Origin: Ceratothoa steindachneri
Lineage: Eukaryota > Arthropoda > Malacostraca > Isopoda > Cymothoidae
Reading direction: 5' to 3'
NCBI GenBank assembly: GCA_963969495.1
Contig: OZ018338.1
Location: 45,763,206-45,827,205 of the forward strand
Length of the DNA stretch: 64,000 bases
This document shows positions 1-64,000 of this stretch, piece by piece. Below the pieces are notes generated by a model. The model did not search any database, was not told where the DNA came from, and was given only the letters and a program-made list of their open reading frames with translations. The translations under genes and the position numbers were made by a program. The stretch's first letter is position 1. The number at the start of each line of letters is the position of its first letter.

Positions 1-1649
1 GGTCAATTAAGGGTCTTTCACTCAGGCTGGTTATTTCTAGTCATGGAAAAACAGTTTCTCAAATATGAAAAGAAAATCTAGAAGTTAACTTCAAATTCGA
101 ATTATTAAGTTTCTTCATCGACTCTTCCTATGGGTATTTAAAAATTAAAGTTATAAAGGATTTAACCTTTATAAGGTTCAAAGGATATGAAATATTTTAC
201 TTGGTGGGACAGATCAAATTATTTTCTTATCCATGGGTGACTAATACTCTTGGAATTGTGACAAGAGAGCACAAAATCACATTTTCATATTCATCTAATA
301 TGCATATACATAGGTATACCTATTTTATTATTGCGAAAATATTTACCTTTAATTTTCATCTAAGAGGAGAGAATTATCCTATATGTGATGATAGAAGCAA
401 AAATTAGAATCCTTAAAGAATGATTTTTTTTCTGGCATAACAAATGAAGTATTTTTGTCTACAAAATCTGAGAAGTGATCAAACCTCTTTACTGATAATG
501 GTTTCTCAACCGGTGAGATAGGGGTGAATTTCCTCCGAGTAACCAATTTTACAGTTTAAGGGAGAAATTATCCCCACAGATTGTATCAAACGTAGGTGCG
601 AAGGATAATCAAAATGATAACGAGATTGATTAGTGAGAAGTTATTGAATGAGACAGTTGAGTTCGATCCCATCGCAGTGGGTGGTCTAAAGATAGAATCT
701 CAGTTGAGCTGTTATTCAGCAAAACTCGAGAACCGAAAAGTTCACCGTCACTGCCCAGAAGATGCTACACATATCGTCTCATATTTAAAATAAAATAAAG
801 TTAAATTTGTCATTCTTTATCTGTGCTATTGTGTGAACAGGGAACATGTTATGAAAAAAAAGCTGATAATCCGTGTTTTAGATTCATATTTTTTAAGGAC
901 AAACTAAAATATCCTTACTTTTATTCAGGCAATGATAATTACCTCACATGAGCCTCCATAATACTTGGACAATCTTTCTCTGAAATATAATTAAAATTAA
1001 TATTATTGACATGCTCACGCATATTTTCCTTGAAAGGAATACACTACAATTCTCAGTTTGGTTCGGAGTGTCCCCGCGGCGGAATCATTTGGACAGATAG
1101 CTTGGTTTAGGTGAGAGGCATGAACTTTCTGATCCAAGCACGCCAAGTAATCCCTTTCTAAACCTCCTCGAGCTATTTAGCTTCTTTTAACTTTATTACC
1201 CCGAAAGCAGGGCAGGGATAAGGCAGTAGGTGGCGTTTAGATGAATGGCGCTCATGTTGGATTGATTTGGTCAGATAATTTTTCCTCTCCAGAGATCATC
1301 CAAGGGGATGTTTAGTTTCGAATGCTCTGGCTAGTTTAAGTTTAGTTAATAGTACGAATTACATATAAGGTTATCTATGAATTTAAAGGAAGGAAGGTTA
1401 AAATTAATTTAGGTGAGAGAGATGGCACAAAAGAGTTTGAGAGTTTGATAGGATTTCGAGGGAACTCGCGAAACCAATTCGAGAAAATGGGTATAAACTT
1501 AACTTGGTCTGAGAAAAACGGACGTAAAACGAACGCTAAGGGAGGAGTCGTTTTTAGGTGCCGCAGAAAAGATTAGCCTTAAGTTCCCTTTCAGAGAGAG
1601 AGGGTTACCCCCCTCCCCCCGCCTCAGAACCCAACGTCTACGCGTGGCG
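1..1649. other. unassigned AT-rich flank
   Basis: No domain, RNA gene or repeat recognised on either strand. The short open frames at 201-407 and 596-793 have no recognisable motif and look like chance ORFs. A C-rich run lies near 1606-1622. Confidence 0.5.
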
Positions 1650-2720
1650 CCTCAGAAAAATGCACCTGCACTCCCAGACAGCCCCAAAGGAGCAGCGAGA
1701 ATTTAGCGTGGTCAGGTGACCCCAGTGCTATAATCAAGAATAGTCGGGCCATTCAACCCAATTCAAATTCCCAAGGAGCCGCCTCGAGACTTTAGCTAGG
1801 CCGCGGGATCAGTGTTGGGTTCCCTTTCGGCGCAAGAACTACAGCCTCGAGGACTTTCGCGCGAACCTGTGATACCCGCCAAGAATATCCCCCCCTCCCT
1901 GGCGCGCGAAGTCGAACAAGATCTCCTTTCCCTTTTGGGGGGCCTCTAGCGACCCGCTTCCACCGAGGCAGTGTAATTACTTCGGGAAAAGCCTTCAGAA
2001 ATTAGTGCCATACAACTCCGTCTTGGTTAGCAGCCACGTACAGTCTTTTATACCCTACTCTGCCTCACAACGGCTTCCAGCTACGAACGCGTGGCGTCAC
2101 CTCTCTACCCAGCCTCGCTCATACCTAAAGCCAGGGCTTTCGCTCGACAAACGATCGACACGGACAGGCGTCTTAACTTGGGTATCGACTTCGTTCTCGT
2201 CTGGAGTAGTCCCTCTTTCATTTCTCAACGAGGTTAAAGACGAAGGAATTTTCCAAGCGGAACTTTGCCACGCCCCGCTTTCTCGTCGTTTTCAAATCCT
2301 CCAGTCAATTAGGCTTTACGTGAGTTTCCTCGTCATTTGCAATCTCCTTCTTTTCCTAGAAGCAATCAACGTACATCTTCTCACGGACTCTCGTCCCCGC
2401 CGAGTCATTTGTATTGCCCTAACCCGTTTTGAACCCAGTGTTTCATCTTAGTTATTGTCATTTATTTACTTATGCTAATAATATTTTCTTTGTATATAGT
2501 AAAGTTATTTTTCTACAATCAGTGTCTCTGATTGTTTAGGCCAACTGCACTTGATTTTGATTATTTAACATACGTACTGGGATTTATGTACATCCCAATT
2601 TCTGGCGTGCTTCCTTCTCGCGTCACCGCAGGTTCAATCTTCGGATAGCATCGACGTTCGACTCGAAAGACAAACATTATATAATTATGGTATCAGGTCT
2701 GTCGTCACCCTACAACATTC
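1650..2720. other. GC-richer, CT-rich tract, origin unknown
   Basis: This block is clearly richer in G+C than its surroundings and pyrimidine-rich on the + strand. It holds a 148-codon frame (2005-2451, +) without a recognisable domain. A possible primer-binding-like string (TGGTATCAGG) occurs at about 2688. Such compositional islands in this window are otherwise LTR sequences, so a solo LTR or LTR remnant is possible. I could not find convincing TG/CA ends with a target-site duplication, so the identity stays open. Confidence 0.3.
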
Positions 2721-4592
2721 CCTCTTCTTTAACTTCGGAAGTATTCTGTCTCAGATTCCATTGATTTGAGAGGTTGAGGAGCGTTATAGAGATATATTTC
2801 TTCGTCAAACTTCGGAACGGTCTGAGGGAGAGTTCTCCCTGATGGGGATGATAAAGGTGGGAGAAGAGTAGAGGCGGAAGGCATTCTGAGGCCTAAAGAT
2901 GCTTCCTAACTTCCCCCCTCCCTAATATAACCATAAACTACTCCAGTCCGTGCCCGATCGTTAACAAAGAGCGTGCCCAGATAGGGATGATGGGGTATCC
3001 CATCAAGAGGTTAGATTCTACTTTGTTATGCGATCTCAAGATTTTTTTAAAATTTAATTTGCATATTTGAGGTAAATAAAATATCACAAAAAATAACATG
3101 ATTTATTTATCGATGACTGGAATAAATATCAGATAAAAAGCAAGAAAAAGATCATTACCCGATTTCCTCCTTGTCGCCAAAAAAAATAATCAAAATGTGA
3201 TTGGAAAGTCTTGTTTTTAGTATTCGAATTTTGGAATCCAACCATGTTCTTCCAATAGCCTGAATATGATTTCCAGTAGTTGAGTCCTAATAATTTAGTT
3301 AATGATTAACTGCTTGGTGAATGTAATTTACACGATTTAAGTCTGAGTATGCGCGCCATTTATCTGAGTGAATGACTGAATTTTCCTCAACTTCTCTCTG
3401 AATTTTGGGTATTAGCGTTGCTCAATTTCTCTTCTTTACATAAAAATGTCTGCAGTCATCACCTTTCTTCAGACTGAACACCCATATAGCGTTAATACTT
3501 CTTCCATGGTTTCGGTTGTTTTACATTTTGGCCTCACTGTAAGTTGAATTTGGTGCCTGATTTCCCTACAGCATCCGTCCACGATTATATTCCCGACGTC
3601 CAGCAAAACTAGCTTCATCTACTCGTATTAAAACTAGGTCTTCTGCAATATAAAGCATTTCCCAAGATTTCTTACAGAAACTATTTGTGAGTAAATTTCC
3701 CGACATAAATTAAACCAATCAAAAATAGCTTATGTGCCTCGACCAGTCATTCCTGTACCAATTCATATGGCGAATCTTGAATGAAATACAAAATAATTAA
3801 CTCCAAAAATTCGACTAAGTTTTAGTTTGCCATTCGTTATACCATTTAAATCAGTGAAATGGAAAAATAAGTTTCCTGAGCGAATAGAATGATAAGTTTT
3901 GCATTTTCTATTCTTACAAAGCAGAGCTGGAATGAATTCCCCTTTTCTTTTTCTTATTCGTATATCTTGCATTTCTTCACCTCAACGAAGACAAGGTGCA
4001 ACGTCTTCTGCGTCATCCAATAGACCATTTCTTCTGAAAAAAGCAACTGCTTTCATTTCCTCAGCAATTTCTCAAAGTGTCCAGGAAAGCGACTCATTTA
4101 CATGCAGAAAATGTCTGGTTTAAATACATGATTGGGATCACAAATATAATGCAGTATCATATATACTAAGATAAGGGTGGTATAAATTGTACATATATAC
4201 TATCTATGGTAATAAAAGTATTATAACGCATTGGTAATTAAGATAAGGGTGGTATAAATTTTACCATTAGGCGAGATCACAATTATCAAGTGAGATTGCA
4301 TACCAAAGTATCACCAATGGTGCAAAAGGCTGCAATCTTAACACTTCTGGGCACTTTTACCTCACTCATTTCTTCGCAATTATCTTCATACTTTCTGATT
4401 GAGTTTCACATGTTGGTTTACCTTTTTTAGTTATAAGTTTGACAATAAAATATGATGACGGTTTATAATTCTGCTATGAAGTCAGGATCAAATGTCAATT
4501 TAACAAATTTACTTAAATCTGGTCATAAAATCACGCCCTTTGACTGCATTTCCTTTCCCGAACCCGAAGTTTAATAGGCCAGGAACTTTAGA
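2721..4592. other. unassigned AT-rich spacer
   Basis: No gene recognised. The open frames at 3763-3972 (-) and 3899-4123 (+) overlap on opposite strands and carry no motif. The only structure seen is the short direct repeat listed separately. Confidence 0.45.
4168..4260. repeat. 21-bp direct repeat, two copies
   Basis: The same 21-base string (beginning AAGATAAGGGTGG) occurs at 4168-4188 and again at 4240-4260, separated by AT-rich sequence. Nothing links it to a gene. Confidence 0.7.
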
Positions 4593-4972
4593 GTTTTGAA
4601 GTGCAATAATTAGATAAAAGATGAAACTTGGCACAAGTATAGGGATTTGTGAGCTGAAAAACATATCAAAAGTCCCATGGACTCCTGCGCTTGCGTTAGC
4701 CGCCATATTAGAATTCCCTTAAAATTCAAATATCTTGTAAAATAATAGTTTAATCGAAGATCATCACTCAATAAAAGTTGTTCAGAACTGATTTTTTCAT
4801 AGCACTTACTAGGTTAATTTACAAATATAAGTATATTTATATGGACAAGAATTGAAGTAATAAGTACATTTTCAAAGATAATTTCCACAGAACTGGTGGG
4901 CCTGTATGACAAAATGCTTTGAAACAAAGGTTGTAGAGCAAGTTTTCTTCTTTTGGAATATATATATACAGG
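4593..4972 (+). repeat. Left terminal inverted repeat
   Basis: Read as reverse complement, the right arm matches this stretch in several blocks: 4601-4734 (including GCTTGCGTTAGCCGCCATAT), 4786-4805, and 4800-4940 (including ACAGAACTGGTGG and GCCTGTATGACAAA). Similarity trails off in a short TA run near 4972. The outermost bases (GTTTTGAAGTGCAAT versus GTTTTAGTGCAAT) differ by an indel. Confidence 0.85.
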
Positions 4973-5065
4973 TTTATGCATATTTAAAAACTAAGGAAGT
5001 TAAGAGGCATAAATGGAGAAAAACGCAAGACACTGACCGATGTTATCTTCTTCCAGGTACCAAAA

Positions 5066-8000
5066 ATGATGGATTGTCTGATATGTGGGCTTGCCTTGAA
5101 TGAATTTCCAAGTATAGATGTGACTCGGGGATCGCAGACCTTGATAACCGCCAGTCTGGCCCGAGAGGATGGGTTGCATGAACAGTTAAAGAAGAAAACT
5201 TCTTTACAAGTACATATCAACTGCCGTAAATCGTACACTCGAAGACCTGCTTCAAATAAGTGCATAGAGGAGCCACACAAGAAAGTGCCTTGTCTGCGAT
5301 CAGAAGTAACCGAATTTGACATAAAATTGCATTGCTTATTATGTGTTGAAACAGCTGATAAAACTGTAGAGCTTAAAAATCCAAAGAACTATCGTAGGTC
5401 CATACATGAAGTTACGACACTAACACTACAAGAAACAGTGTGGGCAAGAGCAAAGGAACGCAATGATAAACTTGGTTATTTGGTAATAAGCAAAATTAAC
5501 AGTGTTATTGACCTAGTAGCTGCAAAGTCTAAGTATCATCGGAAGTGTTTCAATGATTTCTGCAAAACTAGCTGTGATAGTGGTGCATCCTATTCTTATA
5601 AAACTGTTGGAAGACCATGCCAGGAAGGTGCAGCAAAAGCTTTCAATGATTGTGTGACACAACATAGACGACAAGAATGAGTGCCAGTACTCACTGCAGG
5701 AAATGCACAGGGTGATGATGGAGGCTGCAGACATAACCGAGACTGTATACATAGTTAGGACACTGAAACAAAAACTGCTAGACAAATATGGCGAAAGCAT
5801 CGCTGTCAGTAAATCTAAAGGCAATGATATTGCTTCATTCAATGAAGCAGTCAGTAGATCCTTAGCAGACCCATGGTATAAAAACAGAGAAAGCAATATT
5901 CAAGATGAGAGACGTCGAATTGTAATAACAGCTGCCGCTATCATACGTGAAGATATACGTGTACGTGTGTATGACAATTCCGTGTATCCAGTATGTGAAG
6001 ATATTCCCACTTCCTCAATAAAGCATGTGCCAGACACTCTCCGTGACTTTTCTAAGGAAATAACAAAATCCAAGTGTAGGGACTAACATAAGGAAAATGA
6101 GCAAAAGCGCTTAAGCATACAGCATGCAATCGTATCTGCACCACGACCGAGGTCATTCTTGTCTTCACTCCAGATATCTTTATCTGTTTTTCTACATAGG
6201 CGCTTTGCTTCTCGCCATCTAATTGATATTCTAAAGAAGGTAGGAGTAGCAGCGTCATATAAAGAGACTCTACGCTGCATTAACTCAGTATGTAGTGAGG
6301 ACTGCATCTGTCAATATAAGAGAAGATGGTTTTCTCCAATATATATTTGATAATGCAGATTTCAACATTCGCATTCTTGATGGATTGGGAACGTTTCACA
6401 GTATGGGTGGTGTAAAATGTGTAACTCCTACCAGTGCAGTATTAACTAGTACTGCAGTCCAGAGAGTCGTAGATGTAAGTAGTTCAAGTAACGTTGGAGG
6501 AACAATTCCAATAAAGAGATATAAAAAACCTACAAGCATGTCAAGTCTGCAAAATATCCCAGAGAGGCATCTATCTCATGCGATACATATCAACCAGTAA
6601 CTGCAAAACATGCTCAACAGTTAGATACCTTATGGATATGTGGAAGATACTTAAGTACCAGCAAAACCCCAGGCTGGACCGGCTACATACAGGTAGCAAT
6701 GAAAGGTGGTAACTTTGAAACTACTCATATACTTTCACTTCCCTTCATCAACTTGGACCCATGGAATCTATCAACTATATACACAGCACTCAATGTGTGG
6801 TTACTTTTGACCAGCCCCTCAATATGAAAGCATTTGAACTAGTTGTTTGGGTGGTTTCCATCTCCTCATGTCCTTTATGGGAGCAATATGCACCATAATG
6901 CGTAAAAGTGGACTGGAAGAATTGTGGGTAACAAAGGAAACAAAGCATCATTAGCAACTAAGTTGGAGTCTTATGGACCTTGAAAAGGGTTAGTTTCAGA
7001 TGAATACCAGTATGTTGTGGATAGTGGTCATCTCCTTCATAAAGTTGTGTGGCCAAGGCCAGCTGTGTCGCGGAATATCTTTCAAGCCTACATAGCTTTT
7101 GTATTCAGTCATTATGGCAAAAATGCAACAGTTGTGTTTGACGGCTACCCAGTAACACAAATGAGCAAATATCAGGAACAAAATCGTAGGGCATCCAAAC
7201 ATTGATCTATAGAAGTTGTAGTTAAAGAAGAATGCTACACAACCTTCCCACATGCAGATTTCGTGTGTTATAAGCGTAACAAGACACAGCTGATCAATAA
7301 ACTGAAGGAACACCTGCAGTCTCCTGGTATTACAGTTATAGTTGCCAAGTATGATGCAGATACGTCCCTTGTCCAAACTGCTTGGTCATTACAAAATACT
7401 GGACATAATGTAGTAGTAGTGGGTGACGACACAAACTTGCTTGTACTTCTAAGTCATCTAAAAAAATAGTTTTCATTAAACCTGGTAAAGCCCACAATCC
7501 CAACAAGGCCCAGGATATTAGCAAACTTCAAGCTAACATGGGACATCTTCGGCAACATCTGCTGTTCCACCACGCAGTTACAGGGTACGACACAACATCA
7601 GCTATATATGGGAAAGGGGAAAAAAGCCTATTTGATACCCTGAAGAATAGCCAAGACATGTGCCACACAGTATTTGTATTTGATAACCCAGAAACATCTA
7701 AAAATGAAGTGGCCAAAGCTGGTGAAGCTTTCCTCCTCCATGCTGTGTATGGAACTGAAAAAACGCAAACATTGGATAAGTATCGCTTTTATGCATACAA
7801 GAGAACAGTAGCAAAAATGTCACCTAAATCTCAGTTTCAGCTATCTATATTGCCACCAACATGTGATGCAGCTTGTTTTCACTCGTTTAGGGTGTTCTTC
7901 CAAGTGCAATGTTAGCATGGTAACCATCTCTCTCCAGTAGAATAGGGATGGGAGAGTTGCAGAACCGAACTGAAACCAATCCCTTCAATCAAACCTCCAG

Positions 8001-8170
8001 CTCCAGATGACCTGTTACATTTAGTCAACTGTAACTGTCGCAAAGGTTGCCGCCATCAATGTGAATGTCGGAGGGCTGGTTTATCGTGCTCATCCATGTG
8101 TGGCCAGTGCCGTGGTGCTAGATGTAAAAATTCACTACCATTCGAGAAAGATGCTGAAGAGAGAGACTGA
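5066..8170 (+). pseudogene. Broken gene: zinc modules, PIN/FEN1-like domain, CXC domain
   Basis: Fragments in successive frames read as one protein of roughly 1000 residues. 5066-5680: two CxxC...HxxC modules (CLICG...INCRK, then CLLCV...HRKCF) suggest zinc binding. 5703-6350 and 6295-6600: a conserved middle region (FLQYIFDNADFN, FHSMGGVKC). 7009-7470: VVDSGHLLH, VVFDGYP, YDADT and VVVGDDTNLLVLL have the spaced acidic residues of PIN/FEN1-type nucleases. 7538-7915: YDTTSAIYGKG follows. 7988-8170: CNCRKGCRHQCEC plus further cysteines form a Tesmin/TSO1-like CXC domain ending in TGA. At least four frameshifts and several in-frame stops (for example 6084-6086) break it. A pyrimidine tract ending in CAG lies just before the first ATG, so an upstream exon is possible. 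The gene fills the space between the TIRs and is probably element cargo; a nuclease or DNA-binding role is inference. Confidence 0.7.
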
Positions 8171-8754
8171 GATGAAAAAAAAATTGATTTTGAAGCATGT
8201 GTATGTGCTCTGAGTGTGTGATGTTCTAACTTTAATTACTTTCATGAGTAGCCTTTATGACATACATATTGCACAAACATTTAAAGCAAACCTGCTGCCA
8301 TCTTTCTTGTGTTTGACGTTTATGTTTGTATTAATGAACAAATAATAATTTCTCACTTATCTCAGTTAAAAGATTTTTCCTTTGTAGTTTATGTTGTTGT
8401 ATATGTAAGTATAACAAAACGGTATGTATTATAATTCGTACAAAAGATATTTGTCCGACAAAGCTCATGAATATAAAGCTCATGCTTTTTCAGTCATCCT
8501 GTTTTATTCTGAAGAAAAAAGGTTATTTGCACGAGTTCCTTTCACTGTCATTTCCAATTTCATTATTAAGAAAAGAATAATGATGTTTATAAAGACACTA
8601 CTGTTCAGTAATTTATAGAATGTTCGCAAGTTAAGGCTATCTTTATATTTTCAAAAAAAGTACTGTTTGATTTGGTATGTGTGACAATTTGCCATAGTGG
8701 CTTTCTGTTTATTTTTCCTCATAACTTCCCTATCTTTTAGAAATATGTATAGAA

Positions 8755-9967
8755 TTGTATATATATTTTCTTTACAACATTTGTTTCAAAGCAGTTTGTC
8801 ATACAGGCCACCAGTTCTGTAGGAATTGTCTTTGAAAATAAACTTATTACTTCAATTTCAATATTTTTAATTTTCCATATAAATTTACTACTTTGTAAAA
8901 TAACCTAGTCAGTGCTATTGTGGTGGAGCGAATGTGAGTGTGTGAAAAAGGGCCATTCTCCCACCCCTTTTCTCAGTACCCTCTCCCTCCCTCTGTAAGA
9001 ATGTGTGTGAATGGGAATGGGTTTGTTTTATTTTTGTTTATTTTATGTATAAAATGATTACCATGTTTTTCTTTCTTTCCAGGCGTCATATTCTGGAAAG
9101 ATAGTAGCAAGTTTTGAGATATCACTATAATTAAAAGAATATTGTACTTTGCTTAAAATCAACTTTTATCAAAGCGTCATATTCTGGAAAGAGGTAAGCT
9201 AGTCGATAAATTTACTCGGGTAATGCCCACTTATTAGTTTCGCCATCCATGTATAAATAAATAGGTCATAAAAGGAGGATATATCTCTTCTACAGAGAGT
9301 GGAAGTGTGGACTGACAGCAAGAGGGGTTCTCTAGACGAGTGCTCCGCCCAGCCCTGAGACGGAGGGCTTTCGTGCCTCGCTAACCACCTGAACCGCCAT
9401 ACCCGCCTTCGTTGACAATCCTGCCTCCTTCTAAGTTAGCCTACTACCACCCACCTCCAGCACACAAGTGATAGCGCGTGCCCCTTTTTTTTCGTTCGGT
9501 TGTTGTTGTATTTTTATGTTTTGTGTAGATATATAAGTAAATTTGTTGTATTCGCCTTTTATAAAATTCTCTGTTGGTATCGTATTTGGATTGGGGAATC
9601 CAGCCTCATTTTGAAGTGTGCACACTTCCCTTGTAAATATAAATTGCAATAAATATAACTGTAACTATCATTGTACTTTTTTTTGTAAGTAAAGGGACTG
9701 TATATACAATTAGTTTCATTCTCCCTCGATTTCTCACGTCCGGACAGTGTAGGAAGCGGGTTGGATCGATTATCGATTGGGATTAGAGATATATTTTCGA
9801 CCCGCTACACTATGAAACAATCAGTTTCCTTTGAATTTTAAGGGAATTCCAATATGGCGGCTAACGCAAGCGCGGAAGTCCATGGGTCTTTTGATATGTT
9901 GTTCAAGTCACAAATCCCTATACCTGTGCCAAGTTTCAGTTTTTATCTAATTATTGCACTAAAACCC
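8755..9967 (-). repeat. Right terminal inverted repeat, interrupted
   Basis: The inner part (about 8755-8918) and the outer part (9814-9967) are the inverted counterpart of 4593-4972. The solo LTR at 8919-9809 sits between them; the left arm is continuous through the matching point (near 4795), which shows that the LTR came later. Confidence 0.8.
8919..9809 (+). mobile_element. Solo LTR with 4-bp target duplication (CTAT)
   Basis: The 891-bp insert begins TGTGGTGGAGCG and ends CCCGCTACA, the TG...CA termini of long terminal repeats. It is flanked by the same 4 bases, CTAT, at 8915-8918 and 9810-9813, as many Ty3/gypsy integrases leave. A TATA-like run (GTATAAATAAATAGG) lies near 9250 and an AATAAA-type signal near 9646, placing promoter and polyadenylation signal in the order expected on the + strand. 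No second LTR or internal coding sequence is present, so recombination between two LTRs probably left this solo copy. The ORF at 9431-9649 (-) inside it has no motif. Confidence 0.8.
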
Positions 9968-12839
9968 TATATTTTTCCCTAACGTGAATAACCGAAAGGA
10001 GTCGGTCTCCTGCGGATAGGTCAAACAGCCAATTGTTTCGATTTTTATCTAGGTTTTGGCTCGCTTCATAAATCGATACAAAGAAACCTTTTGTCTCTGA
10101 ATTGGGTTGGATAGGGGGAACTGACCCATAAACTCTCCAGTGCGCTTCGTAAAAAAGGATAAGGTTGTCTGACCAGGGAAGCTTGGCGCCCATCAGTTTT
10201 GCTCCTGAGCGCGCAATCCGCAATGAGTGGCGTTGATGCACGCCAACCTGTAGGAGGAACCGTTTATGGTCAACATTTCTGTAGTTTTTAGTATTACTCA
10301 CATGAGTTTGACTTAGCACTAAAGCTGGTAAATTCCATTGATTTATTTTTTTTTTTTTTTTTCGTTACTTTCCAGCAATTTTAAAAGATTTTCATAACCT
10401 GTGCTAACTTCGATTCCGAGAGAAGTCATTTTCCTATCTTTTACCCTCTAGAGTCGGGGAGGAAATTCCAGTAGATCTTCCTTTATGAAATTAAAAAAGG
10501 AGCTAGGTGGGCTCTCTAGTCAAAATCAAATCAAATTTAATACGCAAGATTATTATATTTTAAAGAGGAGAAACGGGTTAGAGCTAGACTAATTAAATGA
10601 GCACGTTTAAACTTCGAAATTAAAATTAATCCTCTTTCCCCGAAGACTTATTATTATTTTGAATATCTATTGATTCTGACCTACTCAATAAAATATTTTA
10701 CCATATAAGTAATTTTCTTCTGTTGAAGCTTAGGTTCAATTGCCACCTCCCTCGTTTCGCTATGAAGGCTATTGAGTGCGCATTTCGGGATCAAGAATTT
10801 GCGAAAAAATATTGCAGCAAATCTGACCACCCAATAGTGTTAGTCATTTCGCCATTGAAACAGAACCGGGAGAATGTGCAGCATGGATAAATCAAGTGAG
10901 TTACTATTTATTTTTATCATCTTAGCTCGAGGCTGAGATGATCGAACAGTACTCACTAACCATTGAAAATGAATATAATACCAGGGACACAACAAACGTC
11001 TATGTAAAGGTTCGAACCTATACTGCTATCACAGCAGACGTCAAAAATCATAGTTTTTGCCCCACAGTTCATAAATTGCAGGCAGGGACACTGAATCGCG
11101 CGTCTTTGCTATAGTGTTTCATGGTAACAATATAATTGAGTGGTTCAACGACGAGCCTTCAAAGTGAGGTGATGGTGCAGCAGGTTTGCGAGAAGAGGAG
11201 CGAGTTTATTGATGAAGCGAGTACCACATGGCTTTAAGCTCACAGGCGGGAGCTTCGGCCTCAAATCTTACTTGAACAATACCTTAACTCTTTCCGTTTA
11301 TTGGCATTGAGCAATGATTTCAGGGATACTTTTGGTCATAGTGTTGATATTTATTTACCTACGAGATAAAAGATAATTCAAATGAGTTTATCTGATAAGT
11401 TATTTAGATTTTAGCTATTACTTTATTTAATATTACTGATTGCAATATAAAAGTAGAATAAACCACTCCGTTTCCTTCTCCAATTTCCCCGCGCTGAATT
11501 TAAAGGATTCGGTTAATTTTCCAACTTTTGTAATCAGCTTATTCCTTAATCCTCATCAGGAATCGTTTTGCCTTCATTTTCCAGCATTCTTATGCTTTGT
11601 TGAGGCAAGTTATGGGAACAATTTTTAAATAATATTGCGCACATCTCCTTTTATTTCTCTTTTGACTATTCTGCATCTATGAGAAGATAGTAAATAAACT
11701 TTAATAATGAGGTAAAATAATTTTTCTTACAAGATATAAAAATAGCGCCATTGAGTGGTCAAAAATAATTCAGAAATTTTAAAAATAACATAAAAATAGA
11801 AGAATCTTATTATTTAAATAATAACGATTAAATTTCGAATAAAAAGGTGCGAAGCAATTAAAAAAAATGCTTAGATATGTTATCATTAAGGAAGAAACAG
11901 CCGTACTAGTGATATAGGATTCTTCCTGCACCCTAACCTAGCACCTAGCACCGACCGAACTGGTCAGAGAGATGAAATCAATCAAAATATTTATTTTATC
12001 TACAAGTTTAAAGCTGAATCTTCGTTGTTGAAAACTTTATTAAAATACTCATTTCATGTCTTTACCACGTAGTGCCATGTTCATTTAGCTGCCTTTGGCA
12101 TCCTCAAACGGCTTGGTGCACACTCTAATTGGCGTATGATTGTTTACATATCTATAAAATTGCTTAGTTCGTGTCTTGGCAACGACACTTAGTTCCTTTT
12201 CCTCTTCTTATTTTTCTTTTGGCAAAGTAACGGTAATCGTGGTATCGGTTTCCATTCTTGCTAGTATTTGAAATTTTATACATTCGCTTAGATTTCCCTT
12301 GTGCGCTTTTTAAACCATGGGGCCTCTAGATCTATAGGTCACAATTTTGTTATTTTTAGTGAAATATAAACCTTAATAAAAATTATTATACATTGCCAGG
12401 TCGTTTTCAAAGTTAAATATTTAATCCTAATATAAAATAATTAAATTCTTTAAAGTTCGCGAGAGGATGAAAGCTGTTCTAAACATTTTTAAATGAAATT
12501 ATGTTCGGATTTGTCTACCGGTGTTTCACCAAAATGCATATACTTTACACTAACTTTTCTTCATTTGTCAAAATTAAACCAAGGAAGAAGATTCCACGTC
12601 TCTTTCTGTCTATATTAGATGAAGGAAGTTAGCATTTATTTAGTCTGGAAGTCATTTTCCTGCATTGTCCACCGTTTCATTTAGAAAATATACATTCTGA
12701 AAATTACAGTCAGTGCATATTACCCTTACTTTTTGTCTAATTAAGGCGCAAAGTTTCGAATTAAATAACGTGTTGGTAAATAGGAATACATAGGCATTTA
12801 AGCAATTAGGGAACGCTTGTATTCTCTCCTATTACAGTT
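9968..12839. other. unassigned spacer
   Basis: I see no supported gene. A 122-codon leftward frame (9951-10319) has no recognisable domain and overlaps the transposon end. A T-run occurs at about 10347-10363. The rest is AT-rich with scattered stops in all frames. Confidence 0.45.
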
Positions 12840-13500
12840 TTTACTTAAGAAGAAAGAACACAACATAACATCCGGAAGAATTAACAAAGAAAAGAGCGCC
12901 TAGGTCCTCGAAAAAAGATGACGGGAGATTTGCCCGCACTAGGGAAAGGAAGCACCCTAGAAAGCTTACGAGTACCTCTACGACCTCTCTATCACGGGCC
13001 GAAACAAAGCCAGATAAAGGAAATATATGTGAAGCGCTATAAGGACATCTGAAAGTAGCCCTCCTCGAGATTATCGACCTACGCAGAAAATAATGTCGAA
13101 AAATTAGTATCACAAGAAGTAACCGAAACCCCAGAAAATTGGAGTGATGCCCAAAATCTCTTCACATACAGATAACAGCTAAAAGAAAGTTATTATCCAG
13201 AAATTTGTCATCTGAGAAAAATCACGAAGGATTAAAATCAACAAAATTATTAAATTTGGCCACCTCACACATGTATTCAAAAGTGTATGTGCAATTACAT
13301 AGATGGATTCAAAAATACAACGGTGAGGACTATTCATGTTCGTTCAATATGAGGATTCATCCAGAAAATATGGTACCTGAAAAACATTAATATATAAGCA
13401 TGCTTTAGGTGTTAAAAAATGGACGATCACCTCCTCGACATTTCACACGGTATATTCTGAATGTGGAAAAAAAGAATCTCAAATAGAGAGACTGCAAGGA

Positions 13501-13715
13501 AACAACTATGAAATGCATAAGTTGCCATGGGAGACACGAGACTGGCTATCGCATGCCCCAACAGAAAGAAAATAATGGAAAGGAAGGAAAGGGAAGCAAA
13601 AGACGAAGAGGAAGATAAAAGAAACGCAGCATATGCGGGTATGGCAAATGCAACCGTAAAACATTTTAATGAAACTCGAACACACCTAACAGTACCACAG
13701 AGAACATCGACGTAA
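13501..13715 (+). pseudogene. ORF1 (gag-like) fragment of LINE copy A
   Basis: Two overlapping frames carry pieces of one CCHC-type knuckle: CISCHGRHETG in one and LAIACPNRKKIMERKE in the other, so a frameshift splits the finger. The lysine/glutamate-rich tail and the following MANATV stretch resemble the equivalent part of copy D (56380-56560). ORF1 proteins of this type bind the element RNA. This copy cannot encode a working one. Confidence 0.5.
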
Positions 13716-15219
13716 CTTCAAACCTGCATCCTCTATTCGCAAGTTATGAACATAAGGAAGCCAGGAACCCTCACAAGCATATCGAATACAATGCTTGAGA
13801 AGAACTGGAGGAAGAAAATGTGGCTCTCTGAGAACTTCCCTTCGTCCGAAATACTGAAAATAAACGTCGCACCAACAACAACAGCAATGAACAACTAAAA
13901 AGCCAGCACCGATTAAGATACAGGAAGCAACGATGTAACCAACAAGGGAAATAACAGCAAAGAGAAACGCATATATGTTTCAAATATTTCAGAAAGTATA
14001 CAATTATGAGCAATACCCACTAGTAAGAGGAAAGAGGCAAAAAAGACGTCATCAAAGCAGCCAAAGAAAGTAAATATAATTGGGCATTTAAAGTTAGACA
14101 AGGTAAGAGGATGAGAAAGAGGTGGAAACCTCTTATTCTAGTATATAATACAAGTCTATTATGAAGCATGCTTCTCTCTCAGCCAGTCGCTGTTTTCAGA
14201 TATGAAATGTGTCAGGTTTAAGAATAGAGTAGGAGCTATCAAAAACCGACCCCCAACAGAACTTCGAGAAAACCTAAGTATTTCTTCAACTTAATAAAAC
14301 AATGGAAGCATTAAAGAAGTGAAAGTTCAGCTTACTGCAAATAAACACGCAAGGTGGATCGGTAAAACATCAACACATTGAAATATTTTCTGAGAGACCG
14401 ATTCAGATAATATGTATATTAATATCTGAACACGGAGTAAATTCAGAGAGATGACTGATGAAACTTCAATTACACCGGTATTAACGCAAACCCTTCAGGC
14501 ACGCATTATGACGGAGTGACCATAGCAATCAGAAGAAGCCAAAATTCATGGAAGTCTCCAACCTGGATAAAGCATTCTAAGCTATTAAAATTGAAACAAA
14601 AATGATGTCAATAATAGTTTTCACAGGCTTTCAAGCCACTAGAAAAAGAATTATATCCTCCTGCACAACCTATTAACACAGATCTACCTACAAAATTTAT
14701 AAGGGGCCACAATACCAGGTGCAGGGCAAACAGTTACCGTACAAGCAACAACAGAGGAACAAATTTAGAAATAAAGTAGGAAAAGAACATTTTTAAGAAC
14801 AGGACCGAACTTTATAACCATGTCACACGTAAAGCAGCTACGAAGCCAGATCTTCCGCTACGTAGCTTCAATATGCCATTTAATATCCACATGCAGCCTA
14901 TTACCATTGCATGTGAGGACCATGTCAGAACATTACCGTTCATGAATCAATACCCAATACAGATACAAGAGGAAAGAGTATAGGATAGAGAAAAATCGTA
15001 AAATTACAAAGAACAAGTCAGTAATTTCATCACTAACGATCTAACAGACGCTAACCTGAAGGAAATCAACGAGGAAAACTCAAGATTAACAAGATCAATC
15101 AATGAAGTGGACAAATAAACATTCCGCGAACGAGATTTCGTAATCTTCCTCAACTTCGTAGACAAAAGAAATTAGGAGAAAAAATCGACAGATAAGCAGG
15201 AATATACAATCAAATAAAG

Positions 15220-15643
15220 GCCGCTTTTTTGCTTATGGGACACAAACCAAAAATGGCTGGTGACCTCACTAGAGTGGCTGCCTATGAGACAGCCATTTGA
15301 TCCACGAGAGTGAACGAATAGTAAAAAAACGCATTTTACTTATAAAGACAAAACTACCAATTTTGTTACATCTTTGGTTTTATAATCTAACCTAACATTA
15401 ACCTAAAAAATAAATGTACTGGACCGATTGAACCTGATTTAGTGAAAATGAAAAGTAAAGTAGCAGCAGAAATTTATAATTTTCAAGGATAGAAATTTAT
15501 TAAGTCTTTATAAATTTGCTGAACCAAGTCCAAGGGAAGCAGTTTCGCAGAATATTATTATGGAGTCACAGTGGACAGTCGACCTTTCTGGCTGATGACG
15601 TCACCAGCCACTTTTGCTTTGTGTCCCCTAAACAAAAAAGCGC
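15220..15643. mobile_element. 424-bp MITE with ~50-bp TIRs and 9-bp TSD
   Basis: About 50 bp at the left (from GCCGCTTTTTTGC to near 15272) match, in inverse orientation, the right end (about 15594-15643). Shared blocks include GGGACACAAA and GTGGCTGGTGAC-type strings with few differences. The element is flanked by the identical 9-mer CAAATAAAG at 15211-15219 and 15644-15652. The interior has no coding capacity. A 9-bp duplication is typical of Mutator-like elements (8 bp would be hAT or P), so a Mutator-like parent is the best guess. The LINE sequence on both sides is consistent with insertion into copy A. Confidence 0.8.
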
Positions 15644-16199
15644 CAAATAAAGCTTTTTAGACCAACAAGAGAAAAATACGATGCACTCCATAAGAGGAAT
15701 GGGAGAAATATAACATATCAAGGAGGAGCAGCAAGCCCATATATGTGATGGCCTAATAAAAAAAATTAGTGAGAAGACCACAAGAAATCTTGGGATTAAT
15801 GAACAGACTGAAAAGTACACCTGCAAAAAAGAAGATAACTATTATAAACGATGGTGAAAAAAAGAAGACAGAACCACAGAAGAACTATTTGTCGTTGACT
15901 AGAAGTCCAGGTTTTCCATAACAGCAGAGTAGAACGAAGACTTCAATACAGAAATAGACGAAATAGTTCACAATTACTTGCGTGAAAACATCTTCAATAT
16001 AACACTAGCACCAACAGCAGCGTAAAGGGGGAAACAAGCTCTGGGTAAAAGGGCCTATATAACAACAACAAAGGAAATCAAAGGCTTAATCCAATCATTC
16101 AAGCAAAACCACCAGGCCCCACAAAAATAAACAGAATTAATCTTACCAAAGCACCGGACATCACCAAAGAAACATCAAACAACATCTATAATATAACAC

Positions 16200-16600
16200 G
16201 TGCATAAACACCGGTTATCTTCCGGATGGATATAAACTAACCAAAATGATTCTTGTTCCGAAGCCAGGAAAACCACCTAGTTACCTCAACAGTTACAGCC
16301 GTATACAGGTACAAGTTTTCGAAAAAATCGAACGATTGCTTTCAGACAAAGACTACAGCATTATAGATCAGCAACATCAACTAATGTGAAAGGAACTAGA
16401 AGATGAGAACCAATAGGAGAAAATTTACGATAGTCCCAATTTACAGAAAGAAGCTTACAGATATCGAAGTCAAGGACCAGATCAACAGATATCACGCAGA
16501 GAGTAAAGTCTTGGGATTAAAGATAAATCAAGAGGGTATAAACAACATATAAGGGAGAGAAAAGTAAGGCAACGCTAATGCAAATCTACTATGCATATTA
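16200..16600 (+). pseudogene. Reverse transcriptase remnant of LINE copy A
   Basis: Reading with frameshifts gives MILVPKPGKPPSYLNSYSRI, the RT finger motif that precedes the RPISLL-type block, then strings resembling the region after the catalytic YADD box. The catalytic boxes themselves are not intact. It is part of ORF2 of copy A. Confidence 0.5.
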
Positions 16601-17300
16601 AGAAGTTTAAGCATGAAAACAAAAGTAAAATATATATAGCACTAGAAAGGGAGCTCTCTTGTACCCTTCCATCCCACTCAACAGTGAGTCAAAAACTAAA
16701 AAAACTGACTTCAGAAGTTTCAGAAAAAACTCTCTACCTAATTACTATTACTCGAAAAAGTAAGAGGAGAAGTCAACGGAGTCTGCTTCAAGGGGCACTA
16801 ATAGAAGCCCTAAATATCAACATCAAGAGGAAGAGCAGAGAAAATATGGAGGAAATAGAGTAACTAATTCAACATTTGCTGTGTACACAAACATCAGAGT
16901 AGGAATACTCGATTCCCCAGTGCAAGACATCAGCTTTTCATTGATGAAACACCCATGTTTATCAAGTTAAATCATTAACCAAAAACGGAGAAAAAATCAT
17001 AAAAAACGACAAGGAAATTTATGACAACCATTAACAACAGAACCAATTAATTCAACCAAAAAAGAATAACGGAAAGATACTCTAATAAAACACCCAAATT
17101 GAGTAAAACTACCAACCAAATAAACAGCCTATTAGTGAAACGATAAAAAAAATACCGAAATTGAATAGAAAAATCAAACACCCAAAGTTAAGTTAGGTGA
17201 TTAATAAGTGAACTTTGGTGTAAGTGAATGAATAAGTGTAATACAAAAACAAGTGTAGTGAAAAGTGATAGACAAAAGTGAATTGAAATACCCTAAGTGA

Positions 17301-17718
17301 AGTAAGTGTAAGAGGAAAATGAAAATAAAATAAGAAAAATTAAGAAATAAATAACAAACAAATCAAAACATACAAAACAACACCGCAATATACTATATAA
17401 ACAGCAAACAAGCTCATTTAGCTCAGAGTTTAAAAACACATAACGGCATGAATACTATATTAAACACACGAAAGAAATAGAAACTGCAAAAGGTAACCGA
17501 GATTAGGCGGTTATCCGAAACCACTGTGAAGTTGCAAAAGTAGAATAAAAGAACTAAGAGAAATGGGAGGATCAGAGTGTTAGAATGATGTGTGTTTTGG
17601 AATCCATGATGTATCATTCTTTCTACTATACGGAGAAGGTCAAAATGCAATCAACTTCGATCTCTTACTCCCGTTCTCACTTCATTTTTTTTTACTCCTC
17701 CTCCTACTCTTTTATACC
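17301..17718. other. unassigned spacer between LINE remnants
   Basis: A-rich on the + strand with no motif; the 75-codon leftward frame (17423-17650) is probably a chance ORF. Confidence 0.4.
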
Positions 17719-17770
17719 TTCTACATCTGGATCCACTTGGACCCTTCTACATCTGGATCCACTTGGACCC
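17719..17770. repeat. 26-bp tandem duplication (2 exact copies)
   Basis: The 26-base unit beginning TTCTACATCTGGATCC occurs at 17719-17744 and again, identically, at 17745-17770. Confidence 0.9.
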
Positions 17771-19087
17771 TTTGTAGAGAGAGAGTGAGTTAATGAAAGG
17801 TTGATCGGTGATCACTTTCCACCCTTTTCTCCCACTAGTGAGAGAGGGGGGTGGAGAAAAGCAAAGAATCGCTCCCTCCTACTATAAAAAAAGAACTTGC
17901 ACCATCACTCGTCTCAACCTTGTAATTGCAACTTTTCTCTTCCCCTCAACTCATGATCCAGGGGACAATTGATGAGGTACCTTGTGAAGAATACGTCTCC
18001 AGATCCATGCAGGGACTACGTACGTCATCTAGAGGAGGGCCTTGCATTGCCGCTGGCCGCGAGTCAATACTTCCCAAACTCCCTTCACACTTGACGCTGC
18101 TCCCCCACCCCCTTCGTGTTTTTACGCCCGGAGCGATGACTAAACAAATAACCCTAGTGCATATATGCCTTTCTTTTAGAAGGGAATAATTGCAGGCTTC
18201 GTGGAAAAGAGGTTTACGATCTAGCTCACTACGGAACGCGAAGACAAGAAACATCCTGGCTTGAGATGGAGTTACAACCTGCTGGAAGGATAATCTACTC
18301 AACTATGTCATTCCGGCCGGAATCACAGAGTTACTTACATCCGTCTCTTTGAATGCTGGGCGTAATTCCGAATAACTAAAACACGTTGAAGGGGCAGCAC
18401 GCTCCGAGGTGGGTCGATTATTAATCTGGCATGATCTTACGCCCTCTTGAGAATCCCATCGATCTCCATATTCATCCATTCACCTCTCATTAAAGTGATT
18501 GTTCATATGGACGGACAGAAGCGTAGAGGAGTATACTCACTCACTTCCAAATGTAAATCTTCATATATACAAACAAAATCCCTCTCAACTATGGTTGACG
18601 AAACCACCCTACGCTTAAAACACACGAAAAACAATGTACACTACCTCTTGCAGAAAGAATGAAATTCTCAAACACACTCAACACCTCTATCCCTAACATC
18701 ATGAACACAAGTACTGAACAGATACCCATTTTCAGTCGCGTAATGATGCCCAAACATTTCCCACACGTACGAAAGATGCTCTGGCTGAAAAACCTGACTA
18801 CACCACATGGCGAGATGCCATCATCAAGCGTCACCAAGTAAGCATAAGACGTACTAGCCTTCTCTGGCTGGAATTAATGACCCAAGATCTCCTGCCCAAA
18901 CTAAAAAATGTGTACGGCAAGAGGCCATTCAAGACATACATATATTACAACCGCACCAAGGTCTGGGCGATCTTAACACTCTCTGAGACTAGACAGTCTA
19001 ACACGCTGCTCTACCATGGTATTATTTTCCTTGTCACCCTCACACACACAACAACTCGAGACGCAATACAATCTACGTGCATACTAG

Positions 19088-19437
19088 TGCATGCGTTGCT
19101 TCAGGAAAGGCCACCGGACCAATTCATGTAAAGCAAACCTTGCCTGCTCGAAATACGGTGTAAAAGGTCACTTCTACACCTAATACATCAGGTACACTTA
19201 CCAAATAAAGTGCGCGGATGTCATATTGGAACTAAGGAGGCCCCATTTTACACCACCCTCACACGCCTTAGCTTCATCCAAATTCATTTCACCTACCCTT
19301 GCCAATATAAGATCATACGCCGCTGCTGCCTGTGACTCCAAGGCTAGCCAATCTACCACACTAATACACACACTCACACACGACGAGGCACCAGCCAACA
19401 CTTATGGCAAACCCATCGTCTTTTTCCTTGGTGGCAA
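19088..19437 (+). pseudogene. gag-like CCHC zinc-knuckle fragment
   Basis: In one frame bases 19088-19129 encode CMRCFRKGHRTNSC, an exact CX2CX4HX4C knuckle. A degenerate second knuckle (ACSKYGVKGHF) follows, then one in-frame stop, then LRRPHFTPPSH and RSYAAAAC to a TGA near 19437. A CCHC knuckle followed by a basic proline-rich stretch and an SYA motif is typical of ORF1 proteins of several LINE clades. The strongest non-coding alternative is chance, which the perfect spacing makes unlikely. Confidence 0.6.
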
Positions 19438-19555
19438 ATGACATGTCCTGGAATGACCCCTGCTTACTTGACAGCGTCCTTAATCTGCTGCATGAAGCTA
19501 ATAAACTAGGGAAAATCATATTTCCCAAAACAGTGTTCGCCTACATACAGGAACA

Positions 19556-19606
19556 AACCCATGGTGCACAAACCCATGGTGCACAAACCCATGGTGCACA
19601 AACCCA
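19556..19606 (+). repeat. 15-bp tandem repeat, about 3 copies
   Basis: The unit ACCCATGGTGCACAA is repeated three times with no change and followed by a partial fourth copy (ACCCA). In frame it adds THGAQ units to the decayed gag region. Confidence 0.9.
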
Positions 19607-21813
19607 CTCCTACCTAGTCCATTGTTTTCCATTCCTTCTTTGTCCACCACTCATGCTAACTCCTCTCTCGCTCTGCCCAATCCCTTGTCCTCCCTCTAAT
19701 TTCCAGCTCACCCTCCCCTTCGGCACTTAACATTTTACAGTGTCCATCCCTTTTCTACTATCCTCCGTCCACCTTCAACAGTTTTCACCCTCCTTCTGCT
19801 CTCCATGTCTCCCCTCCTTCTGGTTTCCAAGTCCCCCCTCCTTCCAGTGTCACGACCTCTCCTTTCCTTGTCTTCACCCTCAATCTACCACTCCACGCAT
19901 CCTCAGTCTGCCCACCCTATCAAAGCCACTAAAGCACCCGCTAACCTACCAAAAAAACTCAGAATGCTAATTAAACTCAGACCCTACTCCTCTTCCTTCG
20001 CACTTCCACCACCAACACCTGTCAAGGACACCGCATCGTTCCACACTCTCTTGGTAAACTCAAAGACCTTATGTCATAACCTGGAACTCAACAAGTTTGC
20101 AACTTTCGAACTACAGAACTCATTGCAGGCCACCACACACATCTTATCCCATAGGCACAGCAACGAGGATCAGCGATCCTAGTTAAGCGCTACATACACC
20201 ACGCTCAAAGCACACACACAACGACTCCTTTCTAGGCTGCAAGGTACACTTCGACTTCGGCCAAATTCTATTGGTCACACACTAATAGACTCTACGACAA
20301 CAGGTACACATAAACATGTCCTTCTGGTCTTTATCTAACAATACTCCTCTACTCTCTTTTAGGGAACCTTAACACATATCATCCATTTTTTTTAAACATC
20401 ACAAATGGTGCGGGTAGGTATCAAAGTGGGTGTTCAAGAGGCATATAACCACTAACATTGCACAAAATCTCAATCTCCAAGACACTGATCCTCTACAACT
20501 ATATGAATACTAGAGCATTTCTACGTGCCTGCAAACTAAAATGCGTGCAGCTCGATCGGAATAACCAATTTCGCGAGGTGACCTACTTCACGGATGATGA
20601 TTTTAGGCACGGCCCCACCAAAACTTGTTATCTTACTAAACAATAACCCCACTCACTTATACTAATCACATGGTTGACGCATTTAGGTCTCACTAGGGCA
20701 GGCCCATTCTTAACACGCGCAAGCGTACCCCGGGCAGCGTCCCTGACCTACGCTATTCATAATATGCACTAATAACACTCCATGTCCACAGGACAACCAC
20801 ACACACACTATTCTCTTTTCTGTCCATGACCCTGACAAGATCGCGCGCCTTTCATAAATGATACTGAGCAAGAAGACATAATATGAGGACAAATGATTTA
20901 TTGCCACGAATCCTCAGAAGACGGATGACACACTACGGTGCAAGAAATCATTATATGCACAACATTCAAATACACACACCAGACATTGCCTGCCAGCCCC
21001 TATAAGTCATGGATATAAACCTCGCACGTAAATACTCTGGATTACATTTGACAAATTTATATGCTTCCATGTATATCAGAACATTATACAGGCAGGGGTT
21101 AAAAACAGACAAAATCCTGCGTAGGTTCTACCCTTCCTGCCCAAACTACAATTGCACTTATATAAAACACTAGCTCCTCCAAACCTTAGATACGTTCCAA
21201 TTACAATAATAGCCAGCGATTTGCACATGAAAGAAGAAAGCACAACACATTTAAAACTCTGCTCTGAAACGTGCATATCACTCTACTAGTTACACAATCA
21301 TGTATACACTAAACGAAAACAACCATTTCACGCAAGTCAACGCATTCCTACACCCATTCCCGTATAACACCACAATGGAGAGACCTCAAATACACCCACA
21401 TATATGCCAGACAAAACGCTGCGCTAGCTCTAAGATACTAACAGCCAACTTCTATCAATACATGAGTTAGCAGCATCATGAGAACTGCGTCGCATACTGG
21501 CACCCACTCATCCAGACCGTAAGTTCCCCGCCGTCCACGTCTAACACAACACGTCTATTATAAACACGTCTCATTGGTGTTTAGCCACTGACATTCAACT
21601 CTTCCTATGGCCTCTTAAGTTATTTCGGCTTGAACTGCTTGATTTGTGTGGTTCCCCCAGTCATCCCTCCACTTTCTTGCTATTCTATTCATGTCGTGTC
21701 TAAGAACATTTGTTTCCGGAGGAAGCTGATCCACAGCAAAAGGTAGGAATAAAACTCTCCAGGAATTTGAAACTTCTCATTCTCCATCCCTCAACATATT
21801 CATAGCCAAAGGC

Positions 21814-21818
<5 letters not shown>

Positions 21819-21874
<56 letters not shown>
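21819..21874. repeat. (AT)n microsatellite
   Basis: Uninterrupted AT dinucleotides over about 56 bp, directly abutting the complex repeat to its right. Confidence 0.95.
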
Positions 21875-21876
<2 letters not shown>

Positions 21877-22373
21877 AAAAATATCCAAGACAAATTGGTG
21901 CTGTTGAAATAATGGCATAATTAGACAACTGCTCTGTTCAGGTCCAGCAGGTTATCCTATCCTCCTTGAACTGGAAGACAACACTTAGGGATAGCCCCTC
22001 CATCAGCCTAAAAAAACTTATTTCAAAGACATGCCTTTATGTCATCTCGCTTACCGTCCAAGAAAACTGTTATTATTAATATATTAACAACGTTAACTTA
22101 GCTAAAACGCTCGAAAGATGGAAAAATATCCAAGACAAATTAGTGCAGTTAAGATAATGGCATAATTAGACAACTGCTCTGCTTCAGGTCCAGCAGGTGA
22201 TCCTAAGGCAACGCTGTTAATATATTAATAATAACAGTTTTCTGTGACGGTAAGCGAGACTACATAAAGGCATGTCTTTAAAATCAGTTTTTGGGGGCTG
22301 ATGGATGGGCCATCCCTAAGTGTTGTCTTCCAGTTCAAGGAGGATAGGATAACCTGCTGGACCTGAAGATAGA
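21874..22373. repeat. Complex foldback: 155-bp inverted arms plus 87-bp direct repeat
   Basis: Two structures overlap. The stretch 21941-22096 and the stretch 22209-22373 are inverted copies (both contain, on opposite strands, CCAGCAGGTTATCCTATCC and the AACTGTTATTATTAATATAT block). In addition 21874-21960 and 22118-22206 are direct copies (TGGAAAAATATCCAAGAC, ATGGCATAATTAGACAACTG). The layout is direct copy, left arm, second direct copy in the loop, right arm. It adjoins the 3' side of a PLE fragment on the minus strand, and PLEs often carry complex terminal repeats, so this is probably PLE-derived non-coding sequence. Confidence 0.8.
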
Positions 22374-22641
22374 CAAAAAAACATTTAAATGGGGAAAACT
22401 AAGGAGAGAAAGGGACGGAGCATGTAACTTACCGGGTAGAGCCGTAAGGAAAACTCAACTGAATAAGTTAAGGATGGGGAAGTGGTTAAACTATAAGGAA
22501 AGGAACCTCACTTGTGTCGTTATTAAGGTAAGGTTTTAATATTTTAATATACATATAGACTCTAAGATACGAATGGAGATTTTATTATTACAATGTTCAA
22601 GGATTTTAAAATTTTCATGAGTGACATCAGTTTTACATTGT
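22374..22641. other. probable 3' untranslated part of PLE fragment 1
   Basis: On the minus strand this follows the GIY-YIG fragment and leads into the foldback repeat. No coding motif is visible. Assignment is by position only. Confidence 0.35.
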
Positions 22642-23257
22642 TTAAACTGGTCCATGGTTCAAAGGTTTGCCTGTTCTATTGGTAATTCCTAGGTCAGAAC
22701 ACACCCTGGCGTCCAGAGAACGAACGGTACTGCCTATATATGAGCCTCGATCACAGCGAGGACAAATTAACTGATAAACTAGGCAGCTACATAAGTTCTG
22801 AGGGAGTGTGTCCTTTACATGAACCAATTGATAAATTATTTGTGAAGATTATTTTAAAATGGATGAGAGTAAAATATTGTTGGAGGAGTCTTAATAATTC
22901 TTTACGGAAAGAATGGTGGAGAAAATCTAAGTATGGTAAAGATACATAGAGAGAGTCTTTAGGGGCGGTGCTAATAGGTAACCTTGGCTTATATTGCTGG
23001 TATAAGAATTTCTTAAGTAACTTATCGCATAAATTACTGGGATAACAGTTATTTTTTAAAAAATTACGAACAAAGTCAAATTCTTTATGAAGAGAAGAAT
23101 AAGTTAAGGATAGGTGATAAGCACGATGAAGAAGTGTTTTTATACAATTGATTTTGAAGGGTGCATCGCTGAAATTGAAAAAATTGAGTCCTAAGCCAAA
23201 GACGGTAGGTTTTCGATATTTAATGTATTTAATGTCTGTGTGCAGGGCGTTGATATG
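22642..23257 (-). pseudogene. Penelope-like element fragment 1: connector plus GIY-YIG endonuclease
   Basis: On the minus strand a 156-codon open frame runs from 23257 to the stop at 22787-22789. It has no ATG before its last codon. It reads like the region between RT and endonuclease in PLEs: FKINCIKTLLHRAYHLSL, FLKNNCYPSNL, LPYLDF and FTNNLSIGSCKG. A one-base shift near 22795 leads into 22642-22827, which holds the GIY-YIG start: CSCLVYQLICPRCDRGSYIG and ARVCSDLGITNRTGKPL, with the paired CxxC cysteines usual in PLE nucleases. The catalytic RT boxes are absent, so the copy is truncated. PLEs use the endonuclease to nick DNA for target-primed reverse transcription. Confidence 0.75.
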
Positions 23258-23479
23258 TTAGAATTTAAATATTTCTTCATTTCTCTTTGTCAGACCTGAA
23301 GTTACGAGTAGACCTTGAGGCTGAAACGTTGTCATTAAAGAATCAGTTTAATGGAAACTACTTTCTTTATGGTCCTTGGATTCATTCTTAATATTTATAT
23401 ATGTATATATATACAATATTTGTAATTGATTTGTTTTTGGAAATCTGATATGTAGTAGGAATATGAAGAACCAGATGAT
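23258..23479. other. spacer between PLE fragments
   Basis: Contains the string GGCTGAAACGTTGTC (near 23320) of a type often seen in PLE untranslated regions, and a short TATA-rich run near 23398-23420. Coding motifs are not visible. Confidence 0.35.
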
Positions 23480-24294
23480 TACACTAATCATATATTAGCC
23501 GGACATTTCGGACCTTCACTAGGACCATCTTCAGCGACTGTGTTGACTGATGAGAAGGGGAAAGAATATTAACGATGACAGTTAAAAGAATGCATTAAAT
23601 AATGGCTAAAAAAGCGGATGAAGACAAGTTAAAATAATAAAATTGACAATTATTGAGATTAAAGTAAAAATGCAAATAAAAATATATAGAATTAATTAAT
23701 ACTATCCAGTGTATTTTTTTTTAAATAATAGAAAGAAGTGAGGTTATAACATGAACTGACTTGAATATCAAATATTTAAGGTAACTGGAGTAAACAATAA
23801 AATAACCTATTATATTAAATTATAAAAAACAACAAAAAAACAGAAAACAAATTAGAATGAATTAAACAGAGTGACTAACCTTTATCGTGGGAGTTGAGAA
23901 ATCAACTAACTAAAGATATAAAAACTACTAACGAGATTTGATCGGTTGGCTAGTTAATCTATTGAAGTATTGGTTGGTTATATAGTGAATAGTTTAATTG
24001 AGGAGGAGTAATTATTTAGGTTTGGATATATTTTAATAATGTACAGTGACTCTAAGATTTTCAAATCGAGAGAAGTTAAGGCTGAAAATAATATGGAAAA
24101 TGAATCAGAATTAAGAGGATGATGGTGATACTCAGAGTGTTGCCTGATAGAAGAGGCTTCAGGTTTACAATGGGAATACCAGTCCTATGAAACAAACCTA
24201 AGTGCCTTGCGATCCTGCATTTGAGTTGTAAGCCAGTTTGGCCTACATAACGACTGTGGCAGGTCGTACATGTATAATTGTAAATTATATAATT

Positions 24295-24297
<3 letters not shown>
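23480..24297 (-). pseudogene. Penelope-like element fragment 2: GIY-YIG endonuclease and 3' region
   Basis: On the minus strand, from about 24290 down, the frame reads YTCTTCHSRYVGQTGLQL and IARHLGLFHRTGIPI, the GIY-YIG core (YVG) with its CxxC pair and the RTG motif. After a frameshift near 24150 a second frame reads SSIRQHSEYHHHPLNSDSF, LKILESLYIIKIYPNLNN and SSSIKLFTI, ending in a stop near 23985; this is the usual PLE endonuclease tail. A long AT-rich non-coding stretch then ends near 23490 with GGACATTTCGGACC. The copy is cut off at its 5' side by the (AT)n tract at 24298. Its sequence differs from fragments 1 and 3, so it is a separate PLE lineage. Confidence 0.75.

Positions 24298-24338
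<41 letters not shown>
24298..24338. repeat. (AT)n microsatellite
   Basis: About 41 bp of AT dinucleotides separating PLE fragment 2 from the long hairpin. Confidence 0.95.
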
Positions 24339-24343
<5 letters not shown>

Positions 24344-24681
24344 AAGAAAGAGAAATTGGACGCGAATGAGCAATGAGACAAGAAACAGGAGTTTTTTAGA
24401 GGTTAGAGAAAGGGACATTAGAAGAAGACTATCAAAGAGAGCAGAGGGCGGCACAATAAAGGCAATCCTTTACCAAGAAGACAGAGATAACGCCAGGGGA
24501 AAAAAGTTTCAAATTTCTGGCGTTAACTCTGTCTTCTTGGTAAAGGATTGCCTTCATTGGGCCGCCCTCTGCTCTCTTTGATTCTTGTCTTCTTCTAATG
24601 TCCAATTCTCTTACCTCTAAAAAAACTCCTGTTTCTTGTCTCATTGTTCATTCGCGTCCAATTTCTCTTTCTTGTACTATA
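24338..24681. repeat. Long near-perfect inverted repeat (hairpin)
   Basis: Arms of about 158 bp (24339-24497 and about 24520-24678) are reverse complements with only scattered differences; the loop is about 20 bp and A/T-rich. The ends read ATAGTACAAG and CTTGTACTAT, so the symmetry reaches into the flanking AT. The interior pairs ACGCGAATGAGCAATGAGAC with its inverse at 24635-24658. The ORFs that overlap this block on both strands are mirror images of each other and are not genes. It could be a foldback element or an inverted duplication. Confidence 0.9.
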
Positions 24682-24816
24682 TTTTTATATAGTCTGCAAT
24701 GCAATGTTTCTGCATCTTTCTTTCTATCTTCAAAATTGTTCTGAAAGGCAGAAAATAAATATGGCGAAAGCCCTGTGGTGGTTGTTATCACCCGCAGAAC
24801 TTGCATTTGTTCCTTC

Positions 24817-24822
<6 letters not shown>

Positions 24823-24880
<58 letters not shown>

Positions 24881-24893
24881 GTGTGTGTGTGTC
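24823..24893. repeat. (TA)n then (GT)n microsatellite
   Basis: TA dinucleotides to about 24879 are followed directly by a short GT run (24881-24892). Confidence 0.95.
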
Positions 24894-24969
24894 TGTGTTT
24901 GCGGGCTAAATTTGATTCATGTTCTCCTGAATAGAAAATAGTCAAAATTTAGTTGAGAAAAGGTTAGGT

Positions 24970-25560
24970 GATTAAACATCAGAGTGAGTAACGGAAATTG
25001 TTGGAAGATTATTCTCATTGTGAAAAGGAACAACTTTTCTACTATAAAGCGACGCATCGCTGAAAAGTCTCCACAAGCTAGCATCCAAAGGCAAATAATT
25101 TTCTTCTTAGCAAAAATTGCGAGCTAAAATTTGATTTTTATTATAAAAGAGAGCAAGCATTTTGTTACTCAAATTAATGAGACTACATAATGTTTCCGAT
25201 GCAATTGAAAAAAAAATATCGATTTCTTCCCTCTTGTTGAGTGTTCATTAAATTGCGTTCTTCAACAAGGTAATGAAAATTTCAATACTCAAGCATAATT
25301 TTAAATTAACTAGACTACAACGTCTGTCGAAAGAGCTAAATCTATGTTATGTCATGACATAGGCTTTGCAGCATTTATGAGAGAGAAGAACCCACCATTT
25401 ATATTTACCGATAATATGATCTATCGGCAAGCAATATTTGGGGAACATTTCGAACATCAACTCGAAACCGTCTTGCGTATGACGCATATAAGATTTTCAG
25501 CTTTGTAAAGGGAGATCCACTAAACACGCGGCTCTTTCTGAATTGAATGAAAGTTCACAT
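24970..25560 (-). repeat. Dispersed repeat family R1, copy 1
   Basis: Read in reverse, 25200-25545 matches 43555-43890 over more than 300 bp with moderate divergence (shared blocks include TGTTTAGTGGATCTC, GATCATAT and TATGTCATGACATAACAT). Its left part (about 24990-25110) also matches 45885-46010 in the same direction (TATAAAGCGA.GCATCG). No coding motif. The three copies suggest an old interspersed element of unknown class. Confidence 0.7.
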
Positions 25561-28239
25561 TAACTTAACTTTAATTGTTTTGGCTAATCACAATTATCTT
25601 CTTTCGATAAGTTCATACTTTTTTTGCGTTTCTATGAATGTATTGAACAAAGAATTGCAATAGAATATTAGTAAACTAATTTCATCTAGTGAAATAGCTT
25701 CGTTTCCAAAGTTAGCTTGTCTCCTTGAAAGAGTGTGAGGAACTCCTTTTTAGCTGCATCAAGATCCAGTTATGGGTAGTCATAATAAACTCATAATGTG
25801 ATTCTCTGATTACTTTCCTTAGGTGAATTTGCATAGAGTCAGTGCGAGCGTAAATTCCTCCAAATGGGAAATGCTGAAACATTGGCAGAGGAAACTACGC
25901 TCAAATAATGAAGCACAAATTGAAATTTACAACAAAACATCTATAATTTGGCGATTTAAGGCCTGCAAAAGATTAAAAAATTGCACATAAGGAAATACTA
26001 AACTGCTGCTGCCGTTTTAAAAAATATATTTTTGCAAACAAGGAAGTTTTCACACAAATAAACTTTTCAAAAGGTGCAGAAATCGTTTGAACCCCGAAAA
26101 CAATATATAAATTATTTAGCATCAAAGAGCCTTTTTTCTCGAACTTAAAGCACAATAGCAACGAGGTCGCGTCATGCAAGGAAGCTAGTAAGGCGAAATC
26201 TGTAAAGAAAATAGTGAGCGGCGACGAAATCACATTAGTGGAAGATATATGCATTGTCGCGCGGCCCTCTGCTCGTATTGAGGCCGGAAGGGTGCATATA
26301 TTTGGTCACTGAGAGCGGAAGGGCGTGTCAGTCTACTAGATTTCAGTTGCGATGGAAAGGAGAAGGCGTAAGAAGATTAAAAAAGTGGAGGATTTAAAGG
26401 AGCCGCAAATGGCGACTCGAGAGAGAGTTAAAGGTTCTTTGGGGAACTGGGGTCAGGAGATCGTGCTGCTCTTCCAACTTTCAGTGTTAGAGTAGAGGCA
26501 TTAAACCACTTCACTATTCTCTTCTTTTGTGGGGCTTTGAAAATTAAACACCATTTCTAAACATGTGAAAAAAAATTTAAATACTTTTGTTCCCTAATTA
26601 GATATTGTAGAAATTTCGATGGCATTATTTTCTTATTTATTCAGTTAAATTTTTTTAATTTCATTATTTTGTTAATTTTCTTTTATTTTTTAATGTTAAT
26701 TTTTTACCTATTTTACCTAATTTTTGGCTTGCCGGACTGCATTTCCAGGAAAATGTAATCAATCGACTATTTTGAATGTTTTCGCGGTTTTTTTGATTGT
26801 GTAGAATTTGAGATAAAAATCTAAAAAGCTTTGTATAGCACGGGCGACAATTTACAAGAATTATTTTCTTTTTCTTCACTTTCAAGTCAAGGGAGTGATA
26901 TCATTGTTCCTAAATATATTTTGAGGTTTAATCAAAAATGTCTACCGACAACTGAATAAAACCTATACTACTTTCATTTACTTAAATGCAAGATTAAGAA
27001 AGGTAGATAAAAGGAAACAAAAGTGTGAATAATATAAATAAAATTAAAGTTAATGTGATGAGCAGAAGTTAAAGTAAATACCAAGCAAGGAGAAAGCCCT
27101 AATTCGCTGCCTAAGACCTAAGCACATATAGGACCGAGCGACGCTGGAATAATTGAAAGCCTTTTAATTTCTTGTTAATTATTGATAGAGGTCGATAGCC
27201 GAGAGACGGCAATGACGCCTTCCATTTAGGGAATAAAGGACTTCAAAATGAACTTGCAGACAGGGTATTATTTTACGAAAATATCTCTCCTACTCCGAAA
27301 TACCATTAAAGCGAAAGATTAGAAAGCTAATTATTCATTAACGCTTGGATTTCCTGAGGAAATAATAGTTTAATGGGATCAGAAGAGGTTTTATATTGAC
27401 ACATAGTAGATTTGTTAAGCGCTTTGGATATGTCTTTTGGTGCTATCTGTAAGGAAGTAGAAATGTGAGACTTCGTTTCGAGCCTCTGCAGAGTCTCGAT
27501 TTGGAGGTTGTACTTCACTGGAGCAGAGGTTCAATTGTTCGTCTTCAAGAAGGATCATGAACGCGTCTTCTGGCCCCGTCCATTTGCCTTCTCCATTCCT
27601 AGCGCCGATCCGCTGAAGGATATTCACTCGAGGGCCGCGTCCGCTGGCCTTCTCCCTTCTTAGAGTTGACCCCATTAAAGATAAAATAACTATTTGCTTT
27701 AATCTCACGATAATCGACACACTTACCGACATTTGTAATATTCCATTTAAAAGCTGATTAACGAGTAATTAACGTTCCCCGATTGCTCATTAATCTTTAT
27801 TTTGTCAGAGTTGTCCTTTAATCACATCACCTATATTTCCCGTATGTATATATATGTTAACTAGTGACTCATTAAAAATGATATTTTTGGTTTTCATTCT
27901 TTAAATATACCTTGAAACTGCAACTTGGTAAACTCAGTTAAACGCTATCGGCCCCTGTATTAAATCGCACTCTTATACCTTTTAACTGATGGATTACTTT
28001 TACGAAGTGAATGTACTTGTACGTAGCAAGGACGTGTACGTACATTAGAGGATATATGCATGCATAACTGTATATATACATATTTCCTTGGTCTTTATCT
28101 TTGTCCTCCCAACCAATAAATACATATGTATATATATGTATATATGGATAAAACCACAGTAATAGGAATAATTTTATATGCAAACAAGTGAGATACAGAA
28201 GTTAATTAACGTACAAACACACAAATGAGTGAACTTTTG
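25561..28239. other. unassigned AT-rich spacer
   Basis: No gene supported. Short frames (25973-26254, 26664-26885, 27327-27732, 27938-28183) carry no recognised motifs. A somewhat GC-richer patch lies at about 27540-27670. Confidence 0.4.
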
Positions 28240-28400
28240 AAAATTTCCGGTGAAGTTCAGAAAATTTATTTTTAGAAACCTTCTATAACTATATTTTAAC
28301 AACGTAATATTTTGAAAGGAGGGAAATTTAGTTTAGAGTTCCTTTTTAAAATTATTTTAATTTGCAAAGTTCAGAAAATTTATAAAAATTTAATCCTTGT
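28240..28400 (-). repeat. Dispersed A/T repeat family R2, copy 1
   Basis: In reverse orientation this matches 60760-60920: both have AAAGGAACTCTAAACTAAAT, AATATTTTG/CAAAATAT and repeated AAATTTTCTGAACTTC strings. The same TCTGAACTTC motif recurs in 53190-53540. Non-coding. Confidence 0.7.
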
Positions 28401-28839
28401 AGCGAAGCGCAAGCTCCTCCCTTAGGGGGAGTAGCAAAGCCATTGACTGGTTATGATATAAACTTGAATTTTTATGGAATGATATGAATAATACTATGGT
28501 ATCCTCAAATAAAAAATACTTTAATATCTCCCATTAATTAGGATTATTTTTGTTTCTATCCCAAAGTCATGATAGTCGCCTCAAGCCCTGGTGTAAACAC
28601 TTTGGGAAGGAAGTGATCCTCCTGTATCATTCCTTCTATCATTTGAATTTTATTACATGGCGAGTGGAACTTAAACGACTATGTTGCATGTCCATGATAT
28701 ATGCAAGGAAGTATGCCAGATATTTTATATTCATTTGTCCAAGGCAAACATTTTTGAACAGCCTGCAGATATTCATAAATACTATAATTACTTCTAAGAC
28801 CTGACTCTTCAGGTAGCTGATTGTCGTAGTTTAGCCGAG

Positions 28840-28842
<3 letters not shown>

Positions 28843-28898
<56 letters not shown>
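28843..28898. repeat. (AT)n microsatellite
   Basis: About 56 bp of AT dinucleotides. Confidence 0.95.
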
Positions 28899-28902
<4 letters not shown>

Positions 28903-30263
28903 TGATATATATTTATTTGTTTTATTAATTTTTAATAAACCAAATAACTTTAAATTGAGGCGTAGGTTCGTGTCTCGGTGATCGCTTGAGGATCGGGCTC
29001 TGAGAGTGCTAATCTTTATTTTTATTATAGTGAATGAATAAACTGGGTTTCTTTCTTGACTTTATCAAATATTGCCACTTCAACTCGTTCAGGGATAATT
29101 AAAACACTGCATTTACTAAAGAAAAATAGACTTTACTGAACATAACCCATCTCTCTAAATAACATACAATAAATACAGATCTAATACACTTAAAAAATGA
29201 AAATGGGATTACTGGGTGAGCTCTCGCAGCTCGCTTTGAGATAAAATTTTACGAGGGAAACAATTTTAAAGTTAATAGCTTTGTCCTTAGTCAGACATAC
29301 AATAAACTTATTTTTGTGCATGGGGACATAAATAACAGGATTATTCTTTACTTACATAAGTTAATGGAGATTAATACCCGATTCCAGTTAGAATATCTTC
29401 GGGGATTTTTGTTCCTGAGAGGCGTAGCTCGAGGAGTTTGCAGTTTGCTTCCCAAGATGGCGTTACTCCGGCCTAAAGGTGGATAAGTGACGTCACACGG
29501 AATTTCGAGTTGGCGTAAAAGAATAAATAAAAAACGCCGATGAGGCGGGTTGGTTCTCGTACGTTTATGACCTTGAAAAGGTATCCTTCAGAAAAGATGA
29601 GATATGTTTATATTCTTTTCTAGTGATTTGTGTCTCGCTTATATAAATTCAATTTTGGATGAGAAATCTATCTAGTTTAGAGTTGTCAAACTCAGATAAA
29701 ATAAGATTTGGAGTTCTCAATCTGTGTCGGTTAAAACTCACTAATCTTGGGGCTCGAACGGCGCCAAGCTTCCTTGGTACAATCTGGTATTGTACAAGGA
29801 CTGCAAATTCTTCTTAACTTGCAATAACTTTGTACCGGTGATTTTTGAGTCTTCTTGTCGAACTCGAAAAATCTTCTGTCAACCGGTGACTTTTTTGTCT
29901 CTTCGGTGGGAACAAACAAAAAGCCCGGTTTACACGGGTCATCCTGTTATATACCCAAATTACTCCTGCTGAGTGGGTGGGGAGGTGGATGGGGGTAGGG
30001 CAGGCCCACAAGGTGGGACCTCAGGTTGGTCTCCCGCACTTTTGAGTCTTGTGGCTCAGAGGGGGTAATACGAGATCGGCAGTTTGCACTTTTGAATGGG
30101 TTGTTTGTAAATGCCACCCTCGAAGGGCCTGCCTTTTTGAGCTGAGGTCAGAAATCAGTCTCGTATCATTTACCCTTTTGCCCGTTCTCCTATGTTACCG
30201 GAGAACATCGAAGGGGCAAAGCTAAACCCAGATGTCTTTAGTTATTATTTCCTTAGACTCGAT
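28899..30263. other. unassigned spacer, partly GC-richer
   Basis: No domain recognised in any frame. The section 29400-30200 is GC-richer and could be an LTR or other element remnant, but no ends or duplications were found. Confidence 0.35.
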
Positions 30264-30270
30264 ACATATA

Positions 30271-30317
<47 letters not shown>
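30264..30317. repeat. (TA)n microsatellite
   Basis: TA dinucleotides with one GT interruption near 30276. Confidence 0.95.
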
Positions 30318-30320
<3 letters not shown>

Positions 30321-31147
30321 AAACTATTATTATACTTCTACAATGATATCATGCTGTGGTTATTCCATTTTTTATTTATATGTTGTCATTAGAGACAAAT
30401 AAGCCTCCAGTTCTTTTAATCTTCCAGGTTTCTAAAAAAGGATAATTAAATCGTTGGACTGGTAGTGGAATCATGCTTTCCAATAAACATTTTATAATAA
30501 ACTTGCTAGTATGACAGCCATACCTTCACTCCCAGCCTTTATTAGATAGTTAGTAGCTTTACATATTCCCTCCTCTCTGCCATTTCTCTTTTTTATGGGC
30601 TTCATTGATAATTATTGCCATCATATAGTTCTTGATTGAATTCTTCAACTCTTAGGCTCATCTTTCCTCTCTGATTTTTATTCCATAATCATATATAGGG
30701 TATCCATTTACTGTTAGCCATTTGCTTCATCTGGTTTACTAGTTTTGTTTAATAGGTATGTATTATGTTTTATATTTGATTTGAGATTTTTTAGCAACCT
30801 GGTTTATTTCTGTATGTTATATCCTTTCTCTAATTCATTTTAATTTTTCTCATTTTGTCTAATCCTTTTTCGTAGTTTTACTTATTTTTCTGTGGCATTC
30901 ATTATCATATTGTTATTATCTTATTTTTAAATAGAATATGTTATAGATAATTTAATTTGGAAGGCATTAATTTCACTTTGGGCTTCAAGTTTCATTCTAT
31001 TTGTCCTCTTGCCACTATTTTGAATTAGATTTTTTTCCCTTGAGAAATGCATGATTGCTATGTGTTGAATGTAGTGAGAATCAATATGTCCTTTATGACT
31101 TTTAGTCGCGGAAGAGCATAGCCGCGGTTGACTCTATATCACACTTT
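30318..31147. other. unassigned T-rich spacer
   Basis: T-rich on the + strand with no motif seen. Confidence 0.4.
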
Positions 31148-31179
31148 GTGAATCGGTCGGTCTCATCTGCTTTTTATTG

Positions 31180-31420
31180 TTTTGGTAATAACATTGTAAC
31201 TATTAAGCCGATTCTAACGAAATTTGAAAGCTTTATATTTTTTACATTCCTTTCGAATGATGTAATTGGCAAGGTCTTCCCCAAGGTTGCCGGGGATCTT
31301 GGGGGGGGGGGCAATAAGATCATAACTGTTCAGCCGATTCTTACGAAATTTGTAACCCTTATGTTGTTTTACCTTCCCTTTTCGAATAATATAATTGCGA
31401 AGCTCCTTCCAGGGTTAGTC
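31180..31420. repeat. Two diverged tandem units of about 126 bp
   Basis: A block centred on GCCGATTCTAACGAAATTTG (31206) recurs 126 bp later as GCCGATTCTTACGAAATTTG, with similar sequence on both sides (TTTCGAATGAT / TTTCGAATAAT; AATTGGCAAGG / AATTGCGAAGC). The 164-codon frame 31148-31642 covers both units and its hydrophobic protein repeats accordingly; it has no known domain and is probably not a gene. Confidence 0.7.
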
Positions 31421-33059
31421 CAGGAATTATTGAAAGTTTTTAAGGTCGTAAGGTCATATATCAGAATAGGTGAGAGCACGCGAATTTTGTTCAGCAGACC
31501 TTGTTTTCTTTTGCGATTATGTTATCGCCTTCATTTTTTAGGTCCATTTAGTCCCATCTCTGGAATATCCTGTTTGCACTCTTACGTAGACAGTTATTTA
31601 TGTAAAGGTTTGCTTCTTTTGTCTATTCCCATCGCCTACTGAAAATTTTCTATTTTGTTTATTTCTCTTTTTTTATAATGAATTCCACCTTATTCATCTT
31701 GAATGATCGGATTTCTTGTGTATATCCTCGATTTTTAGCTCTGTGAGAATTTGTTAGTGCATATGTAGAATGATCTCCCGCCTATTATATGCGTCGCTTC
31801 TACCTTTAATAGAGAGTATGCGACCCTTCTTTTAAAGTGAATAGTTCCTTCTCGTTCTCATCTAACTTCACTGAGTCCAATGAGGTTCCATTTGGTGTTC
31901 CATCCACTTAGGTTCTTCTTCTATGTAGTTCGAGGAGCTGTTGTAATTAGAGAATTTTCGAATTTTGGATATGGCCAGATATAATCGCCCTAGCCACTTC
32001 TGTAAACTGGGACATAATTAGCACTTTCTGATCCCACGCTCAACTATTACTTGACATGCTCGAGGCTCGTTTGCCTTCTGGGAATGATGTCCATTTTGAC
32101 CTGTGAGTGATTTGGACCACGGTCTAAAGTGCAAATGGGAGAACACTATCAAAATTATGGTCATTTGCTACACTGTACCTCCGATCCATCATTATGAAGC
32201 AGGCATGGTATCTGCAAATGTATCGTTTTTTAATAAATCACTTTATAGGAAAATAATATTTATTAACGATACTACCTTCAGTCATACAATTAGTGAAACA
32301 CAAATAACCATGCTTATATAATACCACAATCGGATCTGTATCATCAATATGGAGGCGTGAATTTGAATTCATTATGAATATATAATTTAGATCAGATTTT
32401 GGATAAAGGAGCTACCTTTAAATTGATCATCCGTATAATAAAATCGGAAAATTCTTTATTTCTTGTGGATTCTTTGATCTTCTTTTACAAAACTTGTTAC
32501 AAGTGCACATTATTTGTGAATGAGGGAAATCTTTTACATGATTAGAATTTTTCATGCGATTAAAACTACTTGAGGTCACGCTGGCTGGCATAGCAGCATC
32601 TTGGGATCATAGTACCTTTTTTTCCATAGATCTGTTTTCCTTCCTATAACGAGGAGCAGTTAACAGATTTCTATGGGATTGGATACACATCCGCTTCATT
32701 AGGAATATTTGAGGATGGCTAAGAGGTATTTATAGTTGGTTCGATTCGGAGAAGAAACATGGTTTAATAGTTTAGGTAAAAAGAAAATGGAATAGATAGA
32801 CAATGCTTATTAGTGTCTAGGTCTTTTATTATCGGCCAGTACAATTTTGATCTCAATATTTATCTCTCAATAGTTAGAGAAACCCTCTCTCATCTTTCTG
32901 AATTTTTTTAATTTTGTGTAATTTCTTTTCAAATATTAGCATGCGTTTGAAGATCACTTCTGTATCTTGTTTTTCGTCTACTTCCATCTGTTCCATCTAT
33001 TCTCTTGGAATCTTGCCGCATGACCTGCTCAGCTTCACTTCAGGCTTCCTATAGCCTCC
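31421..33059. other. unassigned spacer
   Basis: No coding or structural signal recognised. Confidence 0.4.
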
Positions 33060-33960
33060 AGTAGATCATGAAGTTTGGTTTTCTACGTATCCAAGTGGCA
33101 GAATTTCTGTCACGTCAGGTTATCAAAAGGCATTCATCGGCTCTTGGTGTTGATCTAAGTTTTAATGTGAGTTTATGGCTCAGGTTTCAGGTTTCTGCTC
33201 CATTGGTCAAAGTTGGGATTATGCATTTGCTGTATACTTTTTTCAGGTAATAGTGTTTTTGGTTCACACATTTTAAAGAATGTGAAGGTTTTCTTTCCAT
33301 TGCTTCTGAAGAATACGTTCATTAGCTATTGGTGTTGTTCTAAGTATTTTTGTAAGTTCTGGTGTTAGGTTCCAAGTTTCTACTTTTTAGGCCAAAGATT
33401 GGGATTAGGCCTTTTATTTTCAGGCACTGGTGCATTTTGTACCCACACTTTGAAGAAACTGCAGGTTTTCTACAATTGTTTCCAAAGAATACGTTCATCG
33501 GCTCTTTGTGTTTTTCTAAGTTTTACTGTAAGTTTTTCAGCCAGGTTCCAAGTTTTTGCTCTTTTGATCAAAGTTGGGATTATGCATTAGTTTATCCTTT
33601 TTTCAGTCACTAGAACATTTTGTACACACATTTTTAAGAATGTGCAGGTTTTCTTTTCTTGCAATTCTGCATTTTGTACACACATTTTGAAGAAGATGCA
33701 GGTTTTCTATAATTACTTCTGAAAATACTTTCATCGGCTCTTGGTGTTGTTCTAAGATTTTATGTAAGTTTTGAGGGTCAAGTTTCAAGTTTCTGCTCTT
33801 CTGGTCAAAGTTGAGATTATGCATTAGTTATATACTTTTCTTTTCTGGAACTAGTGCATTTTGTACCCACATGTGGAAGAAGCTGCAGGTTTGCTACAAT
33901 TGCTTCTGAAGAATATGTTCATCGGCTCTTGGTGTTGTTCCAAGTTTCTTCACATTAGAG
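33060..33960. repeat. Satellite-like tandem array, ~176-188-bp unit
   Basis: A marker string of the type TTCATCGGCTCTTGGTGTTG recurs at about 33133, 33317, 33493, 33729 and 33917. Spacings are 186, 176, 236 and 188 bp. The long third interval holds an extra partial copy of about 55 bp (CATTTTGTACACACATTTT near 33611 and again near 33668). Other unit-wide strings repeat in step: CAAAGTTGGGATTATGCAT, and GCAGGTTTTCTACAATT. Units have diverged by substitutions. The short ORFs inside are repeat products and not genes. Confidence 0.9.
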
Positions 33961-35501
33961 ATAAATAACGATGCTTCTAACAACTCTTCTAATTTCGATT
34001 AGATAAAACGATTAGAGATTTGTGTATAACGAAAATACACTAAAACTCATCCTAATCTTCTCCATACAGCCTTTTTAAATTGAGTTTAAACCTGGGGTAA
34101 ACAACCCTGCTAAACCATTTAGACAGGTGCTTAGTACAACTGTCTATATTAGAAATAATCCGCCATAGGTTATTTAGTTGGTCAATAAAGGCGTCGAAAA
34201 GAGGGTGGGGTACTTAAAAAGGTACAAAAGATGCCCGAGTAAGAGTACTAGTTTTTCTTAGAGCACTGAGAGCGGGAGGGCGAGCCTTTCTTCCTGTTTT
34301 CTGTAAGAATAAAAACACTAACTACCCTTGATATATAACATACTCCCTTGCGGGGAGCCGGCGGTTAACGTTGGTATGTATTTTGAGGATTCCAGTAAAT
34401 ATAAGAGAAGTCCGTAAAAATGAAAGAAGCAGATTTGAAAATTTGAAAACTTTCATCAGAAAGCAAAGAATTTATCTTGTCAATGTAAAAAGTATTTAAT
34501 ATCCCAAACCTATCCCTTTTTACAGGTATATAAACCAATATATCCGTTCTTTTTGGATCTTCCTATTAAATTAAAAAAACATATGGGAAATAAAGAACTT
34601 GGAGCAAATTATTTGCTATTGGATAAACTTTAATTTTTCAAGATGTTTCAAAATAACTGAAAAAATAACTACACTTAAATGATCATGATAAGAAGGGAAA
34701 TTAATATGATAGCATATTTCTAATCTATCAAAATTATTAAGCTAACAGCAGACAAAATGACTATCAGATCCAAACTACAAAATCTGTCACTAAGGATTAG
34801 TCAATTCAATTATGAAATTTCTTTTTAAATCGGTTTAAAGATAAATTAAGAATCATTTTTGCAACGTGGAATAATATAATAATTATTTCATCAGTGAAAA
34901 GAGAATAATGTTCCAGGGACGGTAAAAAAAAATCATTAAACTATAACCAATTTAATGGAATAAAAATGACTTTTCTAATTTAATTTGTTTAATTTTGTCT
35001 TCCGCTTGCCAAATTTTCAGGGTTCAGAACTTCATTCTGAGTTCATTTTTCCGATATTTTTTGTTTGGTTCAGGTTATCCAATCTTTTTTTAAATTTCAC
35101 CAGTAATGCAGTTTTTCCGCTAATTCCAAATATATATTTGTTTTTTGGAGAAATTATCAGTTTACCCCAAAAAATTGAGAACAAGCCTAAAACCCAAAAG
35201 ATTATAAATGTCTTAAAATGAAAATGATACCAGCAACATGCGATTTGAAATCAAGTTGACTGTCAAAGAAAACACCTATTTTTAATCGTTGTCAGAGAAC
35301 GCAATCGAGGAGCCACCTAGATTGAAAGAGGGTGTAGATTTCTATAGCAAGTGACGTCTGCTGAGCTGCCTATTAATAGAACCTCAGTTTGTGCAAGTTA
35401 TCAATAGCCATTCAGTATTCGTGTCATAAGTGGAGAAAAGATATTGACAGTAACAGCAAAAGAGCTTGGGGAAGAGGTGATAAATATTTGCGTATCAACA
35501 T
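33961..35501. other. unassigned AT-rich spacer
   Basis: No motif recognised; the 78-codon frame at 34985-35221 looks like chance. Confidence 0.4.
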
Positions 35502-36417
35502 TGTGGAGGTATTCCCCTAGAATAATATTATTTCCCCATATCATAAGATATTAGTTCGGAGGAGGAAGCAAGCCGTTACTCTTCCCCCCTCTCCCTTCCG
35601 ATCTCACCCTTTTTGAACTCGTCGCCAGGTCCCCGCGAAATTCCCACCGAAGCATGACGCTAAAATTGGGGCTACCTCCCGGCCGTCTCAATCTTCCCTG
35701 CACCCCACCTCGGGTCGGGAGATTACTTTGTTTGATTCGAGGTGAGCCGCTTTATGGCTTCCGCCACTGGTCGCCGTCTAGCCCTCAAGGGTTCGCTCGG
35801 ATTGTAAAGGCTGATAACGAACGTTAGAGAAGGTCTCAATCTCTCTCTTTGTTTTAGAGAACTCCGGGTATATATGCACCCGCTCCAAGATTACAGACAG
35901 ATTTGGTTAGAGGAGACTTCTCCGAAATGATTGCAATTCAACGAAGCTCTCTCTCGAAAAGTTGAGTTACGGTCGCAAGCCACAGAAGAGTTGGACATGA
36001 CACCCGTATCTTCAGGTCAGGAAGAAGAGTCTCGTTAGGCAACGTCAGCCTTTCTCATCCGCCTTCGGATCAAGTTCTTCTGGTGACCTCTTAAGGACAA
36101 GAGGCCTGTTATCTCGCTCAAGCCGAGTTTAAAGAAGTTATTCACTCCCCTCCCCCAACCTTTGAAGTTCGTTCGTTGACCACCTAAAGTCTCGTTAGGC
36201 AAGAGGCCCGCATCTCGCAAAACACAAGCTAAGCAAGTTTGTAGCTACCACCCGTGAGTAATCAAGGTCATCAAGACCTCCCCCAACTTTGCCCCACCTT
36301 ACTCTCGAGTCTCAAAGGAACTAAATCACTCACTACCCTAAATCTCCCATTATAACCATTCAATAACCCAAGTTATCTAATTAGTATTCAGAGCTTAAGT
36401 CCGTCTTATTTATATAC

Positions 36418-36475
<58 letters not shown>

Positions 36476-36525
36476 ATATTTATTGTTGTGTCTTTTATTT
36501 AGTGTGTATTAAAAATCTATTTTTG
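35502..36525 (+). repeat. 5' LTR (LTR1)
   Basis: Begins TGTGGAGG and aligns with LTR2 from base 1 through at least 36080. A TATA element (GGGTATATATGC) lies near 35867 and is conserved in LTR2 (near 38899). A 50-bp (TA)n tract (36421-36472) sits in its 3' part. The 3' end is not certain: TTTTGTCA near 36526 is a candidate, but no primer-binding site was recognised after it. Confidence 0.75.
36419..36472. repeat. (TA)n microsatellite within LTR1
   Basis: About 54 bp of TA dinucleotides near the 3' end of LTR1. Confidence 0.95.
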
Positions 36526-36704
36526 TCACGACCTCTACCTCAAGGAGGTCAAAAGAATCATCCTCCCTCCCCCAAACACAAGTTTGGGTTCAACCGAAGC
36601 CCATCTAAGAGCAACAAAGGCTTCATAGAAGTGCAGACGCCGAGCAAGTACAGGTCATATTCACCGCGAGAGAAAAAAACGTAAAGCCCCCGTTACTCCG
36701 CTCC

Positions 36705-37079
36705 ATGTCTAGCAACTACCCCCGCATACCAATTGTATGCTTTACGTGTGGCACCCCTAGGCACTTAAGTTACAAGTGCCCCCGCCCAAATTCTCAACTG
36801 AGGACCTCGTCGAGTCACCAGGTCCACCAAATCTCTCCTGCCCTTTTGCCTAATCCGCTAGCAGCATCGCCAGCGGACCCTGCTCCCTCTCTCCCGGATC
36901 AACAGGTGAATTTCCTGTTTAACAGGAGTTCCAACGGTAGGCTCCATTTTGAAAATGGCGCAGTAAATGGTTACCGAGTGCCAACCATCGTTATAGATAT
37001 AGGTTCCACCTGTACCACAGGTTCCAAGTGGTACGGTGCCATATTAAGTCTCAGTACTTCAACAGTTTGGCCGACGTAG
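36705..37079 (+). pseudogene. gag C-terminus / protease start of the gypsy element
   Basis: The 124-codon frame holds one nucleocapsid-type knuckle CFTCGTPRHLSYKC (CX2CX4HX4C, about residues 12-25), a proline/serine-rich linker, and then VNGYRVPTIVIDIGSTCT (about residues 85-102). That last string matches the start of retroelement aspartic proteases, with D-I-G-S in the active-site position usually D-S/T-G. Gag packages element RNA; the protease cuts the polyprotein. It ends in a stop after about 20 more residues, so protease is truncated. Confidence 0.7.
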
Positions 37080-37399
37080 TAAAGCCCCGATGAAATTCTG
37101 CTCCGTCCTCAATGGACAGAGCGCATAGCTCTCATAAAACCTAATTTCTCAGCCGAGTGTTACCAGGGCCCAGGCTGAGAAGGATGTACCACTTCCGGTA
37201 CCCCTATCATCCCCAGACATTGACCTCGCCACTAATGTTCAAGGTGCTGAGGTGCAGAAGGATTGCCCCCATTACAATCCCTGTGGGCAAGAGAAAGGAA
37301 GAAGGAGACTGAAATGGTGCGAGGTGATCGGAAGATCGAATACACCACGCGTTAGTATACCGTTCTTTTGTTGAGCCGGAGAGCCCCTCGGCCAACGAT

Positions 37400-37700
37400 T
37401 TGTGTGTGCCGAGAATAAATATCAAACCCGTTCTAAAGATGGCTCAAAATAATCTAATGGACGGACATTTCGGCCATGACAGAATAGCACAGCGAATTTT
37501 TAAATATTTCTTTTGGCCAGGAATGGCCAAAGAAATTATCGACGTCTGCAAGTCCTTTAAGGTCACCTCCAAAGGGCGTGTACGCTCTTGCCCCCCTTCA
37601 AAAGATCCCGAGAGTGCCCTCGCCTCTCGCCCGGGTCTCAATCGGCCTAATATGCCTAATTCTTTCCCCGTCAAGCAAAGGACACATCTACCCCGTTGAA
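37400..37700 (+). pseudogene. Integrase N-terminal zinc domain remnant
   Basis: The frame 37400-37699 reads GHFGHDRIAQRIF, YFFWPGMAKEI and IDVCKSF, the HHCC zinc-binding domain of Ty3/gypsy integrases (H-x3-H ... C-x2-C), but the last cysteine has become phenylalanine. After a shift, 37578-37690 reads PLQKIPRVPSPLARVSIGL and SSKGH, which resembles the start of the integrase catalytic core (VSIDLIGPLP-type). The DDE residues are missing. It sits upstream of the RT/RNase H remnants, which is the copia-like order. Confidence 0.65.
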
Positions 37701-37739
37701 ACCGAGTGTGTGATCCAAACGGTGTGTGTAGAAGCAGAC

Positions 37740-38287
37740 GATAACTATTCCCAGCCGAATTCCGACTTGAACGTAAACCCCAATCTCGCCCCTAATGAGA
37801 GGGCTCAACTCCTTGCCTTATCAAAAGGCTTTCCCGTGTCATTATATCGTCATTTTGGGCAGAATTTCGCTCTCATAGCCGAGCCCCTTAACGACATGCT
37901 TAAAAGAACGGCCTATGTCCCAGTCAATTGGACCCCTCCCGCGGAAGCTCGCTTCCACCAGTTAAAGGACAAGTTAATCTCTGCCCCTATCTTAAGATTA
38001 CAGAATCCTAATAAAATATTAGGTGTTCGTACCAAGGCCTCCCAGGATGATTAGGTTGTGCTCTTGTCCAATATGATGACGATGGAGTGGGATATCCTAT
38101 AGGATATGCTAACAGGAAGCTGTCCCATAGCGAAAAGGCGTATGTCATCAAAGAGCTTGAAGCGTTAGCCATAGTGTAATCTATTCGTAAGTTTAGGATG
38201 TATGTTGAAGGCACCGACAACTGTCTAGTCGATAGCTTGAGTAGGAATCCTATAGAAGACCCTCCGTCCAACAACCTGAGTGTATAG
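37740..38287 (+). pseudogene. RT linker, RT end and RNase H remnant of the gypsy element
   Basis: The frame to 38054 carries a pre-RT linker (ERAQLLALSKGFPVS), then RHFGQNFALIAEPLNDMLKR and FHQLKDKLISAPILRL, the thumb/connection after the RT palm, then TKASQDD where gypsy RNase H normally has TDAS. After a frameshift near 38055 the next frame gives GCALVQYDDDG, GYANRKLSHSEKAY and IKELEALAIV, then a stop, then VDSLSRNPIEDPP to the stop at 38285-38287. The RT palm with YxDD is deleted, and much of RNase H too. No integrase follows before LTR2. Confidence 0.7.
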
Positions 38288-38548
38288 TAATATTCGCATT
38301 TTATTCATTTTTTTGTAAATACTAGTTTGTTTTTTTTTGCCTTGTTGATGTTGTATGTGCGTATGTATAGATTAAGTTATCTGTGGTTACACATATGTAA
38401 ATCCCGTGAGTGTTATGTTTTTTTTTTTTTCTGTTGGTAAACATTAAATTTGTAGCCTTATAAGTTCCCCTCTTAATGAAAGTATTGTAGGCATTTTTTT
38501 CGCTCCAAAGTGTCCTACGCTCTAAAAATTTCTTTGGATAGAGAGGAG

Positions 38549-39144
38549 TGTGGAGGTATCCCCTTAAAATAATATTATTTCCCCACTTCCTAAGATATTA
38601 ATTCGGAAGAGAAAGCGAGCCTTTAATCCCCCCCCCCCCCCTCCTTCCGACCTCACCCTTTTTGGACTCACCACCAGGTCTCTGCGTAATTCCCACCGAG
38701 GCATGACGGTGAAATTGGGGCTACCTCCTGGCCGTCTCAATCACTCCCCCCACCCCCCACCCACCCCACTTGGGTCGGGAGATTACTTTGTACGATTCGC
38801 CGCGAACCACTTTATGACTACCGCCGCCGGTGGCCCGTCTGGCCCACTGAATCCTGCCTTAGAGAAGGTTTCAATCTCTCTTCTTGTTTCGGAGAACTCC
38901 GGGTATATATGCTCCTGCTCCAGGATTAGAGACAGAATTGGTTAGAGGTGACTTCCCGGAAAGGATTGCAATTCAACGAAGCTCTCTCCCGAGAAGTTAA
39001 GTGAAGGTCACAAGCCACGGAAGAGCTTGACATGACACCCGTATTTTCGGGTCAAGGCGAAGGGTCTCGTTAGGATACCTTAGCCTTTCTCATTCGCCTT
39101 CGAATCAAGTTCTCCTGGTGACTTCTTACGGACAAGAGGCCCAT
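38549..39144 (+). repeat. 3' LTR (LTR2), truncated
   Basis: Aligns with LTR1 from TGTGGAGG onward and keeps the TATA region, the GAACTCCGGGTATATATGC block and AAGTTCTCCTGGTGAC. After about 39144 the sequence no longer matches LTR1, so its 3' half is missing or replaced. A C-run at 38629-38641 is an expansion relative to LTR1. Because LTR2 is cut short, no target duplication can be checked. Confidence 0.8.
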
Positions 39145-39206
39145 CTAGTGTCTAGTGCCCACACCCCCAAATCAAGATTGTGGGGCCCCCTCTAACAATA
39201 TTAACA

Positions 39207-39410
39207 GACTTACTCTCTCAAATACTGACTTTACTATTAATACAAATAGCAGACTATTTATTAGAGCTTCTAACAGACCAATATTAACAACAGACTTTAT
39301 TATTAAAACACAACAGACTACTGTAAGAATTTCTAAGACTTATTCGTTCAAATGCTGACTTCACTATTAAAACAACTAAGAGACTATTTATTAGAGCTTC
39401 TAACATACCA
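39207..39410. repeat. 74-bp duplicated units, 130 bp apart
   Basis: 39207-39280 and 39337-39410 are the same length and highly similar (shared ATTTATTAGAGCTTCTAACA). The intervening 56 bp contain further related strings (AACAGACTTTATTATTAA). Non-coding. Confidence 0.8.
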
Positions 39411-41184
39411 TTATAAACACTTACTAGCTCCATAAGTAGGCCCTGGGAGGCACAGTACAAACAAAAAGTTTAAACAGACTTCACAAGTATTTTCCTTCAC
39501 TTGTGCACAAATTCCATAAAGTAAACAAAAGCAGTGTTGCCACTGAAATGTTTTCAACGCAAAAAATTTTGTGACTTTTGTCATACATAGCATGATCTCA
39601 AAAGTGGATAAGAATTTCTTATATCTAATATCTCCAACCCCTACAATACTGGTTCCAGAAATATTCCCGTAATACAAATATTCTGGTCTATCATTAATGA
39701 CACAGTTGAAAAGGAATAGATAAATCAGATAATTACAGAAAATGTGTATTCGAAAGTTTTATATTTTCATTAATAAAATAAAATATTTTAGCCCGCCAGG
39801 GAGCCCCCCCATCCCCGGCCGAGGGAATCGGGGAGGCGGTTGCTATGGTTCTGCCAGTAGTTATGTTATGAGGACTGGTAGGAACTAAACATGGAAGCTG
39901 GGTGGCAAAGTGTCAGTTCATGATGAAAAATCGTCAACCTGATTACACCACAACGTTCTCACTCCAGAATGTAAAACACACTTAAATCGCTTGCTCACAC
40001 AGAAATCCGATTTTTGATTAGTTGATCAGATGAAGATTCATAACTAGGCAGTTTAAACTGATAAATGAATTGCAAGAAGACTTTTACGAAAACTGCACGC
40101 CAAATTTTGCCAACTGCTATAGAGATGAAAATCGTTTGTAGAAGCTAATTTAATTAACAAATACTTTTTATTAGATGAATCAGATGAACAAGTCATAGGC
40201 CTTGCGATGGAAAAAATATATCAATTTCAAGTGAAAAGATGCTTTGATTTGAAATAAAACAGAATTTCTGGCAATATAATGGTGTAAAAAGGAAATTTTT
40301 GAATGTTTTCAGTTTATTACTCTTGGGGGTTAAGTGAGAAGACGGATATCAGCAAATTTCAATTCACTTTGAAACCCATCTGGAATAACTGAGTATCAAA
40401 ATTCAATATTATTTCATCCCACATTCAACCAACTGTATGATTTGTTGAGGGATCTATACTCTGAATCATCTGCTCGCCTAAAGAACTTGATCTTAAGAGA
40501 AGAATAAAAAATTTGTGAAATGCAATCTGATCGTACAGTGAAGATTAGATTCACTGACTAAACAAGTTCTGTAAGCAAGTTTTTTTCTCTCATTTAACGA
40601 TTATCAAGATCAAGTGGAGAAATCCTTTCTCTTGATTTGTTAATGAAATATGTTTATCTTAATACAAAATTCGCACCAAATTCAAGTATTTGGGCACTAA
40701 ATTGGCAAACTCAGATTTCAATTAGAGAAGCACATTTCATTTTCTTCATTTTGGCTTTATTTATCCTAGTGCTTTTAAGATTTGTGATTAAACGATTCAA
40801 TTTTTTATAAAAGTTATGATTTTAATTTGTTTATTTGAGTTATATATGATTTTGATTATTATTATATTTTAGAATTTTTCAAAAAGTTTTATGAGGCAAG
40901 TTATTTTCTTGTATTTTCAATAAACTTGACCAAGAAAAGTTACATTTTTTGCTAAAACTAATTAGCTGGACGATTAATATGTTTGTCTTACGAATTTTAA
41001 GAATATTTTAAAAGAAAAACATACATAGAAATATATATTTTATGTGGTTTCTCTGAGAAAGGAAAATTATTTCAATGTTTTCACAACGTAAAAGGATGAA
41101 AAGCTTTAGGAGAAAAAGATTTTCTGTGAGAGATGGTATAAATAAGAGAGAAATTATAGGAGATGGAAAGGAAAAAAAGCAATA
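39411..41184. other. unassigned AT-rich spacer
   Basis: No gene supported; a short GC-rich C-tract near 39805-39840 interrupts AT-rich DNA. The 88-codon leftward frame 39411-39677 has no motif. Confidence 0.4.
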
Positions 41185-41345
41185 TGCTGGCCGGGAGTCA
41201 AACCTGGGTCTCAATTGCTGCGAAAATACTTGGTTTGGAAGGGTGACGCTTTGAGGAAATTAGAATTGCGGTGCTTGGTAGCTTAGTAGTTGAGCATGTA
41301 TCCTGCTATCGGGAGACTCGAAATAGACTCCTGACAAAGATTTTT
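41185..41345. repeat. tRNA-like (SINE-type) remnants
   Basis: On the + strand GGTAGCTTAGTAGTTGAGCA (about 41278-41297) resembles a tRNA A box with D-loop, followed some 30 bp later by GAGACTCGAAATAGACTCC, a degraded B box. On the minus strand, CCCAGGTTTGACTCCCGGCC (about 41190-41209) looks like another B box. Neither folds cleanly into a tRNA by eye. Two tRNA-derived SINE heads in opposite orientation are the likely reading. Confidence 0.35.
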
Positions 41346-41536
41346 AATTTCTTTACCCTTAACTTTATTACTATCTCGCCAGTATTATATTACCTTAATT
41401 GAGAAGAGAAAATAGCAAAAGAGTGAGCATGAAAGAGAGACGGAGAGTTTGCGTGAAAGGAGTATGAGTCAGAGAGAGGTATGCAAGAGAAAGAGATAAA
41501 TTAAAATATCTGGGTATCCAGATTGTGGGTGATATA

Positions 41537-42478
41537 CGAGGAGCGGTCAAACGGTTTTGCAATTCGGATATAAGGAAACGAGATATGAGGAAAAGTGTTT
41601 TATTATTTTTCAATATAACTTCCCTCGACTTCAATGCACTTGCGCCACTTGTCCCTGAGGCTTCGAATTCCCGACAACCAGAAATCTCCCGACTGCTGTT
41701 CAATCCCCTCCAGGATGGCAAGCTGGACATCTTCATCATCCCCAAACTGGCGTCCACGCAGTGTAGCCTTGAGCTAGTGGAATAAAAAGTAGTCGCTAGG
41801 GGCTAGATCTGGACTGTAGAGGGGATGGTTGAGCTCCTCGAATTCGCACTCGCGCAGGGCAGCTTTTGCAACTCTGGCCTTGTGGACTTTGACGACGTTG
41901 AAGTCGATCATGGGGCGTGAGGTTTCGTGAGGTTTCTAGGGACCCAACGAGCAGAGACCTTGGTCTTGGCCAAATTGTCGTGGATGATGTTGATAACAAT
42001 TCCATGTGATATTCCAAGTTCTTGCTCGATTTATTCGACCTTCACCTGTCGATTTTCGAGGATCATCCTCTCCACACGGGCCACATTGACCTCGTTGGTC
42101 ACATTTGACGGGCGTCTTGGACGGGGGTCATCTTCAAGGTACTGACGACCATGGCGGAACTTTTTATTCCAGCGAGCAATGGTTGCATAGGAAGTGGCGG
42201 TGTCGGTGAATACTGCAACCATGCGTTCATGGATCTCATTTGCATTCTTGCCTTTCTTGGTCAAAAATTTGAACACTGTGCGGTGCTCAACCTTCTCCAT
42301 TATTTAAATATTTGTGACTGACGATCTGCGATCAGCTACTGCTTCTTAAATAGACGAGGCAGGAGCGTGCGGCTGCAGGTCCTGACTTATGATAACTTTT
42401 CCTAACACCCCCACAAACAGCCATCCCCCTTCCTCTGTTTTGCCCTACCGATTCGCTAAACATATTGACCGCCCCTCA
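41537..42478 (-). mobile_element. mariner-type element, internally deleted
   Basis: The ends are inverted: CGAGGAGCGGTCAA at the left and, read in reverse, TGAGGGGCGGTCAA at the right, with similarity continuing for about 30 bp. Both sides have the dinucleotide TA (41535-41536, 42479-42480), the mariner target. The total of 942 bp is shorter than the usual 1.3 kb; the missing part is the transposase centre. The single transposase pseudogene is on the minus strand. Confidence 0.85.
41582..42300 (-). pseudogene. mariner transposase with catalytic core deleted
   Basis: From the ATG at 42300 down: 89 codons with the paired helix-turn-helix DNA-binding part (FLTKKGKNANEIHERMVAVF, then YATIARWNKKFRHGR and LEDDPRPRRPS). 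After a stop the same protein continues with ELGISHGIVINIIH and SARWVPRNLT. It then jumps to the C-terminal part (VHKARVAKAALRECEFEEL, NHPLYSPDLAPSDYF, RGRQFGDDEDVQLAILEGIE, FWLSGIRSLRDKW). The jump removes the first catalytic aspartate region and damages the second (HDN-type) motif, while the third (SPDLAPSDYF) is present. It would be unable to cut DNA. Stops also interrupt it near 42031 and 41793. Confidence 0.85.
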
Positions 42479-43544
42479 TATTTTTCGAGGTGGTGACGCT
42501 TTAAATAAATTATATAAATGTGTGTGTGTCTGTGTTGTGTGTGTTAAGGGCCTTAACAATAGAGTAACTATGGCAAGGTTAAATAAAACGGGAAACGTGC
42601 CTCTCACTTCCATACTTACGAAGCATGTATTTGCATATAATTATATAAATATATCGATATATAATAGATAAACGAAAAGATATGACTTAAACGATGAGCA
42701 ATTGTCATTAATTTAGATTATATTTTAAAGCTAACAGCCAAAAAATACATGCCCTGTAAATAGCAAAACTAAGACACTGTTAAAAATTACCTTTTCTTAA
42801 ATAAATCTCCTAAAATAAATAGACAAAATTTCAGTCTATTTGACGTCATACATTTCCGAGGCCACCCTACTTTTAACATACGGCAAAAAAAGTGTATTCC
42901 CACCCACTGGTCGTAAAAGTAGCAAATTAACCGGCAATGTTGCAAAGTGATCTATGTTTCATAGGCTATTAGTAAAAACTCCTGCGACTAACATACGATT
43001 GGAACAATTTGATTAAATTAGGCAATAGCTTCTGCTAAGTAATATCCTATTAGTAAACCATTTTTTGAGATGAGCCTCACCTCCTGTCATATAAGTACTT
43101 GTTGTATAAAACCTTTTTAAGCTCTAAAAATCCGAGTTTGGTAAGACTCCATATATCACTATACCACTGATGCTACTAAAAGAAAAATCTTAACACAACA
43201 CAATATTTCAGATTCAACTAAATTTGTGAATGAACTATCTTTTCTCTGTTCTACTTCCTGGTTTTGATTTATCAATAAAATTAAAAATTTCCTTAGCTAA
43301 AATTACTTTAATATTTTCCCCTTGGGTTTCCTTGTTCATTTTATTTGCATACCCCAAAACATAAGCTAAATTTTAAATATGTGCAACCCAAGAGATGTTT
43401 GTGAAATTATCTACAGGTAAAATATTTAACCTCAGTTTTGAGACGCTACATTCGATTCAGAACATATCCACGGGAAAATCTTTTCACTTCTTTCTGAGAA
43501 ATTAGGCTGAATATCCGGATAGCCTTTCCATACTCGCATGAGTC
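42479..43544. other. unassigned AT-rich spacer
   Basis: A short GT-rich run occurs near 42519-42544; no gene seen. Confidence 0.4.
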
Positions 43545-44010
43545 ATGAATGAGCGGCGTGTTTAGTGGATCTCTTTTTACTAAATTAACAATCTTATAAG
43601 CAAGATCGTTCTAAGTTAATGTTATACGCAAGATCTTTTCAAGTTAATGTTATATGCAAGATCGTTTCAAGTTAATGTTCAAAATGTCTCTCAAATAGTG
43701 CTAGCCGATGGATCATATAGTCGGTAGATATAAATTGTAGGTTCTTCTCTCTCTTAAACGCTGAAAAGTCTATGTCATGACATAACATGGATATCGCTCT
43801 TGTAGTGCCCCATTGCAACGTTTGTTATTAAAAATATCTATTAACCTTGTTAAATAACAATTTAATAAACGCTCAACACGAGCGAAAAAGAAACTAGATT
43901 TTAATTCCAATTTTATTGGAAACATTTTGTACACTTATTAAATTGAGTTTCAAAATGTTTGCTGTTTTTTTAAAAGAATCAATTGGTTATTCGCAATTTT
44001 TGAAAAGAAG
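43545..44010 (+). repeat. Dispersed repeat family R1, copy 2
   Basis: Matches the reverse complement of 25200-25545 and weakly continues to the AGAAGGAAATTCTTGC region near 44005. Relative to copy 1 it has an expansion: a 28-bp unit (GCAAGATCGTTTCAAGTTAATG type) stands three times in tandem at 43600-43627, 43628-43655 and 43656-43683. Confidence 0.75.
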
Positions 44011-45250
44011 GAAATTCTTGCATTTACAATTTTGTAGATAAAGGAGCTGAATAAATTTTCCTGGTTTCTTTCTGAAAATATAGGATTTTTTCTTCTTTTG
44101 AAGTTGCATGCTTACCCAATTTATGAGCGATAGTAAATGATTTCTTGTTTATCGTAATCAAACCAGCCACTTTAGAGTTACCCCTTGATGGTGAATGTTG
44201 ATTTAATGAACCTCTCAATTTCTTATTCAATCTTTACTTCTGACCATCCTTTCCAAAGTCACAAAGTATTTTGTGCTCTGGAAAAGAGATAGGAGTGCAA
44301 ATTATTCAAATGTTTGTTCCAGTGAGTCCTTTTGAAAAACTCTGGAGTAAGTATTTTTCAAACAGATACTACATTGAAGTTTTGGATTCTCTTTTGTCTT
44401 ATATTTCTTTGAAGCCATATTTAAGGAATGTTTACTGGTGTTTCCTTTTCTCTTTTGAGGCCAGTACAGGAGTAAAAGCGAAAATGATTGAAAAACATGG
44501 ATTGAAATAGAACACTACGTGACTAAATTACTGCTATTTGAATTTATCATTTATTGAAAATAGAATAATGAGAAACCGTTAAATATAAAGAGAAATCTGT
44601 AAGAATAGAAAATGAAAAATTAAGAAAAAATGACTTAGGAAGGAAGAGAGGAAATGAAAAACTACATTAATAACAAATGTTTTGCTACCGCACCTAAAAA
44701 AATATATTCTAGGGTATTTGTGGACGTAGATTACAAAAAATAAAATTTCATTTGCACAAAATAAGTAGAGGTTTCGTAAATTGCTGATGACAAAATAAAA
44801 TATTAGCAATCACCATAATGTACATACATACATATATGTAGCTCCAAGGTTTAGCATTTACTTGTAAAAGAAGCTATTTAAAAAAATTTCATACTAGCTA
44901 TCGTAAAAGAATGGATATCGTCATTTAAATGTTTATTTGAATTGATTTTACAAACTGATATTAAACATGATAAATTTTTATAAAAAAAATAACTGAGCTT
45001 TATTTTTTTTAGCGTAATGATGTCTGGAGAGTCTACAAGAAGTCAGACACCATCGCCCGACCCGAATGTCCCTTGTATTTGTGTTGAATAGTAGCGATTT
45101 CTTGATGAATTCTTTCACCATGTTTATCGCTGAGTTCTTCTGCATTCTATGAAAAGAAAGACATATTGAAATGAAGGAAATGCAATTTTAGGGACATCTT
45201 TTATACTAAAATATTATAAAAATTAAAATTTGTTTCGACAAGAGTTTTAT
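44011..45250. other. unassigned AT-rich spacer
   Basis: Short frames at 44024-44230 (-), 44271-44510 (+) and 44579-44809 (-) lack motifs. Confidence 0.4.
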
Positions 45251-45530
45251 ACTTGTCCTTAAAATGTCAGGCCTCTAATTATATCTCATTAATAGTAGTT
45301 TTATATTTATAGGGGGCAGAAAGTTGGATCAGGAGTTGGTAGAAAGAGGACCTGCTGTTACCTGCACAGCCTTACCAGCCGCCTTTCAGAACTTGTCCTT
45401 AAAATGTCAGGCCTCCAATTATATTTTATTAGTAGTAGTTTTATATTTATAGGGGGCAGAAAGTTAAATCAGGAGTTGGTAGAAAGAGGACCTGCTGTTA
45501 CCTGCACAGCCTTACCAGCCGCCTTTCAGA
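45251..45530. repeat. 140-bp tandem duplication, two near-identical copies
   Basis: 45251-45390 and 45391-45530 begin ACTTGTCCTTAAAATGTCAG and end GCCTTTCAGA. They differ at only a handful of positions, all in the first 100 bp. A third partial start (ACTTGTTACC) follows at 45531. The 119-codon frame 45404-45763 begins inside the second copy and continues through a leucine/proline-rich stretch without a known domain. Confidence 0.95.
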
Positions 45531-45884
45531 ACTTGTTACCATTTCCTTTGTTGCTGCACCTGTTGCCAGCTCCAGACATACCCGTCTCTGTCGCTCTTAC
45601 CGGGAAGTCGGGTACATCTGGGCTTATTACAACTCTCCCCTATTTGCAAGACAATTACCCTCTTTGTATTGCCTCACTACTTCCGTCACAGGTATTTGTA
45701 ATATTTCTTTTGATCTTGCGCCCCATTCTTTGGTTCTCGTCATCGAAACCTTCAGTCACTTAAAAGAGACGTGAGACTGATTGTCGGGAGTAGCAGTGCT
45801 TATTTTATAACGAAGTGTTGTCTTTATGGCTTAGTCGAATAAAAGCTATATTTTAATAAGTTACCTTTAAAACAACAGATTGAG

Positions 45885-46010
45885 CAACGGAAATTGAGTG
45901 AGATTATTCTATTTGTTAAAAAGAATAACTCTTGTTCTATAAAGCGATGCATCGATGAAAACACTCCAATGGCTATTATGATCCTAAAGCAAATAATCTA
46001 GCTCGTCAAA
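45885..46010 (+). repeat. Dispersed repeat family R1, partial copy 3
   Basis: Matches 24990-25110 in the same direction (GGAAATTG.GTGAGATTATTCT, then TCTATAAAGCGATGCATCG.TGAAAA, then AAGCAAATAAT). Confidence 0.6.
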
Positions 46011-47030
46011 AACTGGAATTTAATATCAAAAGTAATAATTCTTCAACATTATTAATTTATCTTATAAATCGTCAGAACGGCTTTGAAAATTGTTATACTA
46101 ACATTGTTAGCCAATATTTTTTCCATAAGCGGCGACGATAAAGTGTCTTTCAGTTTTGTTTACCATAAGTGGCAAACCAAATCATTTAGCTAAGGTGGAG
46201 TCATGGTTTTGGAGAGGAATCTCGCCCTTGATCTCATATAACTTATCTTATGCATGTCCATTCGCAGAATCATCTGAACCAGTAATATTTAAGGCAGGTA
46301 GTTTTGGTATTGGTATTTCGGATGAAGGACTGGGCGGATGACAGAGCGAAGATTGCGATAGATCATAGATGAAAGAAACATCGTATTTTTACCTGGAATT
46401 GTTTATGGTTTATATTCAATTCTTGCCATTTATTCTAAAACTGTTTATTGTATATCCACAATTCTCAGTATAATTACATCAAATACTCAATCCGAGTTTG
46501 CTTTAAACAGAAATAACAGTAAGTGGTATGATCTTGTGGTTCAAGTGAACAAGCAGCACTCCAATTTTAAATTCTTCAATTTTCCTTAGAATAATAATTT
46601 TGGACAATGTATTACAATATGTGCGATGCCTTATCTTTATCTTGAGAAAATCTTTTAGCCAAAATATAAATCACAATTTTTTTTAGTAAAGGACTGATTT
46701 TTTGTTTATTTTTCTTAAATATTAACTAACCACATACGAGTATTTAACAAATCTAACTATGTCATAAAAAAGCTGATTTTATAAGAAATTGTCCATTTTA
46801 ATTCTTAGCCCTTTGATTTATGAAATTTTTTATATTTCTTTTGTTGATTGAACAATGGGTTTATATTTGCATATATATGTATTCATAGTTATGTGACTTA
46901 TATTTCGACATTTCATACACACTCTCTATATGACTTTACCCTTTTGTACATGCCTCTAATCACTCTTTTCTGATAATTTATTTCAATTTTTGACGCCCAA
47001 TTTGTTTTTTATCCTTTTGTTCGTTGTACG
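46011..47030. other. unassigned AT-rich spacer
   Basis: No motif seen on either strand. Confidence 0.4.
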
Positions 47031-47063
<33 letters not shown>

Positions 47064-47383
47064 AAAATTAATGCAATATCGCAAGAAAAGATGAGGAATT
47101 GAACCACATTCTCCGAAGACAATTTAATTTAGAACAGTTTCGGTGTATCTCACACCCTTTTTCAACTAATCTGGGAAGGGGGGGAGGTCGGCCTAGACAT
47201 ATTGAAGGTCTGACAAGTAGGGGATTGGGGGAAAAAAGAGGGGATCTTTCACGACCTGACCCTGTGTTATTATGTTTGTATGCACTTTTCTTATATTTTC
47301 TATCCAGTGTCAGTTGAAAAAGGGTGTGAGATACACCGAAACTGTTCTAAATTAAATTGTCTTCGGAGAATGTGGTTTAATTC

Positions 47384-47428
<45 letters not shown>

Positions 47429-47670
47429 ATTAATGCAATATCGCAAGAAAAGATGTGGAATTAAACCACATTTTCCGAAGACAATTAAATTCAGAACAGT
47501 TTCGGTGTATCTCACACCCTTTTTCAACTGACACTGGGTAGAAAATATAAGAGAAGTGCATATAAGCATAACACAAGATCCCTTCTTTTTTCCTCCAGTC
47601 GCCTACTTGTGGCTAATCTATGGGGGGGGGGTAGGCCTAAACATATTGAAGGGCTGACATTTTACTATTT
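47031..47670. mobile_element. Penelope-like 3' tails: two opposed and one further copy
   Basis: Three fragments share the 3' untranslated sequence of the PLE at 62142-62400. Tail A (about 47060-47210, minus orientation) contains GAACAGTTTCGGTGTATCTC. Tail A' (about 47211-47386) is the same sequence in plus orientation, placed head to head with A. Tail B (47425-47670, minus orientation) runs to TAGGCCTAAACATATTGAAG, also found at 62378-62397. AT tracts at 47031-47059 and 47387-47424 lie at the 3' ends. No coding sequence is included, as expected for 5'-truncated insertions. The ORFs here are shadows of this repeat. Confidence 0.85.
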
Positions 47671-47835
47671 TTGTTCGTTAACAAGAATTTTTTTTAATTT
47701 TTACTAGATAAGATGCCAAATAATTTGTCGTTAAACAAAGAAAAATGAAAATACATACAATTAGCATCACAAAAGTTCAAACTACACGCAACATGAAACG
47801 GTAAAAAAGAGGCCATAAAAATACAGAGAGCGGCG

Positions 47836-47880
<45 letters not shown>

Positions 47881-49080
47881 GACTATACAAATAAAGGTGG
47901 ACAGAGATCAGACCCTTATACCCACGACTGTTAAGAAGTTGTATGAACCACAAAAAGAGAGTTACGAGAAAACTTAGAATGATTAGAATAAAACTGTGAT
48001 AGTTAATAGTGGTTCTGCTTCCATTTTAATTATTAGGTCCAATAATGGAATTAATCCACTCTATTCTTCTATCCTCTAACAAAACTAGGTCAACTGGAAT
48101 GAACTGTTTTCTTTAAGCCTTGTTTTACTCATTTCCACATCTTTCACCCCTCTTTTTAGCTCATCTTCCTTCCCGACCATGGCACACTTTAGCCGAGAGG
48201 AAAAATGAGGGAGATTTAAGAGAGGGTCGAAACACAATCGTCTTCCTGCCCACCCAAAGCGGTATTAGAGGGCGGCAATCTAACTTTCGGTATCTCTCTT
48301 CTTCTCAATATAAAAATTATCACTCTTCCCCACTAGTTGAAAGAGAAATTTTTCTCTACGCCCTAACTCACTTCTAGGAGTTGACAGAAAAATTGGCGAA
48401 ATTTTTTTTAGACAGTCTCCTAATAGAACATATGGAAGAACATTATTTTGAATGATCCTCAATGTTACGCTTCTTTAACAGAAGATCATTCAAACGATAA
48501 ATGATGGACGTTACTCGGGTATCGTTTTGCCGAGACGTGTCTAAATCCTTCGCTTAAGTGCGGCAAAATGTGGTCCAATATAAGGTCCTGCAAGAGAGAT
48601 TAATAAAAACCCACAAAAGAATCCCATGAAACCTAAATTCGACCTAAACACTGGCCAACCCCGAGGCGAATGCTTCCGCCAACCCCTCTTATCGAGCTAC
48701 ACAGTGATCATTCCATCTGCATTTATCTGACACTCGATCTGTGTCTGCGGCCACAAAGTTGTTCGCTCATAACTAAGGGGCATTCAAGCGTGCGCTTAAA
48801 CTGCCGGGCTTACGCAGTGAAACGTTTACTCATTGTAAGTATTATATATTATTTTATATATTTTATGATACTATATGTTATTATATGCTATTATATGATA
48901 TGTGAAATTAAATGGTAAGAAATTTGCGCAACTCGCCTAAATCTACCTTCACTCTACAATAATAATAATAATCAGCAAGTAAAGATATTTTTATGTCACA
49001 ATATAAAATTTTTTAAAAACTATACATCTGTGTTTATTTGTGACAGGACTTTTTATCACGGGTGACGATGGCTACCTAAA
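47671..49080. other. unassigned spacer with (AT)n at 47839-47876
   Basis: An AT tract occupies 47839-47876. The remainder, including a GC-richer part at 48140-48830, shows no recognised domain. The 85-codon frame at 48120-48377 is unsupported. Confidence 0.4.
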
Positions 49081-49560
49081 ACAACTTATGAAATGAGGAC
49101 CATAAACGATCATCAGGCAGAATGGAAGATCCAAATTAACACAACCAAAATTAAGATCGTGCCAGTGGGCACAATACTATTAGCAGACATTGTATTCAAA
49201 GCTAATAAATTTTAGTATTCCACAGAGTCTACTATCATAGGAATGAAGAAGGAGACAAATAAATATAAAAACGTATGAGTAAATAAAAATAAGTTGTTTT
49301 GTGGCACTTGTGCATGCCATGATGATCTACTGTTCAAGTGCTCCACAGTAGCTCTAGAGCGCAGAAGCGAGAAATTAAGAAGGTGTAAAATAAGACTCTC
49401 AAACTTATTACAAATTCAATTACAGTAAAAATAAAGAGACAATAACCCTTTGTAGAGTTTTAAACATTCTACTAATAAACAATATCGTCGATAAAAGAAT
49501 ATAAAAAATGAATTTCAAAATATATAGTAAACCTAGAAGAGAAATATTCTAGAAGGGAAT
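49081..49560 (+). pseudogene. LINE reverse transcriptase C-terminal fragment
   Basis: In broken rightward frames, about 49115-49170 reads AEWKIQINTTKIKIVPVG, which matches the string that follows the YADD box in the other LINE copies here (WKISTNAPKFKIIPMFG at 51150 on the minus strand). IIGMKKETNKYKN and further decayed thumb sequence follow. Only this short piece of ORF2 is present. Confidence 0.55.
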
Positions 49561-49924
49561 AGAAGAAGAAGGATACATCATGTCAGATTCCCCAGCCCTA
49601 GAGGAACAACTTTCAAAATTTATCTTCCGTTGCTCTTGAAGTCGCTTTGCTCAGTGAAATTTAAATCTGCCGCATAATTTGGTCTTGTCGTCAGTCAGGA
49701 AAGTTACATTGCACTATGCTTCCTTCTTTAGGACATTGGTACCAGAATAACATTTCCCAAATAAAATGAACACAATAAACATAACTTGGCAAAACATCGA
49801 ATTTTATAGAGAAAATGTCAAACGGTTGTTCGATTTTCAGATACATGAGACACACTCGGTTGCACAAGGAAACTTGCAGATGGGATAAGGAAGAGAGAAA
49901 CAAATCAAGAAAGTTATGGCTAGA
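49561..49924. other. unassigned spacer
   Basis: Nothing recognised; the 70-codon leftward frame 49691-49903 has no motif. Confidence 0.4.
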
Positions 49925-50143
49925 AAATGAAGAAACTGAATGAGAAAAAGAAATGATGAAGCTGCAATGTGAAAAATAGGAGAATAATGTTTCGTATATA
50001 CCTATATTTTAGTCTGCGATCATTTATCAACTTTCATATACATGAATAAGCTAATTTCTGTTATTTTCAATTATAACTTTCGAGTTATTGGGATAAAGAT
50101 TGTATATTGATGCTCACCCATTAAAAATACTGATATTGAGTTT
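49925..50143 (+). repeat. 219-bp repeat, copy 1
   Basis: Begins AAATGAAGAAACTGAATGAG and ends GATATTGAGTTT. By eye it differs from 51263-51481 at only two positions, without indels. No coding frame, no clear TIR, no poly(A), no tRNA promoter boxes. TAGA-like bases occur on both sides but not as a clean duplication. Confidence 0.95.
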
Positions 50144-50589
50144 GTTAGATACCTCCACTAAGACTTGGACTTAAAAAGTCAGGGAAATTTAGAGAGAGGG
50201 AAAGATAGTGAGAGAGTAAGGTGGTGAATTTGGGTGAGGTTAAAGAATAGAGGTGGTGTTGGAGACGTAATAAATAGGTCCCTAGTGAAAGGGTAGCTCT
50301 GTTTTGGAAGTTTTGATTAAGTCTTCATGTTTTTTGGTTGTTTTTTGTTTTGTTTTTGTTTTGTAGAAACTATAAAATTTATAGCTTATGGTAATTAAAT
50401 TAAACCTGTTATTTTAATTAGGCTAGATTTGATTTGGTTTGATTGGCATTCAAGCACGTATTTGGGGCGGGGGTTTTGTTCCCGCTGTTAGTTTTTGAAA
50501 AAGTTTTTGGAGTGATTTCAAATTTTGAATTTACTATTTTGAAAAATGTTAGTGTTATGTTTAATACTAAAGAAACCTGAACATTACAC
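50144..50589. other. probable 3' flank/UTR of LINE copy C
   Basis: Non-coding; a TTTTG-rich run occurs at about 50336-50364. By position it would follow the minus-strand LINE ORF2. Confidence 0.35.
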
Positions 50590-52740
50590 TAGTCATTTGT
50601 TATATTTTGTCGACTTTGTCATGTGTACTTTGGAGTCAATAGCTTGCCAGTTCCTCTTTGATCTCTCGTGTAGTCCTAATTTTATCGGAGATAATCCAAC
50701 CGAGGTGTGGAGCTCCCTCTGTCATTTGTGTTTACTTCTTAATGTCTTTGTGATAATAAGCACCGCTTTGTCTGGGTTATTGTGTAGTTTCTTAATGTTA
50801 GTCTCGGCGCTCGCATTCAGTAGCACGGCAGGGTAGAGGGGTCTCGAGCGGATGCACGCATCGAATATCCAGAGTTTATATGAGAGATTTAAGGTATGGA
50901 ACCTATAAAATTCTTTCGAATCTCTCTTGGTATTCGCGACTGTTCGCTTGATATGAGTAGTTTAACCCCCGGTGCTGATATTGAGCACCAGAACCGTCGC
51001 TTCTGTGCAGTAAGGGATCGCTCCCCATCCACACGTATATCTTTGAAGGTCTTGCCAAACATGGGAATTATTTTGAATTTTGGGGCATTGGTTGATATCT
51101 TCCATCTCCTCTCGAAGGAGTTGATATTAGCTATCTCCCTAGCCGTGCTTCTAGCAATGAATTCCCTGTAAACATAAGCTGCGGTATTAATTTTCGATAT
51201 ATCGTCAGCGAATTGAACGTATATCGAATCCTAGGAGAGTGGTTGTGGTAGGTCAAGTGTATAAATGAAGAAACTGAATGAGAAAAGGAAATGATGAAGC
51301 TGCAATGTGAAAAATAGGAGAATAATGTTTCGTATATACCTATATTTTAGTCTGCGATCATTTATCAACTTTCATATACATGAATAAGCTAATTTCTGTT
51401 ATTTTCAATTATAACTTTCGAGTTATTGGGATAAAGATAGTATATTGATGCTCACCCATTAAAAATACTGATATTGAGTTTGTATAGAAGGGAACTGAGA
51501 CAGCTTCCCTCAGAGATCCCTACTTCGAGTTTCAATTCTGGGTTTTATGTTCCATGATTTGTATGTATCTCTTCTCTCCATTATGTAGCCACACAAAATC
51601 CCTTCAAGAATGAGGTTGATGCCTATGAAGGATTTTATATTGTAGGCCTGTCTTCCAAACCTTGTCAAGAGCTTTTTTGACTTCGCGGAGCACCAGGTCA
51701 CCAAGACATTTATCTGCCTTGATCTTGGCGAGCTTTCCAGTAACAGTGGCTACTGACGCGTCAGTCCCTCTGTTCCTTCTGAATCCGTGTTGCTGCTCGT
51801 TATTCAAGTTGGCTTCATCCAGAAAAGAGTTAACCTGGTTATCCAATATATTCTCGAAGACTTTGCCGGCAAACTCTAAGAGAGATATTGAGCAAAAGCT
51901 GGCAGGGCAGTCCGGGAGATTTTCCGCCTTTGGGATAAAAGTCATCTTGGCCAGATTCCACTGGCATTCATGATATTTAGTAGGCCACTGCTAACGTGAG
52001 TTGGGGCATGGTTCTAATTCTCGCGGGTCAGCCATGTTTATCTAGAGCTGTTTGACGAAAGGAATTTAGAGTAACGGTGAGTGCTAGGGTTGTTATTTTA
52101 CTGCCATAGTCCTCCATTAATCTTTCATGTGTGTGACACACAACGAGGAGGAGAGGTTTCGTGTATTTGTGTTTAACTATTGTATTACGTCAGCTTCGAA
52201 TTCAAGGTCGTAGTTGTCATTTTCTTCCGGGGTAATTTTAAAGATTGAAGACGAGAAAATTCTAAAGTTTTATTCAATCTCCTCAGTCGCCGTAATTGTA
52301 GTGTAATTGTGCTAAATGGTAAATCTTTTTCGTAAAGGTTTTCCTTTGAGACGTTTTACCGTCTGCCAAAAAGTGTGCGAGTCTTCTTCTATGTCGAGTC
52401 CATCTATTATTCTGTCCCATACTAGTGTCTGTTAGTCAGTAATTACTGTCTATAGTTTGTATTTAATTTGTCTCAGTCTGGTTGGGGTCTATCAACGCTA
52501 CTACAGTGAACAGTCTCTATATTCTTGGGCCAGGGCTATCATGGGAGGGGTCCATGGGGGTAGCTGGGAGGGTTTTATATTTAATACCAAGAATGCTAAT
52601 TAAATCGGCTTCTATTAGGTAATTGGTAAGTTTATCCAGCTTATCATCTATTTCTTCTAAGTTTGAGTCATACAAAGGATGATGGATGTAATTTTATACT
52701 TAGCGTAAAACTTCTGTCAGAAACCACTTCTTCGGTTCTG
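50590..52740 (-). mobile_element. LINE copy C (ORF2), with internal 219-bp insertion
   Basis: On the minus strand one can follow ORF2 in order. About 52730-52300: inter-domain sequence (EEIDDKLDKLTNYLIEADL, FWQTVKRLKGKPF). 51945-51604: RT fingers and palm (MTFIPKAENLPDCP, SLLEFAGKVFENIL, QHGFRRNRGTD, LVLREVKKALDKVW). About 51530-51490: motif B (EGSCLSSLLY). Then the 219-bp insert, then from 51262: LDLPQPLS and VQFADDISKI (motif C), NSFERRWKISTN. Finally the C-terminal region to about 50600 (NIKKLHNNPDKAVLI, LHERSKRNWQ). It is broken by frameshifts and belongs to the family of copies A and D. Removing the insert in mind puts motifs B and C at the usual spacing. Confidence 0.8.
51263..51481 (+). 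mobile_element. 219-bp repeat, copy 2, inserted in RT with 4-bp duplication
   Basis: Separates RT motif B from motif C of LINE copy C. GTAT precedes it (51259-51262) and follows it (51482-51485), as expected of a target-site duplication. On the minus strand the RT reading is restored on both sides of the insert (LLY before, then T-LDLPQPLS after). Near identity with 49925-50143 points to recent spread or to local copying. Confidence 0.85.
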
Positions 52741-53189
52741 GCCTTGTAATTCTTAATTATTACAATATCAAAATATACATAGTACAAAAAGAGCTGATTC
52801 TACACTCCCCCTTATAGGATGAGCCTGCGGTTTGCAGGCAGACATTCAGTATCTGTCCTACGGCATATCCCGCTCTAGCAGTATGCTTTTCTTCTAAAAA
52901 AAATGAAATGTTTCCTGTACATATCTCCTTTTAATTCCGTAGTCTATCTTTTTCACATCAATGCTTATTTTCTATGACTAAAGGCATGAAAAACGTTTTA
53001 TCGGAATTCTTTGGAATACGGATAAAATGAGCCTCACGGTTTTTTTTCCCCATCTAAATTTACTCTTAGAATTTAATTTTGTTTTACTCGTTTTTAGGTA
53101 CCAGTAGCTATTTGCTCCAACTAAAGATGAAAATGAAAACTATTTTAGAAGGAAGTTTGATAAAACCTTCGAATATAGGACAAGAAAGC
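52741..53189. other. unassigned spacer
   Basis: Probably beyond the 5' truncation of LINE copy C; no endonuclease motif was recognised. Confidence 0.4.
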
Positions 53190-53540
53190 CATGCCTTAAT
53201 TTTTAATAAATTTTCTTAACTTTACCATTTGTTTAAAAAATTTCCAAATATTCGATTATCTTATTTATTTTTTCTGAGCTTCAATATTTGTAATTCTTTT
53301 TGTTTTAAAAAATTCGGAAACATTCGCTCAATCATATTTATTTTTTCCTGAACTTCACCCCTTTCTTTCTAAATTTTCGAAGTTTAAATATAGTCTTAAT
53401 ATCAAAACCTTTGGCCTGTGACTATATCCATATCCAGAAAATTTCTCTTGGCCAATTAGTACATACAATTTTTTTTTAAACGAAAAAAATCTAGAAAAAT
53501 TCCGGAGTTAAAATATAGTGTAATGAGTTAATCATCAATG
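53190..53540 (+). repeat. Dispersed A/T repeat family R2, copy 2
   Basis: Carries repeated strings of the type TTTCTGAGCTTCA/TTCCTGAACTTCAC followed by TTTGTAATTCTTTTTGTTTTAAAAAATTC, the same as 60890-60950. Internal units are about 100-110 bp apart. Confidence 0.6.
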
Positions 53541-54659
53541 AGTAAATGACTGGGTGAGAGGTAGTTTCCTAGGCTACAAAGGAAATACCTCTGTGAATTA
53601 TTTATTCAATATATTTTTTATTTCTATCAAAACAACAATATATTATTTAATCGATATTTCGGATTAAAGCGATTTTATGGTAATATGTTTCGTAAATTGC
53701 TTCTGAATGTGTAAAGCAGTGAAAAAAATAAAACAAAATTTAACTTTTTTTCTTGATCTTTGGTTAAAAGTGTTATTTCATAGTTGTTCATAACTAAAAT
53801 ATATGAAAAAGTGGATCTTTTCTCTTCTTATAGCAGAGCTTCTTCTCCTCAGCTAGATGGGTGGACGGCCTGCTGAGGACGTTGAACTGCCTTTTTCATG
53901 GTCGGGAATCGAGGAATGGGATCATTTCTATGTTATATTTATTTTAGAGGTTGGGGGACGAATAAGAGGAAAGTAAAAAATAGAGCTAAAAAAAAAGTAA
54001 AAGCTAAACATAATTTAATGGATAAAACTTTACAATTTCTTTGTGAATTTGAGCCACTTAGTCGTTTCCTTTATTACGTTGCCTCCATAAAAGCTCACAC
54101 ATATAGGAGTCAATCAGAGAACAAGCGGTTCCACATTATCTTTTATTCCTCATTTTTGCTTTGGCCCAAAATGACTCAATTTGGTTTGTATGGGCACGTG
54201 TTTCTGGATTATTAAATCTCTGCGCATCTCTGGCAAGGATTCAATTTCATTGTATGCACGCTACCAGCATATATAATTGATGGTCATGCAAGACAATACA
54301 CAACCTTTAATATTATAGATATTAATGTTTCTGCCGATCTATCAGAAACTGCATACATGAAACACTTGCGCGAGGTCGTACGTTGCCATTTGTTTAAGGG
54401 TGAAAACAGTGTTTATGCTTCTAAACTCACCAAATGATATCGTAACAGTTAAAAAGGTTAGATGTTACAGGCTACTGACTCAAGTAACTGGCCGTTCACT
54501 CATCTGGCTGAGGGGACGCTTGTGTAGGTCCAGCACTGAATTTCTAAATTTTCCGATTGTGAAAATAAGTTAGGGTATTATTTATCTCTTAAAACAATGG
54601 AAAATATATAAAAGGATATAGGCTTCAATTTTTTAAATCATGATAGAAAATTGTAAACC
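53541..54659. other. unassigned spacer with one 105-codon frame
   Basis: The frame 53898-54215 (+) starts within a region that is slightly GC-richer (53820-53950). No domain, signal peptide or membrane pattern recognised. It may be a chance ORF or an exon piece. Confidence 0.35.
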
Positions 54660-54835
54660 TTAATTTAAAGAAAAACATTGGAATGTTCTAGAATAATATT
54701 CATTTTAAGGAAACCTTCCAAAACATTCTAGATTAATGAGAAATTTCTAGAATTTAGTAGAATTTTAGTAGGTTTCAAGAATCTTCCAGAAATTGCCAGA
54801 ACATGTTCTGGAATATCCTGGAATATTAATTAAGA
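54660..54835. repeat. TTC/GAA-rich palindromic cluster
   Basis: At least ten short inverted GAA/TTC blocks occur, such as TGTTCTAGAATA, ATTTCTAGAATTT, CAGAACATGTTCTGGAATA and ACATTCTAGATTA. These fit the nGAAn/nTTCn grammar of heat-shock elements, but no gene is next to them. Confidence 0.6.
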
Positions 54836-55150
54836 AATATTTATACAGGAATCAACAGACCTGCTATAATTTCAGCTCTAGTAACCATAGTAAACACATC
54901 ACAAAAGAAATGGCATCAAGAGGCTGCAATCATTCTGCAATCATATCTGTAGATAGTTCATCAAAACAGGAGCAAAAGAGTTCGGTGTGACAGCATCTAT
55001 GAGAATGTGTGAAGCTTACAAAGCATACTTTAGTATGCCAAAAAATCTTTGGAAGCTGAGAAATTTGTTTGTTGTAAAGAGGAAACTATTAAATGTCACA
55101 ATTCTTTTATTAAGCTATTATGTTTGTTAATAAGCCAAAAGAGTAATGAA

Positions 55151-55151
<1 letters not shown>
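54836..55151. other. unassigned spacer
   Basis: The 65-codon frame ending near 54990 (Ser/Lys-rich) has no known domain. Confidence 0.35.

Positions 55152-55228
<77 letters not shown>
55152..55228. repeat. (TA)n microsatellite
   Basis: About 77 bp of TA dinucleotides, the longest such tract in the window. Confidence 0.95.
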
Positions 55229-55232
<4 letters not shown>

Positions 55233-55335
55233 TTTACATGATTTTATAGACGGAAAAGTAGAGCCATGAAGTTCACCATTCCCAGGAAATGGTGTAAACC
55301 TACTAACCAATCAGGAGCACTCAGTGCTAATCTTC

Positions 55336-55557
55336 TTACACCGATCTCCCCCAAAGGAAATAAGCCACCCTCAGAAGTATATCTTCTAAATCTTGTTCTT
55401 TAAAATCCATATCTTCCTCATCAAATACGGCTACATCTTCAGTATCACTGTGGTCACATGATAATAATTTTTGGACTTCTTTTCCGCGAAGAACAATGTT
55501 TCTACTTCGCCCTGACATCCTGTATCTGTAATATAGGCCTATTGAGAATTGACTCAT
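55336..55557 (-). pseudogene. Acidic short ORF, possible piggyBac-like N-terminus
   Basis: A 73-codon leftward frame with a second in-frame Met at about residue 14. It contains GKEVQKLLSCDHSDTEDVAV and FDEEDMDF, an acidic, serine/aspartate-rich stretch of the type that opens many piggyBac-related transposases. The frame then ends and nothing resembling a piggyBac catalytic domain or TTAA-flanked ends follows to the left. It may be a remnant of such a gene or an unrelated acidic ORF. Confidence 0.3.
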
Positions 55558-55659
55558 AAAATAATGTGAATTTGTAATATCTTTCGAATAATTATATTTG
55601 TATATTATTTGAAAATAATAAATTACTGATGTATTTTAGTAATAGGTATTGGCAAACAA

Positions 55660-55800
55660 ATATAATAATAATATTAATAAAATTAATAATAATAATAATA
55701 ATGTTCAATAATATTAATAAGAATAAAAATAATAATAATAATAAGAAGAAGAAGACTAGCATTTATAATAATAATCAAAATAGTAATAAAAATGATGATA
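55660..55800. repeat. Imperfect (AAT)n/(AAG)n microsatellite
   Basis: ATA/AAT triplets with a short AAG run (55741-55755). The overlapping Asn/Lys-rich ORF is a repeat product. Confidence 0.9.
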
Positions 55801-56159
55801 TTAGTAACTAAAAATTCTGATATAGAAAATTACCCCTTATGTCGTATACATATTACTAAAGATTTTGGACTAAATATTTACTTTGATTCTTTAAAAATCA
55901 TTTTCAATCAAAGTATACATAGATGCTATACTATTATATATCAAAATTGTAGGCCCCAAAACACTTTCTAACACTTAGCGAAAGATATAAAAACACAACC
56001 ACTCTCAACTAGGTTCAAGACCCCAACTGATCGTTCTTCAAAATACGAATATGGTCCAAAAACAATTCAGTTGCCAATTAGTCATTGAATATGTATAATA
56101 TATACCTGAAATTATATGTATACAATAGAACGAATTAAAAATAATATATAAAAATATTT
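55801..56159. other. unassigned AT-rich spacer
   Basis: No motif; it lies immediately upstream of LINE copy D. Confidence 0.4.
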
Positions 56160-56180
56160 TTTTTACAGCGGGTTAAAGTT

Positions 56181-57183
56181 ATGGCACACAGGCGTGCCAG
56201 TGAGCCTCGAAGGGTTAACTCGAAAGTCTCTGCCAGAGGTATAGAGCGTCAGGTATTCGTCCCACTTCAAATTTGTTTCTTGTGCTGCAATATGGAGAAG
56301 CATCCCACAAGAGAGTGTAAACTCGAGGGAAAAGTGTTCTTGGAGTGCCCAGAACTCGGTGATACGTGGAGGTAATGCACAAATCCGAATAAGAAATGTC
56401 TCAACTGCAGCAACTCACCACACACTATCAATGGCCTGCCCAATAAAAAAGACATTGATTACTAATAGGAAAAAAATAATGATTGAAGAAAGAAATAAAG
56501 GAGCTAATACAACGTATGCACATGCGGCGAAGATGCCCGAGCTAGGAAAGACCATACTTTAGATAGACCAGAATATGAGACCTGATCTGATAATGTGCAT
56601 TCACCATGCCTATTTCGCTAATGTTATAGAACCTAGCAGCTACGCAACCGAACTCAATAAAATTCTGGTCCACAACGGCCTCAAGCCGATGTGGTTCCCA
56701 GACAACCCACCATCTGGTGAACTATTTCATGCCTAAATCAAGAGAATGACTGAAACCGTGCCAAGGTCCTGCACCGCCCATCTAGACCCGCCGCTAAACA
56801 AACCTAACATCGCATAAAGAACATAATCTCAAATGGATATAAACCGCACACTCGCAAGCGATGAGACAGAGCCAATGAGACCTGCAATGTCCATCGCAAC
56901 AAATTATACATCCCAAGAATTATGCATTAAGATGTATGGATCACCGTCAGCACTAATATCGAAACTTTCCAACACCGATTACATTATTGAGGGAATAGTC
57001 AAAGGAAAGTACACTTGGGAGTTTGATGCCAATATTAATGAAGAAGAAATACTCCAAGCAATTAGGCGATGTCTAGTTGAGATTTGGCCCGAGTTATATC
57101 TCAACTTAAGCCAAGCTTTCCTCAACGTCAACGAATTGAGCACTAAAAGTAGAATATACAATGAGCTTATAAGTTCAGTATAA
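56181..57183 (+). pseudogene. ORF1 (gag-like) of LINE copy D
   Basis: The first frame (56181-56375) has CFLCCNMEKHPTREC, a CCHC knuckle. The next piece carries KKCLNCSNSPHT and LSMACPIKK in shifted frames (second and third knuckles, about 56385-56450). About 56581-56730 reads MCIHHAYFANVIEPSSYATE and WFPDNPPSGELF, a region that commonly follows the knuckles in such gag proteins. The last frame (56833-57183) has INEEEILQAIRRCLVE. Three or more frameshifts and stops split it. Gag-like ORF1 proteins bind element RNA. Confidence 0.6.
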
Positions 57184-58190
57184 GGGCAACAAAGTTTGGC
57201 GCCGATTTTGAAGGTATTTTCTCGTCTCTAGCCCTGCCCGTTGATCGACGCCCCACGGGCGTGCTCGGTAATTATTCCAGAAAAGTGGCACGCGCATGAG
57301 GCTATTATGTCACAGCACCCATATAAAAGGACATTTCTTTCTCTCGAGAAGGGAAAGAACCATTCAACTCGTTACGGCGAGGACCCTTGCTTTATCTCCT
57401 ACCAGTTTGACGCTGACCTGCTGTACCTCTTGGACGTTGACAGTTCTCCATTTTGGTAGTCTGAAAACCGTGGGTTTTTTTTGGCTCCCCCCCTTTCACC
57501 TACCTTTTGTGTCACTCAAGATTATCCCCGTGTGGTACGCCGGTCCCTCGGCCGGAACAACTTCTGAATCCCTCATCACCGGGATCTATCACCACCTCCG
57601 TCGTCGCCATCCGTAGATTCGTCCTGCGTTAGATTACCCTCATCCGAGGTGTCCCTCCACTGCTCCAGTATCAGGTACTTTTGAATAGTTTTTTCATATT
57701 TCGCCCTTACTAAGCCTCCGAGTAAGTCTCGAGTATCCCTCCGCATCGTAGGAAAGGGCGTAAGACGGGGGCTTATTCCGTGTGTACCTCATACTCGAGG
57801 AGTGAAGCCTATTGTTTACCCCTTAATTAATGTAACGTGAATTCTCCGTAATCGTCCACTCCTTTTATATAACGACTTGGGTCGTTTGTGGCCAAGGTGA
57901 CTTTAAGTTATTATAACTCTTATTTTTGTGTAAACCAAATATAGATTTTGTATTTATGGTCAAGAAGTTCTTCTCATTAAATTACATGATTAGAATTTTG
58001 CTTGTTTTTTTCTTTCCCTCGCTGATACTCCAGGCCACACCTGGTAACCAACTGTAACCTACATAGTGTAGCCTAGTGGCGCGATCTTTGGTCCTCCTCG
58101 AAGCGAACTTGGTTTCCCTTCTGAATAAATATTCTGACGACCTTGTTAGTTTACTGAAGTTATAAAGGGCTGCGTCACTGAGTTCCACGT
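57184..58190. other. 1-kb foreign segment between ORF1 and ORF2, LTR-like composition
   Basis: GC-richer and pyrimidine-rich on the + strand, unlike the LINE on either side. It holds a TATA-like string (CATATAAAAGG, near 57319), TGGCGC strings near 57196 and 58077, and a stretch of possible polyadenylation signals near 57975-57985. This resembles an LTR, but no clean TG...CA ends or target duplication were found. Frames inside (57241-57616, 57982-58188) have no domain. Confidence 0.4.
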
Positions 58191-60720
58191 TTGCCTTTAC
58201 AATCAGTAACTCAAGACATCGTACTGATGTTTATACATGGTCTAGACGAAGATAGAGAGCATATAAAAGTTTACATCTACGTGTTTTTAATGGTAAACAA
58301 CTCGAAAGAAACGTATGATGGAGTGGCCATTGCGATCAGAGAAGGAATTAAATTCAAGGAAATACATGACCTCGAAGAATCATACTTAGCTATCAATAGC
58401 AGTATGACCTACGATGATATTGTGGTGGCAGTTAGATACCGGCTATCAAGGTGTCCATATTTACCGATCCCAAACTGCATACAGCTGTTTAGAAGAGAAT
58501 CATTAACCATCTTATTAGGAGATCTAAATGCCCGCTGTTGAGAAGCCGGGTATACCACGGCGTACAATGGTGCTGGGACTTTCCTAACTCTCCTAATCGA
58601 TAGAGACAGCACAAAGAAAAGGCCCCGAATTTTCCACCTTTCACTTTCAGACAGGATGTTCTTCAAATACACCTAACATAGTACTAGAGAATCCCAACTT
58701 TAACATTAATCAAGTGACGATTCCAAGGCCATATATCCCGTCCGATCACGTCATCATGATAACAACCATATGAAAATCTCCAATCCAAGTAAAAATTCCC
58801 AGACTTAGATGCTTATCTGAAGCAAACTGGGCTGCATACTACGGATAACTCCATAGCACAGGAATAGGCCAGATGGAAGGTACTACGCTTGAAAACATCG
58901 ACGAACAGCTTAATCACATGGTAACAAAGGTCGTGGAAGACGACCGCATGACTATTTCCCGGACGGAATACAAAGTACTCCCAGAACCAAAGTGGAATAC
59001 AAATATACTAGACAAAATGCATCAACTGTATGTCCTCACCAGCAAAATAAATATTTATACAAACACAGCACATCGCTAAAGGAAATTGAAAGAACTAAGA
59101 AACGAAATCAACCAGCTTATCAGGGAGAAATTGGGTGAAATATGGGACAATATCATAACTGAAGTCGATAGATTAAAGGACCCAAAGAAATTTTGGAGCC
59201 AGTTAGAAAAGATTGAGAGGCACTGCCCCCTAAGAAAAGAATTGTCAAAGTTAACAGCATCGAAATTACAGAAGAGAGCGAAATCGAACGTAATTTCAGG
59301 GAGTATTGGCGAAGCCGACTTCAAATGGATGAGGAAGAAAATGAGAACTTCAATGAGAGATATGAGGATGTACTCGCAAGGATTAGGCAGATAGGTGATG
59401 AGTTCATGTCACACCATACTGTAGATGGGACTCTTGTCACACACAAAAATGGAGACTCTTCATCAATGTGGAGTATGAGACTGCTCTAAAGAATTTTAAA
59501 CAAAAAGCACCACGAATAATCGGCATTACGAAGATACACCTACTGGACGAGATCCCCGGAATATCAATGAGGCCCTATTGGAGCTGTTTAACGCTTGACT
59601 AAATGCACGACCAGTTTAAATATGCCAAAATAATCTTCCTGCTGAAACCTGGTAAATCGAAGGATATAAGCAGTTCTAGGCCTATCTCACTCTTGGAGTT
59701 CACAGAACTGGCATTAACACTGATCACTGAAAGAATTGCTATTGCCAAGACCAAAGACTTCAATATAGACCTAGTGCTTCGCGACGTGTCTTCAGCCTTT
59801 GATTAGGTATTGTTACCGGCCTTTAAAATAAAAATCAGTAATCTCTGGATGGGTCTGAATATAGAAAGAATACTATTCGATTATTTAGAAGACCGTCAGG
59901 CAAGCTTGAAAATAAATGACATTGAAGGGAAGCCCTTCGATCTGGAGACAGGGGTGGCACAAGGTGAATGCCTTAGTCCTACCTTGTATGCAATATACAC
60001 GGGCGACCTGCCTCACCGCAATCACGAATCAGCGCAATATATTCATCTGACAGACGATACAACGCAGGTTGTTACCAGTAACTATCGTAACCCAGAGATC
60101 TGGCCAAGAGGACGAGAGGAGATATTGAGAACCTCAACAGACATGAGAAATAAAACAAGATCAGAACAAACATCAACGAATTTAGAATGATCCCGATGGG
60201 ACGATGAAAGACAGCATAAGTTTAGGTGCAAGATGAATAATATTACGCATACTACAGAGATGGCCGAGTACTTGGTCTCAAATTAACATCAAACGGATAT
60301 GCCGCGCACTACAGAGAAAAAATTAGTGCAGCCAAGAGCACGTTGTCTCTGTTTCGTTTCAGACTGCTTTCACCACGAAACCAAAAGAAGTTATATATGC
60401 TACTAGTGAGACCATTACTGCTATACTCCGCTATTCCCCTTTATGTCTCAAGCAAGACACTAATGAGAAAAGCACAAGCCGTCCAAAATAAAGCAACAAG
60501 ATTTATAACTATTGTTACCCTTCAGGACCGGATTCCATCGACACTACTTTACGACATCACCGATATTGACCCAATAAATATCACTGCACAAATGCGCAAA
60601 GGAGATATGACAAAAGAAGTTTCACACTAGATAAAACTTGAAGACGAAGAAATACTGAACCTCCATTTCAAACAAGCCTTCAAAAGTAGCCAGCTGCAGA
60701 CACGGCAGGCAATCTACCCT
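58191..60720 (+). pseudogene. ORF2 (endonuclease and reverse transcriptase) of LINE copy D
   Basis: 58191-58541: APE-type endonuclease pieces (GLDEDREHIKVY, YDGVAIAIREG, LTILLGDLNARC, matching the GDFNA motif), then a stop. 58870-59400: inter-domain region. 59603-59806: RT fingers and motif A (KIIFLLKPGKSKD, RPISLLEF, LVLRDVSSAFD), then an in-frame stop. 59810-60190: GVAQGECLSPTLY (motif B, normally GxPQGS) and LTDDTTQV (motif C, normally YADD; the first two residues have changed). 60343-60630: post-RT region (LLLYSAIPLY, KAQAVQNKATRFI). It would nick DNA and reverse transcribe the element RNA if intact. Several frameshifts and stops, plus the changed motif C, make it inactive. Confidence 0.8.
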
Positions 60721-60759
60721 ATTTAAGATTAAAACTTAAAATCTAAAAAAAAGTACCCA

Positions 60760-60960
60760 TGGTTAAAATTTTATAAATTTTCTGAACTTCGCCAATTATA
60801 ATAAATTTAAAAAGGAACTCTAAACTAAATTTCCCCCCTTTCAAAATATCACGTTGCTAAAATATAGTTATAGAAGAAGATATATACTATTAAATTTTCT
60901 GAACTTCACCATTTGTAATTCTTTGGCTTTTAAAAAATTCACATAATTTCGATACATATA
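60760..60960 (+). repeat. Dispersed A/T repeat family R2, copy 3
   Basis: Inverse match of 28240-28400 (AAAGGAACTCTAAACTAAAT at 60812-60831). TTTTCTGAACTTC occurs twice about 118 bp apart (60777 and 60895). Confidence 0.7.
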
Positions 60961-62133
60961 TTTATTTCTAAAATTCACCATTTTTTTTATATTATAAAAG
61001 AATTATTAGAAATAACTTTGATAAAAAACATGTCATAACCAAACTAAGATGAAATTATTATTAAAATACTCAAAAACATCCCCTTCTTAAATTATAGAGT
61101 TAGTGATGATGATGAAAAGGAAGGATGAAAAATAATCCAAAGATGACAAAAAATTAACTACGGTGAAAAATGAAATGAATAACAAGCGGAATAAATGCAG
61201 CGATAAACGCTCTTGACTCAAGGAAGAGGTTTATCAATGAAAACGAAGGCTCGAAAGCTACACTAATTTTTTTGAGTAACCAAGGAAGTAGCAAGAGGAA
61301 AAAAGAGGCATGACAACTGAGATTACCAGACAACCTGGTACATATCTTCTCTTCCTATGATACCTTCTCTTATATATCTCTCTACATATATCCCATACAC
61401 AAATGGATGAAATACAGGTAAAGGTGTTCATCGACGTGATGCATGGCTGCCTGCATTGTGAGGGCAGCGAGATGTGTTGACGGAGCTGGAAGTTGATACC
61501 TGGCTTCTCGTCATAAATTAATACTGCCTCAACCATCCTGAGACGGGTAAATAATTTCGGTGTTATCATCCAAGATGTTATCGTTCTTAAGCCAAATTTA
61601 ATAAACCATACAATTCCTTAATCCTAGAAACCTACTGGATGCATTAGGAAATATTGTTTATCTTCATTAGTTTGTGAATTGTAAAAAAGCTGAATTTCAA
61701 TGAAGCAGATCATGATCAGTTTGAAGCATACTAATTCTACCTTATCTCATCTAAAACTTGTTGGCAGTCATGTCTTTCTACCCTTCTCCATTACTGCACT
61801 GCGAATCACGAAATCATTCACCTAAAAATATATACTTCGATCTCACATTTTCGGATAAGGAACCGTTCCAGATCATATTGAGTATGCTGGTAGAATTGCA
61901 TAAGATGTCCATAGCAGGAAATTTTTATTTTGATTATCTCATTATTTTTTATGTTAATGGCAAAAATATCAGAAACTTCCCGAAATTTAATCTACTTTTC
62001 TTAACCCATTTCGAAATCTTCTCAATGGCAGGAGTAAAGTGGCAGACTCGAGCGATGGTCCAGAATCAGCAGAAGCCTAGAGATTCTTGGGGAGGCGTTT
62101 GCCGATCAGTGGGAGATAATGAACTGATGATAT

Positions 62134-62141
<8 letters not shown>
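60961..62141. other. unassigned spacer
   Basis: The leftward frame 61258-61569 and the rightward frame 61758-62279 have no recognised domain; the latter runs into the (AT)n tract and PLE tail and so is not a real gene end. Confidence 0.35.
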
Positions 62142-62185
<44 letters not shown>

Positions 62186-64000
62186 GAATTCAACCACATT
62201 CTCTGAAGACAATTTAATTCAGAACAGTTTCGGTGTATCTCACACCCTTTTTCAACTGACACTGGATAGAAAATATTAGAAAAGTGCTTACAAACATAAC
62301 ACGGGGTCAGGTCGTGAAAGATCCCCCCTTTTTTCCCCCAATCCCCTACTTGTGGCTAATCAGGGGGGGGGGGGGTTAGGCCTAAACATATTAAAGGGCT
62401 GAACTTTTACTAGTTTGTTTATTTGCTTTCGTATTACAGGATTAAAAGAAAATTGACCTTCAGATAGATTTAAATTAGGAACTGACGATATCAAGCTCGA
62501 TTCTACGATTCTTCTCTTAACATAGTTAGCCGATTTAAATACCATTTTACTTCCATTGAAATCGATCGAATGGCCCAAGTTTCTAACATGGCAAAATATT
62601 CCACTGCTTTGGCTGCTCACTCTAATATTTCTTTTGTGTTCGTACAATCTCTTGTCTAGATTTCTCCCCGTTTTCCCTATATAAACTTTATGGCAATCGT
62701 TGCATGGTATTGCATATACTCCTATGTTATGATGTTCTTTGGGTTTTCTGGCAATCATCAATTAGTTTAAGAAGTTATTATATTTAAAGGCTAGATTAAT
62801 ACCCGCTTTTCCAAATATGTCCTTTACACTATTTAATTTTTTTTTAAATGGCAATGTTATACATTTGTTGAAGTCATTAATGCGGGAAGGCTTATTAACA
62901 TAGAATGTTTTCCTAGCTGCAAAATGGGCAAACGATATGAACCAATCGGGGTAATACAAATTAGAAAAATGGTCCTGATAATGACAATTTCCTCATCTAA
63001 ATAGGAAGGATGACATATCTTATATGCTCTAAGGAAAAGGTTAGAAATTACCGATTTTTTAACAGTATTATCGTGAAACGAAAAATAATGTATATAGGCA
63101 TTCGAGTGGGTTGGTTTCCTATACACGTCAAGTTTTAATTCATCGTGATCTTTAGTAATGAGGACATCTAAAAAGGGAAATCTATTATCATATTCCCATT
63201 CATATTTAAATTTGATGGAGACATGCAAATTATTCAAATTATTAAAAAAGTTATCAAAATCATGGCCATTAGGCCATACAGAAAATACATCGTCAATGTA
63301 TCTTAACCATATAAAGTTAAAGGGAGAAATTGTGATAAGAAGTTCAGTCTCAAAATATTCCCTGAAGAAACATGCCAATATCGGAGATAAGCTATTTCCC
63401 ATGCTAAGGCCAAATATTTGTCTATAAAACTCATTATTTACTCGAAACACATTGGCAGAGAGACATAATTCAACTAAATCGATAAATTTACTCGTAGAAA
63501 TGGGAAGATCCAAATTAAGTCTAGGCATGATTTCCCGCAGAAGGCCCATGGTTTGGTCAACCGGAACTTTGGTAAACAAAGAGTTTACATCAAAGCTCAC
63601 AAGTTTTCCATCCGATAATTGCAAGTGGTTGAGGCGATCAACGAAATCTTGAGTGTTCATAATGTGTGCAGATGAGATTCTTCCAACTGCTGGAGATAAA
63701 TGCTTGGCGAGCCATTTGAAGAGCTTATAAATGGGAGAATTAATATTGCAAATGATTGGACGTAAGGGACATCCCTCTTTGTGGGTCTTTGGGAGCTCAT
63801 ACATATAAGGAAGTGAAGGGTTCGTACTCCTGAATTGTTTGATTAAATCTGCCAAGCAAGAAAGCGTGATCGTATTAGCCAAAGCGATTTGCACAGGAGG
63901 AAACGTTTAGAGCCCATCAATGTCGTCACCCAGAAACTGGGCAAAAAGATCTGGTCCACTTTAACGAATCGTGTCATTCCAGAACTGCAGGGAACAGGCG
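62142..64000 (-). mobile_element. Penelope-like element 3, continuing past the window edge
   Basis: Minus-strand PLE with RT, connector and GIY-YIG domains (62360-63905) and a 3' untranslated region to the (AT)n tract at 62142-62182. The untranslated part shares GAACAGTTTCGGTGTATCTC and a run of G (62364-62375) with the tails at 47031-47670. The region 63906-64000 may hold its upstream part or a neighbouring copy, since PLEs often sit in partial tandem. Confidence 0.85.
62360..63905 (-). pseudogene. PLE reverse transcriptase and GIY-YIG endonuclease
   Basis: From 63894 down, 345 codons hold the RT: ELPKTHKEGCPLRPI, then motif A SFDVNSLFTKVP (about residues 100-111), motif B SMGNSLSPILACFF (164-177) and motif C RYIDDVF (198-204), followed by FPFLDVLI and the connector VYRKPTHSNAYIHYFSFHD. 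All catalytic aspartates are kept. A one-base shift near 62980 passes the reading to 62762-62959 (FAARKTFYVNKPSRI), ending in a TAA at 62762-62764. The next frame, in phase, begins directly after it with IARKPKEHHNIGVYAIPCNDC and KVYIGKTGRNLDKRLYEH, the GIY-YIG core with its CxxC, to a G-run-derived proline tail. A stop lies just upstream (63906-63908), so the N-terminus is broken too. It is the best preserved RT in the window. Confidence 0.85.

Follow-up and report, generated by a model that had tools for sequence, protein, structure and literature searches.

A decayed DNA transposon of Ceratothoa steindachneri with a broken transposase gene of predicted DDE and nuclease parts, best filed as Academ

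Positions 4575–9988 of the window, i.e., the 64,000-nucleotide stretch of Ceratothoa steindachneri DNA analysed here, represent a decayed copy of a DNA transposon in which long inverted arms surround a single broken gene (Table 1). Very probably, the element is a cut-and-paste transposon that is best filed under Academ as a member of AcademX, and its family encodes Cys/His modules, a DDE core with a helical insertion, a nuclease and a CXC-like cysteine cluster in one chain. A first-pass annotation of the same DNA had recognized inverted arms and a nuclease, but overlooked the two DDE aspartates (6349–6351 and 6809–6811) and a deletion of ~1.12–1.16 kb at 6934. Overall, its interpretation was partly supported.

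Ends, arms and decay of the window copy

The inverted arms, previously taken to be ~300 bp long, are real but longer, with about 436 bp on the left and 358 bp on the right, and ~50 bp of the left arm are absent from the right one. A repeat search paired an outer stretch of 149 nt (4582–4730 with 9830–9978, 88% complementary) as well as two inner blocks (4850–4899 with 8808–8857 and 4899–4941 with 8767–8809, 90–91% complementary). The arms were also paired by blastn (E values of 4e-45 and 2e-37). After removal of the LTR described below, they aligned to about position 5010 on the left, and 317 of 404 gap-free columns were identical, as counted over the input stretch 4560–5080. The family terminus reads TAGCCCAGGA, beyond which the flanks vary between copies. 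Since the query of the sibling alignment began at 4575, the left end was defined by this motif, as present in the siblings L009, L017, L024 and L028, together with the divergence of the flanks; the window reads TAGGCCAGGA at this position. The right end was placed near 9988 on the basis of the target duplication (TSD) and of a sibling alignment reaching 9984. The TAA triplets on either side of the element are the probable TSD of the window copy, the right terminus being degraded. No match was obtained in the window with Rfam at gathering thresholds.

Table 1. Features of the element, in window coordinates
Feature	Position	Strand	Basis and remarks
Whole element	4575..9988	+	Left end by terminus motif, right end inferred
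TSD copy TAA, left, probable	4572..4574		Sequence; TSDs of 3 bp in 8 of the 13 two-terminus siblings
TSD copy TAA, right, probable	9989..9991		Sequence; adjoining right terminus degraded
Left terminal inverted repeat, about 436 bp	4575..5010	+	Repeat search, blastn, arm alignment
Right terminal inverted repeat, inner part	8736..8918	-	Repeat search, blastn, arm alignment
Right terminal inverted repeat, outer part	9814..9988	-	Repeat search, arm and sibling alignment
Solo-LTR-like element, 891 bp, TG...CA, inside right arm	8919..9809		Sequence; absent in sibling L009
Broken transposase gene	5066..8170	+	Disrupted by several stops and frameshifts as well as an internal deletion
Two N-terminal Cys/His modules (CxxC...HxxCRKxYTR and CxxC...YHxxC)	5075..5560	+	Alignment with relatives
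DDE first aspartate (FDNAD)	6349..6351	+	Codon GAT; D in 54 of 55 relatives, gap in 1; first strand of model
DDE second aspartate (VTFDQPL)	6809..6811	+	Codon GAC; D in 55 of 55 relatives; after strand 241–245 of model
Internal deletion junction, about 1.12–1.16 kb lost	6933..6934	+	Window against siblings; protein alignment
FEN1/EXO1/XPG-type nuclease domain	6945..7912	+	Acids 7020, 7140, 7353, 7359, 7428, 7434 (here N), 7589
CXC-like cysteine cluster, nine cysteines	8030..8131	+	Cysteines conserved in 52–54 of 55 relatives

An 891-bp element, flanked by a 4-bp duplication, CTAT (8915–8918 and 9810–9813), splits the right arm. The sibling L009 is uninterrupted at the same site, where window positions 8918 and 9830 correspond to L009 positions 5800 and 5872, indicating that the 891-bp element was inserted later. 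Most simply, it represents a solo LTR.

The gene had been described as broken, and stops and frameshifts were indeed confirmed within 5066–8170. Reading through them, with X at the joints, gave a protein of 1040 residues, in which the parts follow the same order as in 22 aligned relatives, with one stretch missing. The size of the deletion at 6934 was about 1141 bp relative to L009, 1154 bp relative to L010, 1120 bp relative to L024 and about 1163 bp relative to L017. The helical insertion went with the lost stretch, as did the DDE glutamate, and it is the deletion of this glutamate-bearing part that renders the DDE core invisible in the window copy. Having lost its DDE glutamate, with a gene disrupted by frameshifts and stops and an arm split by a solo LTR, this copy is dead.

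A protein database search with residues 520–1020 of the read-through yielded 381 homologues at E ≤ 1e-3. Many of the best 120 of these have a length of about 1430–1520 aa, and the named ones among the best 120 stem from insects, a soft coral and one bacterial MAG. Public animal gene predictions include the gene family as uncharacterised or oddly named proteins. No relatives were found when viral and genome contig collections were scanned with family query A1. The occurrence of relatives on ~5 kb contigs was considered as a sign of a repeat unit and rejected, because a gene of 4.4 kb selects for contigs of this size in any case.

Recurrence in the assembly

A search of the 3.93-Gb assembly with the inverted-repeat piece 4601–4734 gave 40 scored places out of 133 first-look candidates. 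Apart from the two arms of the window itself, 38 places remained, which were retrieved as 32 loci. Both arms were present in 15 of these loci and both termini in 13, the termini being called by TAGCCCAGGA with at most two mismatches, a motif derived from the same copies. Nine of the 13 two-terminus copies were flanked by exact TSDs, 3 bp long in eight cases and 4 bp in one (TGG, TTA, ATT, AAA, ATA, CAA, TAT, AAA and TTTA), the chance rate of a 3-bp match being 1/64. No TSD was found in the other four (L016, L028, L029 with L030, and L031 with L032). The recurrence of units with constant ends and target duplications, which the first-pass annotation had put forward as a check, was thus borne out. 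Seven of the 13 copies measured 5192–5768 bp; the other six were shorter or longer.

The gene was found, at least in part, in 28 of the 32 loci and lay between the arms in 14 of the 15 two-ended ones, and in 12 of these 15 both the DDE and the nuclease stretches were covered to at least 0.7. L014, two-ended and 978 bp long, lacks the gene and is a non-autonomous derivative. In L018, L033 and L038, the gene was not found and a single arm lay within the stretch fetched. The earlier link between gene family and transposon therefore stands: arms that recur with the gene and with TSDs show the gene to be part of the transposon. None of ten siblings tested contained an open frame over 396 aa, and hence none of those ten is intact; in 20 loci, the catalytic acids, where covered, mostly retain the ancestral residue. 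Identity between the two arms of one copy was 63–93% with a median of 83% (15 loci; taken over whole arms, some of them poorly aligned), indicating that the transposon family is not young.

Protein domains and their conserved acids

The motifs VVDSG, VVFDGYP and GDDTNLL, on which the nuclease had originally been recognized, are real, and inspection of the codons placed their aspartates at 7020, 7140 and, for the aligned D of GDDTNLL, 7428. The PIN-type domain they had suggested was likewise found and is of the FEN1/EXO1/XPG type, as seen in both the structure search and a PDB sequence search. Identity to EXO1 was 12–13% in the 14 best structural rows. In the PDB sequence search, family query A4 retrieved EXO1 at E = 0.007 ahead of designed proteins (0.05), and query A1 returned a chance row only. 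The structure search and the alignment of relatives revealed the fold and the seven active-site acids of the FEN1/XPG family, respectively; we take these acids to correspond to the seven in FEN1 numbering. Six of the seven positions are unchanged in the window copy, and one has changed from D to N.

Furthermore, a predicted RNase H-like DDE core was found in relatives, on the same chain as the nuclease (model of P0127). The first-pass annotation had suggested a PIN nuclease in place of a DDE transposase, which is not supported in view of this core and its three acids (D22, D189 and E435 in P0001 numbering), kept in 54 or 55 of 55 aligned relatives. The hidden RNase H-like fold that the same annotation had proposed to seek in a relative was recovered in the model. 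The nuclease acids are as conserved as the DDE acids in the same 55 relatives. With the whole relative as query, the best 50 Foldseek rows were all nuclease, and the DDE part was therefore folded separately. Foldseek with this part gave no row at E ≤ 0.001, the top row being a tRNA synthetase; its likeness to transposases emerged with VIA-align only, in which the P element, Transib/RAG1 and Hermes (hAT) were among the best 15 at identities of 6–10%. Pfam gave no trustworthy match for the window pieces or the joined protein. DUF6589, a family of unknown function, was the sole one to recur among relatives, and did so weakly (8 of 22 members at E ≤ 0.1, best 2.8e-06); no mention of it was found in the literature searched.

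The database names of P0100 and P0117 read 'Tesmin/TSO1-like CXC', and the two C-terminal pieces gave no match to Pfam CXC (TCR) at E ≤ 10. No KDZ family was among the Pfam matches of the 22 relatives at E ≤ 0.1, as far as this Pfam comparison goes. The CXC domain of LIN54 recognizes TTYGAA and has a tyrosine. The consensus of the inverted repeats contained 5 matches to this motif (one palindrome counted twice) against a mean of 1.06 in shuffles, 12 of 1000 of which reached the count, and 10 matches to the looser TTYRAA against a mean of 3.5 (21 of 1000), with motifs picked post hoc and a simple shuffle. Given this choice of motif and shuffle, and since the tyrosine expected from LIN54 is absent from the aligned cysteine cluster, we set the enrichment aside as evidence.

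Classification, rival readings and known systems

The nuclease of AcademX is of the XPG type, and Academ and AcademX are reportedly to be attributed to Kapitonov and Jurka, and to Kojima. Among the papers listed in the literature searches, none had Academ and XPG together and none dealt with the present gene family of DDE core and nuclease; the passages seen of PMC9143410 and PMC10799480 held nothing on the AcademX protein. According to passages of PMC10045372, AcademX has TSDs of 3 or 4 bp and AcademH of 9 or 10 bp, which are tied to the encoded nuclease and helicase. Passages of PMC10294476 count Academ among the DDE/D superfamilies and give 5565 bp as its mean curated length in bivalves. 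The window family combines a DDE/D (RNase H-like) core, predicted from the P0127 structure and the conserved acids, with an encoded nuclease of the FEN1/EXO1/XPG type and with TSDs of 3 or 4 bp in nine of 13 two-terminus copies, and none in four. Together with the matching length, these features led us to file the family as Academ/AcademX, an assignment by features in which AcademX is known by description, not by reference sequence.

Several other readings were weighed. Looking at a single copy alone, one might take the gene for a host gene that happens to lie within unrelated inverted repeats or for captured cargo, all the more as such proteins are entered in databases as uncharacterised predictions from the host. 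The same gene between arms in locus after locus refutes this reading, to which we assign next to no probability. Another reading is a member of the P superfamily that acquired a nuclease. However, P elements make 8 bp TSDs and the window family does not, its duplications measuring 3–4 bp; moreover, no THAP or GTP-binding family was among the Pfam matches and the identity of the structural match was 10%, so that we consider this origin very unlikely.

It also appears highly improbable that a DDE transposase is absent and that the PIN/FEN1 nuclease itself performs the cutting, as the first-pass annotation had envisaged. The nuclease is real, its acids match those of the DDE core in conservation, and the DDE triad of the window copy is incomplete. 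Yet this gap is a deletion relative to siblings, and the chain of relatives contains a predicted DDE core with conserved D, D and E. A nuclease-encoding DDE/D lineage with TSDs of 3–4 bp, AcademX, is already in print, to go by passages of PMC10045372. DDE-free chemistry is not needed, and a false lead is removed. A superfamily of DDE core and XPG nuclease distinct from the named Academ seems unlikely: Academ was compared by description rather than by sequence and DUF6589 was the only, weakly recurring Pfam family, but nuclease, DDE/D core, TSD size and length all agree with AcademX/Academ as far as the cited passages describe them.

For an AcademX protein of this kind, the zinc modules and the cysteine cluster would bind the ends or the target. 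Judging from fold and TSD, the DDE core would cut the transferred strand and join it to the target with a stagger of 3–4 bp, and the nuclease may trim or cut the other strand or a flap, after integration or excision. As the two sets of acids are equally conserved in the alignment, both of them matter; which step is served by each does not follow from this. In Tn7, labour is divided between TnsA and TnsB. By analogy, though with unrelated enzymes, we tentatively raise the possibility of a two-nuclease chain, in which the DDE centre would cut and join the transferred strand only and the FEN1-type centre would make the other cut at each end or remove the flap that staggered cutting leaves, helping to set the TSD of 3–4 bp. 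An AcademX-type protein can thus be pictured with two predicted catalytic centres in one chain, each with conserved acids, and the family name aids the annotation of uncharacterised or oddly named animal proteins.

With the P element, Transib/RAG1 and Hermes (hAT), the family shares a predicted RNase H-like core and a helical insertion before the last acid; these transposases are not known to have a FEN1-type domain. AcademX agrees in encoding a nuclease and in its 3 or 4 bp TSDs, and the passages cited above make no mention of a CXC-like cluster or a P/Transib-like helical insertion, both of which are seen in the present family. AcademH, described in PMC10045372 as the sister lineage of AcademX in the Academ superfamily, differs in its TSDs of 9 or 10 bp, compared with 3–4 bp in nine of 13 copies of the window family, and in encoding a helicase; the 22 relatives had matches to nine Pfam families at E ≤ 0.1, none of them a helicase. 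Finally, the nuclease domain has its fold and seven acids in common with the FEN1, EXO1 and XPG nucleases, from which it differs by its fusion to a transposase within a mobile element.

Terminal repeats and gene-less copy

A terminal inverted repeat (TIR) consensus built from 47 arms contained five sites for TTYGAA, reportedly the LIN54 CXC site, with one palindrome counted twice, against a shuffle mean of 1.06; this number was reached by 12 of 1000 shuffles in what was a post hoc enrichment test. The excess could be explained by a protein-binding site or by chance. Locus L014, one of the further TIR loci of the assembly, holds a non-autonomous element that derives from the family of the window transposon and lacks the transposase gene.

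Coordinates of the nested element, other retroelement traces and the gene-less copy
Feature	Sequence	Position	Strand	Details
Solo-LTR-like element	window	8919-9809		TG...CA ends, CTAT duplication; nested in right arm of transposon
Gypsy-type remnants	window	36609-38054	plus	two frames
Open frame	window	62857-63906	minus	349 aa
L014 element	L014 (G000:C13)	275-1252		978 bp; both termini, 4-bp duplication TTTA

Retroelement traces

A second copy of the solo-LTR-like element was not found by blastn within the window. On reading of the sequence, the 349-aa frame resembles a Penelope-type reverse transcriptase; a Pfam search with it returned nothing at E <= 0.01. One frame of the Gypsy-type remnants was likewise read as a zinc-knuckle, and the other gave a sub-threshold Pfam match to RT_RNaseH_2 (E 8.3e-06).

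Database names and DUF6589

Four Frankliniella fusca predictions matching the transposase family (P0173, P0074, P0072 and P0049) carry the names tyrosine-tRNA ligase, histone methyltransferase EZ1, glycerophosphodiester phosphodiesterase and lin-54-like, and are likely mis-named or fused gene models. Family member P0118 is recorded under a Sedimenticola bacterial MAG and sits on a 5569-bp contig, which is probably animal DNA inside the Sedimenticola bin.

Pfam DUF6589 weakly matched part of the DDE region (about residues 590-810 of the relatives), in three of six relatives, each time under the curated cut-off, and in 8 of 22 at E <= 0.1 (best E 2.8e-06). Precomputed DUF6589 annotation was present on eight among the best 120 of 381 homologues. 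DUF6589 may also be a transposase core.
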